NCBI GenBank assembly: GCA_009693245.1
Contig: SHXO01000016.1
Coordinates: 1-41,139 of the forward strand
From: Betaproteobacteria bacterium
GTDB lineage: Bacteria > Pseudomonadota > Gammaproteobacteria > Burkholderiales > SHXO01
Reading direction: 5' to 3'
DNA: 41,139 bases
The notes below the pieces were generated by a model. It was given only the letters and a program-made list of their open reading frames with translations. It did not search any database and was not told where the DNA came from. Of the stretch, positions 1 through 41,139 are shown piece by piece. Made by a program: the position numbers and the translations under genes. Position 1 is the first letter of the stretch, and every line of letters starts with the position of its first letter.

Positions 1-60
1 ACCTTCTCGTTCGCTTTGGCCAAGGCGGAACTGGTGCCGGCGGTTGAGAGCGCCAGTTGA
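1..60 (+). CDS. C-terminal end of an unidentified gene (partial)
   Basis: Reading frame 1 is open from the window edge and ends at a TGA at 58-60, giving about 19 residues (…AKAELVPAVESAS). This is too short to identify. The other plus frames are either open further (frame 2) or close within 45 bases (frame 3), so even the frame is a guess. It would lie upstream of, and codirectional with, the globin gene. Confidence 0.25.
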   Translation, partial: TFSFALAKAELVPAVESAS

Positions 61-128
61 TGCGCTGGTCTCGATATCCCCGGTGGTGAAAGGATAATAT
101 TCGCCGCGAGAAAATTCCAAGGTGAACG

Positions 129-566
129 ATGATTCCAAAATTCATGGTGGTGGCGGTGCTGGCAGCCATGGTCATGCAGGTTGCCTGCGTGAGCAAAGCC
201 GATTTCAAGGACCGCCCTCTTTACCAGAGGCTCGGGGGCAAGGGAGCCATCGTGGCGATGACCGATGACTTCGCCCTCGGCGCGGCGGCGGACCCTCTTC
301 TTAGCCGGCATTTCTCCGGTGCTGACATCGACCGGATGAAAAAAATGCTGGTGAGCCAGATATGCGCGCTATCGGGAGGTCCCTGCGTCTATGGCGGGAA
401 GGACATGAAGGCCGCTCACGCGGGGCGCGATACCGGCGAGCCTGGCTTCAACGCCTTCGTGGATCTCTTGGCGAAAACCCTCGATAAGTTCAAGGTTCCG
501 GCCAGGGAGAAAAATGAATTGCTTGCTCTCCTCGCTCCGGTGAAAAAAGACATCGTCACGAAATAA
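129..566 (+). CDS. Exported group I truncated hemoglobin-like protein
   Basis: The 145-residue product has a hydrophobic N-terminus ending …MQVAC (residues 16-20), which suggests export. The lipobox is imperfect, so membrane anchoring is uncertain. From residue 31 it follows the truncated-globin pattern: LYQRLGGKGAI, then a PLLSRHF segment, GGPCVYGGKDMKAAHAG with H97 at the position of the heme-binding proximal histidine, then a final helix. Family members bind heme and handle O2 or NO; most are cytoplasmic. Where the family normally has a Phe-Tyr pair (the B10 tyrosine), this protein reads DDFA, so the usual distal tyrosine seems absent. An AAGGTG ribosome site lies four bases before the ATG. 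The 3' end overlaps the convergent hydrolase gene by 11 bases. Family assignment is fairly sure; ligand and role are not. Confidence 0.8.
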   Translation: MIPKFMVVAVLAAMVMQVACVSKADFKDRPLYQRLGGKGAIVAMTDDFALGAAADPLLSRHFSGADIDRMKKMLVSQICALSGGPCVYGGKDMKAAHAGRDTGEPGFNAFVDLLAKTLDKFKVPAREKNELLALLAPVKKDIVTK

Positions 567-1521
567 CGGAACGAAAGAACTCGGTGACCCGGCTAGGAAG
601 CCAGCGCAAATGGCCTGGGAAGGCGCCGGACACGAAGCCGGCGTGACCTCCTTCTTCCGGAAACTCGGCGGCAACGCTCGGCGATAGTTGTTCTGGGGCT
701 GGCAAGAATCTTCCCGGCAGGAATGGATCGTTGCGGGCGTTGATCAACAAGGTGGGCAGCTCGATGCGCCGCAGTTCCGGCAGGCTGCTGCACTGCGTCC
801 AATAATCTTGCGCGTCCTTGAAGCCGTGGAGTGGGCCGGTTACCACGTCATCGAAGGCGCGCAAGGTGCGCGCGGCTTGCAGGGTTTGCGCTGAGTACAG
901 GCCAGGAAAGCGGGCAAGTTTCTCCAATCCCTTGCGCTTGAGCGAGCGCAGGAACATCTTCGTGTAGAGACGATTGAACCCGTGCGCCAAGCCGTCGCCC
1001 GCCGCGGCAAGATTCAAGGGCGCGGATACCGACGCCGCGGCCTTCAGAATGTGCGCCGCCTCGCGCCCGCTTTGCGCTAGCCATTTGAGCAGCGCGTTGC
1101 CTCCAAGGGAAACTCCGGCGGCGAATAGAAGTACATTGGGCCGCTCCCGCGCGACTCGCTGGAGGATCCATCGGATTTCCGCGTGATCCCCCGAGTGATA
1201 AGCGCGCGGCAGCAAGTTGGGTTGGCCGCTACAACCGCGAAAGTGTGGCATGACACCACTCCATCCCATCTCCGATAACTCGCGCATGAAGGCGCGAGAG
1301 TAATGGCTTGACGAGCTGCCCTCCAAACCGTGGAATAGCACGATCAAGGGATGGGAGCCTTCGCCTTCGAGCCAATCGAGTTCGATGAAATCCCCATCGG
1401 GCGTGTCCCAGCGCTCGCGGCGGTAGCGCGGAAGCGGGCCTGATAGCGCCACCGAGGGATAGATAGTCTGCGCGTGGCCTCCAGGTAGCCAGGCCGGCGC
1501 GCGATAGGGCTCGCTGTGCAT
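556..1521 (-). CDS. YheT-family alpha/beta hydrolase
   Basis: The 321-residue protein belongs to the YheT/UPF0017 group of alpha/beta hydrolases, thought to act on ester-type substrates; the E. coli member has no well-defined substrate. The N-terminal PAWLPGGHAQTIYPS motif is characteristic of the family. The catalytic triad is visible: S138 in GVSLGG, D265 in NARNDPF and H293 in GGHAGF. HGLEGSSSSHY (64-74) forms the oxyanion region. The start is the ATG at 1521, two bases after the waaF stop; the frame stays open upstream, but that part is antisense-like and overlaps waaF. It is the last gene of the glnE-ilvE-zinc-ribbon-waaF run and is probably co-transcribed. Length is normal for the family. 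Confidence 0.88.
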   Translation of the reverse strand: MHSEPYRAPAWLPGGHAQTIYPSVALSGPLPRYRRERWDTPDGDFIELDWLEGEGSHPLIVLFHGLEGSSSSHYSRAFMRELSEMGWSGVMPHFRGCSGQPNLLPRAYHSGDHAEIRWILQRVARERPNVLLFAAGVSLGGNALLKWLAQSGREAAHILKAAASVSAPLNLAAAGDGLAHGFNRLYTKMFLRSLKRKGLEKLARFPGLYSAQTLQAARTLRAFDDVVTGPLHGFKDAQDYWTQCSSLPELRRIELPTLLINARNDPFLPGRFLPAPEQLSPSVAAEFPEEGGHAGFVSGAFPGHLRWLPSRVTEFFRSVIS

Positions 1522-1523
1522 GC

Positions 1524-2528
1524 TCAAGCGGTCATACGGGCGATATGAGGAATTAGAGATTGCGCCGTGAGCATCTTCATGCAGCGAAAATGCCCCAGCG
1601 GGCACTCGCGCTTGAAGCAGGGGCTGCACTCGATGTCTTCCTTGACCACCACGGCATGGGGCGACAAGGGCGGCGTGAAGGCGGGGCTGCTCGATCCATA
1701 TAGCGCGATGAGCGGCCGGTGCAACGCCGCCGCCACGTGCATCAATCCCGAATCGTTGGAGACCACCAGACGGGCCAGGGCGAGAAGATCGATGGCGTCG
1801 TCCAGCCCCGTTTGCCCGCAGAGATTGCGCGCGCCGCCCTCGCTCAAGCGTTCGATTCGCGCCCCTGTGTCCGAGTCTTTTCCCGAGCCCAGGGACCACA
1901 CTTGAAAGCCGCGCTGGCTCAACTCGCGTGCAAGCGAAGCGAAGTGCTCCGCGGGCCAGCGCTTGGCGGGTCCATACTCCGCGCCGGGACACAGGCATGC
2001 GATGGGCCGCTCGGTGTCGAGGTTGAGCCGGGACAGCACCTTGCGCTGGTTTTCCCCGGAAACACGCAAATGAAGCGGGGCCAGGGCTTTAGGTTCTCCG
2101 AACTCCTCCCCGGCCAACGCCACGAAGCGCTCCACCATCAGAGGTAGCGCTCTTTTGTCGAGCACTCTCGCGTCATTGAGCAAGCCATGGCGCATTTCCC
2201 CCACGAACCCGGTACGCCGCTCGATACGTGCCGCCCAGGGGACGATGGCGGACTTCAGGGAATTGGGCAGCACGATGGCTTGATCGTACAGGCCCGCGCG
2301 CAGGGAGCGCCCTATCTTCCAGCGCTTCACCAGCGCCAGTTCGCCATGCCCGAAGGGATTGGCCAGCGCGGCGTTCACCTGCGGCATGCGCTTCAGCAGT
2401 GGCAAGGTCCAAGGCGGGCCCAGCACATCGAGGGTGAGGCTGCCGTGCCGTTCGTGCAAGCGCTGGAACAAGGGCTGGGCCAGCACGGTATCGCCGACCC
2501 AGGAAGGCCCCACCACCAGGATTTTCAC
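1524..2528 (-). CDS. waaF: ADP-heptose:LPS heptosyltransferase II
   Basis: This is a glycosyltransferase family 9 enzyme that adds the second L-glycero-D-manno-heptose to the lipopolysaccharide inner core at the cytoplasmic face of the inner membrane. The 334-residue product shows the N-terminal KILVVGPSWVGD acceptor-side motif, the ADP-heptose-binding CPGAEYGPAKRWP, and C-terminal NDSGLMHVAAAL and GSSSPAFTPPL, all close to E. coli WaaF. The start used is a GTG at 2528, immediately before KILVVG, where the family begins; an open extension upstream overlaps the zinc-ribbon gene and shows no homology I recognise. The gene lies 8 bases after the zinc-ribbon gene and 2 bases before the hydrolase gene, consistent with one operon. 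Length is slightly shorter than the usual ~345. Confidence 0.93.
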   Translation of the reverse strand: MKILVVGPSWVGDTVLAQPLFQRLHERHGSLTLDVLGPPWTLPLLKRMPQVNAALANPFGHGELALVKRWKIGRSLRAGLYDQAIVLPNSLKSAIVPWAARIERRTGFVGEMRHGLLNDARVLDKRALPLMVERFVALAGEEFGEPKALAPLHLRVSGENQRKVLSRLNLDTERPIACLCPGAEYGPAKRWPAEHFASLARELSQRGFQVWSLGSGKDSDTGARIERLSEGGARNLCGQTGLDDAIDLLALARLVVSNDSGLMHVAAALHRPLIALYGSSSPAFTPPLSPHAVVVKEDIECSPCFKRECPLGHFRCMKMLTAQSLIPHIARMTA

Positions 2529-2536
2529 GGGGGGGC

Positions 2537-2740
2537 CTAATGCGACCCGTGCGCGCCGCCCGCCAAATTGTAACGCGTTCCGCAGTACGGACACAGCGCC
2601 TCGCCCGTTTTCTCGATGGGCAGGTACACCCGCGGATGGGCATTCCACAGAGTCATGTTGGGCATGGGGCAATGCAGGGGCAGGTCTTGCGCGCCGATCT
2701 CGATCTGCCGCTGGGTGTTGGCGGTCTTGCCGGTTTCCAT
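2537..2740 (-). CDS. Small zf-CHCC zinc-ribbon protein
   Basis: This 67-residue protein has the zf-CHCC pattern: C24, H35 and the pair C50/C53 in LCPYCGT. The fold is shared with the C-terminal zinc-binding part of the mitochondrial complex I subunit NDUFS6, but the bacterial role is not established. In betaproteobacteria a protein of this type commonly sits between ilvE and waaF, as here. The ATG at 2740 lies 10 bases after the ilvE stop. The frame is open further upstream, but those residues lie inside ilvE. Confidence 0.82.
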   Translation of the reverse strand: METGKTANTQRQIEIGAQDLPLHCPMPNMTLWNAHPRVYLPIEKTGEALCPYCGTRYNLAGGAHGSH

Positions 2741-2750
2741 GTTCTTGTCT

Positions 2751-3677
2751 CTATGCCGCCACGGGGGTGAGCCAGTGCGTGTACTTCGGCGCCCTGCCGT
2801 TGACGACGTCGAAGAAGAGGGATTGAATCTTCCGCGTGATGGGGCCGCGAGTTCCAGCACCGATGCTGCGATTATCCAATTCCCGAATCGGCGTGACCTC
2901 CGCCGCGGTGCCGGTGAAGAAGGCTTCGTCGGCGATGTAGATGTCGTCTCGCGTCAGGCGCTTCGATGCCACTTGATAGCCCAGATCGCTGGCGAGCGCG
3001 ATGACCGACGAGCGCGTGATGCCCGTCAATGCGGAGGCGATCTCGGGTTCGTAGATCATGCCGTCCTTCACCATGAAGAGGTTCTCGCCGGCGCCTTCGG
3101 CGACGAAGCCATCGGTGTCGAGCAACAAGGCTTCGTCGTAGCCGTCTTGCGTCGCCTCCAAATTAGCCACGATGGAATTGGCGTAGGTGGTGGCCACCTT
3201 GGCGCGCGGCATGGTGACGTTCACGTGGTGGCGCGCGAAGGACGATGTTTTGACGCGAATGCCTTTTTCGATGCCATCGGCGCCCAGATAGGCACCCCAG
3301 GGCCAGGCGGCAATGGCCACGTGCACGCTAGCGCCCAGGGGCGAGACCCCCATTTTCTCCGATCCGTAGAAGGCGATGGGGCGCAGGTAGCAAGACTCCA
3401 GTTTGTTCTCGCGCACCACGGCGCACTGCGCGCGCATCAAGGTATCCCGGTCGTAGGGAATTTTCATCTGGTAGATGTGCGCGGAGTTGAACAGGCGGTC
3501 CGTGTGCTCCTTCAGGCGGAAGATGGCCGTGCCCTGGGCGGTGTTGTAGGCTCGCACGCCCTCGAACACGGACAGGCCGTAATGCAGGGAGTGCGTGAGC
3601 ACGTGGGTGGTGGCGTTTCTCCAGGGTACGAGTTTTCCGTCGTACCAGATGACGCCATCGCGGTCGGCCATGGACAT
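2751..3677 (-). CDS. ilvE: Branched-chain amino acid aminotransferase
   Basis: This class IV PLP enzyme transfers the amino group between glutamate and the oxo-acids of leucine, isoleucine and valine, the last step of their synthesis. The 308-residue length matches E. coli IlvE (309). Visible signatures are HYGLSVFEG (32-40), the PLP lysine K160 in MPRAKVATTYANS, EGAGENLF and GTAAEVTPI near the C-terminus. The ATG at 3677 is preceded by AAGGA at eight bases; a second ATG two codons on (3671) is possible. Any longer reading would run into glnE, whose stop lies 31 bases upstream. Confidence 0.95.
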   Translation of the reverse strand: MSMADRDGVIWYDGKLVPWRNATTHVLTHSLHYGLSVFEGVRAYNTAQGTAIFRLKEHTDRLFNSAHIYQMKIPYDRDTLMRAQCAVVRENKLESCYLRPIAFYGSEKMGVSPLGASVHVAIAAWPWGAYLGADGIEKGIRVKTSSFARHHVNVTMPRAKVATTYANSIVANLEATQDGYDEALLLDTDGFVAEGAGENLFMVKDGMIYEPEIASALTGITRSSVIALASDLGYQVASKRLTRDDIYIADEAFFTGTAAEVTPIRELDNRSIGAGTRGPITRKIQSLFFDVVNGRAPKYTHWLTPVAA

Positions 3678-3708
3678 GAATGCGTTCCTTTTCGGAAAAA
3701 CTCCGATT

Positions 3709-6357
3709 CTAGTCGAACACCGCCCGCCAAAGTGCCAGCACGGGGGCGGTGAGCGGCTGAACCAATGACGGCTCGGCGCGTGCGTAGCGCTCATCCTGTA
3801 GGCGCATGCCGTGCTGCATGCGGCGAAACTCGCGGTAGCTGTGGTGAACGGCACTGGCAAGTTCACTGGGGATGAGCCCCAAACTGGCGGCGAGCTTGAG
3901 CAAGGCGAGGTTGCCGATGTTGCCGGTGAGTTCCGGGTGCGCATGCGCGAAGCCAAGCACCAGGTACTGAACGATGAATTCCACGTCGACGATACCTCCC
4001 CGGTCATGCTTGATGTCGAAAAGCCCGCTCTTGTTGGGATGGCCTTCATGCATGCGCTGGCGCATGGACGTGATCTCGCCCCTGAGCGTGGCCAGATCGC
4101 GTGGCGTGGTGAGGATATTCTGGCGCAGCGCCTCGAAGCGCGCGTCGATTAGCGCGTCGCCCGCCACGAAGCGGGCGCGCGTTATGGCCTGGTGCTCGAA
4201 TACCCAGGCTTTGCGCAACTGATACTCCTCGAAGGCGCCGGTGTGGCTCACGAGCATGCCGGCATCGCCATCCGGGCGCAGGCGCAAGTCGATGTCGTAC
4301 AGAATTCCCGCGGGCGTGAAGGTGGTGAGCCACGTATTCACGCGCTGCGCCAGCCGGGTGTAGCGTTCCAGGGCGTCCTCCGCGTCGTAGAGAAAAATCA
4401 GATCGAGATCGGAGGCGTAGCCCAGCTCCTTTCCGCCCCATTTACCGTAACCGATGACAGCGAAGCGAGGGGCGTGCTGTCCGTTGAGGTGGCTCCAGCA
4501 CAGCCGCAACACCTCCTGCACGATGACCGAGGCGAGATCGCTCAAGTGGTCGCTCAAACTCTCCAGGGTTAATTGGCCCGCCAGATCCTGGATGAGAAGG
4601 CGGAAGGTGTGGACCTGCTTGAAGTTGCGCAGCAAGTCCATCTGCCGGTCGATGCCGCCGCCGGATTGGTCCAGCGCGGCGCGCAGTTCCTTGCCCAGTG
4701 CCGTCCAGTCAGGGGGCTCGGGCTGCCGGTCCGATACCAACTCATCGAGCAAGACTGGATGGCTCGCCAAATAGCTCGCGGCCCAGGGACTCGCGCTCGC
4801 GAGATGCACCACGCGCTCGCGCGCACCAGCGTATTCCAGGAGGAGCGCGAGATAAGCTTCGCGGCGGCCGATGCTTTCCAAGATATTCAGCAAACGCTCG
4901 AATGTGATGTCCGGATTGGGCACCTTGCAGGCTGCTTCCACGATTCTTGGGCCCAGGGCATCCAAGCGCCCTTGCGTCGAAGCGGACATGCGGCGGAATA
5001 GGGCGCTTTCGCGCAATTGCTGGATGCGCCTGAAAACGCGCGCGCCATCGCCATAGCCCAGTTCTCGCAATTGCGTGTGAGCGTCCCGCGCCGAGAGCCG
5101 GCCTTCCCATAGGTTCGCCACCGGATGCTGGTCGGAGTGCCCGCCATTCGCGAAGATGCCTTCGAAATGGCGCGAGACGCATTCCCGGCGCACATCGAGC
5201 GCGCTTAGAAATCGCTCCGAATTCTCATATCCTATCGAGGCGGCGATATTGCGCAAGGCCGCGGGCTGGGCCGGAAGGGTCTGGGTTTGCTGGTCTTCCA
5301 CATACTGCAAGCGGTGTTCGAGGTTACGCAGAAACTCATAGGCCGCATGCAGTTCGTCCACCACACTGGCTGGGAGTAGTTGTCTTTCCTTGAGCAGGGT
5401 GAGCGCCGCGCGCGTGGAGCGCGTGCGCAAGGCCGTGTCTTGTCCGCCCCGAATCAGCTGGAATACTTGCGCGATGAATTCGATCTCGCGTATGCCCCCG
5501 GGGCCTAGTTTGATGTTGTCCGCGATGTCGCGGCGCTTGGCCTCCTCGCGGATCTGGTTGTGCAAGGTTCGCAGCGAGGCGATGGCGCTGTAGTCCAAGT
5601 GGCGCCGAAAGACAAAGGGCGCGACTGCGCGCTCCAGCACCCGTGCGTCGCTCCCAGTGAGCGCGCGCGCCTTCAGCCAAGCGTAGCGCTCCCACTCGCG
5701 TCCCTGGGTATGCAGATAGTTTTCAAGCATGGCGAAACTTGCCACCAGTGGCCCGCTTTCACCGTAGGGACGCAGCCGCATGTCCACGCGAAACACCAAA
5801 CCATCGGCCGTGGGTTCGCCCAAGGCGGCGATGAGTTTTCGTCCCAGCCGCGTGAAGAACTCGTGATTGCTGATGGATTTGGGCCCCTGAGTCACGCCTT
5901 CCTCGGGATAGAGAAAGATGAGATCGATGTCCGAGGACACATTGAGTTCTTCGCCTCCCAACTTGCCCATGCCCACCACGATGAGAAGTTGCGGCGAGCC
6001 GCTGTCCTCGCCCATGGGCGTGCCGTAGATGGCATTCAGGGAAGCGCTGAGCCCGTCCAGGGCGAAGCGGACGCACTCATCCGCGAGCTCGGACACAGTC
6101 CGAACCACTTCATCCAAGTTCGCCATTCCGGCGAGGTCGCGGGCCACGGTGTTCAGGATGACGTGCTGCCGGGTATGCCGTAGTTGCCGCCACAGAGCGG
6201 ATTCGTCCGCGATTCCTATCGAGCCCAATAGCTCGCGAATTTCGCCCGCCAGGATGGGGCTGGCGGCGAGGGCGGGATGCCAAGACGGTGGCGGTTGGGC
6301 CGCCACACGCGCCCAGTACGGGCTATGGGCGAGGACTTTTTCGGGGACGGAGTTCAC
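3709..6357 (-). CDS. glnE: Glutamine synthetase adenylyltransferase / adenylyl-removing enzyme
   Basis: GlnE adds AMP to, or removes it from, glutamine synthetase in response to PII state, setting nitrogen assimilation. The 882-residue chain carries two nucleotidyltransferase domains: the N-terminal adenylyl-removase with GMGKLGGEELNVSSDIDL at 129-146, and the C-terminal adenylyltransferase with GYGKWGGKELGYASDLDL around residue 635. Both have the paired metal-binding aspartates. E. coli GlnE has 946 residues; this one is somewhat shorter at the N-terminus. The start read here is a GTG at 6357 with no clear ribosome site, so the exact start is uncertain. It is the first gene of the minus-strand run and is divergent from yhdP. 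Confidence 0.95.
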   Translation of the reverse strand: MNSVPEKVLAHSPYWARVAAQPPPSWHPALAASPILAGEIRELLGSIGIADESALWRQLRHTRQHVILNTVARDLAGMANLDEVVRTVSELADECVRFALDGLSASLNAIYGTPMGEDSGSPQLLIVVGMGKLGGEELNVSSDIDLIFLYPEEGVTQGPKSISNHEFFTRLGRKLIAALGEPTADGLVFRVDMRLRPYGESGPLVASFAMLENYLHTQGREWERYAWLKARALTGSDARVLERAVAPFVFRRHLDYSAIASLRTLHNQIREEAKRRDIADNIKLGPGGIREIEFIAQVFQLIRGGQDTALRTRSTRAALTLLKERQLLPASVVDELHAAYEFLRNLEHRLQYVEDQQTQTLPAQPAALRNIAASIGYENSERFLSALDVRRECVSRHFEGIFANGGHSDQHPVANLWEGRLSARDAHTQLRELGYGDGARVFRRIQQLRESALFRRMSASTQGRLDALGPRIVEAACKVPNPDITFERLLNILESIGRREAYLALLLEYAGARERVVHLASASPWAASYLASHPVLLDELVSDRQPEPPDWTALGKELRAALDQSGGGIDRQMDLLRNFKQVHTFRLLIQDLAGQLTLESLSDHLSDLASVIVQEVLRLCWSHLNGQHAPRFAVIGYGKWGGKELGYASDLDLIFLYDAEDALERYTRLAQRVNTWLTTFTPAGILYDIDLRLRPDGDAGMLVSHTGAFEEYQLRKAWVFEHQAITRARFVAGDALIDARFEALRQNILTTPRDLATLRGEITSMRQRMHEGHPNKSGLFDIKHDRGGIVDVEFIVQYLVLGFAHAHPELTGNIGNLALLKLAASLGLIPSELASAVHHSYREFRRMQHGMRLQDERYARAEPSLVQPLTAPVLALWRAVFD

Positions 6358-6500
6358 CAGTTGTAATGTATCGGAACTAACGGATGACGAGGGTGCGGAA
6401 GGTTAGAATCCATTGGTTTCGGAATTTTGCCGCCAGTGCGCGCATTGGCTGAACGTTTCCCAACAGAAGGGCTCACAGTGCCGCATGCCTTCTCGGCCGA
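6358..6500. promoter_or_regulatory. Divergent intergenic region glnE / yhdP
   Basis: These 143 bases separate two divergently read genes and must hold both promoters if the flanking starts are right. On the plus strand TAGAAT at 6404-6409 resembles a -10 box but has no convincing -35 partner. Neither flanking gene (both GTG starts) has a strong ribosome site, so the real starts could shift these borders. No small gene was seen. Confidence 0.35.
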
Positions 6501-9500
6501 GTGAATTCCATCGATTTCCCAACAGTACCAACAAACCCCGCGTTCGTGATTAAGCTCGTTATCGAATTTACCGGCCGGTGGGCATGGCGTGTCGTGGCCT
6601 GGGGCCTCTCGCTATCGCTGCTGTGCTTGCTGCTTGCCACCATGGCGTTTCAGTTCTGGTTTCTACCGCGCGCGAACGACTACCGCCAGGATATCGCGAA
6701 CGCCTTGGCCAGGGCTACCGGCGCGTCCGTCAGCATCGGAGAGATCTCTGGTGCATGGTATGGCTGGCGTCCCGGCGCGACAATGCGCCAAGTCTTGGTG
6801 AAGGATGCGCAACAACGCGATGCCTTGGTATTGGCCGAAGTGCATGCCCAGGTGGCTTGGAAATCCATCATTCTCGGAGAGTTGCGTTTGCACTTGATCG
6901 AGGTGTCGGGCTTATCCCTAGATGTACGGCGCGACACCGGGGGCCGCATTTTCGTCGCGGGCATTGCCTTGTCCCCGTTACAGCCGGGGCAGGGGAACCT
7001 GGGAGATTGGCTGCTGCGCCAAAATTCCATCCGTCTGTCGAATTCCGCCCTGCGATGGACCGATGAGATGGCCGCCGGGCAGCCTCTGGAACTTACCCAA
7101 GTACAAATCGAGTTGGGCAACCGCTTCGGTGTCCATGGCGTACGGATTCGGGCCACGCCACCCGTGTCCTTGGGGGCTCCCTTCACCATCTACGCCGGCA
7201 TGCAAGGTGGTTTGCAAGGCGGCATGAGCGCTTGGAGCGGGGCTCTGGACATCGAATTTCCCTACGTCAACCTGGAGCAGGCCCACCAGCATTGGCCTTC
7301 GGGCACCGGCATCACCCAGGGAGCCGGGAGCGTCGATGCGCGGATGAAGATAGAAAACGGAATCCTGCGCGATGTGCAGGCGGATGTGGCGGTGGCCAAT
7401 GTGAAGGGAAAACTGGCGCCCGGTCTAAGTGACTTGCACTTGGTCCGCTTGAGCGGAGCCATCGGCTACACCAGCAGCGCGGGCGCTTACGAGGTGCGCG
7501 TGCGCGACTTGAATTTCACGACGCCGGACAACATCACTCAATCGGGATTGACCGGAGCGTTCTCGCGCAAGACGGACGATTCCGGAAACTTGGAGACCAA
7601 GGCGCAGTTCAACACGCTGAACCTGGCGCCCCTGGCGCCTGCCGCCGCCGCGATTCCGCTGCCCGAGGACATCAGGGCGAAGATCGCGGGACTCGTTCCG
7701 CGCGGCCGGCTGGCGCAGGGCAAGTTGCTCTTGATCGAGAACTCCGGGCGCCTCGTTCGCTACGACGTCTCGGCCCGCTACGAGGGTTTGACCGTGAATG
7801 CGTTGGACACCATTCCGGGATTCAGCGGTATGAGCGGGGAGTTTCGCGCCCATGACCGGGGCGGTAACTTGGCGGTAAGTAGCCGTAACGGATGGGTGCA
7901 TGCGCCCAAGATGCTGGTGAACGTGATTTCCGCCGGTCAACTGGATGCGCAACTCAATTGGATCACCGGCGAGGATGGCGCCATGGACATCAAGTTCCAG
8001 CAGGCGAGCTTGGCCAACGCCGATTTCGCCGGCACGCTGACGGGAACCTATCGTTACGCCAAAGGCACGTCTGGCCAGGCGGATGTGCAAGCGACTCTCT
8101 CGCGCGCGAATGCGAGCGCCGTATGGCGCTATGTGCCGCTAGCGGTTCCGGAATCTGTCCGGCATTGGTTACAACATGCTTTGGTAGCGGGGCAATCGCG
8201 GCAAGCGACCATCATCGTGCGCGGGCATATGGCGGACTTCCCCTTTAGTCACGGCCGCCCAGGACTCTTCGAAGTAAAGGCCAAGGCCGAGGGGGGTGTG
8301 GTGGACTACGTGGCGGGATGGCCAAGGGTGGAGGACATTAATTGCGATCTGCTGTTGCAGGCAAACCGCCTGGAGATCGGCAATGCAAACGGCAGGGTGT
8401 TCGATGTGCCGCTGCGTAACGTGAAGGTATCCGTGCCCGATCTGAGCCATCGCGATCCGGTTGCCACGATTCGCGGCGAGGCGAGCGGGCAAACCGCGTC
8501 GTTTCTGCGCTTCCTGGCCGAATCTCCCATGCTCAGGATCACGGGATGGTTCACCCGCGACACCGAAGTGAGTGGTAATGGAAAATTGGCGCTCGTCGTC
8601 GAGCTACCCCTGCGCCGGTTGCCAGAAACCAAAGTCTTGGGAACCTTTGACCTCATGGCGAACCGCTTGGCGCTGCCGGCCGGTTTGGGATACCTCGATC
8701 AATTGACCGGAAGCATGCGGATCACTCAGTCAGGCGCCAGCGTTCAAGGTGCGACGGCCAAGTATCTGGACGGCCCCTTGAGGATTGACGCCGCACCCCT
8801 CGCGTCCGGCGGTATTGAAGTGCGTGTGAGCGGCCGGGCGGGGGGCTACGCCCTGGGTAAGCTCCTGCGCCCCGGCTGGGAGCAGTACTTCAGCGGATTC
8901 GCGGACTGGAAGGGCCGCTTTGCCTTTGCCCCTGGGACTCATGAGCGCTTCATCGTCGAAACCAACCTACAAGGACTGTCTAGCCGTCTACCCCCCCCAT
9001 TGAACAAGACGGCGGAAGAAGCGCTCCCCGTAAGAATCGAGGAAGGATCGCACGATTCGGGCTTGGTTCAGGTGCAAGCGGAAGTGGGCGCTCGCGCGGC
9101 ATTGCGCTACTTGGCGCCCCCTGGCCATCTCCTGGACATCAAGAGCGGAGAATTGGTTTTTGGCGGCAAGCCCAATGCGCAGAACGATGAAGGGAAGCCA
9201 GGCCTCGCGGTGAGCGGGCGCATTCCCGCGCTGGATGCCGATGCCTGGCGTGATCTATGGAATATTGCCGTCCCTGGAGCGCCCATCGAATTTCGCCGCC
9301 CCGAGCGCGCGCCCGTCGCCTTCAACAAGTTGCAGATCGATCAATTGAGCGCGCTCTCCCGGAATTTCGGGAGCGTGACCGTTTCCGGCAAAAAAGCCAC
9401 GGACGGGGCCCAGATCGACGTGGAAGGCAAAGCCTTGAGTGGCGCGATCGGCTGGAAAGAGCAAGGGAGCGGGCAATTGAGTGTGAAGCTGGCTCGCCTG

Positions 9501-10385
9501 CATCTTCCGCCATCGAAAGGCGATGCAAAGACACTTGGCGAAGTGATTTCCGCGGAATCGCTCCCCGAAATCCACGCGGAAATTCAGGATTTCCGGCTGG
9601 GCGAAAGGGATTTCGGAAGGCTGGATCTCAGCGCTTTGCCCGAGGGGCGCCTGTGGCGTCTTAAACGGCTCGGCTTGGTGTCCCCAGAAGGCCGCGCGCA
9701 ATTGCAAGGAAGTTACGATTTGCGCGGGCAAATTCCACGCATGGTGGTGGACGTGCAAGTGGATGTGTCCAACATTGGGGGGTATTTCGCCCGCCTCAAG
9801 CTACCCCCCGGCATCAAGGGGGGCAGGGCGAGTTTGAAGGGGCAGGTGCAGTGGACCGGCGCCCCCTACGCGTTGCATTTGCCCACCTTATCGGGAAGAC
9901 TGGTCCTGGATGCCAAGCAAGGACAATTCGTCAAGATCGATCCCGGTGTGGGAAAATTGCTGGGCGTGTTGAGTTTGCAGGCGCTGCCGCGGCGCTTGTC
10001 ACTGGATTTTCGAGATGTCTTCAGCCAAGGCTTCGCCTTCAGCCAAATCACCGCGACCAGTAACATCACCGAAGGGATCGCGACCACGGAGAATTTCAAG
10101 ATGCAAGGCGCGTCGGCCAGCGTTGGCATAAAGGGCAGCGTCAATCTCATTCGGGAAACGCAGAATTTGAACGTGCGTGTCCTGCCTGGCTTGAGCGATG
10201 GTTTGACCGTGGCCGGTACCATCGTGAACCCCGCCATTGGGCTGGCCACTTATCTGGCGCAAAAGGTACTGAAGGATCCCGTGGACCAACTGTTCGCCTC
10301 CGATTACGAAATCGCGGGAACCTGGGCGGATCCCACCGTGGCAAGAAAATCGAAACTCGTTCCATCCGTTCGCGACCATAAGTAG
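6501..10385 (+). CDS. yhdP: YhdP-family envelope protein (AsmA-like, lipid transport)
   Basis: The 1294-residue protein has one N-terminal membrane segment (about residues 33-57) and a very long periplasmic part, with a DUF3971-type middle and an AsmA-like C-terminal region. This is the YhdP architecture. E. coli YhdP, with TamB and YdbH, is implicated in phospholipid movement between inner and outer membranes through a long beta-rich groove, and its length (1266) is comparable. The start is a GTG at 6501 without an obvious Shine-Dalgarno; no ATG in frame precedes the membrane segment. The following nitrilase gene starts 16 bases after the stop, and the order yhdP-nitrilase-tldD is familiar from other beta- and gammaproteobacteria. 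Confidence 0.9.
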   Translation: MNSIDFPTVPTNPAFVIKLVIEFTGRWAWRVVAWGLSLSLLCLLLATMAFQFWFLPRANDYRQDIANALARATGASVSIGEISGAWYGWRPGATMRQVLVKDAQQRDALVLAEVHAQVAWKSIILGELRLHLIEVSGLSLDVRRDTGGRIFVAGIALSPLQPGQGNLGDWLLRQNSIRLSNSALRWTDEMAAGQPLELTQVQIELGNRFGVHGVRIRATPPVSLGAPFTIYAGMQGGLQGGMSAWSGALDIEFPYVNLEQAHQHWPSGTGITQGAGSVDARMKIENGILRDVQADVAVANVKGKLAPGLSDLHLVRLSGAIGYTSSAGAYEVRVRDLNFTTPDNITQSGLTGAFSRKTDDSGNLETKAQFNTLNLAPLAPAAAAIPLPEDIRAKIAGLVPRGRLAQGKLLLIENSGRLVRYDVSARYEGLTVNALDTIPGFSGMSGEFRAHDRGGNLAVSSRNGWVHAPKMLVNVISAGQLDAQLNWITGEDGAMDIKFQQASLANADFAGTLTGTYRYAKGTSGQADVQATLSRANASAVWRYVPLAVPESVRHWLQHALVAGQSRQATIIVRGHMADFPFSHGRPGLFEVKAKAEGGVVDYVAGWPRVEDINCDLLLQANRLEIGNANGRVFDVPLRNVKVSVPDLSHRDPVATIRGEASGQTASFLRFLAESPMLRITGWFTRDTEVSGNGKLALVVELPLRRLPETKVLGTFDLMANRLALPAGLGYLDQLTGSMRITQSGASVQGATAKYLDGPLRIDAAPLASGGIEVRVSGRAGGYALGKLLRPGWEQYFSGFADWKGRFAFAPGTHERFIVETNLQGLSSRLPPPLNKTAEEALPVRIEEGSHDSGLVQVQAEVGARAALRYLAPPGHLLDIKSGELVFGGKPNAQNDEGKPGLAVSGRIPALDADAWRDLWNIAVPGAPIEFRRPERAPVAFNKLQIDQLSALSRNFGSVTVSGKKATDGAQIDVEGKALSGAIGWKEQGSGQLSVKLARLHLPPSKGDAKTLGEVISAESLPEIHAEIQDFRLGERDFGRLDLSALPEGRLWRLKRLGLVSPEGRAQLQGSYDLRGQIPRMVVDVQVDVSNIGGYFARLKLPPGIKGGRASLKGQVQWTGAPYALHLPTLSGRLVLDAKQGQFVKIDPGVGKLLGVLSLQALPRRLSLDFRDVFSQGFAFSQITATSNITEGIATTENFKMQGASASVGIKGSVNLIRETQNLNVRVLPGLSDGLTVAGTIVNPAIGLATYLAQKVLKDPVDQLFASDYEIAGTWADPTVARKSKLVPSVRDHK

Positions 10386-10401
10386 TCATACGCACAAAAC
10401 C

Positions 10402-11319
10402 ATGCCGAATAAAGCTTCCCCTACCACCGCTACCCGGCCCCCGGCACGCGCGGTGTTCGGACGCGCGAAGCCACACCCATCGCGTGCCGCCAAGCGCGTG
10501 CGATCGGGGCCGCCGCCCGTGTTTCGCATGGCTGGTATTCAAATGGCCTCGGGCCCCAACGTGGCGGCGAATTTGAATGAAGCGGGCCGCTTGGTCGAAG
10601 TGGCCGTGGCGCACGGGGCGAGTTTGATCGCCCTTCCCGAGTACTTCGCCATCATGGGACTAAAGCAGACGGACAAGGTCGAGGCGCGCGAGAAGGAAGG
10701 CAAAGGGCCCATCCAATCTTTTCTCTCCGAGACGGCGAAAGCCCATGGCATCTGGCTCATCGGATGCTCGGTTCCTCTGGAATCTCCCGTGGCGGGCAAG
10801 GTCTTCAACAGCTGCCTCGTCTATGACGACAAGGGCCAGCGCGTGGCGCGCTACGACAAGATCCATTTGTTCAAGCTGGATCTGGGCGCCGAGCACTTCT
10901 CCGAGGAACTCACCATCACGCCGGGCAAGCAACCCGTGGTGGTGGATTCGCCCTACGGCAGAATCGGCCTTTCCGTGTGCTACGACTTGCGTTTTCCGGA
11001 GCTGTACCGCGCCATGAAGGACGTGGATATTTTCGTGGTGCCCTCCGCTTTCACGGAAACCACGGGGCGCGCGCACTGGGAGCCGCTGTTGCGAGCGCGT
11101 GCCATCGAGAATCTCGCCTACGTGCTGGCGCCCGCCCAAGGCGGCTATCATCTCAATGGACGGGAAACCCACGGCAACAGCATGATCGTGGACCCGTGGG
11201 GCGTGGTGCTCGACCGCTTACCGCGCGGCTCGGGAATCGTGGTGGCAGGCGTCAATCATGCGTATCGCAGCGAACTTCGCCAGAGCCTACCGGCCCTGGA
11301 ACACCGTACTCATTTCTAA
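10402..11319 (+). CDS. Nitrilase-superfamily amidohydrolase (Nit1/Nit2-like)
   Basis: This is a carbon-nitrogen hydrolase with the Glu-Lys-Cys triad: E80 in LPEYF, K153 in YDKIHLF and C193 in VCYDLRFPE. Such neighbours of yhdP and tldD resemble the Nit/omega-amidase branch, which hydrolyses omega-amides or repairs deaminated glutathione; the substrate here is inferred only. The listed ATG gives 305 residues with an unusual Pro/Arg/Ala-rich lead of about 40 residues. The conserved domain begins at FRMAGIQMA, so a GTG at 10519 or the ATG at 10528 may be the true start (about 263 residues). No strong ribosome site decides between them. tldD starts 9 bases after the stop. Confidence 0.88.
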   Translation: MPNKASPTTATRPPARAVFGRAKPHPSRAAKRVRSGPPPVFRMAGIQMASGPNVAANLNEAGRLVEVAVAHGASLIALPEYFAIMGLKQTDKVEAREKEGKGPIQSFLSETAKAHGIWLIGCSVPLESPVAGKVFNSCLVYDDKGQRVARYDKIHLFKLDLGAEHFSEELTITPGKQPVVVDSPYGRIGLSVCYDLRFPELYRAMKDVDIFVVPSAFTETTGRAHWEPLLRARAIENLAYVLAPAQGGYHLNGRETHGNSMIVDPWGVVLDRLPRGSGIVVAGVNHAYRSELRQSLPALEHRTHF

Positions 11320-11328
11320 CAGGACCTC

Positions 11329-12786
11329 ATGAACGCTCCCAGTCTTAGCGAAATCCGGTTTTCAACCGCCTACAGCACGCTCATCGAACCGTACGGCCTG
11401 GACACGGCGGCGCTCGACCGTGTTTTCGGAAATATGCTGGCGCACAAGGTCGATCTGGCGGACTTGTATTTTCAGTACAGCCGCAGCGAGAGCTGGAGCC
11501 TGGAGGAGGGCATCGTCAAATCCGGCAGCTTCAACATCGATCAAGGCGCCGGGGTGCGGGCCGTGAGCGGGGAGAAAACCGCCTTTGCCTACACCGACGA
11601 CATCAGCGCCGGTGCGCTCAATGCGGCGGCGCAAGCCACCCGCGCCATCGCGCGCCAAGGCGCGGACGGCCGCACTGCCGTGGCACGCCGGGACAGCGCG
11701 CGCGTGCTCTACGCCGCCCAAGACCCGCTGGGGAGTTTGGGCGACCGCGAAAAAGTCGAGTTGCTGGAACGGCTGGAGCGCCGGGCGCGCGCACTCGACC
11801 CTAGGGTGACCCAGGTGATGGCGGGCCTCTACGGGGAATATGAAGTGATGTTGGTGGCGCGTTCCGACGGCGTGATGGCGGCCGATGTACGCCCCTTGGT
11901 GCGTTTATCCGTGCAGGTGATCGCCGAGCAAAACGGCCGCCGCGAGCAAGGGAGTGCCGGCGGCGGCGGGCGTTTCGATTACCGCTATTTCGACGCGGAA
12001 ACGGTCGAGTCCTATGCGCGCAAGGCGGTGGACCAGGCTTTGGTCAACCTCGAAGCGCGCTCGGCTCCCGCGGGCGCCATGACCGTCGTGCTCGGGCCAG
12101 GCTGGCCAGGAATCTTGCTGCACGAGGCGGTGGGCCACGGTCTTGAGGGCGACTTCAATCGCAAGGGCACGTCCGCCTTCTCCGGGCGCATCGGCGAGCG
12201 CGTGGCGGCACCAGGGGTCACGGTGGTGGATAACGGCACCATCGAGCGGCGCCGGGGGTCACTGGACGTGGACGACGAAGGCAACCCCACTCGCAACACC
12301 GTATTGATCGAAGACGGCATCTTGAGGTGCTACCTGCAAGACACTCTCAACGCGCGCCTCATGGGCGTTCCCGCCACCGGCAACGGCCGCAGGGAATCCT
12401 ACGCCCACGCGCCCATGCCGCGCATGACCAACACCTACATGACCAATGGCGACAAGGATCCGCAGGAGATCCTGCGCTCCGTCAAACGCGGTTTGTACGC
12501 CGTGAACTTCGGCGGCGGACAGGTCGATATCGTGAGCGGAAAGTTCGTGTTCTCCGCGGCCGAAGCCTACATGATCGAAGACGGCAAGGTGACCTATCCC
12601 GTGAAGGGTGCCACCATCATCGGCAACGGCCCCGATGCTCTGACGCGCGTCAAGATGATCGGCAACGACATGAGCCTGGACCCCGGCGTGGGCACCTGCG
12701 GCAAGGAAGGGCAGAGCGTGCCGGTGGGCGTAGGGCAACCGACGTTGCGCATCGATGGATTGACGGTGGGGGGGACGGAATCGTGA
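11329..12786 (+). CDS. tldD: TldD metalloprotease subunit
   Basis: TldD forms a heterodimer with TldE (PmbA) and degrades unfolded or modified peptides; it matures microcin B17 and acts on CcdA in E. coli. The 485-residue protein has the zinc motif HEAVGH at 265-270, the following [19 protein letters not shown] stretch and the C-terminal [18 protein letters not shown] with a conserved cysteine. Length is normal (E. coli 481). AGGAC lies five bases before the ATG. No tldE is present in the window. A GC-rich inverted repeat begins at the stop codon. Confidence 0.95.
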
Positions 12787-12848
12787 TTAGGGAGGCGGGA
12801 GGAGGGAGGAGTTACCCCTCCCGCATCCCGCTCCTCCCCCCTCCCTAA
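12787..12848. repeat. GC-rich inverted repeat between tldD and the DAHP-synthase-like gene
   Basis: Arms at 12787-12804 and 12831-12848 (18 bases each) are complementary with a single mismatch, starting TTAGGGAGG and ending CCTCCCTAA. They enclose 26 bases that are again purine-rich then pyrimidine-rich. The repeat starts one base past the tldD stop and ends three bases before the next ATG. No T-run follows it, so it is not a classic terminator. Its GGAGG runs sit in the 5' arm rather than next to the start codon. It may be a dispersed palindromic element. Confidence 0.7.
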
Positions 12849-12851
12849 AAA

Positions 12852-13961
12852 ATGATTCTCATTCTCGACGACCAAGCTGATCCGAGTCGTGCCGAATACA
12901 AGCAACTGATGGCGGCGCTTGCGCGCCTGCCGAATATTCAGGCGAAGGTGCATCGCGTGGAAGGCGAGTTGCGAGCGGTCACGGAGGTCTACTTGATCGG
13001 GGACACGAAGCCACTCGCCATCGAGGACATGAGAGTCCTACCTTGTGTCGAGCGCGTGGTGCGGGTCTCCGAGGAATACCGGGTCTTGGGCCGGCACAAG
13101 GACGAACAGCGGCCTAGCCACTTCGAATACAGGGGGGTCAGGTTCGGCCAGGACACCTTGCATGTGTTCGCCGGTTTGTGTGCCGTGGATACGCCTGAGC
13201 ACACCGAGCAGATGATGCGCGCCCTGCGCGACAACGGGCAAGTGTGCACGCGCATGGGCGCGTACAAACCGCGCACCAGCCCTTACGCTTTTCAGGGACA
13301 CGGGCGCGCTTGCCTGGATTACGTGTTCGATCTGGGCGGCAAGTACGGCATCAAGGTGATCGCCATGGAGATCACCCACGAATCCCACGTCGATGAAATT
13401 CGCGATGCCTTGCGCAAGACCGGAAGCCCTGCTGGGGTGTTGCTGCAAATCGGCACTCGCAACACGCAGAATTTCGAGTTGCTGAAGGCGGTTGGCAGGC
13501 AGCAGGAATTTCCCGTGTTGTTCAAGCGTGGCTTTGGCATCACCTTGGACGAGTCCTTGAACGCCGCCGAGTACTTGGCCAGCGAAGGCAACAGCCGGGT
13601 GATTTTTTGCCTGCGCGGCATGAAGACTCACTTGGGCGATCCGCACCGCAATTTCGTGGATTTCGCGCACGTGCCCGTGGTGAAGCGGCTCACGCGCATG
13701 CCCGTGTGCGTGGACCCATCGCACTCCGTGGGTTCGCGCAGCGTGGCTGGCGACGGGCTGCTGGATCTGTTCCATGTGTCGGCCCAGGGCGTGATCGCGG
13801 GTGCCAACATGATCATCGTGGATTTCCATCCCAACCCCGCGAAGGCCTTGGTGGATGGCCCGCAAGCGCTCCTCCTGCCTGAATTGCCGCACTTTCTCGA
13901 GGACGTCGCCATCGCCCGCGAAGCCTACGACAAGCGCGTGCTGCGGGCGGCACGGCGCTAG
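12852..13961 (+). CDS. Divergent class I-beta DAHP synthase family protein
   Basis: The 369-residue protein has the ferredoxin-like N-terminal domain plus TIM barrel of Thermotoga/Bacillus-type DAHP synthases, which join PEP and erythrose-4-phosphate in the first step of aromatic synthesis. Recognisable elements are C110 in LCAVDT, GAYKPRTSPYAFQG (136-149), LQIGTRNTQNF, K226 in LFKRG, DPSHS with H291, and NPAKALVDGPQ with D335. Several positions depart from the usual family: CERGxRT is CLRGMKT, the metal-binding glutamate of EVHP is D324 (VDFHP), and CSVE is CAVD. It may be a working paralogue or have another substrate. The ATG has no Shine-Dalgarno beside it. The TAG stop lies inside an inverted repeat. 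Confidence 0.8.
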   Translation: MILILDDQADPSRAEYKQLMAALARLPNIQAKVHRVEGELRAVTEVYLIGDTKPLAIEDMRVLPCVERVVRVSEEYRVLGRHKDEQRPSHFEYRGVRFGQDTLHVFAGLCAVDTPEHTEQMMRALRDNGQVCTRMGAYKPRTSPYAFQGHGRACLDYVFDLGGKYGIKVIAMEITHESHVDEIRDALRKTGSPAGVLLQIGTRNTQNFELLKAVGRQQEFPVLFKRGFGITLDESLNAAEYLASEGNSRVIFCLRGMKTHLGDPHRNFVDFAHVPVVKRLTRMPVCVDPSHSVGSRSVAGDGLLDLFHVSAQGVIAGANMIIVDFHPNPAKALVDGPQALLLPELPHFLEDVAIAREAYDKRVLRAARR

Positions 13962-14041
13962 CCCGCATTTCTCACAGGCCGCCCCGTCATGAATACATCA
14001 GCGCGCCATCATCCCGCGCCCCTGTGAGAAATGCGGGCTAG
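13958..14041. repeat. MITE/REP-like element with perfect 21-base inverted ends
   Basis: Positions 13958-13978 and 14021-14041 are perfect inverted repeats (21 bases, core TTTCTCACAGG / CCTGTGAGAAA) around a 42-base spacer. Each end finishes in CTAG, which could also be a target duplication. The element contains the TAG stop (13959-13961) of the upstream gene and ends six bases before the next start codon. The size and form fit a small non-autonomous element or a REP pair. I see no second copy in this window. Confidence 0.75.
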
Positions 14042-14047
14042 ACATCG

Positions 14048-14569
14048 ATGCCTGGCACTCTCAAGCAATCTCCCCTGCAACAACTCGAACATCTGGGCGA
14101 TGGGTCCGCGCTCGCGCAGGAAATCTTCGAGATGATGGGAGGCGCAAAATTCTTCGATGACTTTCGCCGCGAGGATGTCCAGCAACTCGCCACATTCATG
14201 CAGGCTTACCGGGCGCAAGCCGGCGCAATCCTCATTCGAGAAGGCGACGTGGATGACTACATGGTGCTCGTCATCCAGGGCAGGGCGGACGTTGTAAAGA
14301 CGAATAAGCGCGGGCAGCGCCAGGCCATGACCAGCGTCGTGACGGGGATGACCTTGGGTGAGATGTCCATGATAGACGGCGAGCCCCGTTTTGCGACTTG
14401 CATCGCCGCCGAACCCGCGACCATCGCCGTCCTGACTCGCGATGCCATGGTGCGCCTGATATTGGAAGACCCTGCCCTGGGTTCCAAGGTGCTCATCAAA
14501 CTCGTGACGCTACTTTCGCAGCGCCTGCGCCAGACGAGCGCGACGTTGCTCCACTATATGGAGCGTTAA
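14048..14569 (+). CDS. Cyclic-nucleotide-binding domain protein without DNA-binding domain
   Basis: The 173-residue protein is a CRP-like cNMP-binding domain: a beta-roll with GAILIREGDVDDYMVLVIQG (59-78) and a phosphate-binding cassette GEMSMIDGEPRFAT, where G104, E105 and R114 match the residues that hold the cyclic phosphate. A C-terminal helix follows (LLSQRLRQTSATLL), but no helix-turn-helix, so it is not a transcription factor of CRP type. It may sense cAMP or c-di-GMP and act through a partner; that is inference. The upstream repeat element ends six bases before the ATG, so any native promoter or ribosome site has been displaced or lies in the repeat. Confidence 0.83.
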   Translation: MPGTLKQSPLQQLEHLGDGSALAQEIFEMMGGAKFFDDFRREDVQQLATFMQAYRAQAGAILIREGDVDDYMVLVIQGRADVVKTNKRGQRQAMTSVVTGMTLGEMSMIDGEPRFATCIAAEPATIAVLTRDAMVRLILEDPALGSKVLIKLVTLLSQRLRQTSATLLHYMER

Positions 14570-14578
14570 GAGCAGGAT

Positions 14579-15286
14579 CTAGATCCTAGTACATTGCCCC
14601 GAATAGAGCACCGGCCCGCTGGGTACTCCCGAGGGCGATCCTCCGTGAGGTTCCACGCTCATGGCCATCCCCCACGCGGCGTTGAGGGCGGGCAGCAGGT
14701 GCGCGGGAATTTCCACTTCCTGGGTTTCGTGGGTGGCGATCAATCCCAATGACCGGGGATTGTGATCGCCGCCGGGCATCATCCAAAGTTCCCAAGCCGT
14801 ATTGGGCGCCATTTCCTGGTGGCCGATGACGCGGATTCGTAGTTTGGTTTTCTTGCGATCTTGCGTGGGCCAAGAAACCGTCATCATGGGGCGGGACCGC
14901 GGGTTGGACATCACCACCACCATGTACTCCTTTCCGGCTTCCAAACGGGGTAACCACACGCCTGCGTAGACGGCCAGGAGCACCAGCGCCGCGGCACTGG
15001 TGGCCGATAACCAACGCCAGAAGGGTAGGCTATGCCAGAGGCCAGGCCGGCGCCCTTGAATGCGTGCTTCGATGGCCAGCCACACCTTCTTCGGCGGGGT
15101 AACAGGCGCTATCGCTTCGCCCAACGGATGCAGGCGCGCCTGCCAGGCGGCGGCGTAGGCTCGCAGGCCGGGATCTTCCTTGAGCACATGCTCGAAGCGG
15201 CGGCGCGCACGGCCTTGCAGCGTGCCGAGCGCGTATTCGGCCGCCAAGGCCTCTCGCATCTCCGCGTTCCAGTACTTTTCCTTCAT
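14579..15286 (-). CDS. Anti-sigma factor (RskA/anti-sigma-K type)
   Basis: The 235-residue membrane protein has an N-terminal cytoplasmic anti-sigma region (AAEYALGTLQGRARRRFE), one transmembrane segment at about 91-112, and a periplasmic RskA domain (TAWELWMMPGGDHNPRSLGL). Anti-sigma-K factors hold a cognate ECF sigma at the membrane and release it when the periplasmic part is cleaved or senses a signal. It follows its sigma factor by six bases. The zinc-binding HxxxCxxC motif of ZAS anti-sigmas is absent, as is usual for the RskA group. Confidence 0.88.
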   Translation of the reverse strand: MKEKYWNAEMREALAAEYALGTLQGRARRRFEHVLKEDPGLRAYAAAWQARLHPLGEAIAPVTPPKKVWLAIEARIQGRRPGLWHSLPFWRWLSATSAAALVLLAVYAGVWLPRLEAGKEYMVVVMSNPRSRPMMTVSWPTQDRKKTKLRIRVIGHQEMAPNTAWELWMMPGGDHNPRSLGLIATHETQEVEIPAHLLPALNAAWGMAMSVEPHGGSPSGVPSGPVLYSGQCTRI

Positions 15287-15292
15287 GGCGTC

Positions 15293-15850
15293 CTATCGCA
15301 TGCCATCGAGACAGCCCTTCAGGCGCTCAAGCCCGCGCCGGATCCACGTCTTGACCGTGCCCAAGGGTTCCTTGATATGCGCGGACAGTTCCCCATGGGA
15401 GAGCCCGTGGGTGTATGCCAGGGCGATGCTTTGGCGTTGCTTGCTGCTCAACTGTTTCATGCACTCCGCCAATGCGCGGCCCTCGCGGTCTTTGCTCAGC
15501 AACAGCTCCGGTCCATCGCCTTCATCGGCCACGGACTCCAGGAGCAGTTGGTAGTCGTCGCTAGCCACCTCGAAATGCGGGCGTCGCAGCCAATCCAAGG
15601 CGCGATTTCGCACGATGGCAGTCATCCAAGTCATCTGGGCGCTCTTGGACGAACTATAGCCTTCGGCGTGATTCCATATGCTGACGAAACTTTCTTGCAA
15701 CACTTCCTCGGCCCAGTCTTGCCTTCTCACTATACGCAGGGCAACGCCGAACAGTTTCGCGCAAGTGTGCCGGTAGAGTTCGGCGAAGGCCCTCTGGTCG
15801 CGCAGCGCGCTGCGCGCCATCAACTCATGGAGAAGCGTGTTATCGAGCAT
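15293..15850 (-). CDS. ECF RNA polymerase sigma factor (SigK-like)
   Basis: The 185-residue protein has sigma region 2 (FAELYRHTCAKLFGVALRIV, WAEEVLQESFVSIW) and region 4 (QRQSIALAYTHGLSHGELSA with TVKTWIRRGLERLKGCL). Pairing with an RskA-type anti-sigma places it near the SigK group. Its ATG lies inside the last codons of the adenosyltransferase gene (11-base overlap), so translation may be coupled. No target promoter could be assigned from this window alone. Confidence 0.92.
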   Translation of the reverse strand: MLDNTLLHELMARSALRDQRAFAELYRHTCAKLFGVALRIVRRQDWAEEVLQESFVSIWNHAEGYSSSKSAQMTWMTAIVRNRALDWLRRPHFEVASDDYQLLLESVADEGDGPELLLSKDREGRALAECMKQLSSKQRQSIALAYTHGLSHGELSAHIKEPLGTVKTWIRRGLERLKGCLDGMR

Positions 15851-16403
15851 TGTCCGCGGGGCGGTCCTTTTTCCAGAGTACGTCTTGCCCGCCCGCGCGC
15901 CGGTTCAGCACCCGGCACAGCACGAAGAGCAGGTCGCTCAAGCGGTTGAGGTAGTGCCGCAGGGGAAGCGAAAGAGATTCCGCTTGCGCGAGGCTTACCA
16001 CGCAGCGCTCCGCCCGGCGGCAAATCGCCCGCGCCACGTGACATAAGCCAGCCGGCCGCGACCCGCCGGGAAGGATGAAATCCTTGAGCGGTGGCAAATG
16101 CTCGTTGAAGCTGTCCAGGGCTGTTTCCAAGTGCGTGACGTGCTCGGGGGCGATCATCTTGTAGCCTGGGATGCTCAACTCGCCACCGAGATCGAAGAGC
16201 TTGTGCTGAATCTCCGTGAGCAAGGTGGCGATGTCTTGGTCCAAGGGCTCGGAAGCCAGCACGCCTATCGCCGAATTGAGTTCGTCCACGGCACCGATGG
16301 CTTCGATGCGCAGGCTATCCTTGCGCACCCGTGATCCATCGCCCAGGCCGGTGGTGCCATCATCGCCCGTGCGCGTGTAGATTTTCGATAAGCGGTTACC
16401 CAT
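15840..16403 (-). CDS. PduO-type cob(I)alamin adenosyltransferase
   Basis: The enzyme transfers the 5'-deoxyadenosyl group of ATP to cob(I)alamin, making adenosylcobalamin. The 187-residue protein has the PduO signature KIYTRTGDDGTTGLGDGSRV at residues 7-26, then RIEAIGAVDELNSAIG, and the C-terminal RAICRRAER and YLNRLSDLLFVL helices. AAGGA lies eight bases before the ATG. No cobalamin riboswitch is possible in the 49 bases that separate it from the upstream MBL-fold gene. Overlap with the sigma gene is unusual and suggests co-expression. Confidence 0.93.
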   Translation of the reverse strand: MGNRLSKIYTRTGDDGTTGLGDGSRVRKDSLRIEAIGAVDELNSAIGVLASEPLDQDIATLLTEIQHKLFDLGGELSIPGYKMIAPEHVTHLETALDSFNEHLPPLKDFILPGGSRPAGLCHVARAICRRAERCVVSLAQAESLSLPLRHYLNRLSDLLFVLCRVLNRRAGGQDVLWKKDRPADNAR

Positions 16404-16452
16404 TGCTGGATCCTTATGCGTGAGCGCCGATTATAGGGGAGCGGCCCTTGGA

Positions 16453-17385
16453 TCAGCGCTCCAGATCCTCGACTTCCAACTGCAGGTAACGCCGCAGCAC
16501 GTTGCGCCGGTGCAAATCGGGATACTGCGACCATGAAGCGTATCGCTCCATGACGGCCTCGTCCATGGCCTCCATGAGCCCGCGGCCCGCCGTGTACATC
16601 CCCCTGACCTTGGCATCGAGATCGCGCAGGTAGTCCGCCGTCTTGCCCATGTCTCGCGCGTGGAGAATGGGGCCGTAGGCGGGGATTACCTTTGCGGGTT
16701 TGAGCGCGAAGAGCGATGCGATCGCCGCCAGCCAGCCGTTGAATTCGCCATCGCGTAACTCTGGGATGCGCGATCCCATGACGATGCCCCCGGCGAAGAG
16801 AATGCCCGAGCGCGGATCGTAGACGGCGAGATCGCCTGGTGTGCTCGCCCAACCGAAGTGCAGGAGTTCGATGGGTCTCCCGCCCCCATCGATGCGCGTG
16901 CCGTGATCCACCAATTGGTTGGGGAGCACCAAGCGCGTACCCAGCATCGGCGCCTCTCCCAGCGCCTTGCGCAGATTGGCGAGGCAATGCTCACAGCGCG
17001 CGCTCATGAGTTCGTCCGTCTTACGATGGGCGAGTAGCGGTATGCCAAGCTCGGTGAAGGCGGCGGCGCCAAACACGAAGTCCTGAACCGCGTGGGTGAT
17101 AATCACCAGGCCCACGGGCCTTCTCGTTACCGTTGCGATGGCGGCCAGCATGGCCCGGCCGTGGGCGTAGGAGCCGCCCGTGTCGATGACCACGACGGCA
17201 TGTGGCCCGACGATAAAACCGGAATTGGCGGCGTGGCCGAATTGGCTCACTTCCGAGTTGTCGCCAGGGAAGGCATAAACGTCAGGCGCCACCTGCACGG
17301 GTTCCAAGGCGAGGGCGGTCGTGCTCGTAACCAGCGACGCCAGCACCGCGGCCAACCGGCCAATCGTGTCTATAATCGATTTCAT
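16453..17385 (-). CDS. MBL-fold protein lacking metal ligands, SoxYZ-associated
   Basis: The 310-residue exported protein (signal peptide about 1-27) follows the metallo-beta-lactamase fold found with quinoprotein-relay SoxYZ-like carriers: VAPDVYAFPGDNSEV, GFIVGPHAVVVIDTGGS (56-72), and an FVFGAAAF helix. The metal site is gone: HxHxDH reads HAVQDF (98-103), the next His position is S181 in WASTPGD, the bridging Asp region reads FAGGI, and the usual PGHGP is PAYGP (Y237). A CxxC pair (C131/C134) is present. It is therefore probably a non-hydrolytic family member that binds or scaffolds. Its start is only 18 bases from the divergent SoxYZ-like gene. Confidence 0.85.
   Translation of the reverse strand: MKSIIDTIGRLAAVLASLVTSTTALALEPVQVAPDVYAFPGDNSEVSQFGHAANSGFIVGPHAVVVIDTGGSYAHGRAMLAAIATVTRRPVGLVIITHAVQDFVFGAAAFTELGIPLLAHRKTDELMSARCEHCLANLRKALGEAPMLGTRLVLPNQLVDHGTRIDGGGRPIELLHFGWASTPGDLAVYDPRSGILFAGGIVMGSRIPELRDGEFNGWLAAIASLFALKPAKVIPAYGPILHARDMGKTADYLRDLDAKVRGMYTAGRGLMEAMDEAVMERYASWSQYPDLHRRNVLRRYLQLEVEDLER
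17371..17376 (+). promoter_or_regulatory. Candidate -10 box for the SoxYZ-like gene
   Basis: A perfect TATAAT lies 28 bases before the ATG of the SoxYZ-like gene, inside the first codons of the divergent MBL-fold gene. No TTGACA-like box lies 16-18 bases upstream, so it would need an activator or be a weak promoter. With only 18 bases between the two start codons, promoters of both genes must overlap the opposing coding sequence. Confidence 0.4.
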
Positions 17386-17403
17386 CCTAGGAAGGAGCGC
17401 TTA

Positions 17404-18234
17404 ATGCCGAGATTCTTGAAGTATGTGTTGTTTTTGGCTGTAATGCTGCCGGTTGCTGGTCTCGCCAACGAAAAGGCGGAGCCCGATCCCGACAATAGCC
17501 AGTATTGGGACACGATCCGGAAAATAACCTTTGGTGACCGCGAAATTCTCGACGGAAAAGGCGTCATCCGGCTCTATCTTGCCTTGCGTGCCGCCGACGC
17601 TTCCACCGTACCCATCGCGGTCAAGGGGCAGATCGACCAGACGCCGGAGCGTTACATCAAGTCGGTCTACCTTATCATCGAACGCAATCCCGGGCCCTCG
17701 GCCGGCATCTACCACTTCACGCCGGACAGCGGCCGCGTGCAATTGGAGACGCGCCTGCGTTTCGAAGATTACAGCCATATCCGGGCCATCGCGGAGACCA
17801 ACGACGGCAAGCTGTGGATGGATAGCCGCTGGGTGAAAGCGGCGGGGGGGTGCTCCGCGCCCATGTCCAAGTTCTTCGTGCCGCCCAGCTTGCTTGGCAA
17901 GATGAAGTTCAAGTTCGAAGACGATCACATCAAGGACAACGAGCCGAATCTGGTGCAGCTCATGATCCGGCACCCGCAGGAGTCCGCCTTCGCCATGGAT
18001 TTCGACGGCAACAAGACCCCGGAATTCGTGCGCAACGTGAAGGTCACCTACGGCGGCAAGATCGTGCTGGAGGCGGAGGTGGATTTTTCCCTGAGCGACA
18101 ACCCGAGCTTTCGCTTCAACATCGTGCCCAAGGGCGCTCCCGCGCAGTTGAAGGCCTGGATCGAAGACACCTACGATAGAAGCTGGGAGCAGTCCGTGGA
18201 GATCGTACCGGGCGCCCCATCGCCAGGTTCATGA
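17404..18234 (+). CDS. Quinoprotein-associated SoxYZ-like carrier protein
   Basis: The 276-residue protein has a signal peptide (about 1-21), a SoxY-like domain containing the carrier cysteine C150 in AAGGCSAP, and a SoxZ-like immunoglobulin domain (PNLVQLMIRHPQESAF… to …FNIVPKGA). Fused SoxYZ-like carriers of this kind occur beside periplasmic quinoprotein dehydrogenases. By analogy with SoxYZ they should carry a covalently bound intermediate on the cysteine, but the cargo is unknown. AAGGAG lies six bases before the ATG at 17404. A longer reading upstream would overlap the divergent gene and lacks a signal peptide. A terminator-like hairpin follows. Confidence 0.87.
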   Translation: MPRFLKYVLFLAVMLPVAGLANEKAEPDPDNSQYWDTIRKITFGDREILDGKGVIRLYLALRAADASTVPIAVKGQIDQTPERYIKSVYLIIERNPGPSAGIYHFTPDSGRVQLETRLRFEDYSHIRAIAETNDGKLWMDSRWVKAAGGCSAPMSKFFVPPSLLGKMKFKFEDDHIKDNEPNLVQLMIRHPQESAFAMDFDGNKTPEFVRNVKVTYGGKIVLEAEVDFSLSDNPSFRFNIVPKGAPAQLKAWIEDTYDRSWEQSVEIVPGAPSPGS

Positions 18235-18262
18235 CTTCGGCCGCCATGCCATTGACCTAAAA

Positions 18263-18295
18263 GGGGCGATCCATTAAAGTGCGCCCCGATTTTTT
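18263..18295 (+). terminator. Rho-independent terminator after the SoxYZ-like gene
   Basis: GGGGCG at 18263-18268 pairs with CGCCCC at 18282-18287 around a 13-base loop, followed by GA and six T (18290-18295). Its place 29 bases after the stop fits transcription ending there, so the two cytochrome genes downstream need their own promoter or read-through. Confidence 0.6.
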
Positions 18296-18363
18296 GCCCA
18301 AGGTCCTATTCCCTGGGGCGGCTGCTCCCCGACTCACCACCTCAATCTAGAAACGATATCCAC

Positions 18364-18678
18364 ATGACGGCCCGGATACTCGCAGTTCTGATCGCTGGAT
18401 TCGCCATGGCCTTCCCGCTCTATGCGCAAGGCGATGCGGCGGCCGCAAGGAAAAAGACCCAAATGTGCGAAGGTTGCCACGGCATCGATGGCTATCGCAC
18501 CGCTTACCCCAAGGTCTATCCCGCCCCCAGGATGGGTGGCCAGACCGCGGCCTATTTGGTGAAGGCGCTCAAGGATTACCAGAGCGGCGCGCGCAAGCAT
18601 CCTTCCATGGTTGGGGTCGCCTCGAGCCTGAGCGAGCAGGACATGGCCGATTTGGGCGCTTACTACGCCGCCAATTGA
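18364..18678 (+). CDS. Small periplasmic class I cytochrome c
   Basis: The 104-residue protein has a signal peptide ending near AQG and a single c-type heme site, CEGCH (35-39), with M82 in HPSM as the likely axial methionine. This is the c553/c5-like small cytochrome pattern, a soluble electron carrier. The next cytochrome gene follows after 28 bases. Together with the SoxYZ-like carrier upstream, it may take electrons from a periplasmic dehydrogenase; none is encoded in the window. The ATG has only a weak ribosome site. Confidence 0.9.
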   Translation: MTARILAVLIAGFAMAFPLYAQGDAAAARKKTQMCEGCHGIDGYRTAYPKVYPAPRMGGQTAAYLVKALKDYQSGARKHPSMVGVASSLSEQDMADLGAYYAAN

Positions 18679-18706
18679 ACGCTGCGTAACGACAATGGAA
18701 AGACCC

Positions 18707-19030
18707 ATGACCAAAATCACATTACTGGCGATGGCCTTGGCGGCAGGTAGCTTCGGCGCGCAGGCCGCGGACTATGATGCCGGCAAGAAAAAAGCAACGG
18801 AAGTATGCGGAATGTGCCACGGGCCAGAAGGCAATAAACCCATTACCCCGGATACTCCGATTCTCGCGGGGCAGCATTACGAGTATCTCGTCGCGGCTAT
18901 TAACCAGTACAAGAAGGGAGAGCGCCAAAATCCCATGATGGCCCCCATGGTGCAGCCCCTGACGAAGGCCGAAATCAAGAACCTCGCGCTCTACTTTTCC
19001 AAGCAAAGCGGGCTGCGCGCCAAGTACTAA
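18707..19030 (+). CDS. Small periplasmic class I cytochrome c, second copy
   Basis: The 107-residue protein has a signal peptide (cleavage near AQA-AD) and one heme site CGMCH (34-38); methionines in NPMMAPM could be axial. It is related to, but clearly different from, the upstream cytochrome. The ATG at 18707 is preceded by GGAAAG; an ATG four codons earlier is also possible. The stop codon overlaps the stop of the convergent DUF1841 gene (CTAA at 19027-19030). Confidence 0.9.
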   Translation: MTKITLLAMALAAGSFGAQAADYDAGKKKATEVCGMCHGPEGNKPITPDTPILAGQHYEYLVAAINQYKKGERQNPMMAPMVQPLTKAEIKNLALYFSKQSGLRAKY

Positions 19031-19455
19031 GCGGTTTTCCGCGCGAGGCAGTCCAGATACTCCCGCGCATCGGGAGGCTGGCCTGCCCTCTGGGATTTCC
19101 ACAGCGTTTCGCCCAGGCACTCCAGCACCTCGTGCTGGGCATCGTGCTCGTTGCCTAACTTTCGCAACAGCGCCAGGTAGTGCCCCCGAATGCCGGCCGG
19201 TTGGCCGATGGCGAGATGTTCCTCCACCGCCAGGTGCAGGCTCAGGTGCAAAAAGGGATTGATCCGTCCTTGGTCCGGAGAAAATTCGGCGTGTAGCGCC
19301 GGTTCGGATTCTTCGAGCAACTTGTGATACTCGGGGTGCCGCGTCATCACCTGCGCGGCGATCTTGCTGGCGCCTTCGAGAGCGCTACCTGCTCGGTAGC
19401 CGTTCCACGCATCGATAAAAAATTGCCGTACCTGAGCGGAGGTCGGATTGAACAT
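19027..19455 (-). CDS. DUF1841 family protein
   Basis: The 142-residue protein begins MFNPTSAQVRQFF and contains HPEYHKLL and NPFLHLSLHLAVEEHLA, typical of DUF1841, a family of unknown function common in beta- and gammaproteobacteria next to nth. The ATG at 19455 overlaps the nth stop by one base (TAATG), so the two are translationally coupled. Members are rich in helices; no catalytic motif is evident. Confidence 0.85.
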   Translation of the reverse strand: MFNPTSAQVRQFFIDAWNGYRAGSALEGASKIAAQVMTRHPEYHKLLEESEPALHAEFSPDQGRINPFLHLSLHLAVEEHLAIGQPAGIRGHYLALLRKLGNEHDAQHEVLECLGETLWKSQRAGQPPDAREYLDCLARKTA

Positions 19456-20096
19456 TAGGCCTGCGCCCGCGTCTTGCGTTTGAATTCGCACAGGTCCGCG
19501 ATGGGGCAGCGCTGACACTCGGGAGTCCTGGCCTTGCATACATAGCGTCCGTGCAGTATCAGCCAATGGTGGGCATTCAACCGGTATTCGGGCGGCACCA
19601 GGCGCATCAGGCGCTTTTCCACCGCCACGACGTCCTTGCCCGGTGCGATGCCGGTGCGGTTGCAAACGCGAAAAATGTGAGTGTCCACGGCGATGGTGGG
19701 CTGGCCAAAGGCGGTGTTGAGTATCACATTGGCGGTCTTTCGCCCCACGCCGGGTAGCGCTTCCAGCGCCTCTCGCGACTGTGGCACTTCGCCGCCATGG
19801 TGTTCCAACAGCAACCGGCTCAAGGCCACCACGTTCTTGGCCTTGGTACGAAACAGGCCGATGGATTTGATGTGTTCCATCACGCCATTCTCCCCTAAGC
19901 GCACCATGGCCTGCGGCGTAGGCGCCACTTCGAACAAACTCACGGTGGCCTTGTTGACGCTCTTATCCGTCGCCTGCGCCGAGAGCACGACCGCCACCAA
20001 CAACTGAAACGGCGAGCGGTAGGCAAGTTCCGTCGCGGGATTCGGCAGCAGATCCCGAAACCGGCGGAACATTTCGCTGCGGATGGCGTTGTTCAA
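19455..20096 (-). CDS. nth: Endonuclease III
   Basis: This base-excision-repair glycosylase/AP lyase removes oxidised pyrimidines. The 213-residue protein has the helix-hairpin-helix LPGVGRKTANVI with the catalytic lysine, the catalytic aspartate in VDTHIFRVCNR, and the C-terminal 4Fe-4S loop (CKARTPECQRCPIADLC). Homology begins at MNNAIRSEMFRRF, so the start must be close to 20096, yet the codon there is TTG and the bases before it are pyrimidine-rich with no Shine-Dalgarno. In many relatives nth follows rsxB directly; here rsxB is about 6.4 kb away. Confidence 0.95.
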   Translation of the reverse strand: MNNAIRSEMFRRFRDLLPNPATELAYRSPFQLLVAVVLSAQATDKSVNKATVSLFEVAPTPQAMVRLGENGVMEHIKSIGLFRTKAKNVVALSRLLLEHHGGEVPQSREALEALPGVGRKTANVILNTAFGQPTIAVDTHIFRVCNRTGIAPGKDVVAVEKRLMRLVPPEYRLNAHHWLILHGRYVCKARTPECQRCPIADLCEFKRKTRAQA

Positions 20097-20185
20097 GGAG
20101 GAAAAATTTCAAGCATCGCCGCTGGCACGGAGAATCCCGCTAGGGGAATGAAAACCAGGAAGCCGGTTCGGACTGGTTGTTTCAT
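20093..20185 (-). CDS. Possible 30-residue leader ORF before nth
   Basis: An ATG follows directly on the stop of the FAD-protein gene (TAAATG). It opens 30 codons beginning MKQPVRTGFLVF, with a hydrophobic middle, and its TGA overlaps the TTG start of nth (TTGA). The arrangement would allow translational coupling across to nth. No homology is recognised, and it may be chance. Confidence 0.2.
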   Translation of the reverse strand: MKQPVRTGFLVFIPLAGFSVPAAMLEIFPP

Positions 20186-21817
20186 TTAATTTTCTCCGGT
20201 GGCGATACTCTGCGCGACGGCTTCTGCGACTTCGATGCCGTCCACCGCCGCCGAGAAAATCCCTCCCGCGTAGCTGGCCCCTTCTCCGGCCGGGTAGAGC
20301 CCCCCGGTATTGACGCTCTGGTAATCATCGCGGCGCCGAATACGGATCGGTGAGGACGTACGCGTCTCGACACCCGTGAGTACCGCATCGTCCATCGCGA
20401 ATCCGCGGATTTGCCGGTCGAAGGCTGGGAGCGCCTCGCGAATGGCCCTGATGGCGTAGCCCGGCAGCGCGGAACTCAGGTCGGCCGGCGTCACGCCTGG
20501 CGTGTACGAGGGAATGACTTCACCGAGCTTGGACGATGGGCGCCCAGCGAGAAAATCGCCGACCCGCTGCACCGGCGCCTTGTACTCGCCGCCGCCGAGG
20601 AGGAATGCCCGCGACTCCCACGCTCGCTGGAAACCGACCCCGCCCAGCGGCCCACCGGGATAGTCGTTCGGCGTGATGCCGACCACGATGCCCGCGTTGG
20701 CATTGCGTTCGTTGCGCGAATACTGGCTCATGCCATTGGTGACCACACGCCCGGGTTCGGAGGTGGCCGCCACCACGGTGCCGCCGGGACACATGCAGAA
20801 GCTGTATACCGAGCGGCCGTTCGTGGCGTGATGCACGAGTTTGTAATCCGCCGCACCGAGGATCGCGTTGCCCGCGCACCTTCCGTGGCGGCTGGCATCG
20901 ATCAGCGATTGCGGGTGCTCGATGCGCAACCCGATGGAGAACGGCTTGGCCTCGATGAACACGCCGCAATCCTGCAGCATCTTGAAAGTGTCGCGCGCAC
21001 TGTGGCCGATGGCGAGCACGACGTGTTTGCTGCCGATCGTATCGCCGTTCTCCAGCGTCACGCCGAGCACCTGCCCGCGCGCGCCGCTGCCGCCGGCACC
21101 GCGGCCGATCTCGATGTGCACCACCTTGCTGCGGAAGCGGAACTCGCCACCCAGAGACTCGATCGTCTCGCGCATTTTCTCCACTATTCCGACGAGGCGG
21201 AAGGTCCCGATGTGAGGCTTGCTCACATACAGGATCTCCTCCGGTGCCCCGGCTTTCACGAACTCGTCCAGAACCTTGCGGCCGTAGTGCTTCGTATCCT
21301 TGATCTGGCTGTAGAGTTTGCCGTCCGAGAACGTCCCCGCTCCGCCTTCGCCGAACTGGACGTTCGATTCCGGGTTCAAGACCGACTTGCGCCACAGGCC
21401 CCAGGCGTCCTGCGTTCTTTCGCGCACCGCCTTGCCGCGTTCGAGAAGAATCGGCCGGAATCCCATCTGGGCGAGGATGAGCCCGGCAAACAGCCCGCAC
21501 GGCCCGGTGCCGATCACCACCGGGCGCGTCTTGAGGGATTGTGGCGCACGTGCGACGAAGCGGTATTCCATGTCCGGCGTCATCTCGGCATGCGCCTTTA
21601 CGCCGAGCCGTTCGAATACCCCCGGCTCGTCCGAGACCTCCGCGTCCACCGTGTAGACCAGGAGAATCGCGGAGCGCTTCCTCGCATCGACTGCCCGCCG
21701 AAACACCGTGAAGCGAACAAGCTCTTCCTTTCCGATATGGAGTCGCTTCAGAACGGCGGCTTCGACGGCACCCTCGGCATGGTCGATCGGCAGTTTTATT
21801 TCGGTCAGTCTCAGCAT
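20186..21817 (-). CDS. NAD(P)/FAD-dependent oxidoreductase (COG2509-like)
   Basis: The 543-residue protein matches a widespread family of FAD-dependent proteins of unknown substrate. It has a small N-terminal domain (residues 1-85, LRLTEIKLPIDH), then the FAD-binding VVIGTGPCGLFAGLILAQMG, NVQFGEGGAGTFSDGKL, KPFSIGLRIEHPQ, YSFCMCPGGTVVAATSE, and the C-terminal GLYPAGEGASYAGGIFSAAVDG. Family length is about 540. The ATG at 21817 is where homology starts; the longer open frame upstream adds 25 unmatched residues. It lies between nth and a PEP-CTERM gene, which is not a context I recognise, and it may have arrived with the neighbouring accessory genes. Confidence 0.85.
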   Translation of the reverse strand: MLRLTEIKLPIDHAEGAVEAAVLKRLHIGKEELVRFTVFRRAVDARKRSAILLVYTVDAEVSDEPGVFERLGVKAHAEMTPDMEYRFVARAPQSLKTRPVVIGTGPCGLFAGLILAQMGFRPILLERGKAVRERTQDAWGLWRKSVLNPESNVQFGEGGAGTFSDGKLYSQIKDTKHYGRKVLDEFVKAGAPEEILYVSKPHIGTFRLVGIVEKMRETIESLGGEFRFRSKVVHIEIGRGAGGSGARGQVLGVTLENGDTIGSKHVVLAIGHSARDTFKMLQDCGVFIEAKPFSIGLRIEHPQSLIDASRHGRCAGNAILGAADYKLVHHATNGRSVYSFCMCPGGTVVAATSEPGRVVTNGMSQYSRNERNANAGIVVGITPNDYPGGPLGGVGFQRAWESRAFLLGGGEYKAPVQRVGDFLAGRPSSKLGEVIPSYTPGVTPADLSSALPGYAIRAIREALPAFDRQIRGFAMDDAVLTGVETRTSSPIRIRRRDDYQSVNTGGLYPAGEGASYAGGIFSAAVDGIEVAEAVAQSIATGEN

Positions 21818-22116
21818 GGGGCGTAACAGTAACAGGAGCTGGGCACGCGCATGAATTGGGTCCGGGAAACACCGATGCCTTCCTGGTTTCAAAAGTAAGT
21901 CTGGCCCGGCTGGCGCCCGGCCGCTTGATAGGTGGTCGTTTACGTCTTTACTTTGAGCAAGCGGTTCTTTTGACTGTAGGAATATACATATCGAAAAACT
22001 TTACGGTTTGCCGGGGCTCGTTGGGACCGAATCCATAAGATACTGCTTTTAAGGTGGAAAAATGATGGGATGGGTTCTTGCCTATCGTCCAAACAAATAA
22101 AATAACTAGGAAAGAA
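21818..22116. promoter_or_regulatory. AT-richer divergent intergenic region
   Basis: These 299 bases separate the FAD-protein gene from the PEP-CTERM gene. The right two thirds are clearly more AT-rich than the surroundings (for example 21940-22010 and 22085-22110), as expected for promoters. A GG-N10-GC pair at 21903-21916 loosely resembles a sigma-54 site but its -12 part is poor. No gene was seen in it. Confidence 0.4.
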
Positions 22117-22980
22117 ATGAAGAAGCCAAATGCCGGTAACTTCTTGGGCGTGCGAGCCGTGAGGCCGAAATTGCGAGGTGCTGCAGCTACGGCTTGGCTT
22201 GATCATTACGAAAAAGATGACAGGAGCCTTCACGCCAACTCACGGCCCCGGCGGTTTCTGGCGAGCGCGTTCCGCAGCCTGACTTTCGCTCTCGTGGTGT
22301 TGGTCGCGTGGCCTGCGGCACCATCCGCACAAGCGGCGCTGATCGACCGGGGCGGTGGCATGATCTACGACACCACACTGAACGTCACCTGGCTCGCGGA
22401 CATGAACTGCGCCAAGACGCAATACGACGAGTCAAACGGTTCCTCAGGTTTCGAGGGTGGCCGAATGGGCTGGGCCCAGGCCGCTCGCTGGGCATTCAAC
22501 CTGGTCTACGGCGGATTCGACGACTGGCGGCTGCCAGCCCTCAATCCGGCAGACGAGACATGCAACCGTGCCTTCGATCCAGGCGGCGGTTTTCCGCTAC
22601 AGCACCTCGGCTTCGATTGCTCTGGCGGTGAGTTAAGTCACTTGTTCGTTACCGAACTGGGCACCAAGGCGCGCGAGTCGGTCCTGAATCAAACCGGGGA
22701 CACTGACGAACAGAAGGCCAACCTTGCACTCTTCACCAACGTGCAGCGGAGTGGCTACTGGTCCATCACGGAGTACGAGCCGGACTTTGATAATGCGTGG
22801 TTCTTCCTTACCATCGCGTTGGAGGGTGGCCAGCGCGTCAATGACAAGGGTACCCCGTTCCATGCCGTCGCTTTGCGCCCGGGAGATGTTGCTGCTTTTG
22901 TCCCGGAGCCACATTCCGCGGCGCTGGTGTTGCTTGCGATAGGCGCTGCAGCGGTAACGCGCAGACGGCGATCCCGTTGA
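22117..22980 (+). CDS. PEP-CTERM-sorted protein with DUF1566-like domain
   Basis: The 287-residue exported protein ends in a PEP-CTERM signal: VPEP (262-265), a hydrophobic stretch, then RRRRSR. Exosortase cuts such tags and sends the protein to the envelope or biofilm matrix. The middle (LIDRGGGMIYDTTLNVTWLA… with FDDWRLPALNP) resembles the DUF1566/Lcl-type domain frequent in PEP-CTERM proteins. The ATG at 22117 has AGGA five bases before it, but the first 50 residues precede the hydrophobic signal core (FRSLTFALVVLVAW), so a later start is possible. No exosortase or EPS genes are in the window. Confidence 0.82.
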   Translation: MKKPNAGNFLGVRAVRPKLRGAAATAWLDHYEKDDRSLHANSRPRRFLASAFRSLTFALVVLVAWPAAPSAQAALIDRGGGMIYDTTLNVTWLADMNCAKTQYDESNGSSGFEGGRMGWAQAARWAFNLVYGGFDDWRLPALNPADETCNRAFDPGGGFPLQHLGFDCSGGELSHLFVTELGTKARESVLNQTGDTDEQKANLALFTNVQRSGYWSITEYEPDFDNAWFFLTIALEGGQRVNDKGTPFHAVALRPGDVAAFVPEPHSAALVLLAIGAAAVTRRRRSR

Positions 22981-23001
22981 AGCCTCGCGGGATTGCAGCC
23001 C

Positions 23002-23925
23002 CTAGACCGGATCCCACGAGAACACATCCGCCGACACCTCCAGGGGAAAGAAGTGCTTCCGCATGGCGGGGATGGCGTGTTGCGCGATGCTTTGCGGCGT
23101 CCACCCCTCCGAGCGTTGCACGGAGCGGATGGGGCGGGGCTGGCTCATGAGGAAGATCTCGTTCATTCTCACACCGAAGATCTGGCCATTCACGCCACCG
23201 GCCTCGTCCGAGAGTAAATAGACCACCATCGGCGCGATCTTCGCCGTGGTCATCAACTTCAACCTCTCGACGCGGGTCTTCTGGGCATCGGTCTCGGTGG
23301 GAATCGTGCCGATCATGCGGCTCCAGGCAAAGGGCGACACGCAATTCGAGCGCACGTTGTAGCGCTGCATGTCGAGCGCGATGGACTTCGACAATCCCAC
23401 GATTCCCATCTTGGCGGCGGAATAGTTTGCCTGCCCGACATTTCCCACCAGGCCCGAAGTTGACGTGAAGTGCACAAAGGCGCCCGACTGTTGTTCGCGA
23501 AAATATTGCGCGGCGGCTTTCGCCACGTAGAAGCTCCCCATCAAGTGCACGCCGATCACTTGCTCCCAGTCGAGCGTGCTCATGCGATGGAAGATACGGT
23601 CGCGCAAGATGCCCGCGTTGTTCACGACGCCGTCGATCTTGCCGAAGGATTCCACTGCCTGCCGTACCATGCGTTCGGCGGCCGTCGCATCCGTCACGCT
23701 ATCGGTGTTGGCCACGGCCTCGCCGCCTGCCGCTTTAATTTCATCCGCCACCTCTTGGGCTGGGCCAACGCTGCCGCCACCTTCACCATCCACCGCGCCG
23801 CCAAGATCGTTCACCACTACTTTGGCGCCCTGGGCCCCCGCCAAAAGTGCGATATCGCGCCCGATGCCACGTCCAGCGCCCGTGACGAGCACTACCTTGC
23901 CGCTAAGAATTTTCTCTTCCGCCAT
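23002..23925 (-). CDS. Short-chain dehydrogenase/reductase (MFE-2/FabG-like)
   Basis: The 307-residue SDR enzyme has the cofactor motif TGAGRGIG (residues 15-22), NNAG, the serine of FTSTSG and the catalytic YSAAK. VVNDLGGAVDGEGGG is typical of the branch related to the 3-hydroxyacyl-CoA dehydrogenase part of multifunctional enzyme 2, so the substrate may be a hydroxyacyl-CoA or a steroid-like alcohol. The ATG at 23925 has AAGGAAAG upstream. The C-terminal about 60 residues beyond the usual SDR core end in EVSADVFSWDPV. It follows the PucR-type regulator by 110 bases on the same strand. Confidence 0.87.
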   Translation of the reverse strand: MAEEKILSGKVVLVTGAGRGIGRDIALLAGAQGAKVVVNDLGGAVDGEGGGSVGPAQEVADEIKAAGGEAVANTDSVTDATAAERMVRQAVESFGKIDGVVNNAGILRDRIFHRMSTLDWEQVIGVHLMGSFYVAKAAAQYFREQQSGAFVHFTSTSGLVGNVGQANYSAAKMGIVGLSKSIALDMQRYNVRSNCVSPFAWSRMIGTIPTETDAQKTRVERLKLMTTAKIAPMVVYLLSDEAGGVNGQIFGVRMNEIFLMSQPRPIRSVQRSEGWTPQSIAQHAIPAMRKHFFPLEVSADVFSWDPV

Positions 23926-24035
23926 CTTCTTTCCTTGGGAGATGATTGCCAGCCGGATTCTAGGCCAGAGCGCAAAGGGCGCTCGGGATGACGGCAGTGG
24001 TGTCATGGAGGGCAGGGGCTCGCGGTTAGGGCTGA

Positions 24036-25325
24036 TCAAGCCCGGCCGCAATCGGCTGCAAGCAGCAGATCCGTGAGTTGGTGATAGCGCTGGGCATCGA
24101 GTCCGGTGAGATCGCTGATGCGCTGGAGCCGCGCGTAAATCGTGTTCGGATGGACATGAAGTTCGCGCGCGGCCCGTTGCATATTCATGTCGGCATCGGC
24201 GAGCGCGCGTAGCGTCTTGACCAGAGAACCTTGCGACTTCGTGCTGGCGTCGCGAAATCCGGGAAACCAGACCGGCATCGCGGACTGCACGTAGTCTGCT
24301 CCTCGGTGGATGAGCAGCCGCCGAACCGGCAACGCCGAGAACTGCACCACTCGCTCGGTCACGTTGGCGAAATCCAGCGCCACCGTTGCTTCGTGCAGTC
24401 CTCTCGGTATGAAAGAAGTCGACGGCTGGTCGCTACTCATGCCGATCAGAACCGCGGGGCCAAGTTCGAGCAAGCGCGGCTGGATCCGGCTGGCGAGATT
24501 CGCCTGCGGTGCCGTCCAGCCTGACGCGCGCCGCGCGCCGGAGAATACGGCGGTGACGACATTACCGCGAATACCGGCAAGTGCCCGAACCGGGATCGGT
24601 GCGACCGCCTGGCTCACCGCCTCGGCGATGCGCTGTGCACGCGTGGGATTTTCCATTTCGAGCGGGTCAACCGACTGCGCGAGCGCGACGCAGAAGCTCT
24701 GCCTTTGTTCGAGGTAACCGGCACGCTTCAAGAGCCGCGCGACGCGCCCGTCGGATTCGTCGTAACCGCTCACGAGGATGTTCAGCAATTCGGTGCGGCG
24801 GTCGCCCTCCGCCTCGGCGAGGACGCGGGTCCGTGCCACGTAATCGGCGGCCGCGATAATGCTGATCGTGTCCGTATATTCGAGCGAGAACGCCGCGACG
24901 GCGGATAAAACCTTCTCGCGGTTTCGCGGATTTGCCGTGAGCGCCGCCTCGCGGATCCACTGCGAAAGAACTTTGTGCCCGCAGCGATAGGCGTGCAGCG
25001 CCGCCTCCAGCGGAAAACGCTGGCTGGCCCGGCGGCGGGCATGCGCCCTGACGAACTCGAAGTCTCGAATATCTCCGCCTCCGAGCAGTCTTTGCAACTC
25101 CGCGATGTGTTCTCCCGCGTGCCGGCCGAGGTCAGGCAACACATCGGGGTTGCCCGATGCGGTGAAGGCGGGGATCTCGGCGAGAATCGTCTCGCGCAAA
25201 CCCCGGGCGATATCGCCGGCCTGCCTTTCGAGCGGAGCCGCAATGCGGGGAACAACCCCGAGCTTGGAGAGACTTGCGAGCGTTTGCGCAAGCCCGTTGT
25301 CCTGGCCGAAAGAACGAATGTCCAT
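24036..25325 (-). CDS. PucR/CdaR-type transcriptional regulator
   Basis: The 429-residue protein has an N-terminal helical region, a central GGDEF-like domain of the CdaR/PucR group and a C-terminal PucR helix-turn-helix (NMQRAARELHVHPNTIYARLQ, near residues 375-395). Such proteins usually activate nearby catabolic genes. The ATG at 25325 is preferred; the frame is open ten codons further to a TTG. The start codon sits inside a 16-base palindrome, a possible autoregulatory site. Likely targets are the SDR gene downstream or the divergent YCII-like gene, now broken. Confidence 0.85.
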   Translation of the reverse strand: MDIRSFGQDNGLAQTLASLSKLGVVPRIAAPLERQAGDIARGLRETILAEIPAFTASGNPDVLPDLGRHAGEHIAELQRLLGGGDIRDFEFVRAHARRRASQRFPLEAALHAYRCGHKVLSQWIREAALTANPRNREKVLSAVAAFSLEYTDTISIIAAADYVARTRVLAEAEGDRRTELLNILVSGYDESDGRVARLLKRAGYLEQRQSFCVALAQSVDPLEMENPTRAQRIAEAVSQAVAPIPVRALAGIRGNVVTAVFSGARRASGWTAPQANLASRIQPRLLELGPAVLIGMSSDQPSTSFIPRGLHEATVALDFANVTERVVQFSALPVRRLLIHRGADYVQSAMPVWFPGFRDASTKSQGSLVKTLRALADADMNMQRAARELHVHPNTIYARLQRISDLTGLDAQRYHQLTDLLLAADCGRA

Positions 25326-25329
25326 TCGT
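25314..25329. promoter_or_regulatory. Palindrome over the PucR-type regulator start
   Basis: ACGAATG and CATTCGT (7-base arms) flank a 2-base centre and include the ATG of the regulator gene (25323-25325). A symmetric site over the start codon could be an autoregulatory operator, but a chance palindrome of this size is not rare. Confidence 0.35.
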
Positions 25330-25455
25330 GAGGTTCCCACATTCCAACGCCGCAATTATCGACGGTTTCGCCGTTGTGGAGGGAATTCAATGTGGATACT
25401 CTCCAAGTCGGGTGCCAAGGGGTGCCCATTCATTCACGAAAAAGGAGAGATTGCA

Positions 25456-25771
25456 ATGGCCAAGTATTTATTCGTGTATCACGGCGGGAAACATCCTTTC
25501 GAGCCCGGAGGAGGCAAAGAGTGTCATGAACGCGTGGGGCGCCTGGTTCGGCTCCATGGAGGCGGCGGTGATCGACGGCGGAAACCCCATTGGCCCGTCG
25601 AGCACGGTCAATCCAGACGGCTCCCTCGTTAGCGGCGGCGGTGCTAATCCGGCGAGCGGTTACAGTTTGATCGAAGCATCGAGCCTCGCGGACGCGCACA
25701 TGAAAGCGAAGGGCTGACCAATCCTGAAAGTGGGTGGCACAATCGAAGTGGCGCAGGCGATGGACATGTAG
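25456..25771 (+). pseudogene. YCII-like protein gene, frameshifted with an in-frame TGA
   Basis: The gene starts with a good ribosome site (GGAGA seven bases before the ATG) and MAKYLFVYHGGKHPFEP. After about 25508 the homologous reading moves by one base: EEAKSVMNAWGAWFGS…GANPASGYSLIEASS…HMKAKG. A TGA at 25715-25717 then stands where relatives have cysteine (AKG-C-P). The same frame goes on with PILKVGGTIEVAQ… to TAG at 25769. Restored, it would be a roughly 104-residue YCII-related protein, a ferredoxin-fold family of uncertain function. One frameshift plus one nonsense codon point to a pseudogene; an assembly error could explain at most the frameshift. Confidence 0.75.
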
Positions 25772-25774
25772 TCG

Positions 25775-25813
25775 CGTGGGTGGCCCCACGGAGGAGCGAA
25801 GCCTGGCTTTTTT
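25775..25813 (+). terminator. Weak hairpin with T-run after the YCII-like gene
   Basis: A 6-base stem CGTGGG/CCCACG (25775-25790, 4-base loop) is followed by AAGC-CTG-GCTT and six T at 25808-25813. Neither stem is a textbook terminator alone; together they may end transcription of the YCII-like gene. Confidence 0.25.
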
Positions 25814-25904
25814 GGCGAAACGAATACTACCTTCCGATTTTGCCCGCTGGGGCGCCCCCTCTCAGCCTAGCCCCGCCGAAAGATGGCGAATAATAGTGGA
25901 GCGT

Positions 25905-26408
25905 ATGGTGCAAGGAACCCGAAGAAGCCAGTTGATCGCGATGTGTGCGCTGTGGATGTTGTCGCTCGCAAGCGCGGCCCAAAACGATGTGCAAATCACG
26001 GTAAGTCCGGAAGGAACACTTACCGATACGGTGGCCATCACCGTCGTGAATCTTGGGGACGACTGGGAGAATATCGTCTCCATCGATTCCCCCGAAGAGA
26101 GCTTCGCGTCGCTAAGGGTACAGGCGAGGAGTTTGAGCGGAAACGCCAGTCTTCATCCGAACAAGATGCGGTTTGTCCCAAGGGGAGCGCAGGTCAATGC
26201 AGTCATATTCGCGTTGTCGCTCAACATCGGCGTAGCCGGCGATACCGTGTTGCATGATGTGACAACACCACAAGGCTTTACCCAGGTTCCTCTGATCCCC
26301 AAGGCGGGCGGAATTTTCCAAGTGGTTTATGTTGTGAACAAGGCGGTCGAAGAAGGGGACTTCTATTTCGAGGATCAGCGGGTGGGGACGGTTCGCTTGC
26401 ACCGGTGA
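25905..26408 (+). CDS. Exported protein of unknown function
   Basis: The 167-residue product has a clear signal peptide (RRSQLIAMCALWMLSLASA, cleavage before AQND). The mature part is predicted to be beta-rich and resembles no family I recognise. The ATG at 25905 is preceded by GGAG; the frame is open a further 57 codons upstream but that part looks non-coding. It is convergent with rsxB. It has no cysteines after the signal peptide, no metal motif and no repeats. Confidence 0.6.
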   Translation: MVQGTRRSQLIAMCALWMLSLASAAQNDVQITVSPEGTLTDTVAITVVNLGDDWENIVSIDSPEESFASLRVQARSLSGNASLHPNKMRFVPRGAQVNAVIFALSLNIGVAGDTVLHDVTTPQGFTQVPLIPKAGGIFQVVYVVNKAVEEGDFYFEDQRVGTVRLHR

Positions 26409-26460
26409 GTTGAATTTCCGCTAGCGGTTCGGGGTCACGTCTAGCAACGTAGCACTTGGT

Positions 26461-27126
26461 CTATGTACTTCCAGGTCCCCGGCGCGCTCGGGCGCGCTCC
26501 ATCGCCTGAGCCACTGCCGCGCGTTTCAGCTGCTTAGCGTCATCGGTCCTCGGCTCGGCGTCCCAAGATCCCTCCTTGAGACGCTCTAACCGAGATTGCC
26601 GGGCGAGGTAGCGCCGCCGGGAGTCTTCCGCGGCAGCGGCACTAGGAAGTCCCTCGCGCAAGAGTGCGCCACTCACGCCCTTGTTCGCCAGTGTCTCGAC
26701 ACTCACCAGGCCGATGCAATCCACGGGACAAGGGGGAAGACATAACTCGCATCCCGTGCAATGGGCCAATAGCACTGTGTGCATTTTCTTGGGCGCGCCC
26801 ACGATGGCATCCACCGGGCATGCGTTGATGCACAGCGTGCAACCGATGCAACGGGCTTCGTCTATCAAGGCGAGGACGGGGGGCCGTTCTTCGCCGCAAG
26901 TGGTGTCAAGAGGTATCGGCTCTACTTGTAATAGCGCGGCGAGTTTCGCGATTCCCGCGGCGCCGCCGGGCGGGCAGCGGTTGATGGGCGAGGTGCCCGC
27001 CGCCATGGCTTGCGCGTAGGGCATGCATCCGCTGAATCCGCACTTCCCGCATTGAGTCTGGGGGAGGAGGGCGTCGATGGCTTGCGCCTTGGCGGTCAAC
27101 TCTTCATCGGCGCCGCTGTAAGGCAT
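26461..27126 (-). CDS. rsxB: RsxB/RnfB-type iron-sulfur protein (soluble)
   Basis: The 221-residue protein has the RnfB 4Fe-4S domain (C26, C29, C34, C51 in [10 protein letters not shown]…RCPPGG) and two ferredoxin clusters ([12 protein letters not shown] and [12 protein letters not shown]). It lacks the N-terminal membrane helix of canonical RnfB and no rnfACDGE genes are near, as is common in betaproteobacteria. It should be a cytoplasmic electron carrier. The ATG at 27126 is used; a GTG four codons earlier is possible. It overlaps the end of the large flavoprotein gene by 31 bases, so the two are co-expressed and may exchange electrons. Confidence 0.88.
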
Positions 27127-30100
27127 TGGCGTATCCACTGCGCCGTCAATTTCTCCTGCAGGGAGTTTTGTTTCAAACGCTCGGATAGTGCGTGGAAATC
27201 CACGTTATCCAACGGCTGGTCCTGGTTGAAGCAGGAGAATACGTAGGTGACCTTCCCCGTCGCCGGATCGCGCTGCGGTTGCAGGCATTGCGCGCAGATC
27301 TCCTTCATCATGCACTGCATGGGAGAGTTGATGGAGCCGATGGCGAAATGATGGGGATTCAAGTGGGGTTCCAGCACTTCGTGGCGCGCGCGTCCCACGG
27401 CGGCCATCATGCGGTCCGAACCGATGGCGATGATGCGGTGGCCTTCTCGCATGGGAATAGAGGTGGGGCCCAAGAGTCCGGCGGCGTAGGCGTCCATGGC
27501 TTGCACGATGTTGCCGACGAAGGAAAGGTCTTGCGAGCGAGTGGGTTTGAACCCAGGTTGCTCGTCGCTGCACCATACCACCACATCGGCGGCGGCTTCG
27601 ATCTCTTCCGCCTTGTAGCGGTCGATGATTTTTTTGTAGCCAGCGAAGTAGAGCACCTTCGACCCGGCGGCGCGGAAGGCTTGCCCGATGGAGAACAACA
27701 CGGCGTTACCCAGGCCTCCGCCCACGAGTATCACCGTCTCGTTGGGATGAATCTCCGTGGGCGTGCCGGTGGGCCCCATGAGGATGACGGGTTCACCCGG
27801 TTTCAATTGCGCGCAAAGATCCGAGGAGCCGCCCATCTCCAGAACGATGGTGGAGACTAAGCCGCGCTCGCGGTCCACCCACGCGCCGGTCAGCGCCAGG
27901 CCTTCCATGGCGAGGCGCGTGCCGTGTTTGTTGGGCGCTAGGGATTCGAAATTTTGCAGGCGGTAGAACTGCCCTGGTTGAAACTGGCGCGCTGCCCGCG
28001 GTGCCTTGACCACGACTTCCACGATGGTGGGCGTCAAACGATGGATGGCGTGAACCGTGGCGCGTAATTGCCCGTTCAATTCATCGAAGAAGGCTTGTAC
28101 CGGCACCGCCGAAGCAGGCGCGCGCTGGGCGAGCACCCGGCTCACCACGGGGGAACCCTGTTTCGCCGACCCCAGGGCCTTCACCACGTTGCCGAAGAAG
28201 GACGGGTGCAGATCGCCGAAGAAGGAGATGAAACGGCCGTCCTCAAGACGCGAGAGCAGCACGTCGGCGCGCTCGGGTTTGGAGATGGAGAATTGCGGTT
28301 TGACGGGCTTGCCGTATTCATCGCAGGCGCGGAAGTATTTGCCGTCGACTTGGAATGAATCCGGATGCTCGCGCGAAAGCACTGTGTTGGGCTGGGTGCC
28401 GGCCGCGACGAAAATCGTGTGCGCGGCTAAGAGGTAATCGCCTTCGCCGTGCCACTTGCCATCGTCTCCCAAACGCTGGCGCTGAAAATGAATGCCTTTC
28501 ACCGCGCCGTATTCGTCCGTCTCGATGGAAGCGGGATTCAAGCATTCGGCGAACACCGCGCCTTCTTCCAGAGCCTTCTCCACTTCCTCGTGGTTGAGCG
28601 TGTAGGAGGGGCTGTCCATCAAGCGGCGCCGGTAAGCGATGGTGACACCGCCCCAGTGTTGCAGCAACTCCAGCACGCGTGCCTCGCGGCCTTCGCGCTG
28701 GGCATTGAGACGCTCATGGCGAATTTCGCGCGCGTGATGTAGAAACTCCTCGGCGATCTCGCGCTCCTCGGGATCCCAGCGGTCGCGCACGGCGTCCTCG
28801 CCGATGGTCTCGCTCAAACCTTCGTAACGCTGCAGGAATTTCTCCACCTGCACCACATAGTAGGCAAGGGATTCCGTGGCCGTGTCGATGGCCGTCAACC
28901 CGCCTCCGATCACCACGACGGGGAGCCGTACTTGCATGTTCGCAATGGAGTCCGCCTTGGCGGCACCAGTCAATTGCAGTGCCATCAAGAAATCCGAGGC
29001 CGTGCGCACGCCTCGCGCCAGTCCGTTTGGAATATCCAAGGTGGTGGGTTTGCCCGCCCCCATGCACAAGGCAATGTGATCGAAGCCCAGGGCGAAGGCG
29101 TCGTGCGCGGTGAGCGTGCCGCCGAAGCGAATGCCGCCGAAGAGCGCGAACTCCTCGCGCCGCTCCAGCAACAGCCGCAAAATTTTGAGGAAGTTCTTAT
29201 TCCAGCGCACCGTGATGCCGTATTCGGCCACACCTCCAAAGCCGGCCATGATGCGCTCGTCCAGTTTCTCGTAGAGAGCCGAAACGTCGCGTATGGGTTT
29301 GAAGGGCACACGCGAACCATCCGCGCGCACGCCAGAAAGATGCTCCGGCAAGGGTTCGATCTTCAGGCCGTCGATGCCCGCTACGCAGTGCCCGTCGTTC
29401 ATTAGATTGTGCGCGAGGCTGAACCCGGCCGGGCCCATGCCGGCCACCAACACTTTGCGACCGGTTGCCTTCAGCGGAAAGGGGCGGCGAATGTTGAGGG
29501 GGTTCCAGCGCGTGAGCAGTGAATAAATCTCGAATCCCCAAGGTAACTCCAGCACATCTTTCAGCGTGCGCGTTTCCGCCTGCGGAATGTTCACGGGCTC
29601 TTGCTTCTGGTAGATGCAGGCCTTCATGCAATCGTTGCAGATGCGGTGGCCAGTGGCTGCCACCATGGGATTGTCCACCGTGATGACCGCCAGAGCGCCG
29701 ATGGCGAAGCCCTCGGTCTTGACCTTATGGAACTCGGAGATTTTCTCCTCCAGCGGGCAGCCCGCGAGAGTCACGGAGAAAGGACTCTTCTTGAACTCGA
29801 TTTTTTGCGGCGCGGCTGCCGCGGGTTTTTCGCGCAGACCTGTCGAGCAGGAATCCTTGCCTTGGGCGTGGCACCAAATGCAGTAATTGGTTTCGTTAAG
29901 AGCGCCCGTTAGATCCGTGCCCGCATCGGTCAAGGCGAAGCCCTCGCGCCGGCGAAGACGGGCCGGGCGAATGCGATAAGTCGTTACGTCCTTGTCTACC
30001 CTGGTCTCGCTGTGATGCACCAGGTGCATGGGATCGGTCTTGAGCGGAACCTTGAACAAGACGCCGGCTTCGTGCTGCCGGCGCCCGGCCTCCGTGTGTA

Positions 30101-30626
30101 ATGCCCAGGCGGCGTAGCGCAGTGCGAGATCGAGTTGCGCGGCGTGAGCGGATTCATCTCGCAGCCAGCTTGTCACCGCGCGCGCGAAAGCGATCTCGGT
30201 GATATCCCCGCCCAAAGCGCTTGTCATCTGCTGGCGCAGGGCCGCACCATCGAATAGAGCAGCATCCGCGGGTTTGATGCGGGTAGCGGCACGCCGCTGC
30301 ACGAAGTGCCGCTTGCAGTCGTAAAGGGGCGCGAGATCCAGATGTTGCTGGCGTAAAGCCGCCACTTCTTCTTCGATTCCGAACAAGGCCGTGACGAAAC
30401 GCTCCACATGGGGCGCCAGCGCCACCAACTGCTCGGATTCCTGTTTTTTTGCAGGCGCATCCGGAGCGCCGCGGGCGGTGACCAACTGCTCGTGCAGTCC
30501 GGTATCTTCGTCGCGCAGAAAGGCGAGAAATTTCTGGTCGAGCTTACCAAGCCCAGCCTGAGAATAAATTTCCTGAAACGACATACCAAAGCGAAGTTCC
30601 GCTTGGTCCAAGCGCGGGCTATTCAT
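27096..30626 (-). CDS. 1176-residue fused Fe-S flavoprotein (NfnB-NfnA/GltD-PyrK-like)
   Basis: The protein joins several redox modules. Residues 1-240 match nothing I know. Cysteine clusters follow at about 245 ([12 protein letters not shown]) and 326 (CNDCMKAC), like the 4Fe-4S sites of GltD and NfnB. A Rossmann FAD motif [14 protein letters not shown] comes near 390 and a NADP-type [14 protein letters not shown] near 568. The last 320 residues are a PyrK/NfnA-like ferredoxin reductase: [28 protein letters not shown] near 960 and a C-terminal cluster [10 protein letters not shown] (about 1102) with a later C. NfnAB bifurcates electrons between NADH, NADPH and ferredoxin; a similar job is inferred here, not shown. 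It overlaps rsxB. Confidence 0.82.
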
Positions 30627-30731
30627 TACGGGGATTTAGGAGAGAGGAAAGGCGGAAACCAGGGTGCGAATTATATCAGCGCTCCTTGATGTTCCAAGGA
30701 TCTGGCTCCTGGATGTCGGGAGTAAATTAGT

Positions 30732-30764
30732 TGTCCGGTTTATAGCAAGTAATCTGTCCGGTTT
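30732..30764. repeat. Direct repeat at the IS left end
   Basis: TGTCCGGTTT occurs at 30732-30741 and 30755-30764, 13 bases apart. Paired short repeats at an IS end usually bind the transposase. The repeats lie between the transposase ATG and the divergent flavoprotein gene. Confidence 0.6.
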
Positions 30765-31540
30765 GTGGAGGAGGGATGCAAGAGGCCCCCAAGAACCGGA
30801 CTCGCTATATGCAGGAGCACCGGCAGATGAGATTCGAAGAGGCCTACGAGGGATGGACGAAGGGGCGCTTGACGCAAGCGGAGGCGGGGCTGTTGTTGGG
30901 GCAGTGCGAGCGTAGTTTTCGGCGCCACGTGGAGCGCTACCAAGCCGATGGGTTGGAGGGACTGCTCGACAAGCGGTTGAGCCAGATTTCCAAGCGCCAG
31001 GCTAGCCAGGGGGAAGTGGAGCAAGTGGTTCAGAGCTATAAGAGCGGCTTTGCGGGCTGGAACGTGGCGCACTTTCACAGCAAGTACAAGACGGAGTTCA
31101 AGGGCACGCGCAGCTACAGCTGGACGAAATGCGTCTTGCAGAAGGCGGGCGTGGTGAAGACGGCCAAGCGCGGGGGCAAGCACCGGATCAAACGCGAGCG
31201 CGCGCCGCTTCCTGGGATGATGGTGCACCAGGACGCGAGCACGCACCGCTGGGTGGCGGGCAAGGTTTGGGATCTGGTGGTGACCATGGACGATGCCACG
31301 GGGGAGCACACCAGCATGTTCTTCTGCGAGCAGGAGGGTACGGTGTCGAGCTTTCACGAGTTGGGACAGACGATCATGCGTTATGGCCTGTTTTCCAGTT
31401 TGTACACCGACCGGGGCAGCCATTACTTTCTCACGCCCGAGGCGGGAGGCAAGGTGGACAAGCACCGCTTGACCGAAGTGGGACGCGCGCTCAAGCACCT
31501 GGGGATCGAGCACATCGCGCCATTTACACCCGGTTACAAG
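30732..31540 (+). mobile_element. Truncated insertion sequence (IS1202/ISNCY-like)
   Basis: The left end is marked by TGTCCGGTTT at 30732 and again at 30755, and encloses the 5' two thirds of a DDE transposase gene. The right part is missing: transposase homology stops near 31530-31540, where an ATPase gene read from the other strand begins. No right inverted repeat or target duplication was found. The element is therefore a 5' remnant, probably immobile. Confidence 0.65.
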
Positions 31541-31591
31541 CTCGGTCCAAAGCCCGGTGCGCCCGGCACCCAGGCGTTCTTGCCTGGTTAG
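30776..31591 (+). pseudogene. 3'-truncated transposase
   Basis: The reading starts after a strong GGAGGAGG site and encodes 271 residues. The N-terminal helix-turn-helix (LTQAEAGLLLGQCERSFRRH) and the integrase-like core are present: first D in MVHQDAS and second D in LYTDRGSHY. Homology ends at IEHIAPFTP, before the region that supplies the catalytic glutamate. The last about 20 residues (from GYKLG on) are read from the antisense of the joined ATPase gene. It cannot be an active DDE enzyme. Confidence 0.8.
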
Positions 31592-31993
31592 AGGTCTGAG
31601 CGCAACGTAAACAGCGCGCCCGGCGAGCGTCTCACCAATGCTCTCCATCATCAGTAAGTTCGCGGAGCCCGTCAGCACGAAGCGCCCAGGCGTTCGGTTG
31701 CGATCGTTGTCCACGGCGCGCTTGATGGCGATGAGCAAGTCTTTAGCGCGTTGGACCTCGTCCAGGACCAAGGCCGGCGCGCGCGCAACCAAGGCTTCGG
31801 GGTCTGCCTGCGCGAGCGATCTAAGATCGAAATCGTCCAGCGTTAGGTAGGGCCGCTGCTGGAGCCTAGGCAAGGAGCGGATCAAGGTCGTCTTGCCGGT
31901 TTTGCGCGCGCCCAGTACGACGACCACGGGTGCGGTATCCAACGCCCGCTCGATAGCAGGCACCGCCGCGCGAGGGAGAAATGGTTTTTCCAT
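31535..31993 (-). pseudogene. 5' part of an AAA ATPase (DUF4143-type) gene, truncated
   Basis: The first about 153 residues form an intact AAA N-domain of the COG1373 type: Walker A GARKTGKT (28-35), Walker B ALVLDEVQ and the sensor FVLTGSANL. At ELV (about residue 153) the family sequence stops at the IS junction. The same frame stays open another 264 codons through the antisense of the transposase, giving a 417-residue chimeric reading to 30740. The DUF4143 C-terminal half is lost, so the native protein is not made. Its start codon is within a 31-base palindrome. Confidence 0.78.
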
Positions 31994-32020
31994 GAAAGTA
32001 TGATTATCATACTTTCATGG
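31990..32020. repeat. Perfect 31-base palindrome over the ATPase start codon
   Basis: Two perfect 15-base arms (CCATGAAAGTATGAT and its complement) flank one central base. Each outer end contains CATG, and the left one includes the ATG of the truncated ATPase gene. Perfect symmetry of this length suggests an operator, a toxin/antitoxin-like control site or a recombination product. Confidence 0.75.
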
Positions 32021-32078
32021 AATGTCGAGGTGGTGGTCTACCTGGGTGGCGAGGTAAATTCGCGCCTCGCATAAGCGC

Positions 32079-32642
32079 CTATTCCGCGTTCTCCTTCTGC
32101 AAAGCCTCGCACCGCCGCATTGCCTCGGGCGTGAATTCGGCTTGGGGCTCGTTGCCGCCGATGACAAACATCAAAATGTGCTCCTGTCCGGGTTCATCAA
32201 AGGTGACGTTCATGAAGCGGCGCGCGACGCCCACGGGAAAAGAGATGACGTCGAGCGGCTCGAGGTCGATGAACTGCCTATCCGCGCCCTCGTTCCACTC
32301 GCAGCGCCAGCGGCCCGTCATGGCGATGAAGGTTTCGTTGCTGTCGTGGTTGTGCATGAGCGGCCCCTTGCCGGGTTTGGCGCGGCAGTAGCCGAGATTG
32401 AAACCTTCGGAGATGCGAATGGCCGCCATGGCCGAGGCGTCGTCGCCCACGGGCGAAGTGGTCGCTTCGTTGCGCCTATCCTGGGGTGGCTGAAAGCCGA
32501 TGACGTTGTAAAGCGTGCGATGGCATTCGGGTACTTTGCTATCCGGCAAGCCACCATCGGAACCGCGCAAATCCTTGAAACGCGCCACGCGTTTGAGCAT
32601 GTCCTCGCGCGACCATGTCTTGACTTCTCTCCAATCGCTCAT
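32079..32642 (-). CDS. Cupin-domain protein
   Basis: The 187-residue protein has a single cupin fold: first motif GPLMHNHDSNETFIAMTGRW (about 93-112) with histidines and a glutamate for a metal, and second motif PLDVISFPVGVARRFMNVT. Such small cupins include dioxygenases, isomerases and sugar-binding proteins; the substrate cannot be read from the sequence. GGAG lies six bases before the ATG. It follows the ketopantoate-reductase-family gene by 26 bases and is probably co-transcribed with it, which hints at a shared catabolic pathway. Confidence 0.8.
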   Translation of the reverse strand: MSDWREVKTWSREDMLKRVARFKDLRGSDGGLPDSKVPECHRTLYNVIGFQPPQDRRNEATTSPVGDDASAMAAIRISEGFNLGYCRAKPGKGPLMHNHDSNETFIAMTGRWRCEWNEGADRQFIDLEPLDVISFPVGVARRFMNVTFDEPGQEHILMFVIGGNEPQAEFTPEAMRRCEALQKENAE

Positions 32643-32668
32643 GATTTCTCCCGTTCAAGCCTGTCAGT

Positions 32669-33652
32669 TCAAGGATGCGGCTCGGCCTGCGCGTCCAGCT
32701 CCAACTGGGCGTAATCGCGCGGGGGCTCATGCAAAAGTTGCCGGCGGCTCTTCTCCAAACCCTTGATCAAGGCAACGATGGTTTCGTTGTGTGGGAGCGC
32801 CAAGCCAAGCGCCTTGCCCTCGCGCACCAACGCGCCATTGATGGAATCGATCTCTGTACGCCGGCCTTGCTCGATGTGCTGCATCATGGAAGGCTTGTTG
32901 TAGCGCAGGCGGCAGTGTTTGATGATCTTCTTCCTGGGATCGGATTCCAGCAATTTTATCCCCTTGCGCGCCACCACGAGGAGGATCTCGTCCACCACCT
33001 TTCCCAGCAACTCAAGTACTTCCGGTGTGCGGTAAATCTCTCCCGCGCGTAGCCCCGTGAGGGCGGTGAGCGCGTTGAGCGCGCAATTGAGCACGAACTT
33101 GGTCCAGATCTGCGCCATGGGATCGGTAATGACCTCGGTGGGGATCTGCGCCTTGTTCAGCATGTCCGCCACGGCTTTGATACGAGGAGTCATCCGTCCG
33201 TCCAGTTCGCCCAGGGAGGTCATGGCCGCGTTGGTGTACACCACCCGGCCGAGTTCGGGATGGGCGCCGCTGTTCATCGTCACGCCCGCGCACACGCGTT
33301 CCTTCCCTAGGGTCTCCACGAGAATTTCCACGTTGCCGATACCGTTCTGCAAAGTGAGGACGAAGCCCTCTGGCTTGAGTATGCGAGCTGCCGTGCGGGC
33401 GGCTTCCTGGGTCGCGTTGGTATCGGTGAAGATGATGGCGAGATCGCACGGGGGTAATCCCTCGGCGCTGGTGTGGGCCGGTACTCGCACAGTGTGATCG
33501 CCCCGCACGCCCCCGACCTTCAAGCCCTCGCGCTGGATCAGCGCGACGTGGGCTTCCCGGTTATCGATGAGCGTGACGTCGTAACCCGCGCGAAACAACA
33601 GGCCGCCATAAAAACCGCCCATGGCTCCTGAACCGATGACATAGATACGCAT
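32669..33652 (-). CDS. Ketopantoate reductase family oxidoreductase
   Basis: The 327-residue NADPH-dependent protein has the nucleotide motif GSGAMGGFYGGLL at 7-19, TLQNGIGN, and WTKFVLNCALNALTALTG near residue 185, the ApbA/PanE pattern with the catalytic lysine region. True PanE reduces 2-dehydropantoate in pantothenate synthesis, but many paralogues act in other catabolic routes. The cupin partner and Gfo/Idh neighbour favour such a paralogue. AAGGAG lies six bases before the ATG at 33652. Confidence 0.85.
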   Translation of the reverse strand: MRIYVIGSGAMGGFYGGLLFRAGYDVTLIDNREAHVALIQREGLKVGGVRGDHTVRVPAHTSAEGLPPCDLAIIFTDTNATQEAARTAARILKPEGFVLTLQNGIGNVEILVETLGKERVCAGVTMNSGAHPELGRVVYTNAAMTSLGELDGRMTPRIKAVADMLNKAQIPTEVITDPMAQIWTKFVLNCALNALTALTGLRAGEIYRTPEVLELLGKVVDEILLVVARKGIKLLESDPRKKIIKHCRLRYNKPSMMQHIEQGRRTEIDSINGALVREGKALGLALPHNETIVALIKGLEKSRRQLLHEPPRDYAQLELDAQAEPHP

Positions 33653-33706
33653 ACGATGCTCCTTTGATGTTAATTCGTGGATGAGCGCAGGCTGCAAGTT
33701 TATGAG

Positions 33707-34684
33707 CTACGCGAATGGTTCGCTCGTCCCGCCCAGCGCGTTCAAACTCAAATTCATCTGGCCGCACACCTTGAGCGCCACCTCCAGAGCGCGCCTGCCG
33801 TCGTTGCCGCTGACCAAGGGCTCGGTTTCGGATGTGACAGCGTTCAAAAACGATTCGATCTCCGCGAGCAGAGGATCGGCTTTTTCGAAGCGCTGCTCTT
33901 CTTGCTGGACGCGTGGGATGACATCACCAGCCTCTCCTGGAGCCTTGCGCACGCTGCGCACATGAAAGTTCTCGCAGTCGATGGAAAGATAGCTGTCCGG
34001 TTGAAAGATGCGTAATTTCCTTACCGATTGCTGGCTGACGCGGCTGGAGGATACGTTCGCGACGCAGCCATTGGCGAACTCGATGCGCGCCGTGGCGATG
34101 TCCACCGCGGGCGTGAGCACCTTGAAACCACTGGACCGCACCTCGGTCACGTCGCTCTTCACGATGCTCAGAATCAAGTCGATGTCGTGGATCATCAAAT
34201 CGAGCACCACGTTGACGTCCGTACCCCTGGGCTTGAACACGGCAAGGCGCTCGGATTCGATAAAGAGCGGCTGAAAGATTTGCTCGCGCACCGCTTGTAT
34301 CGCCGGATTGAAGCGCTCCAGATGCCCCACCTGAAATACCAGGCCCTTGTCCTGGGCGAGGGCCACGAGGGTGCGCGCCTCTTCCAGGGTTCGCGTGACG
34401 GGTTTCTCCACGAGGATGTGCACACCCGCCTCTAGGCAGGCCCGCGCGACGGCGAAGTGCGCATCGGTGGGCACGACTATGGAGGCCACGTCGATGCGGT
34501 CTAGCAATTCACGAAAATCCGTATAGGCTTGCGTATTGTGCTCGGCGGCGATTTCTCGGGCGCGCGCTGGGTCGGCATCCACCACGCCGGCCAGCGTGCA
34601 GCCGGGGAGCTGCGCATACTTGCGGGCATGAAACTTCCCCAAATAACCGGCGCCGATCACCGCGGCGCGCAAAGGATTAGGCAT
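33707..34684 (-). CDS. Gfo/Idh/MocA family oxidoreductase (GnnA-like)
   Basis: The 325-residue NAD(P)-dependent protein has the Rossmann motif IGAGYLGKFHARK at 10-22, the EKPV motif (ILVEKPVTRT) and VGHLERFNPAI. The last is typical of GnnA-like proteins that oxidise the 3-hydroxyl of UDP-GlcNAc on the way to amide-linked lipid A in some proteobacteria. The partner aminotransferase GnnB and the lpx genes are absent here, so this role is only a suggestion. The ATG at 34684 is chosen because homology begins there. It lies 54 bases upstream of the ketopantoate-reductase-family gene on the same strand. Confidence 0.82.
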   Translation of the reverse strand: MPNPLRAAVIGAGYLGKFHARKYAQLPGCTLAGVVDADPARAREIAAEHNTQAYTDFRELLDRIDVASIVVPTDAHFAVARACLEAGVHILVEKPVTRTLEEARTLVALAQDKGLVFQVGHLERFNPAIQAVREQIFQPLFIESERLAVFKPRGTDVNVVLDLMIHDIDLILSIVKSDVTEVRSSGFKVLTPAVDIATARIEFANGCVANVSSSRVSQQSVRKLRIFQPDSYLSIDCENFHVRSVRKAPGEAGDVIPRVQQEEQRFEKADPLLAEIESFLNAVTSETEPLVSGNDGRRALEVALKVCGQMNLSLNALGGTSEPFA

Positions 34685-34802
34685 GGTCGTTCGTTCTCGA
34701 ATCGGTGAGGGGATGATAAAGCACTTGCCAGGGGGCTTGACAACGGGGGTTGCAAAACAACGATGTACCATCTCGCACATAAGGGCATAATGGCGCGGCC
34801 CT

Positions 34803-35069
34803 GTGGAGGGGGCGATGGTATTGCACAGCAAGCGCGATAAACTCTTTCCAGGCTGTGGTGCGCAGGTGGCGAAGTGGTGGGCGCAATGCAATCGCTGCGA
34901 CCTTGATCGCACTATCTCTCAGCCCAATGGCTGCGTGGTCTATCAAGGCTGCGATCCGCGCGGGCCCACGGCCTACTGCGAGGGTGATGGTACCCATTCG
35001 AAATGGCCGGAGCAGTCGCAAGCTATCGTAGATTTCTTTCAAGCCATTCCACGCAAGGCGGAGCCATGA
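34803..35069 (+). pseudogene. C-terminal remnant of a PHB-depolymerase/LpqC-like hydrolase
   Basis: The 88-residue reading (GTG at 34803, or ATG at 34815) includes HSKRDKLFPGCGAQVAKWWA, then CNRCD, VVYQGCDP and EGDGTHSKWPE. This pattern resembles the last third of LpqC/feruloyl-esterase-type alpha/beta hydrolases, where HGxxD and GGHxWPG carry the catalytic Asp and His. The nucleophile half is missing. It overlaps the copC ATG by four bases. It could instead be a short intact gene, so the call is tentative. Confidence 0.4.
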
Positions 35070-35440
35070 AATCGGTTGGGATGAGGTTTATTTATGTGAT
35101 GGTCTTTCTAGCCTGCCAAGTGCCACACGCTTGGGCGCACGCCAAACTGGTGAGATCGGATCCTAGTGCGCGCGCGATCCTGACGCGCGCTCCATCCGTG
35201 ATTCAGCTTTGGTTCAACGAAAAGCTGGAGCCCGCCTATTCGTCCGCGGAGCTGCGTGACGGCGCGGGGACGCTGGTGTCCACGGAGAAGGCGGCGATCG
35301 CGCCATCCAACGCCAAGCAACTCATGCTCAAGATTCCCTCCTTGGCCGGCGGCGAATATGTTGTTCAATACCGCGCGCTCTCCGTGGACGGACATATCGC
35401 CGAATCCAGTTTTCGCTTTTTCGTGCGTGCGCGCCCGTAG
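35066..35440 (+). CDS. copC: CopC-type periplasmic copper-binding protein
   Basis: The 124-residue protein has a signal peptide ending AWA, so the mature chain starts with H25 (HAKLVRSDP), the amino-terminal Cu(II) ligand of CopC. A second histidine, H110 in SVDGH, matches the other conserved ligand, within a beta-sandwich fold (WFNEKLEP, FRFFV). Methionine-rich Cu(I) motifs are absent, as in the Cu(II)-only subgroup. It stands 74 bases before the CopD-containing fusion gene; the pair is the usual CopC-CopD import module. A later ATG (35081) is possible. Confidence 0.9.
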   Translation: MKSVGMRFIYVMVFLACQVPHAWAHAKLVRSDPSARAILTRAPSVIQLWFNEKLEPAYSSAELRDGAGTLVSTEKAAIAPSNAKQLMLKIPSLAGGEYVVQYRALSVDGHIAESSFRFFVRARP

Positions 35441-35514
35441 CTCCTCGGTGTAACGGACCGCACCTCGCCCAAAAAACCGTCCTTCGAGCCGGCTTCGGTG
35501 CTGATCTCAGGTTG

Positions 35515-37419
35515 ATGGAAGTTCTCGCCACGCTATCGCGGTTTGCCCAAACGGTAAGCGGTTGCCTGCTCACCGGGTGGATGGTCTTTCGGCTGCTCGG
35601 CGCTCATCCACAAAGGCAGTCGCACCGGCGCGCTGCCGAAGCCGGCTTGGCCCTTTGCTTTATTTTCGCGGGAATCGCTTCTCTTGCATTCCAGACTGTG
35701 CTCGTGACAGGAAGCGCCGGCGCGCTCTTGGATTTCCCTGCTTGGCGGGGAGTAATGCAGCACACCGTCTTTGGATATGTGTGGCTGGGGCGCGAAAGCC
35801 TTATGCTGGCCCTAGGGCTGATGTGTTGGTACCGCCTGCCCACGGTATTCCTCGTAGCCCTCGCGGGAGCAGCCACGGCGTTGGGAGCGGCGAGCGGTCA
35901 TGCGGCAGCGCTGGAACCCGCGTGGCCCGCCCTCGTTGCACAAGGTGTTCACATCGCGGCGATCGGTGTCTGGTGGGGCGGCCTAATTCCCTTGGCGCTG
36001 GCGATGCGCGCGGGCAATGCCTCGGAATTTGCGCTCACGTTCCGCCGGTTCTCTCGCCTGGCCGCCACGGCCATGGTCCTGATTATCGGTACAGGTGTTT
36101 TCCTATCGCTGGCTCACGTCGCAACTTGGCCAGCGTTATTCGGTACCGCTTACGGGCAGCGGTTGCTATTCAAGCTGTTCTTGATCGCGGTGACACTGCT
36201 CCTGGCGGCGAGGCTCCGGTGGCATTGGTTGAGGCACTTGGAGCAGATCGCCACCGAGCGAATCGCTACCTGGGGAGCGTGGCTGGTGCTGGCCGAGTTC
36301 CTGGTCGCGCTTGCAGTAATTCTGATCGGAAGCATCCTATCCAGCACTCCCCCCGCCCGGCACGAGCAGATCTTATGGCCCTTCGGCTTTCGCTTTGCGC
36401 CGGAGGTCACGTGGGCGCAGCCTCAAGTCCCTCTGCAAGTAATTGCGGGGTCTGTACTGGTATTGACGTCCGTGGCCAAGTTTTTTTGGTCGTACCGGCA
36501 AGGCTGGCAGTCCTCGTTGGTGAGCGGTTTTTTGCTGCTGCTGGGCTTGCTGGTCGCACTGCCGCCGCTGGGGGTGCAGGCTTTCCCCGATACCTATCGT
36601 GGCAGCGCCGTGGCTTATCACAGCATCTCCATCGGCAACGGCGCGAAGCTCTTCCAGCAACACTGCGCCAATTGTCATGGCGAAGGCGGGCAGGGCAATG
36701 GACCGCTGGCGGCGGCCTTGCCAAGACCGCCTGCCGATTTGACGGCGCCCCACACCGCGGATCACACCGCGGGAGACATGTTTTGGTGGCTGACCCACGG
36801 CATTCCTGCCGGCAAGATGCCTGGCTTCGGAGAAATCCTGAGCGAGGACGAGCGCTGGGATCTGATTAATTTTCTTCGCGCCTTCTCCAGTGGCTTTCAA
36901 GCGCGCATCATCCGCCCCCGCATCGCTTCGATGCGACCGTGGCTAGGTGCCCCCGATTTCAACTATGTGCTGCAAAGCGGGGAGAACGGGGCGCTCAAGG
37001 AGTTCCGTGGAGATAAGCCCGTGGTGCTCGTGTTTTTCTCTTTGCCAGATTCCAGCCAGCGTTTGGCGCAGTGGCGTCATTCGAGAGTGGCAATCGAGGC
37101 GGCTGGGGCAAAATTACTCATGGTGCCCTTGGCTCCAGGTTCGCATGAGCAAGACCATTTGCTTCCCGTGATGAGTCAAGGGGCCGAGGAAGTGTCGGGT
37201 ACCTACCTTCTCTTGTCCCGAACATTGAATAACCCGAGGGAGCGGGCGGCGCTTCCTCACCATGTGGAAATGCTGGTGGATCGCTTCGGTTATCTGCGCG
37301 CGAGATGGTTCCCGCGCGAAGGCGATGACTGGGTAGATATGGAAAAGCTCGCCGGCCAGATTAGGGCGCTTAACGCTGAACCTGAGATACTCCCCCCTCC
37401 GGACGAACATTTGCACTGA
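35515..37419 (+). CDS. CopD-cytochrome c-thioredoxin-like fusion protein
   Basis: The 634-residue protein joins three parts. Residues 1 to about 345 form a multi-helix CopD membrane domain (GWMVFRLLG, GVWWGGLIPLAL, SLAHVATWPALFGTAYG). Then comes a periplasmic class I cytochrome c with CANCH at about 384-388 and M434 in GKMPGF. The last about 170 residues (LGAPDFNYVLQSGENG… VVLVFFSLPDSSQRL… LVDRFGYLRARW) look like a redoxin/SCO-type thioredoxin fold without CxxC. CopD is linked to copper uptake; the added heme and redoxin-like parts suggest coupled copper and electron handling, an inference. The ATG at 35515 has a weak ribosome site. Confidence 0.85.
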   Translation: MEVLATLSRFAQTVSGCLLTGWMVFRLLGAHPQRQSHRRAAEAGLALCFIFAGIASLAFQTVLVTGSAGALLDFPAWRGVMQHTVFGYVWLGRESLMLALGLMCWYRLPTVFLVALAGAATALGAASGHAAALEPAWPALVAQGVHIAAIGVWWGGLIPLALAMRAGNASEFALTFRRFSRLAATAMVLIIGTGVFLSLAHVATWPALFGTAYGQRLLFKLFLIAVTLLLAARLRWHWLRHLEQIATERIATWGAWLVLAEFLVALAVILIGSILSSTPPARHEQILWPFGFRFAPEVTWAQPQVPLQVIAGSVLVLTSVAKFFWSYRQGWQSSLVSGFLLLLGLLVALPPLGVQAFPDTYRGSAVAYHSISIGNGAKLFQQHCANCHGEGGQGNGPLAAALPRPPADLTAPHTADHTAGDMFWWLTHGIPAGKMPGFGEILSEDERWDLINFLRAFSSGFQARIIRPRIASMRPWLGAPDFNYVLQSGENGALKEFRGDKPVVLVFFSLPDSSQRLAQWRHSRVAIEAAGAKLLMVPLAPGSHEQDHLLPVMSQGAEEVSGTYLLLSRTLNNPRERAALPHHVEMLVDRFGYLRARWFPREGDDWVDMEKLAGQIRALNAEPEILPPPDEHLH

Positions 37420-37428
37420 CGCCGAGCC

Positions 37429-38409
37429 ATGAACGAGCCCGACCTTGACAACCCCTATAGCTCCGCGTTCTCTCAGGCCGCGCGCAACGCACTAACGGAG
37501 CACTACGAGACAGGCGCCAACCTGTACAAATTCTGGGGCAGCCCAGGGTCGGTTTTGTCCGCCCTATTGCTTGGCTGGGCCCAGTCGAAGCACCCAGGCC
37601 ATCTCAGTTACGCCTGGGACCTGGAATCGGCGCGCAGCTTGGATGAGGGCATTCGCGCCACCACCAAACAGGCGGTATTGCGTCTGGGTTTGGAAGGGAA
37701 CCCCGCACCGAGAATTTTCGAGGCGGGCTGCGGCATCGGTGGATGCACCCTGGAAGTGGCCGCCCTATTTCCACGCGGCCAAGTAACAGGGCTAGCCATC
37801 GTGATGGGCCAACTCGAAATCGCGCGAGAACGTGCACGTGCGCGCAACATTGGAAACGCGCGGTTCGTTTGCGGAAATTATTTGAGAACACCTTTTCCCG
37901 ACCGGTACTTCGACGCCATCTTCGCCATGGAGTGCATCGTCCACACGCCGGTGCAAGAACGCTCGCGCTTGCTACAGGAGTGGTGCCGTATCTTGAAGCC
38001 GGGCGGGCGAATGGTGATCTTCGATGGGTTTTCCATGCAACGTCCCGCCAATGAAGCACAGCGGAAAGCCATTCAAGACGTCATGGAAGGGTGGACCTTA
38101 CCCTATCCGCCCAGCCCCGGGGTTTTCAGGTCTCAGGCCGAGGCCAGCGCACTGCGCGTGGTGGAGCAGAGCAATACCACAGCGCATGTATACGAATCCG
38201 CGCGCCGCATCGCCGCCATCGGCACTTGGGTATTGCGGCCGTTGTCTTGGCTGGCCCGTGTGCCTTTGCTGGGAGGACTGGCACGGCCACTGGGATTCGA
38301 GTCCGCGCGCCATGCGGCACTGTTTGTGCGCGCTTGCCGCGCCCAGCAAAGAGTCTTCGAGCAAAATCTCGGCGCCTATTTCGTGCATGTATTCGAGCGC
38401 ATGACCTAG
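37429..38409 (+). CDS. Class I SAM-dependent methyltransferase
   Basis: The 326-residue protein has SAM motif I IFEAGCGIGGCTLEV at 96-110, then GNYLRTPFPDRYFDAIFAMEC and the post-III LQEWCRILKPGGRMVIFDG. The N-terminal HYETGANLYKFWG resembles the sterol/tocopherol C-methyltransferase group. The substrate is unknown. The gene starts nine bases after the CopD-fusion stop and is likely co-transcribed with it. Its stop overlaps that of a possible small gene on the other strand. Confidence 0.86.
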   Translation: MNEPDLDNPYSSAFSQAARNALTEHYETGANLYKFWGSPGSVLSALLLGWAQSKHPGHLSYAWDLESARSLDEGIRATTKQAVLRLGLEGNPAPRIFEAGCGIGGCTLEVAALFPRGQVTGLAIVMGQLEIARERARARNIGNARFVCGNYLRTPFPDRYFDAIFAMECIVHTPVQERSRLLQEWCRILKPGGRMVIFDGFSMQRPANEAQRKAIQDVMEGWTLPYPPSPGVFRSQAEASALRVVEQSNTTAHVYESARRIAAIGTWVLRPLSWLARVPLLGGLARPLGFESARHAALFVRACRAQQRVFEQNLGAYFVHVFERMT

Positions 38410-38492
38410 AAAAAGCGTTTGAACATGAAGGACGCGAAGGCAATCAAAAGCACGCAGTAGGTATTGCCGAAAGTAAGCTTGGGGAAAGACAT
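38406..38492 (-). CDS. Possible 28-residue membrane peptide
   Basis: A minus-strand ATG at 38492 opens 28 codons, MSFPKLTFG then a hydrophobic stretch (YCVLLIAFASFMF) ending KRFF. The composition is that of a single-helix membrane peptide with a positively charged end. Its stop overlaps the methyltransferase stop in convergent orientation. There is no strong ribosome site and no homology recognised. Confidence 0.22.
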   Translation of the reverse strand: MSFPKLTFGNTYCVLLIAFASFMFKRFF

Positions 38493-38608
38493 TCAGCGTA
38501 ACCCTGCCGCCGCGCGTTTGAGTTGCTTGGTGCTGCTGACCTGCATCGCAATGCGGAACATCTCCCTGGGAGCACGTAGGCGGCTACCCCTTCAAAAACT
38601 TTCCGGCT

Positions 38609-38833
38609 ATGCATATCGTTCTCAATTCCAAGTTTTTTCGAACCCTCAACGTCGGCGGCCTCGCCCTCAAGGCATTACGCTATGATGGCCCGCTTTCGGT
38701 CCACACGGAGTACGAATTCGACGAGTCCATCATCCGGCAGGTTGGCTACGCGGACACCGTGCCCGAGAACCTTGAGGAGTGGGCCAGCGCGGACGCGGCC
38801 TACCTGAAAAAGGTCTGGGGCGAAATCTATTGA
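38609..38833 (+). CDS. Small protein of unknown function
   Basis: The 74-residue reading (MHIVLNSKFFRTLNVGG… AAYLKKVWGEIY) is acidic in its second half and has no cysteines or membrane segment. It matches no family I recognise, and no clear ribosome site precedes the ATG. It stands between a methyltransferase and a GFA-family gene, with 37 bases before the next start. The codon use looks coding, so it is kept as probable. Confidence 0.45.
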   Translation: MHIVLNSKFFRTLNVGGLALKALRYDGPLSVHTEYEFDESIIRQVGYADTVPENLEEWASADAAYLKKVWGEIY

Positions 38834-38870
38834 ACTGTTCGTGGTTCATCACCTTATTTTGGAGTCACAG

Positions 38871-39326
38871 ATGAATGAAACCCATTCCGGCGGTTGCGCG
38901 TGCGGCGCGGTACGTTACCGTGTGCACGGGAAACCCACGGTGGCCACTGTGTGCCACTGCAAGTTTTGCCAGCGCAGACTGGCGAGTGCCTTCGCGGTGA
39001 TTGCATCCTTTGAAGAAAAATCGGTGGAGATGCTTCAAGGGAAACTCGCGGAAGTTGAACATCGTTCCGATGAAAGCGGGCGTTGGCTGCGAATGAGTTT
39101 CTGCCATGCATGCGGAACCACCATCTCTCACATCGCCGAACGGCGGCCGGGGATTCGAAGCATCGCGGCTGGAACCTTCGACGATCCTAGTTGGGTCGAG
39201 ATCGGCAGGCATATTTGGGTACAGTCGAAACTCCCCTGGGTTTCCATTCCCGCGGGAGTCGAGGTGTATCAAAAGGGAGTCACGGGAGCCCCTCCGCCAG
39301 GCTCTTCCGCTCCCGTGAAAAGGTAA
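38871..39326 (+). CDS. GFA-family zinc protein (CENP-V/GFA domain)
   Basis: The 151-residue protein has the GFA zinc pattern: SGGCACGAVRY (C9, C11), CHCKFCQR and FCHACGTTI. The family is named after glutathione-dependent formaldehyde-activating enzyme, but most members have no proven reaction. GGAG lies six bases before the ATG at 38871. The C-terminus ends in a short Pro/Ser-rich tail. It seems to stand alone. Confidence 0.88.
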   Translation: MNETHSGGCACGAVRYRVHGKPTVATVCHCKFCQRRLASAFAVIASFEEKSVEMLQGKLAEVEHRSDESGRWLRMSFCHACGTTISHIAERRPGIRSIAAGTFDDPSWVEIGRHIWVQSKLPWVSIPAGVEVYQKGVTGAPPPGSSAPVKR

Positions 39327-39342
39327 TGCGCCGCCGCGTTAC

Positions 39343-39402
39343 ATGAAGCGCGTGCTGTTTATTTGTAGCCAGAACTGGCTACTCAGTCCGGCTGCCGAGC
39401 AA
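39343..39402 (+). pseudogene. N-terminal remnant of a low-molecular-weight phosphatase-like gene
   Basis: The first about 20 codons (MKRVLFICSQNWLLSPAAEQ) match the start of a family of small protein-tyrosine-phosphatase-like proteins, whose P-loop-like CSQNxxRSPTAEQ is recognisable, though the conserved arginine is leucine. After AEQ the match ends at a GGGGTCAGATC sequence of the kind seen at REP or transposase-linked repeats. The rest of the gene is missing. Confidence 0.5.
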
Positions 39403-39583
39403 GGGACGTTTGGGGTCAGATCTTTACTTTCTAGTCGCTCAGACAATACTGAAACCCCTCAATGCCCTAGATCTGTCTTCCGAAAGAAGAGGCGCCGGGC
39501 AGGGAACGAGAAGTACAATCGTGCAGATGCCTGACGTAAGACATAAATACAAATGGCGGCTGGTTTACAAGAAGAGAGTATTC

Positions 39584-41139
39584 ATGAATTGCGCCAAGAT
39601 GATCCATGCAACGATTCTGGCATTAGGTGTTGCCGTGTTCATGGCAGCGCCTCAGATGCACGCTCAACAGAGCAATGACCCAGCGATACGAATCGGGGCC
39701 ACGGATCTTGGTGGCGTGGTCACTAGCACGAACGGGCCGGAAGCCGGTGTATGGGTGATCGCCGAGACCTCGGACCTGCCCACGAAGTTCGCGAAGATCG
39801 TGGTGACCGATGACCAAGGACGCTATGTGATGCCCGAGCTGCCAGAGGCAACCTACAGCGTATGGGTGCGCGGTTACGGGCTCGTGGATTCGCCCAAGGT
39901 GCAGACCTTCACCAGGAAAGATTGTCAACCTCAAGGCCGTGGTGGCGCCCAATGCAGCGGCCGCGGCTGAGTACTATCCGGCGATTTACTGGTACTCGAT
40001 GCTCACTGTTCCGAACAAGCGCGAGTTTCCGGGCACGGGGCCGGGCGGCAACGGTATGTCCGAGAAGCTCAAGAGCCAGGCCCAGTGTCTGGATGTGGTC
40101 AATACCAACGGTTGCTACACGTGTCACAAGTTGGGCAACAAGGCCACTCGCACCATTCCGAAGGAGTTGGGAGAATTCGGCTCCTCGGCGCAGGCGTGGG
40201 GGCGGCGCATCATGTCGGGCCTGGCCATGAACCAGATGATGGCCGCCATCGTGCGGCTCGACGCGGAGCGTCGCGCTGAAGCTCTTCGCCAACAGGACCG
40301 ACCGCATCGCCGCGGGCGCATTGCCTTTTTCGCATCCATCTCGGCCGCAAGGTGTGGAACGCAACATCGTCGTCACGCTGTGGGATTGGGCAGGACCGAA
40401 GGATTATCTGCACGACGAGATCTCCACCGACAAGCGCAATCCGAGAGTCAATGCGAATGGCTTGATCTATGGTGCGCCCGAAGAGAGCACCGATCTTTTC
40501 CCGGTGCTCGATCCTGTGAACCATGTGGCCACGCAGGTGAGAATGCCGGTGCGCGATCCTAACACGCGCTCCTCGAAGAGCAACCCGATGCAGCCTTCGC
40601 CGTACTTGGGCCCCGATCCCATCTGGGACAGCCAGACCAGCATGCACAACCCGATGTTCGACGAGAACGGGCGGGTGTGGTTCACCTAGCGCGTGCGCAC
40701 GGCGGAAAATCCGCCCGAGTGCCGTAAAGGTTAGGACCACCCTTCAGCGAAGCTCACGCCCATGGAAACGTCCAACCGGCATTTGTCGATGTACGACCCG
40801 AAGACAGGCAAGATCACGCTGATCGGCACCTGCTTTTCCACTCACCATATCGTGTTCGCCGAAGACGCCAACAACACCCTATGGACCAGCGCTGGAGGGC
40901 CGCAGAGTGGCGCGATCGGTTGGCTGAACCGAAAGGTGTTCGAGGAAACGGGCGACGAGATGAAAGCGCAAGGATGGACGGCGCTGGCGGAAGTCTTCGA
41001 GCCGCCGCTGCCTGGATTCGGCCCGCGCGGCATGGACATCGATCGCGGCGCGTGGTGTGGACGCCGCTGTCGAGTGGCCACATGGCGAGCTTCGACCGGC
41101 GTAAATGCAAGGGCCCGCTCAACGGCATCCACGCCACCG
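39584..41139 (+). pseudogene. Decayed c-type-heme / streptogramin-lyase-like gene (runs off window)
   Basis: The pieces together match one family of about 700-residue exported proteins with a carboxypeptidase-regulatory-like domain, a heme site and a beta-propeller. Piece 1 (39584 to about 39914): signal peptide and DLGGVVTSTNGPEAGVWVIAE. A one-base shift near 39914 leads to VNLKAVVAPN… with heme site CYTCH (about 40117-40131). A second shift near 40272 leads to LKLFANRTDRIAAGALPF… VWFT. TAG codons at 40687 and 40732 replace serines in one frame; an in-frame deletion of roughly 70 codons follows GWT near 40980; another shift occurs near 41050. The gene is clearly dead. Confidence 0.85.

Follow-up and report, generated by a model that had tools for sequence, protein, structure and literature searches.

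A clade of SoxH-like metallo-β-lactamase-fold proteins with replaced zinc ligands and an invariant CxxC motif

Results

The window, a stretch of 41,139 nucleotides from a 3.0-Mb draft genome of 130 contigs, carries at positions 16453–17385 of the minus strand a gene for a 310-residue SoxH-like metallo-β-lactamase (MBL)-fold protein, assigned from profile matches, an alignment of zinc ligands and an AF2 model. As a first-pass annotation of this DNA had claimed, the frame runs uninterrupted through 310 codons and both fold and signal peptide are retained. The N-terminus is a hydrophobic leader ending at ALA-LEP, by eye a Sec-type signal peptide of about residues 1–26, and the match to Lactamase_B (PF00753; 56.9 bits against a gathering score of 22.7) places the protein in the MBL fold superfamily. 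It belongs by score to neither of the related curated families, reaching 204.9 bits against a cut-off of 280 for TIGR04559 (SoxH_rel_PQQ_2, quinoprotein relay system zinc metallohydrolase 2) and 190.9 bits against 300 for TIGR04558 (SoxH_rel_PQQ_1, quinoprotein relay system zinc metallohydrolase 1).

An 18-bp gap (17386–17403, read from the sequence) separates the start codon of this gene from that of a divergent gene (17404–18234, plus strand) for a fused SoxYZ-like carrier of 276 residues, whose single cysteine lies in a GGCSAP motif. The carrier scores 198.8 bits against the TIGR04557 cut-off of 140 and also matches SoxY (PF13501) and SoxZ (PF08770), so that it is a member of the family. 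In aligned TIGR04557-type carriers GGC is followed by serine or threonine, the full GGCSAP is found in nearly all, and the GGC cysteine is invariant. In the window, the gap between the divergent genes yielded no assignable promoter. Next to the carrier are genes for two small c-type cytochromes (18364–18678, CEGCH, and 18695–19030, CGMCH; both plus strand), which profile matches and synteny identify as conserved neighbours. Downstream of the MBL gene and in the same direction are a PduO-type cob(I)alamin adenosyltransferase (15840–16403, minus strand), an ECF sigma factor (15293–15850, minus strand) and an RskA-type anti-sigma factor (14579–15286, minus strand), all in conserved synteny. In many relatives, too, this block (14579–16403) lies behind the altered MBL gene with the same orientation, and the ECF sigma factor may control the periplasmic MBL/carrier system. 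Elsewhere in the window, the protein encoded at 22078–22980 ends in VPEPHSAALVLLAIGAAAVTRRRRSR, which resembles a PEP-CTERM sorting signal.

Relatives were sampled from the order, class and phylum of the source organism, and 21 syntenic loci were found in the Burkholderiales (L073–L085 and L130–L137, some on short contigs). On one side these carry nth, DUF1841, two cytochrome c genes, the SoxYZ-like carrier and a zinc MBL, and on the other the altered MBL, pduO, the ECF sigma factor and the anti-sigma factor. In all 21 an intact zinc MBL of the HHDHHDH type (TIGR04559-like; truncated in one) adjoins the altered gene and heads the carrier/cytochrome c operon. The divergent pairing of altered MBL and carrier described in the first-pass annotation is therefore true of the window but unusual, as the relatives hold the intact zinc MBL between the two. 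The absence of that gene from the window can be regarded as a loss only provisionally and wants confirmation, the contig being part of a draft assembly. Elsewhere in the source genome, at the edge of contig 31, an intact zinc homologue is encoded (390.2 bits), and the careful tree described below places it as sister to the syntenic-locus zinc MBLs with support of 98/98. Contig 119 of the same genome carries SoxY (ending GGCGG) and SoxZ as separate genes within positions 1–500, and an ordinary Sox carrier is thus also encoded. The idea that the contig 31 zinc MBL and the SoxY/SoxZ pieces of contig 119 are one split operon was rejected, given that the contigs do not overlap and no carrier N-terminus is present.

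In a shift-free alignment to zinc homologues with the ligand set HHDHHDH, the seven ligand positions of the altered protein are H98, V100, D102, F103, S181, G200 and Y237. Compared with a functional zinc metallohydrolase (HxHxDH and the equivalents of H196, D/C221 and H263), the protein has HVDFSGY in place of HHDHHDH, with five of seven ligands replaced. The motifs quoted in the first-pass annotation (HAVQDF, WASTPGD, FAGGI and PAYGP) lie where it had placed them and every one of them is changed; since H98 and D102 are kept, it would be wrong to add that every ligand has been lost. Across 45 homologues that share the altered state and a CxxC motif, H103, the last histidine of HxHxDH, is never retained, H98 is kept in 39 and glutamate or aspartate at position 102 likewise in 39, H237 is kept in 12, and H100, H181 and D200 are kept in eight each, with pocket positions 181, 200 and 237 variable. 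Eight members at pqq-type loci retain the Zn1 triad of H98, H100 and H181 and, to judge from these residues, might bind one zinc. The possibility that ligands are supplied from shifted positions was checked in the clade alignment (n=45) and rejected, as no shifted histidine or aspartate is conserved and the only clade-specific conserved residues are two cysteines. As read from the alignment, the di-zinc hydrolase site is dismantled in the CxxC clade, always including H103.

These two residues, C131 and C134, are the sole cysteines of the altered protein and form the motif C131-E132-H133-C134 (codons TGT GAG CAT TGC; 16984–16995, minus strand). The homologue alignment contains 130 rows, of which 76 have all seven ligands (77 with one truncated row) and 47 have altered ligands together with cysteine at both 131 and 134, a pair found in none of the all-ligand rows. 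Forty-five of the 47 CxxC rows were counted, leaving out one copy of the window as well as L072/L078 (also CxxC). The other seven rows comprise four variants of the GQHR/NQHY type, two truncated sequences and one distant protein. The motif is invariant in the 45 clade members and occurs in none of the 77 zinc homologues, which mostly have glycine, alanine or serine at position 131 and tyrosine or phenylalanine at 134. It is kept in the most diverged sub-branch (L141–L145) and on a branch of length 1.84. Attachment of a c-type haem at the motif was considered and rejected, the residue after C134 being leucine, isoleucine, tyrosine, arginine or phenylalanine and never histidine. A literature search found no description of a CxxC MBL protein of this kind.

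Zinc-ligand loss is also found without the cysteine pair, as NHDYHGH in L164–L166 and as GQHRHDH in L027, L034, L102 and L157. L164, L165 and L166, from three genomes of the same order, match TIGR04558 at 400–407 bits, with hits that start about 1.5 kb into each locus. They are an independent case in which the zinc site has eroded in another way, although the proteins are named zinc metallohydrolases. Among the 11 TIGR04558 members over the cut-off that were examined, none has CxxC, eight keep all ligands and three have this other altered set. Motifs of the form GGQDHRW or NSQNHYW, again with no CxxC, are seen in the MBL homologues L027, L029, L034, L102 and L157, four of which group apart on the tree. 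A general rule coupling ligand loss to CxxC is rejected by the NHDYHGH and GQHRHDH groups, and the association is therefore limited to the CxxC clade.

Phylogenetic trees were computed with the ligand and cysteine columns removed. In a quick tree all 45 CxxC proteins fell on one side of a single branch (SH-aLRT 94), and when TIGR04558 members were added the CxxC label needed two changes. A careful tree of 80 rows, from which the longest branches were left out, recovered one CxxC clade with support of 80/94 beside a TIGR04559 clade (100/100) and a TIGR04558 clade (100/100), making a single origin of the CxxC clade likely, not proven. Because CxxC probably arose only once on the tree, its perfect association with ligand loss amounts to one evolutionary event. 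The altered protein of the window lies outside the TIGR04559 clade, and the CxxC proteins add to TIGR04558 and TIGR04559 a third clade of SoxH-like MBL-fold proteins, so far uncatalogued. All CxxC-clade members tested fall under the curated cut-offs of both families, the best of 15 core members reaching an E value of 1.1e-68 with the TIGR04559 model. TIGR04559 proteins share with the altered protein full-length homology, the fold, the carrier context and a signal peptide, and TIGR04558 proteins share the full-length homology; the altered protein differs from TIGR04559 in its replaced zinc ligands, its CxxC motif and its separate clade.

Selection was assessed from Nei–Gojobori dN/dS values on close pairs. 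Of seven pairs of altered proteins, six gave values of 0.12–0.18 and one gave 0.32; their zinc neighbours gave 0.10–0.14, with 0.27 in the lineage of the 0.32 pair. The altered MBL genes are working genes under purifying selection.

The first-pass annotation had asked whether the ligand losses form one clade that co-occurs with the SoxYZ-like carrier. They do fall in one clade, and a carrier gene lies within 5 kb in 30 of 43 clade loci and a zinc MBL gene in 31 of 43. Loci lacking a nearby carrier include truncated contigs and pqq loci. Eight of the remaining loci share one locus type, with pqqB, pqqC and pqqE identified in L092. The corresponding sub-clade (L089, L092, L093, L094, L097, L099, L100 and L101) mostly has the ligand set HHENHGx, and its gene is flanked by a TonB-like gene on one side and, on the other, by a prolyl aminopeptidase gene with a two-component pair. 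A gene of the PQQ dehydrogenase family lies near the altered MBL in L086 and L098, and PQQ alcohol dehydrogenase homologues were found in all 30 genomes tested, 29 of them above the family cut-off; the source genome has five such genes above the cut-off. Forty-four of the 45 genomes that carry a CxxC protein encode, in addition, a zinc homologue of TIGR04558/TIGR04559 type that is intact, the exception being G628, where no intact one was seen among the homologues examined. The altered protein is therefore not simply the cluster's own MBL turned pseudoenzyme, as the annotation had supposed, because these 44 genomes also hold the intact zinc homologue, normally in the adjacent position.

The AF2 model of the altered protein, built on a 64-row alignment (pLDDT 95.3, pTM 0.90), places C131 and C134 inside a predicted helix spanning residues 121–142. 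In the model of L141, from the most diverged sub-branch (pLDDT 90.5), CxxC lies in the matching helix, 133–154. The model matches MBL structures with Z scores of 25–33. Its closest solved folds are 8d2z, an MBL from Burkholderia cenocepacia (Z 32.8), and the chlorothalonil dehalogenase Chd (6uxu; Z 31.8, rmsd 2.4 over 278 residues), followed by the B2 lactamases CphA and Sfh-I. Another MBL protein of the source genome (contig 89, L108, 7327–8283), with the motif HYHAVR / GRG (HHVRHDR), resembles the 8d2z sequence.

A profile alignment to the subclass B2 metallo-β-lactamase CphA is gap-free over the helix, R121–L142 comprising 22 residues that likewise run from arginine to leucine. The elongated α3 helix of CphA, Arg140–Leu161, flanks the active-site groove (PMC4463611) and has been described as a wall of the substrate pocket (PMC8792953). 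Counted along CphA in this alignment, C131 corresponds to Trp150 and C134 to Ile153. Both cysteines are on the hydrophobic face of the helix, at 14 and 46 degrees from its moment. We infer that the CxxC helix lines the old substrate pocket, with the distance of the motif to the old zinc site and the directions of its side chains derived from secondary structure and the sequence alignment. CphA resembles the altered protein in this long helix and in a partly reduced zinc site, and differs in that it is still a mononuclear zinc enzyme, has no CxxC at the positions concerned and has no carrier partner.

In Chd, His143 and Asp146 from each of the two monomers together coordinate a structural zinc (PMC12784990). 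Two profile alignments, with a four-residue insertion, place these residues in the same helix region as CxxC at an offset of either one or about five residues, which makes them at best possible equivalents of C131 and C134. The similarity of Chd lies in a metal-binding i,i+3 pair at a dimer interface within this helix region; Chd differs from the altered protein in that it keeps its own active-site zinc, uses His/Asp rather than CxxC and acts on another substrate.

Discussion

The altered state is not a chance event, in view of the 45 homologues that share it and of their low dN/dS values, and the first-pass view of a maintained, ligand-deficient protein is borne out. It is very likely that the CxxC proteins form a maintained clade in which the hydrolase site has been lost and the cysteine pair is functional. 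The label of pseudoenzyme that came with that view may nevertheless be unsuitable, given that the helix that probably lines the old pocket has acquired an invariant CxxC. Taken together, the lost zinc site, the clade-wide CxxC by the old active site and the nearby carrier genes suggest that the altered protein probably performs thiol or thiol–metal chemistry and no longer zinc hydrolysis.

In SoxYZ, the sulfur intermediates are bound to a cysteine arm. We propose, with a probability of roughly 40%, that the altered protein is a periplasmic member of a SoxH-like clade that has given up zinc hydrolysis and in which a dithiol in the pocket, or a metal bound by its thiolates, acts with the carrier cysteine. 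The swinging arm of the SoxYZ-like carrier, with the cysteine of GGCSAP, would dock in the old pocket as in a SoxB- or SoxH-type enzyme, and the dithiol would exchange electrons or sulfur with that cysteine, or a thiolate-bound metal would be held there. Hydrolysis would stay with the neighbouring zinc MBL, and electrons would probably leave through the two small c-type cytochromes. A precedent for an MBL protein acting on a carrier cysteine is found in a passage of PMC11237559 that cites work on Sulfurimonas CVO and reports SoxH as a stand-in for SoxB that may release sulfate from SoxY. SoxH and SoxB are zinc-type hydrolases of sulfur oxidation, in contrast to the CxxC clade, which lacks such a site and is tied to PQQ systems.

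Several points count against this proposal: the association of CxxC with ligand loss amounts to one event, other ligand-altered lineages have no CxxC, the eight clade members with the Zn1 triad might bind one zinc, and the motif is in the middle of a helix. Redox CxxC motifs are normally found at a helix N-terminus, and a mid-helix cysteine pair is unusual. For this reason the strongest rival explanation, in itself somewhat unlikely, is that CxxC is a structural metal clasp, two cysteines from each subunit binding one metal on a dimer axis, in a stable protein that catalyses nothing itself and serves as an adaptor to the carrier or to the zinc MBL. The i,i+3 spacing within a helix suits metal binding, one of the two closest solved structures, Chd, has a structural zinc pair of this spacing in the same helix region, and the small residue at 131 and aromatic residue at 134 of the zinc MBLs are as in a packed helix interface. 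Weakening this explanation are the uncertain offset of His143/Asp146 from C131/C134 with its four-residue insertion, and the fact that thiolate metal sites are less common in an oxidising periplasm. Under either the dithiol or the clasp the cysteine pair would be essential. An improbable third explanation is a plain pseudoenzyme that acts by regulation, either as a binding partner of the carrier or in a heterodimer with the zinc MBL next to it, and whose cysteines only stabilise the fold. Active/inactive pairs of MBL-fold proteins exist in eukaryotes, where CPSF100 pairs with CPSF73, and a suitable zinc partner is adjacent in 31 of 43 loci and present in 44 of 45 genomes. The partner of the source genome, however, is not adjacent, and absolute invariance of CxxC even on the branch of length 1.84 exceeds what fold stability usually demands.

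A further possibility is that metal catalysis persists at a relocated or mononuclear site composed of H98, the acidic residue at 102 and C131/C134. H98 and an acidic residue at 102 are each present in 39 of 45 members, eight members keep the Zn1 triad, and CphA is active with one zinc (PMC8792953). We consider this very unlikely, as the window protein retains only H98 and D102, none of the 45 members has H103, and the residues at 181, 200 and 237 vary. A degenerate zinc MBL copy on its way out, to which the shrinkage of the divergent intergenic region to 18 bp, the missing zinc MBL gene and the lack of a match in the same-genus genome G491 (68% complete) could be taken to point, is already disfavoured and of almost negligible probability, given homologues kept in 45 genomes, dN/dS of 0.12–0.18 for six of the seven pairs, and a position in one deep, separate clade in place of scattered losses.

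A 2026 review ties the SoxYZ-like carrier and SoxH-like MBL proteins to PQQ dehydrogenases and puts forward, as hypotheses, roles in disulfide formation, cofactor stabilisation or PQQ protection (PMC12997753). It is possible, if rather doubtful, that conversion from zinc to dithiol in a carrier-docking pocket has produced from the MBL fold a redox or sulfur relay in the periplasm that serves PQQ alcohol dehydrogenase systems through thiol/disulfide or sulfur chemistry on the carrier cysteine, a conceivable target being, for example, the vicinal disulfide of these dehydrogenases.

CxxC-clade proteins score barely high enough with the models for quinoprotein relay zinc metallohydrolases to be wrongly annotated as zinc enzymes. 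The loss of the hydrolase site together with the invariant CxxC argues for thiol chemistry around the carrier as part of the role that the SoxYZ-like carrier and its SoxH-like MBL play in PQQ alcohol dehydrogenase clusters, and the clade supplies two residues for mutation. If the proposal is true, it would clearly exemplify the change of a metallohydrolase fold from metal to cysteine chemistry.
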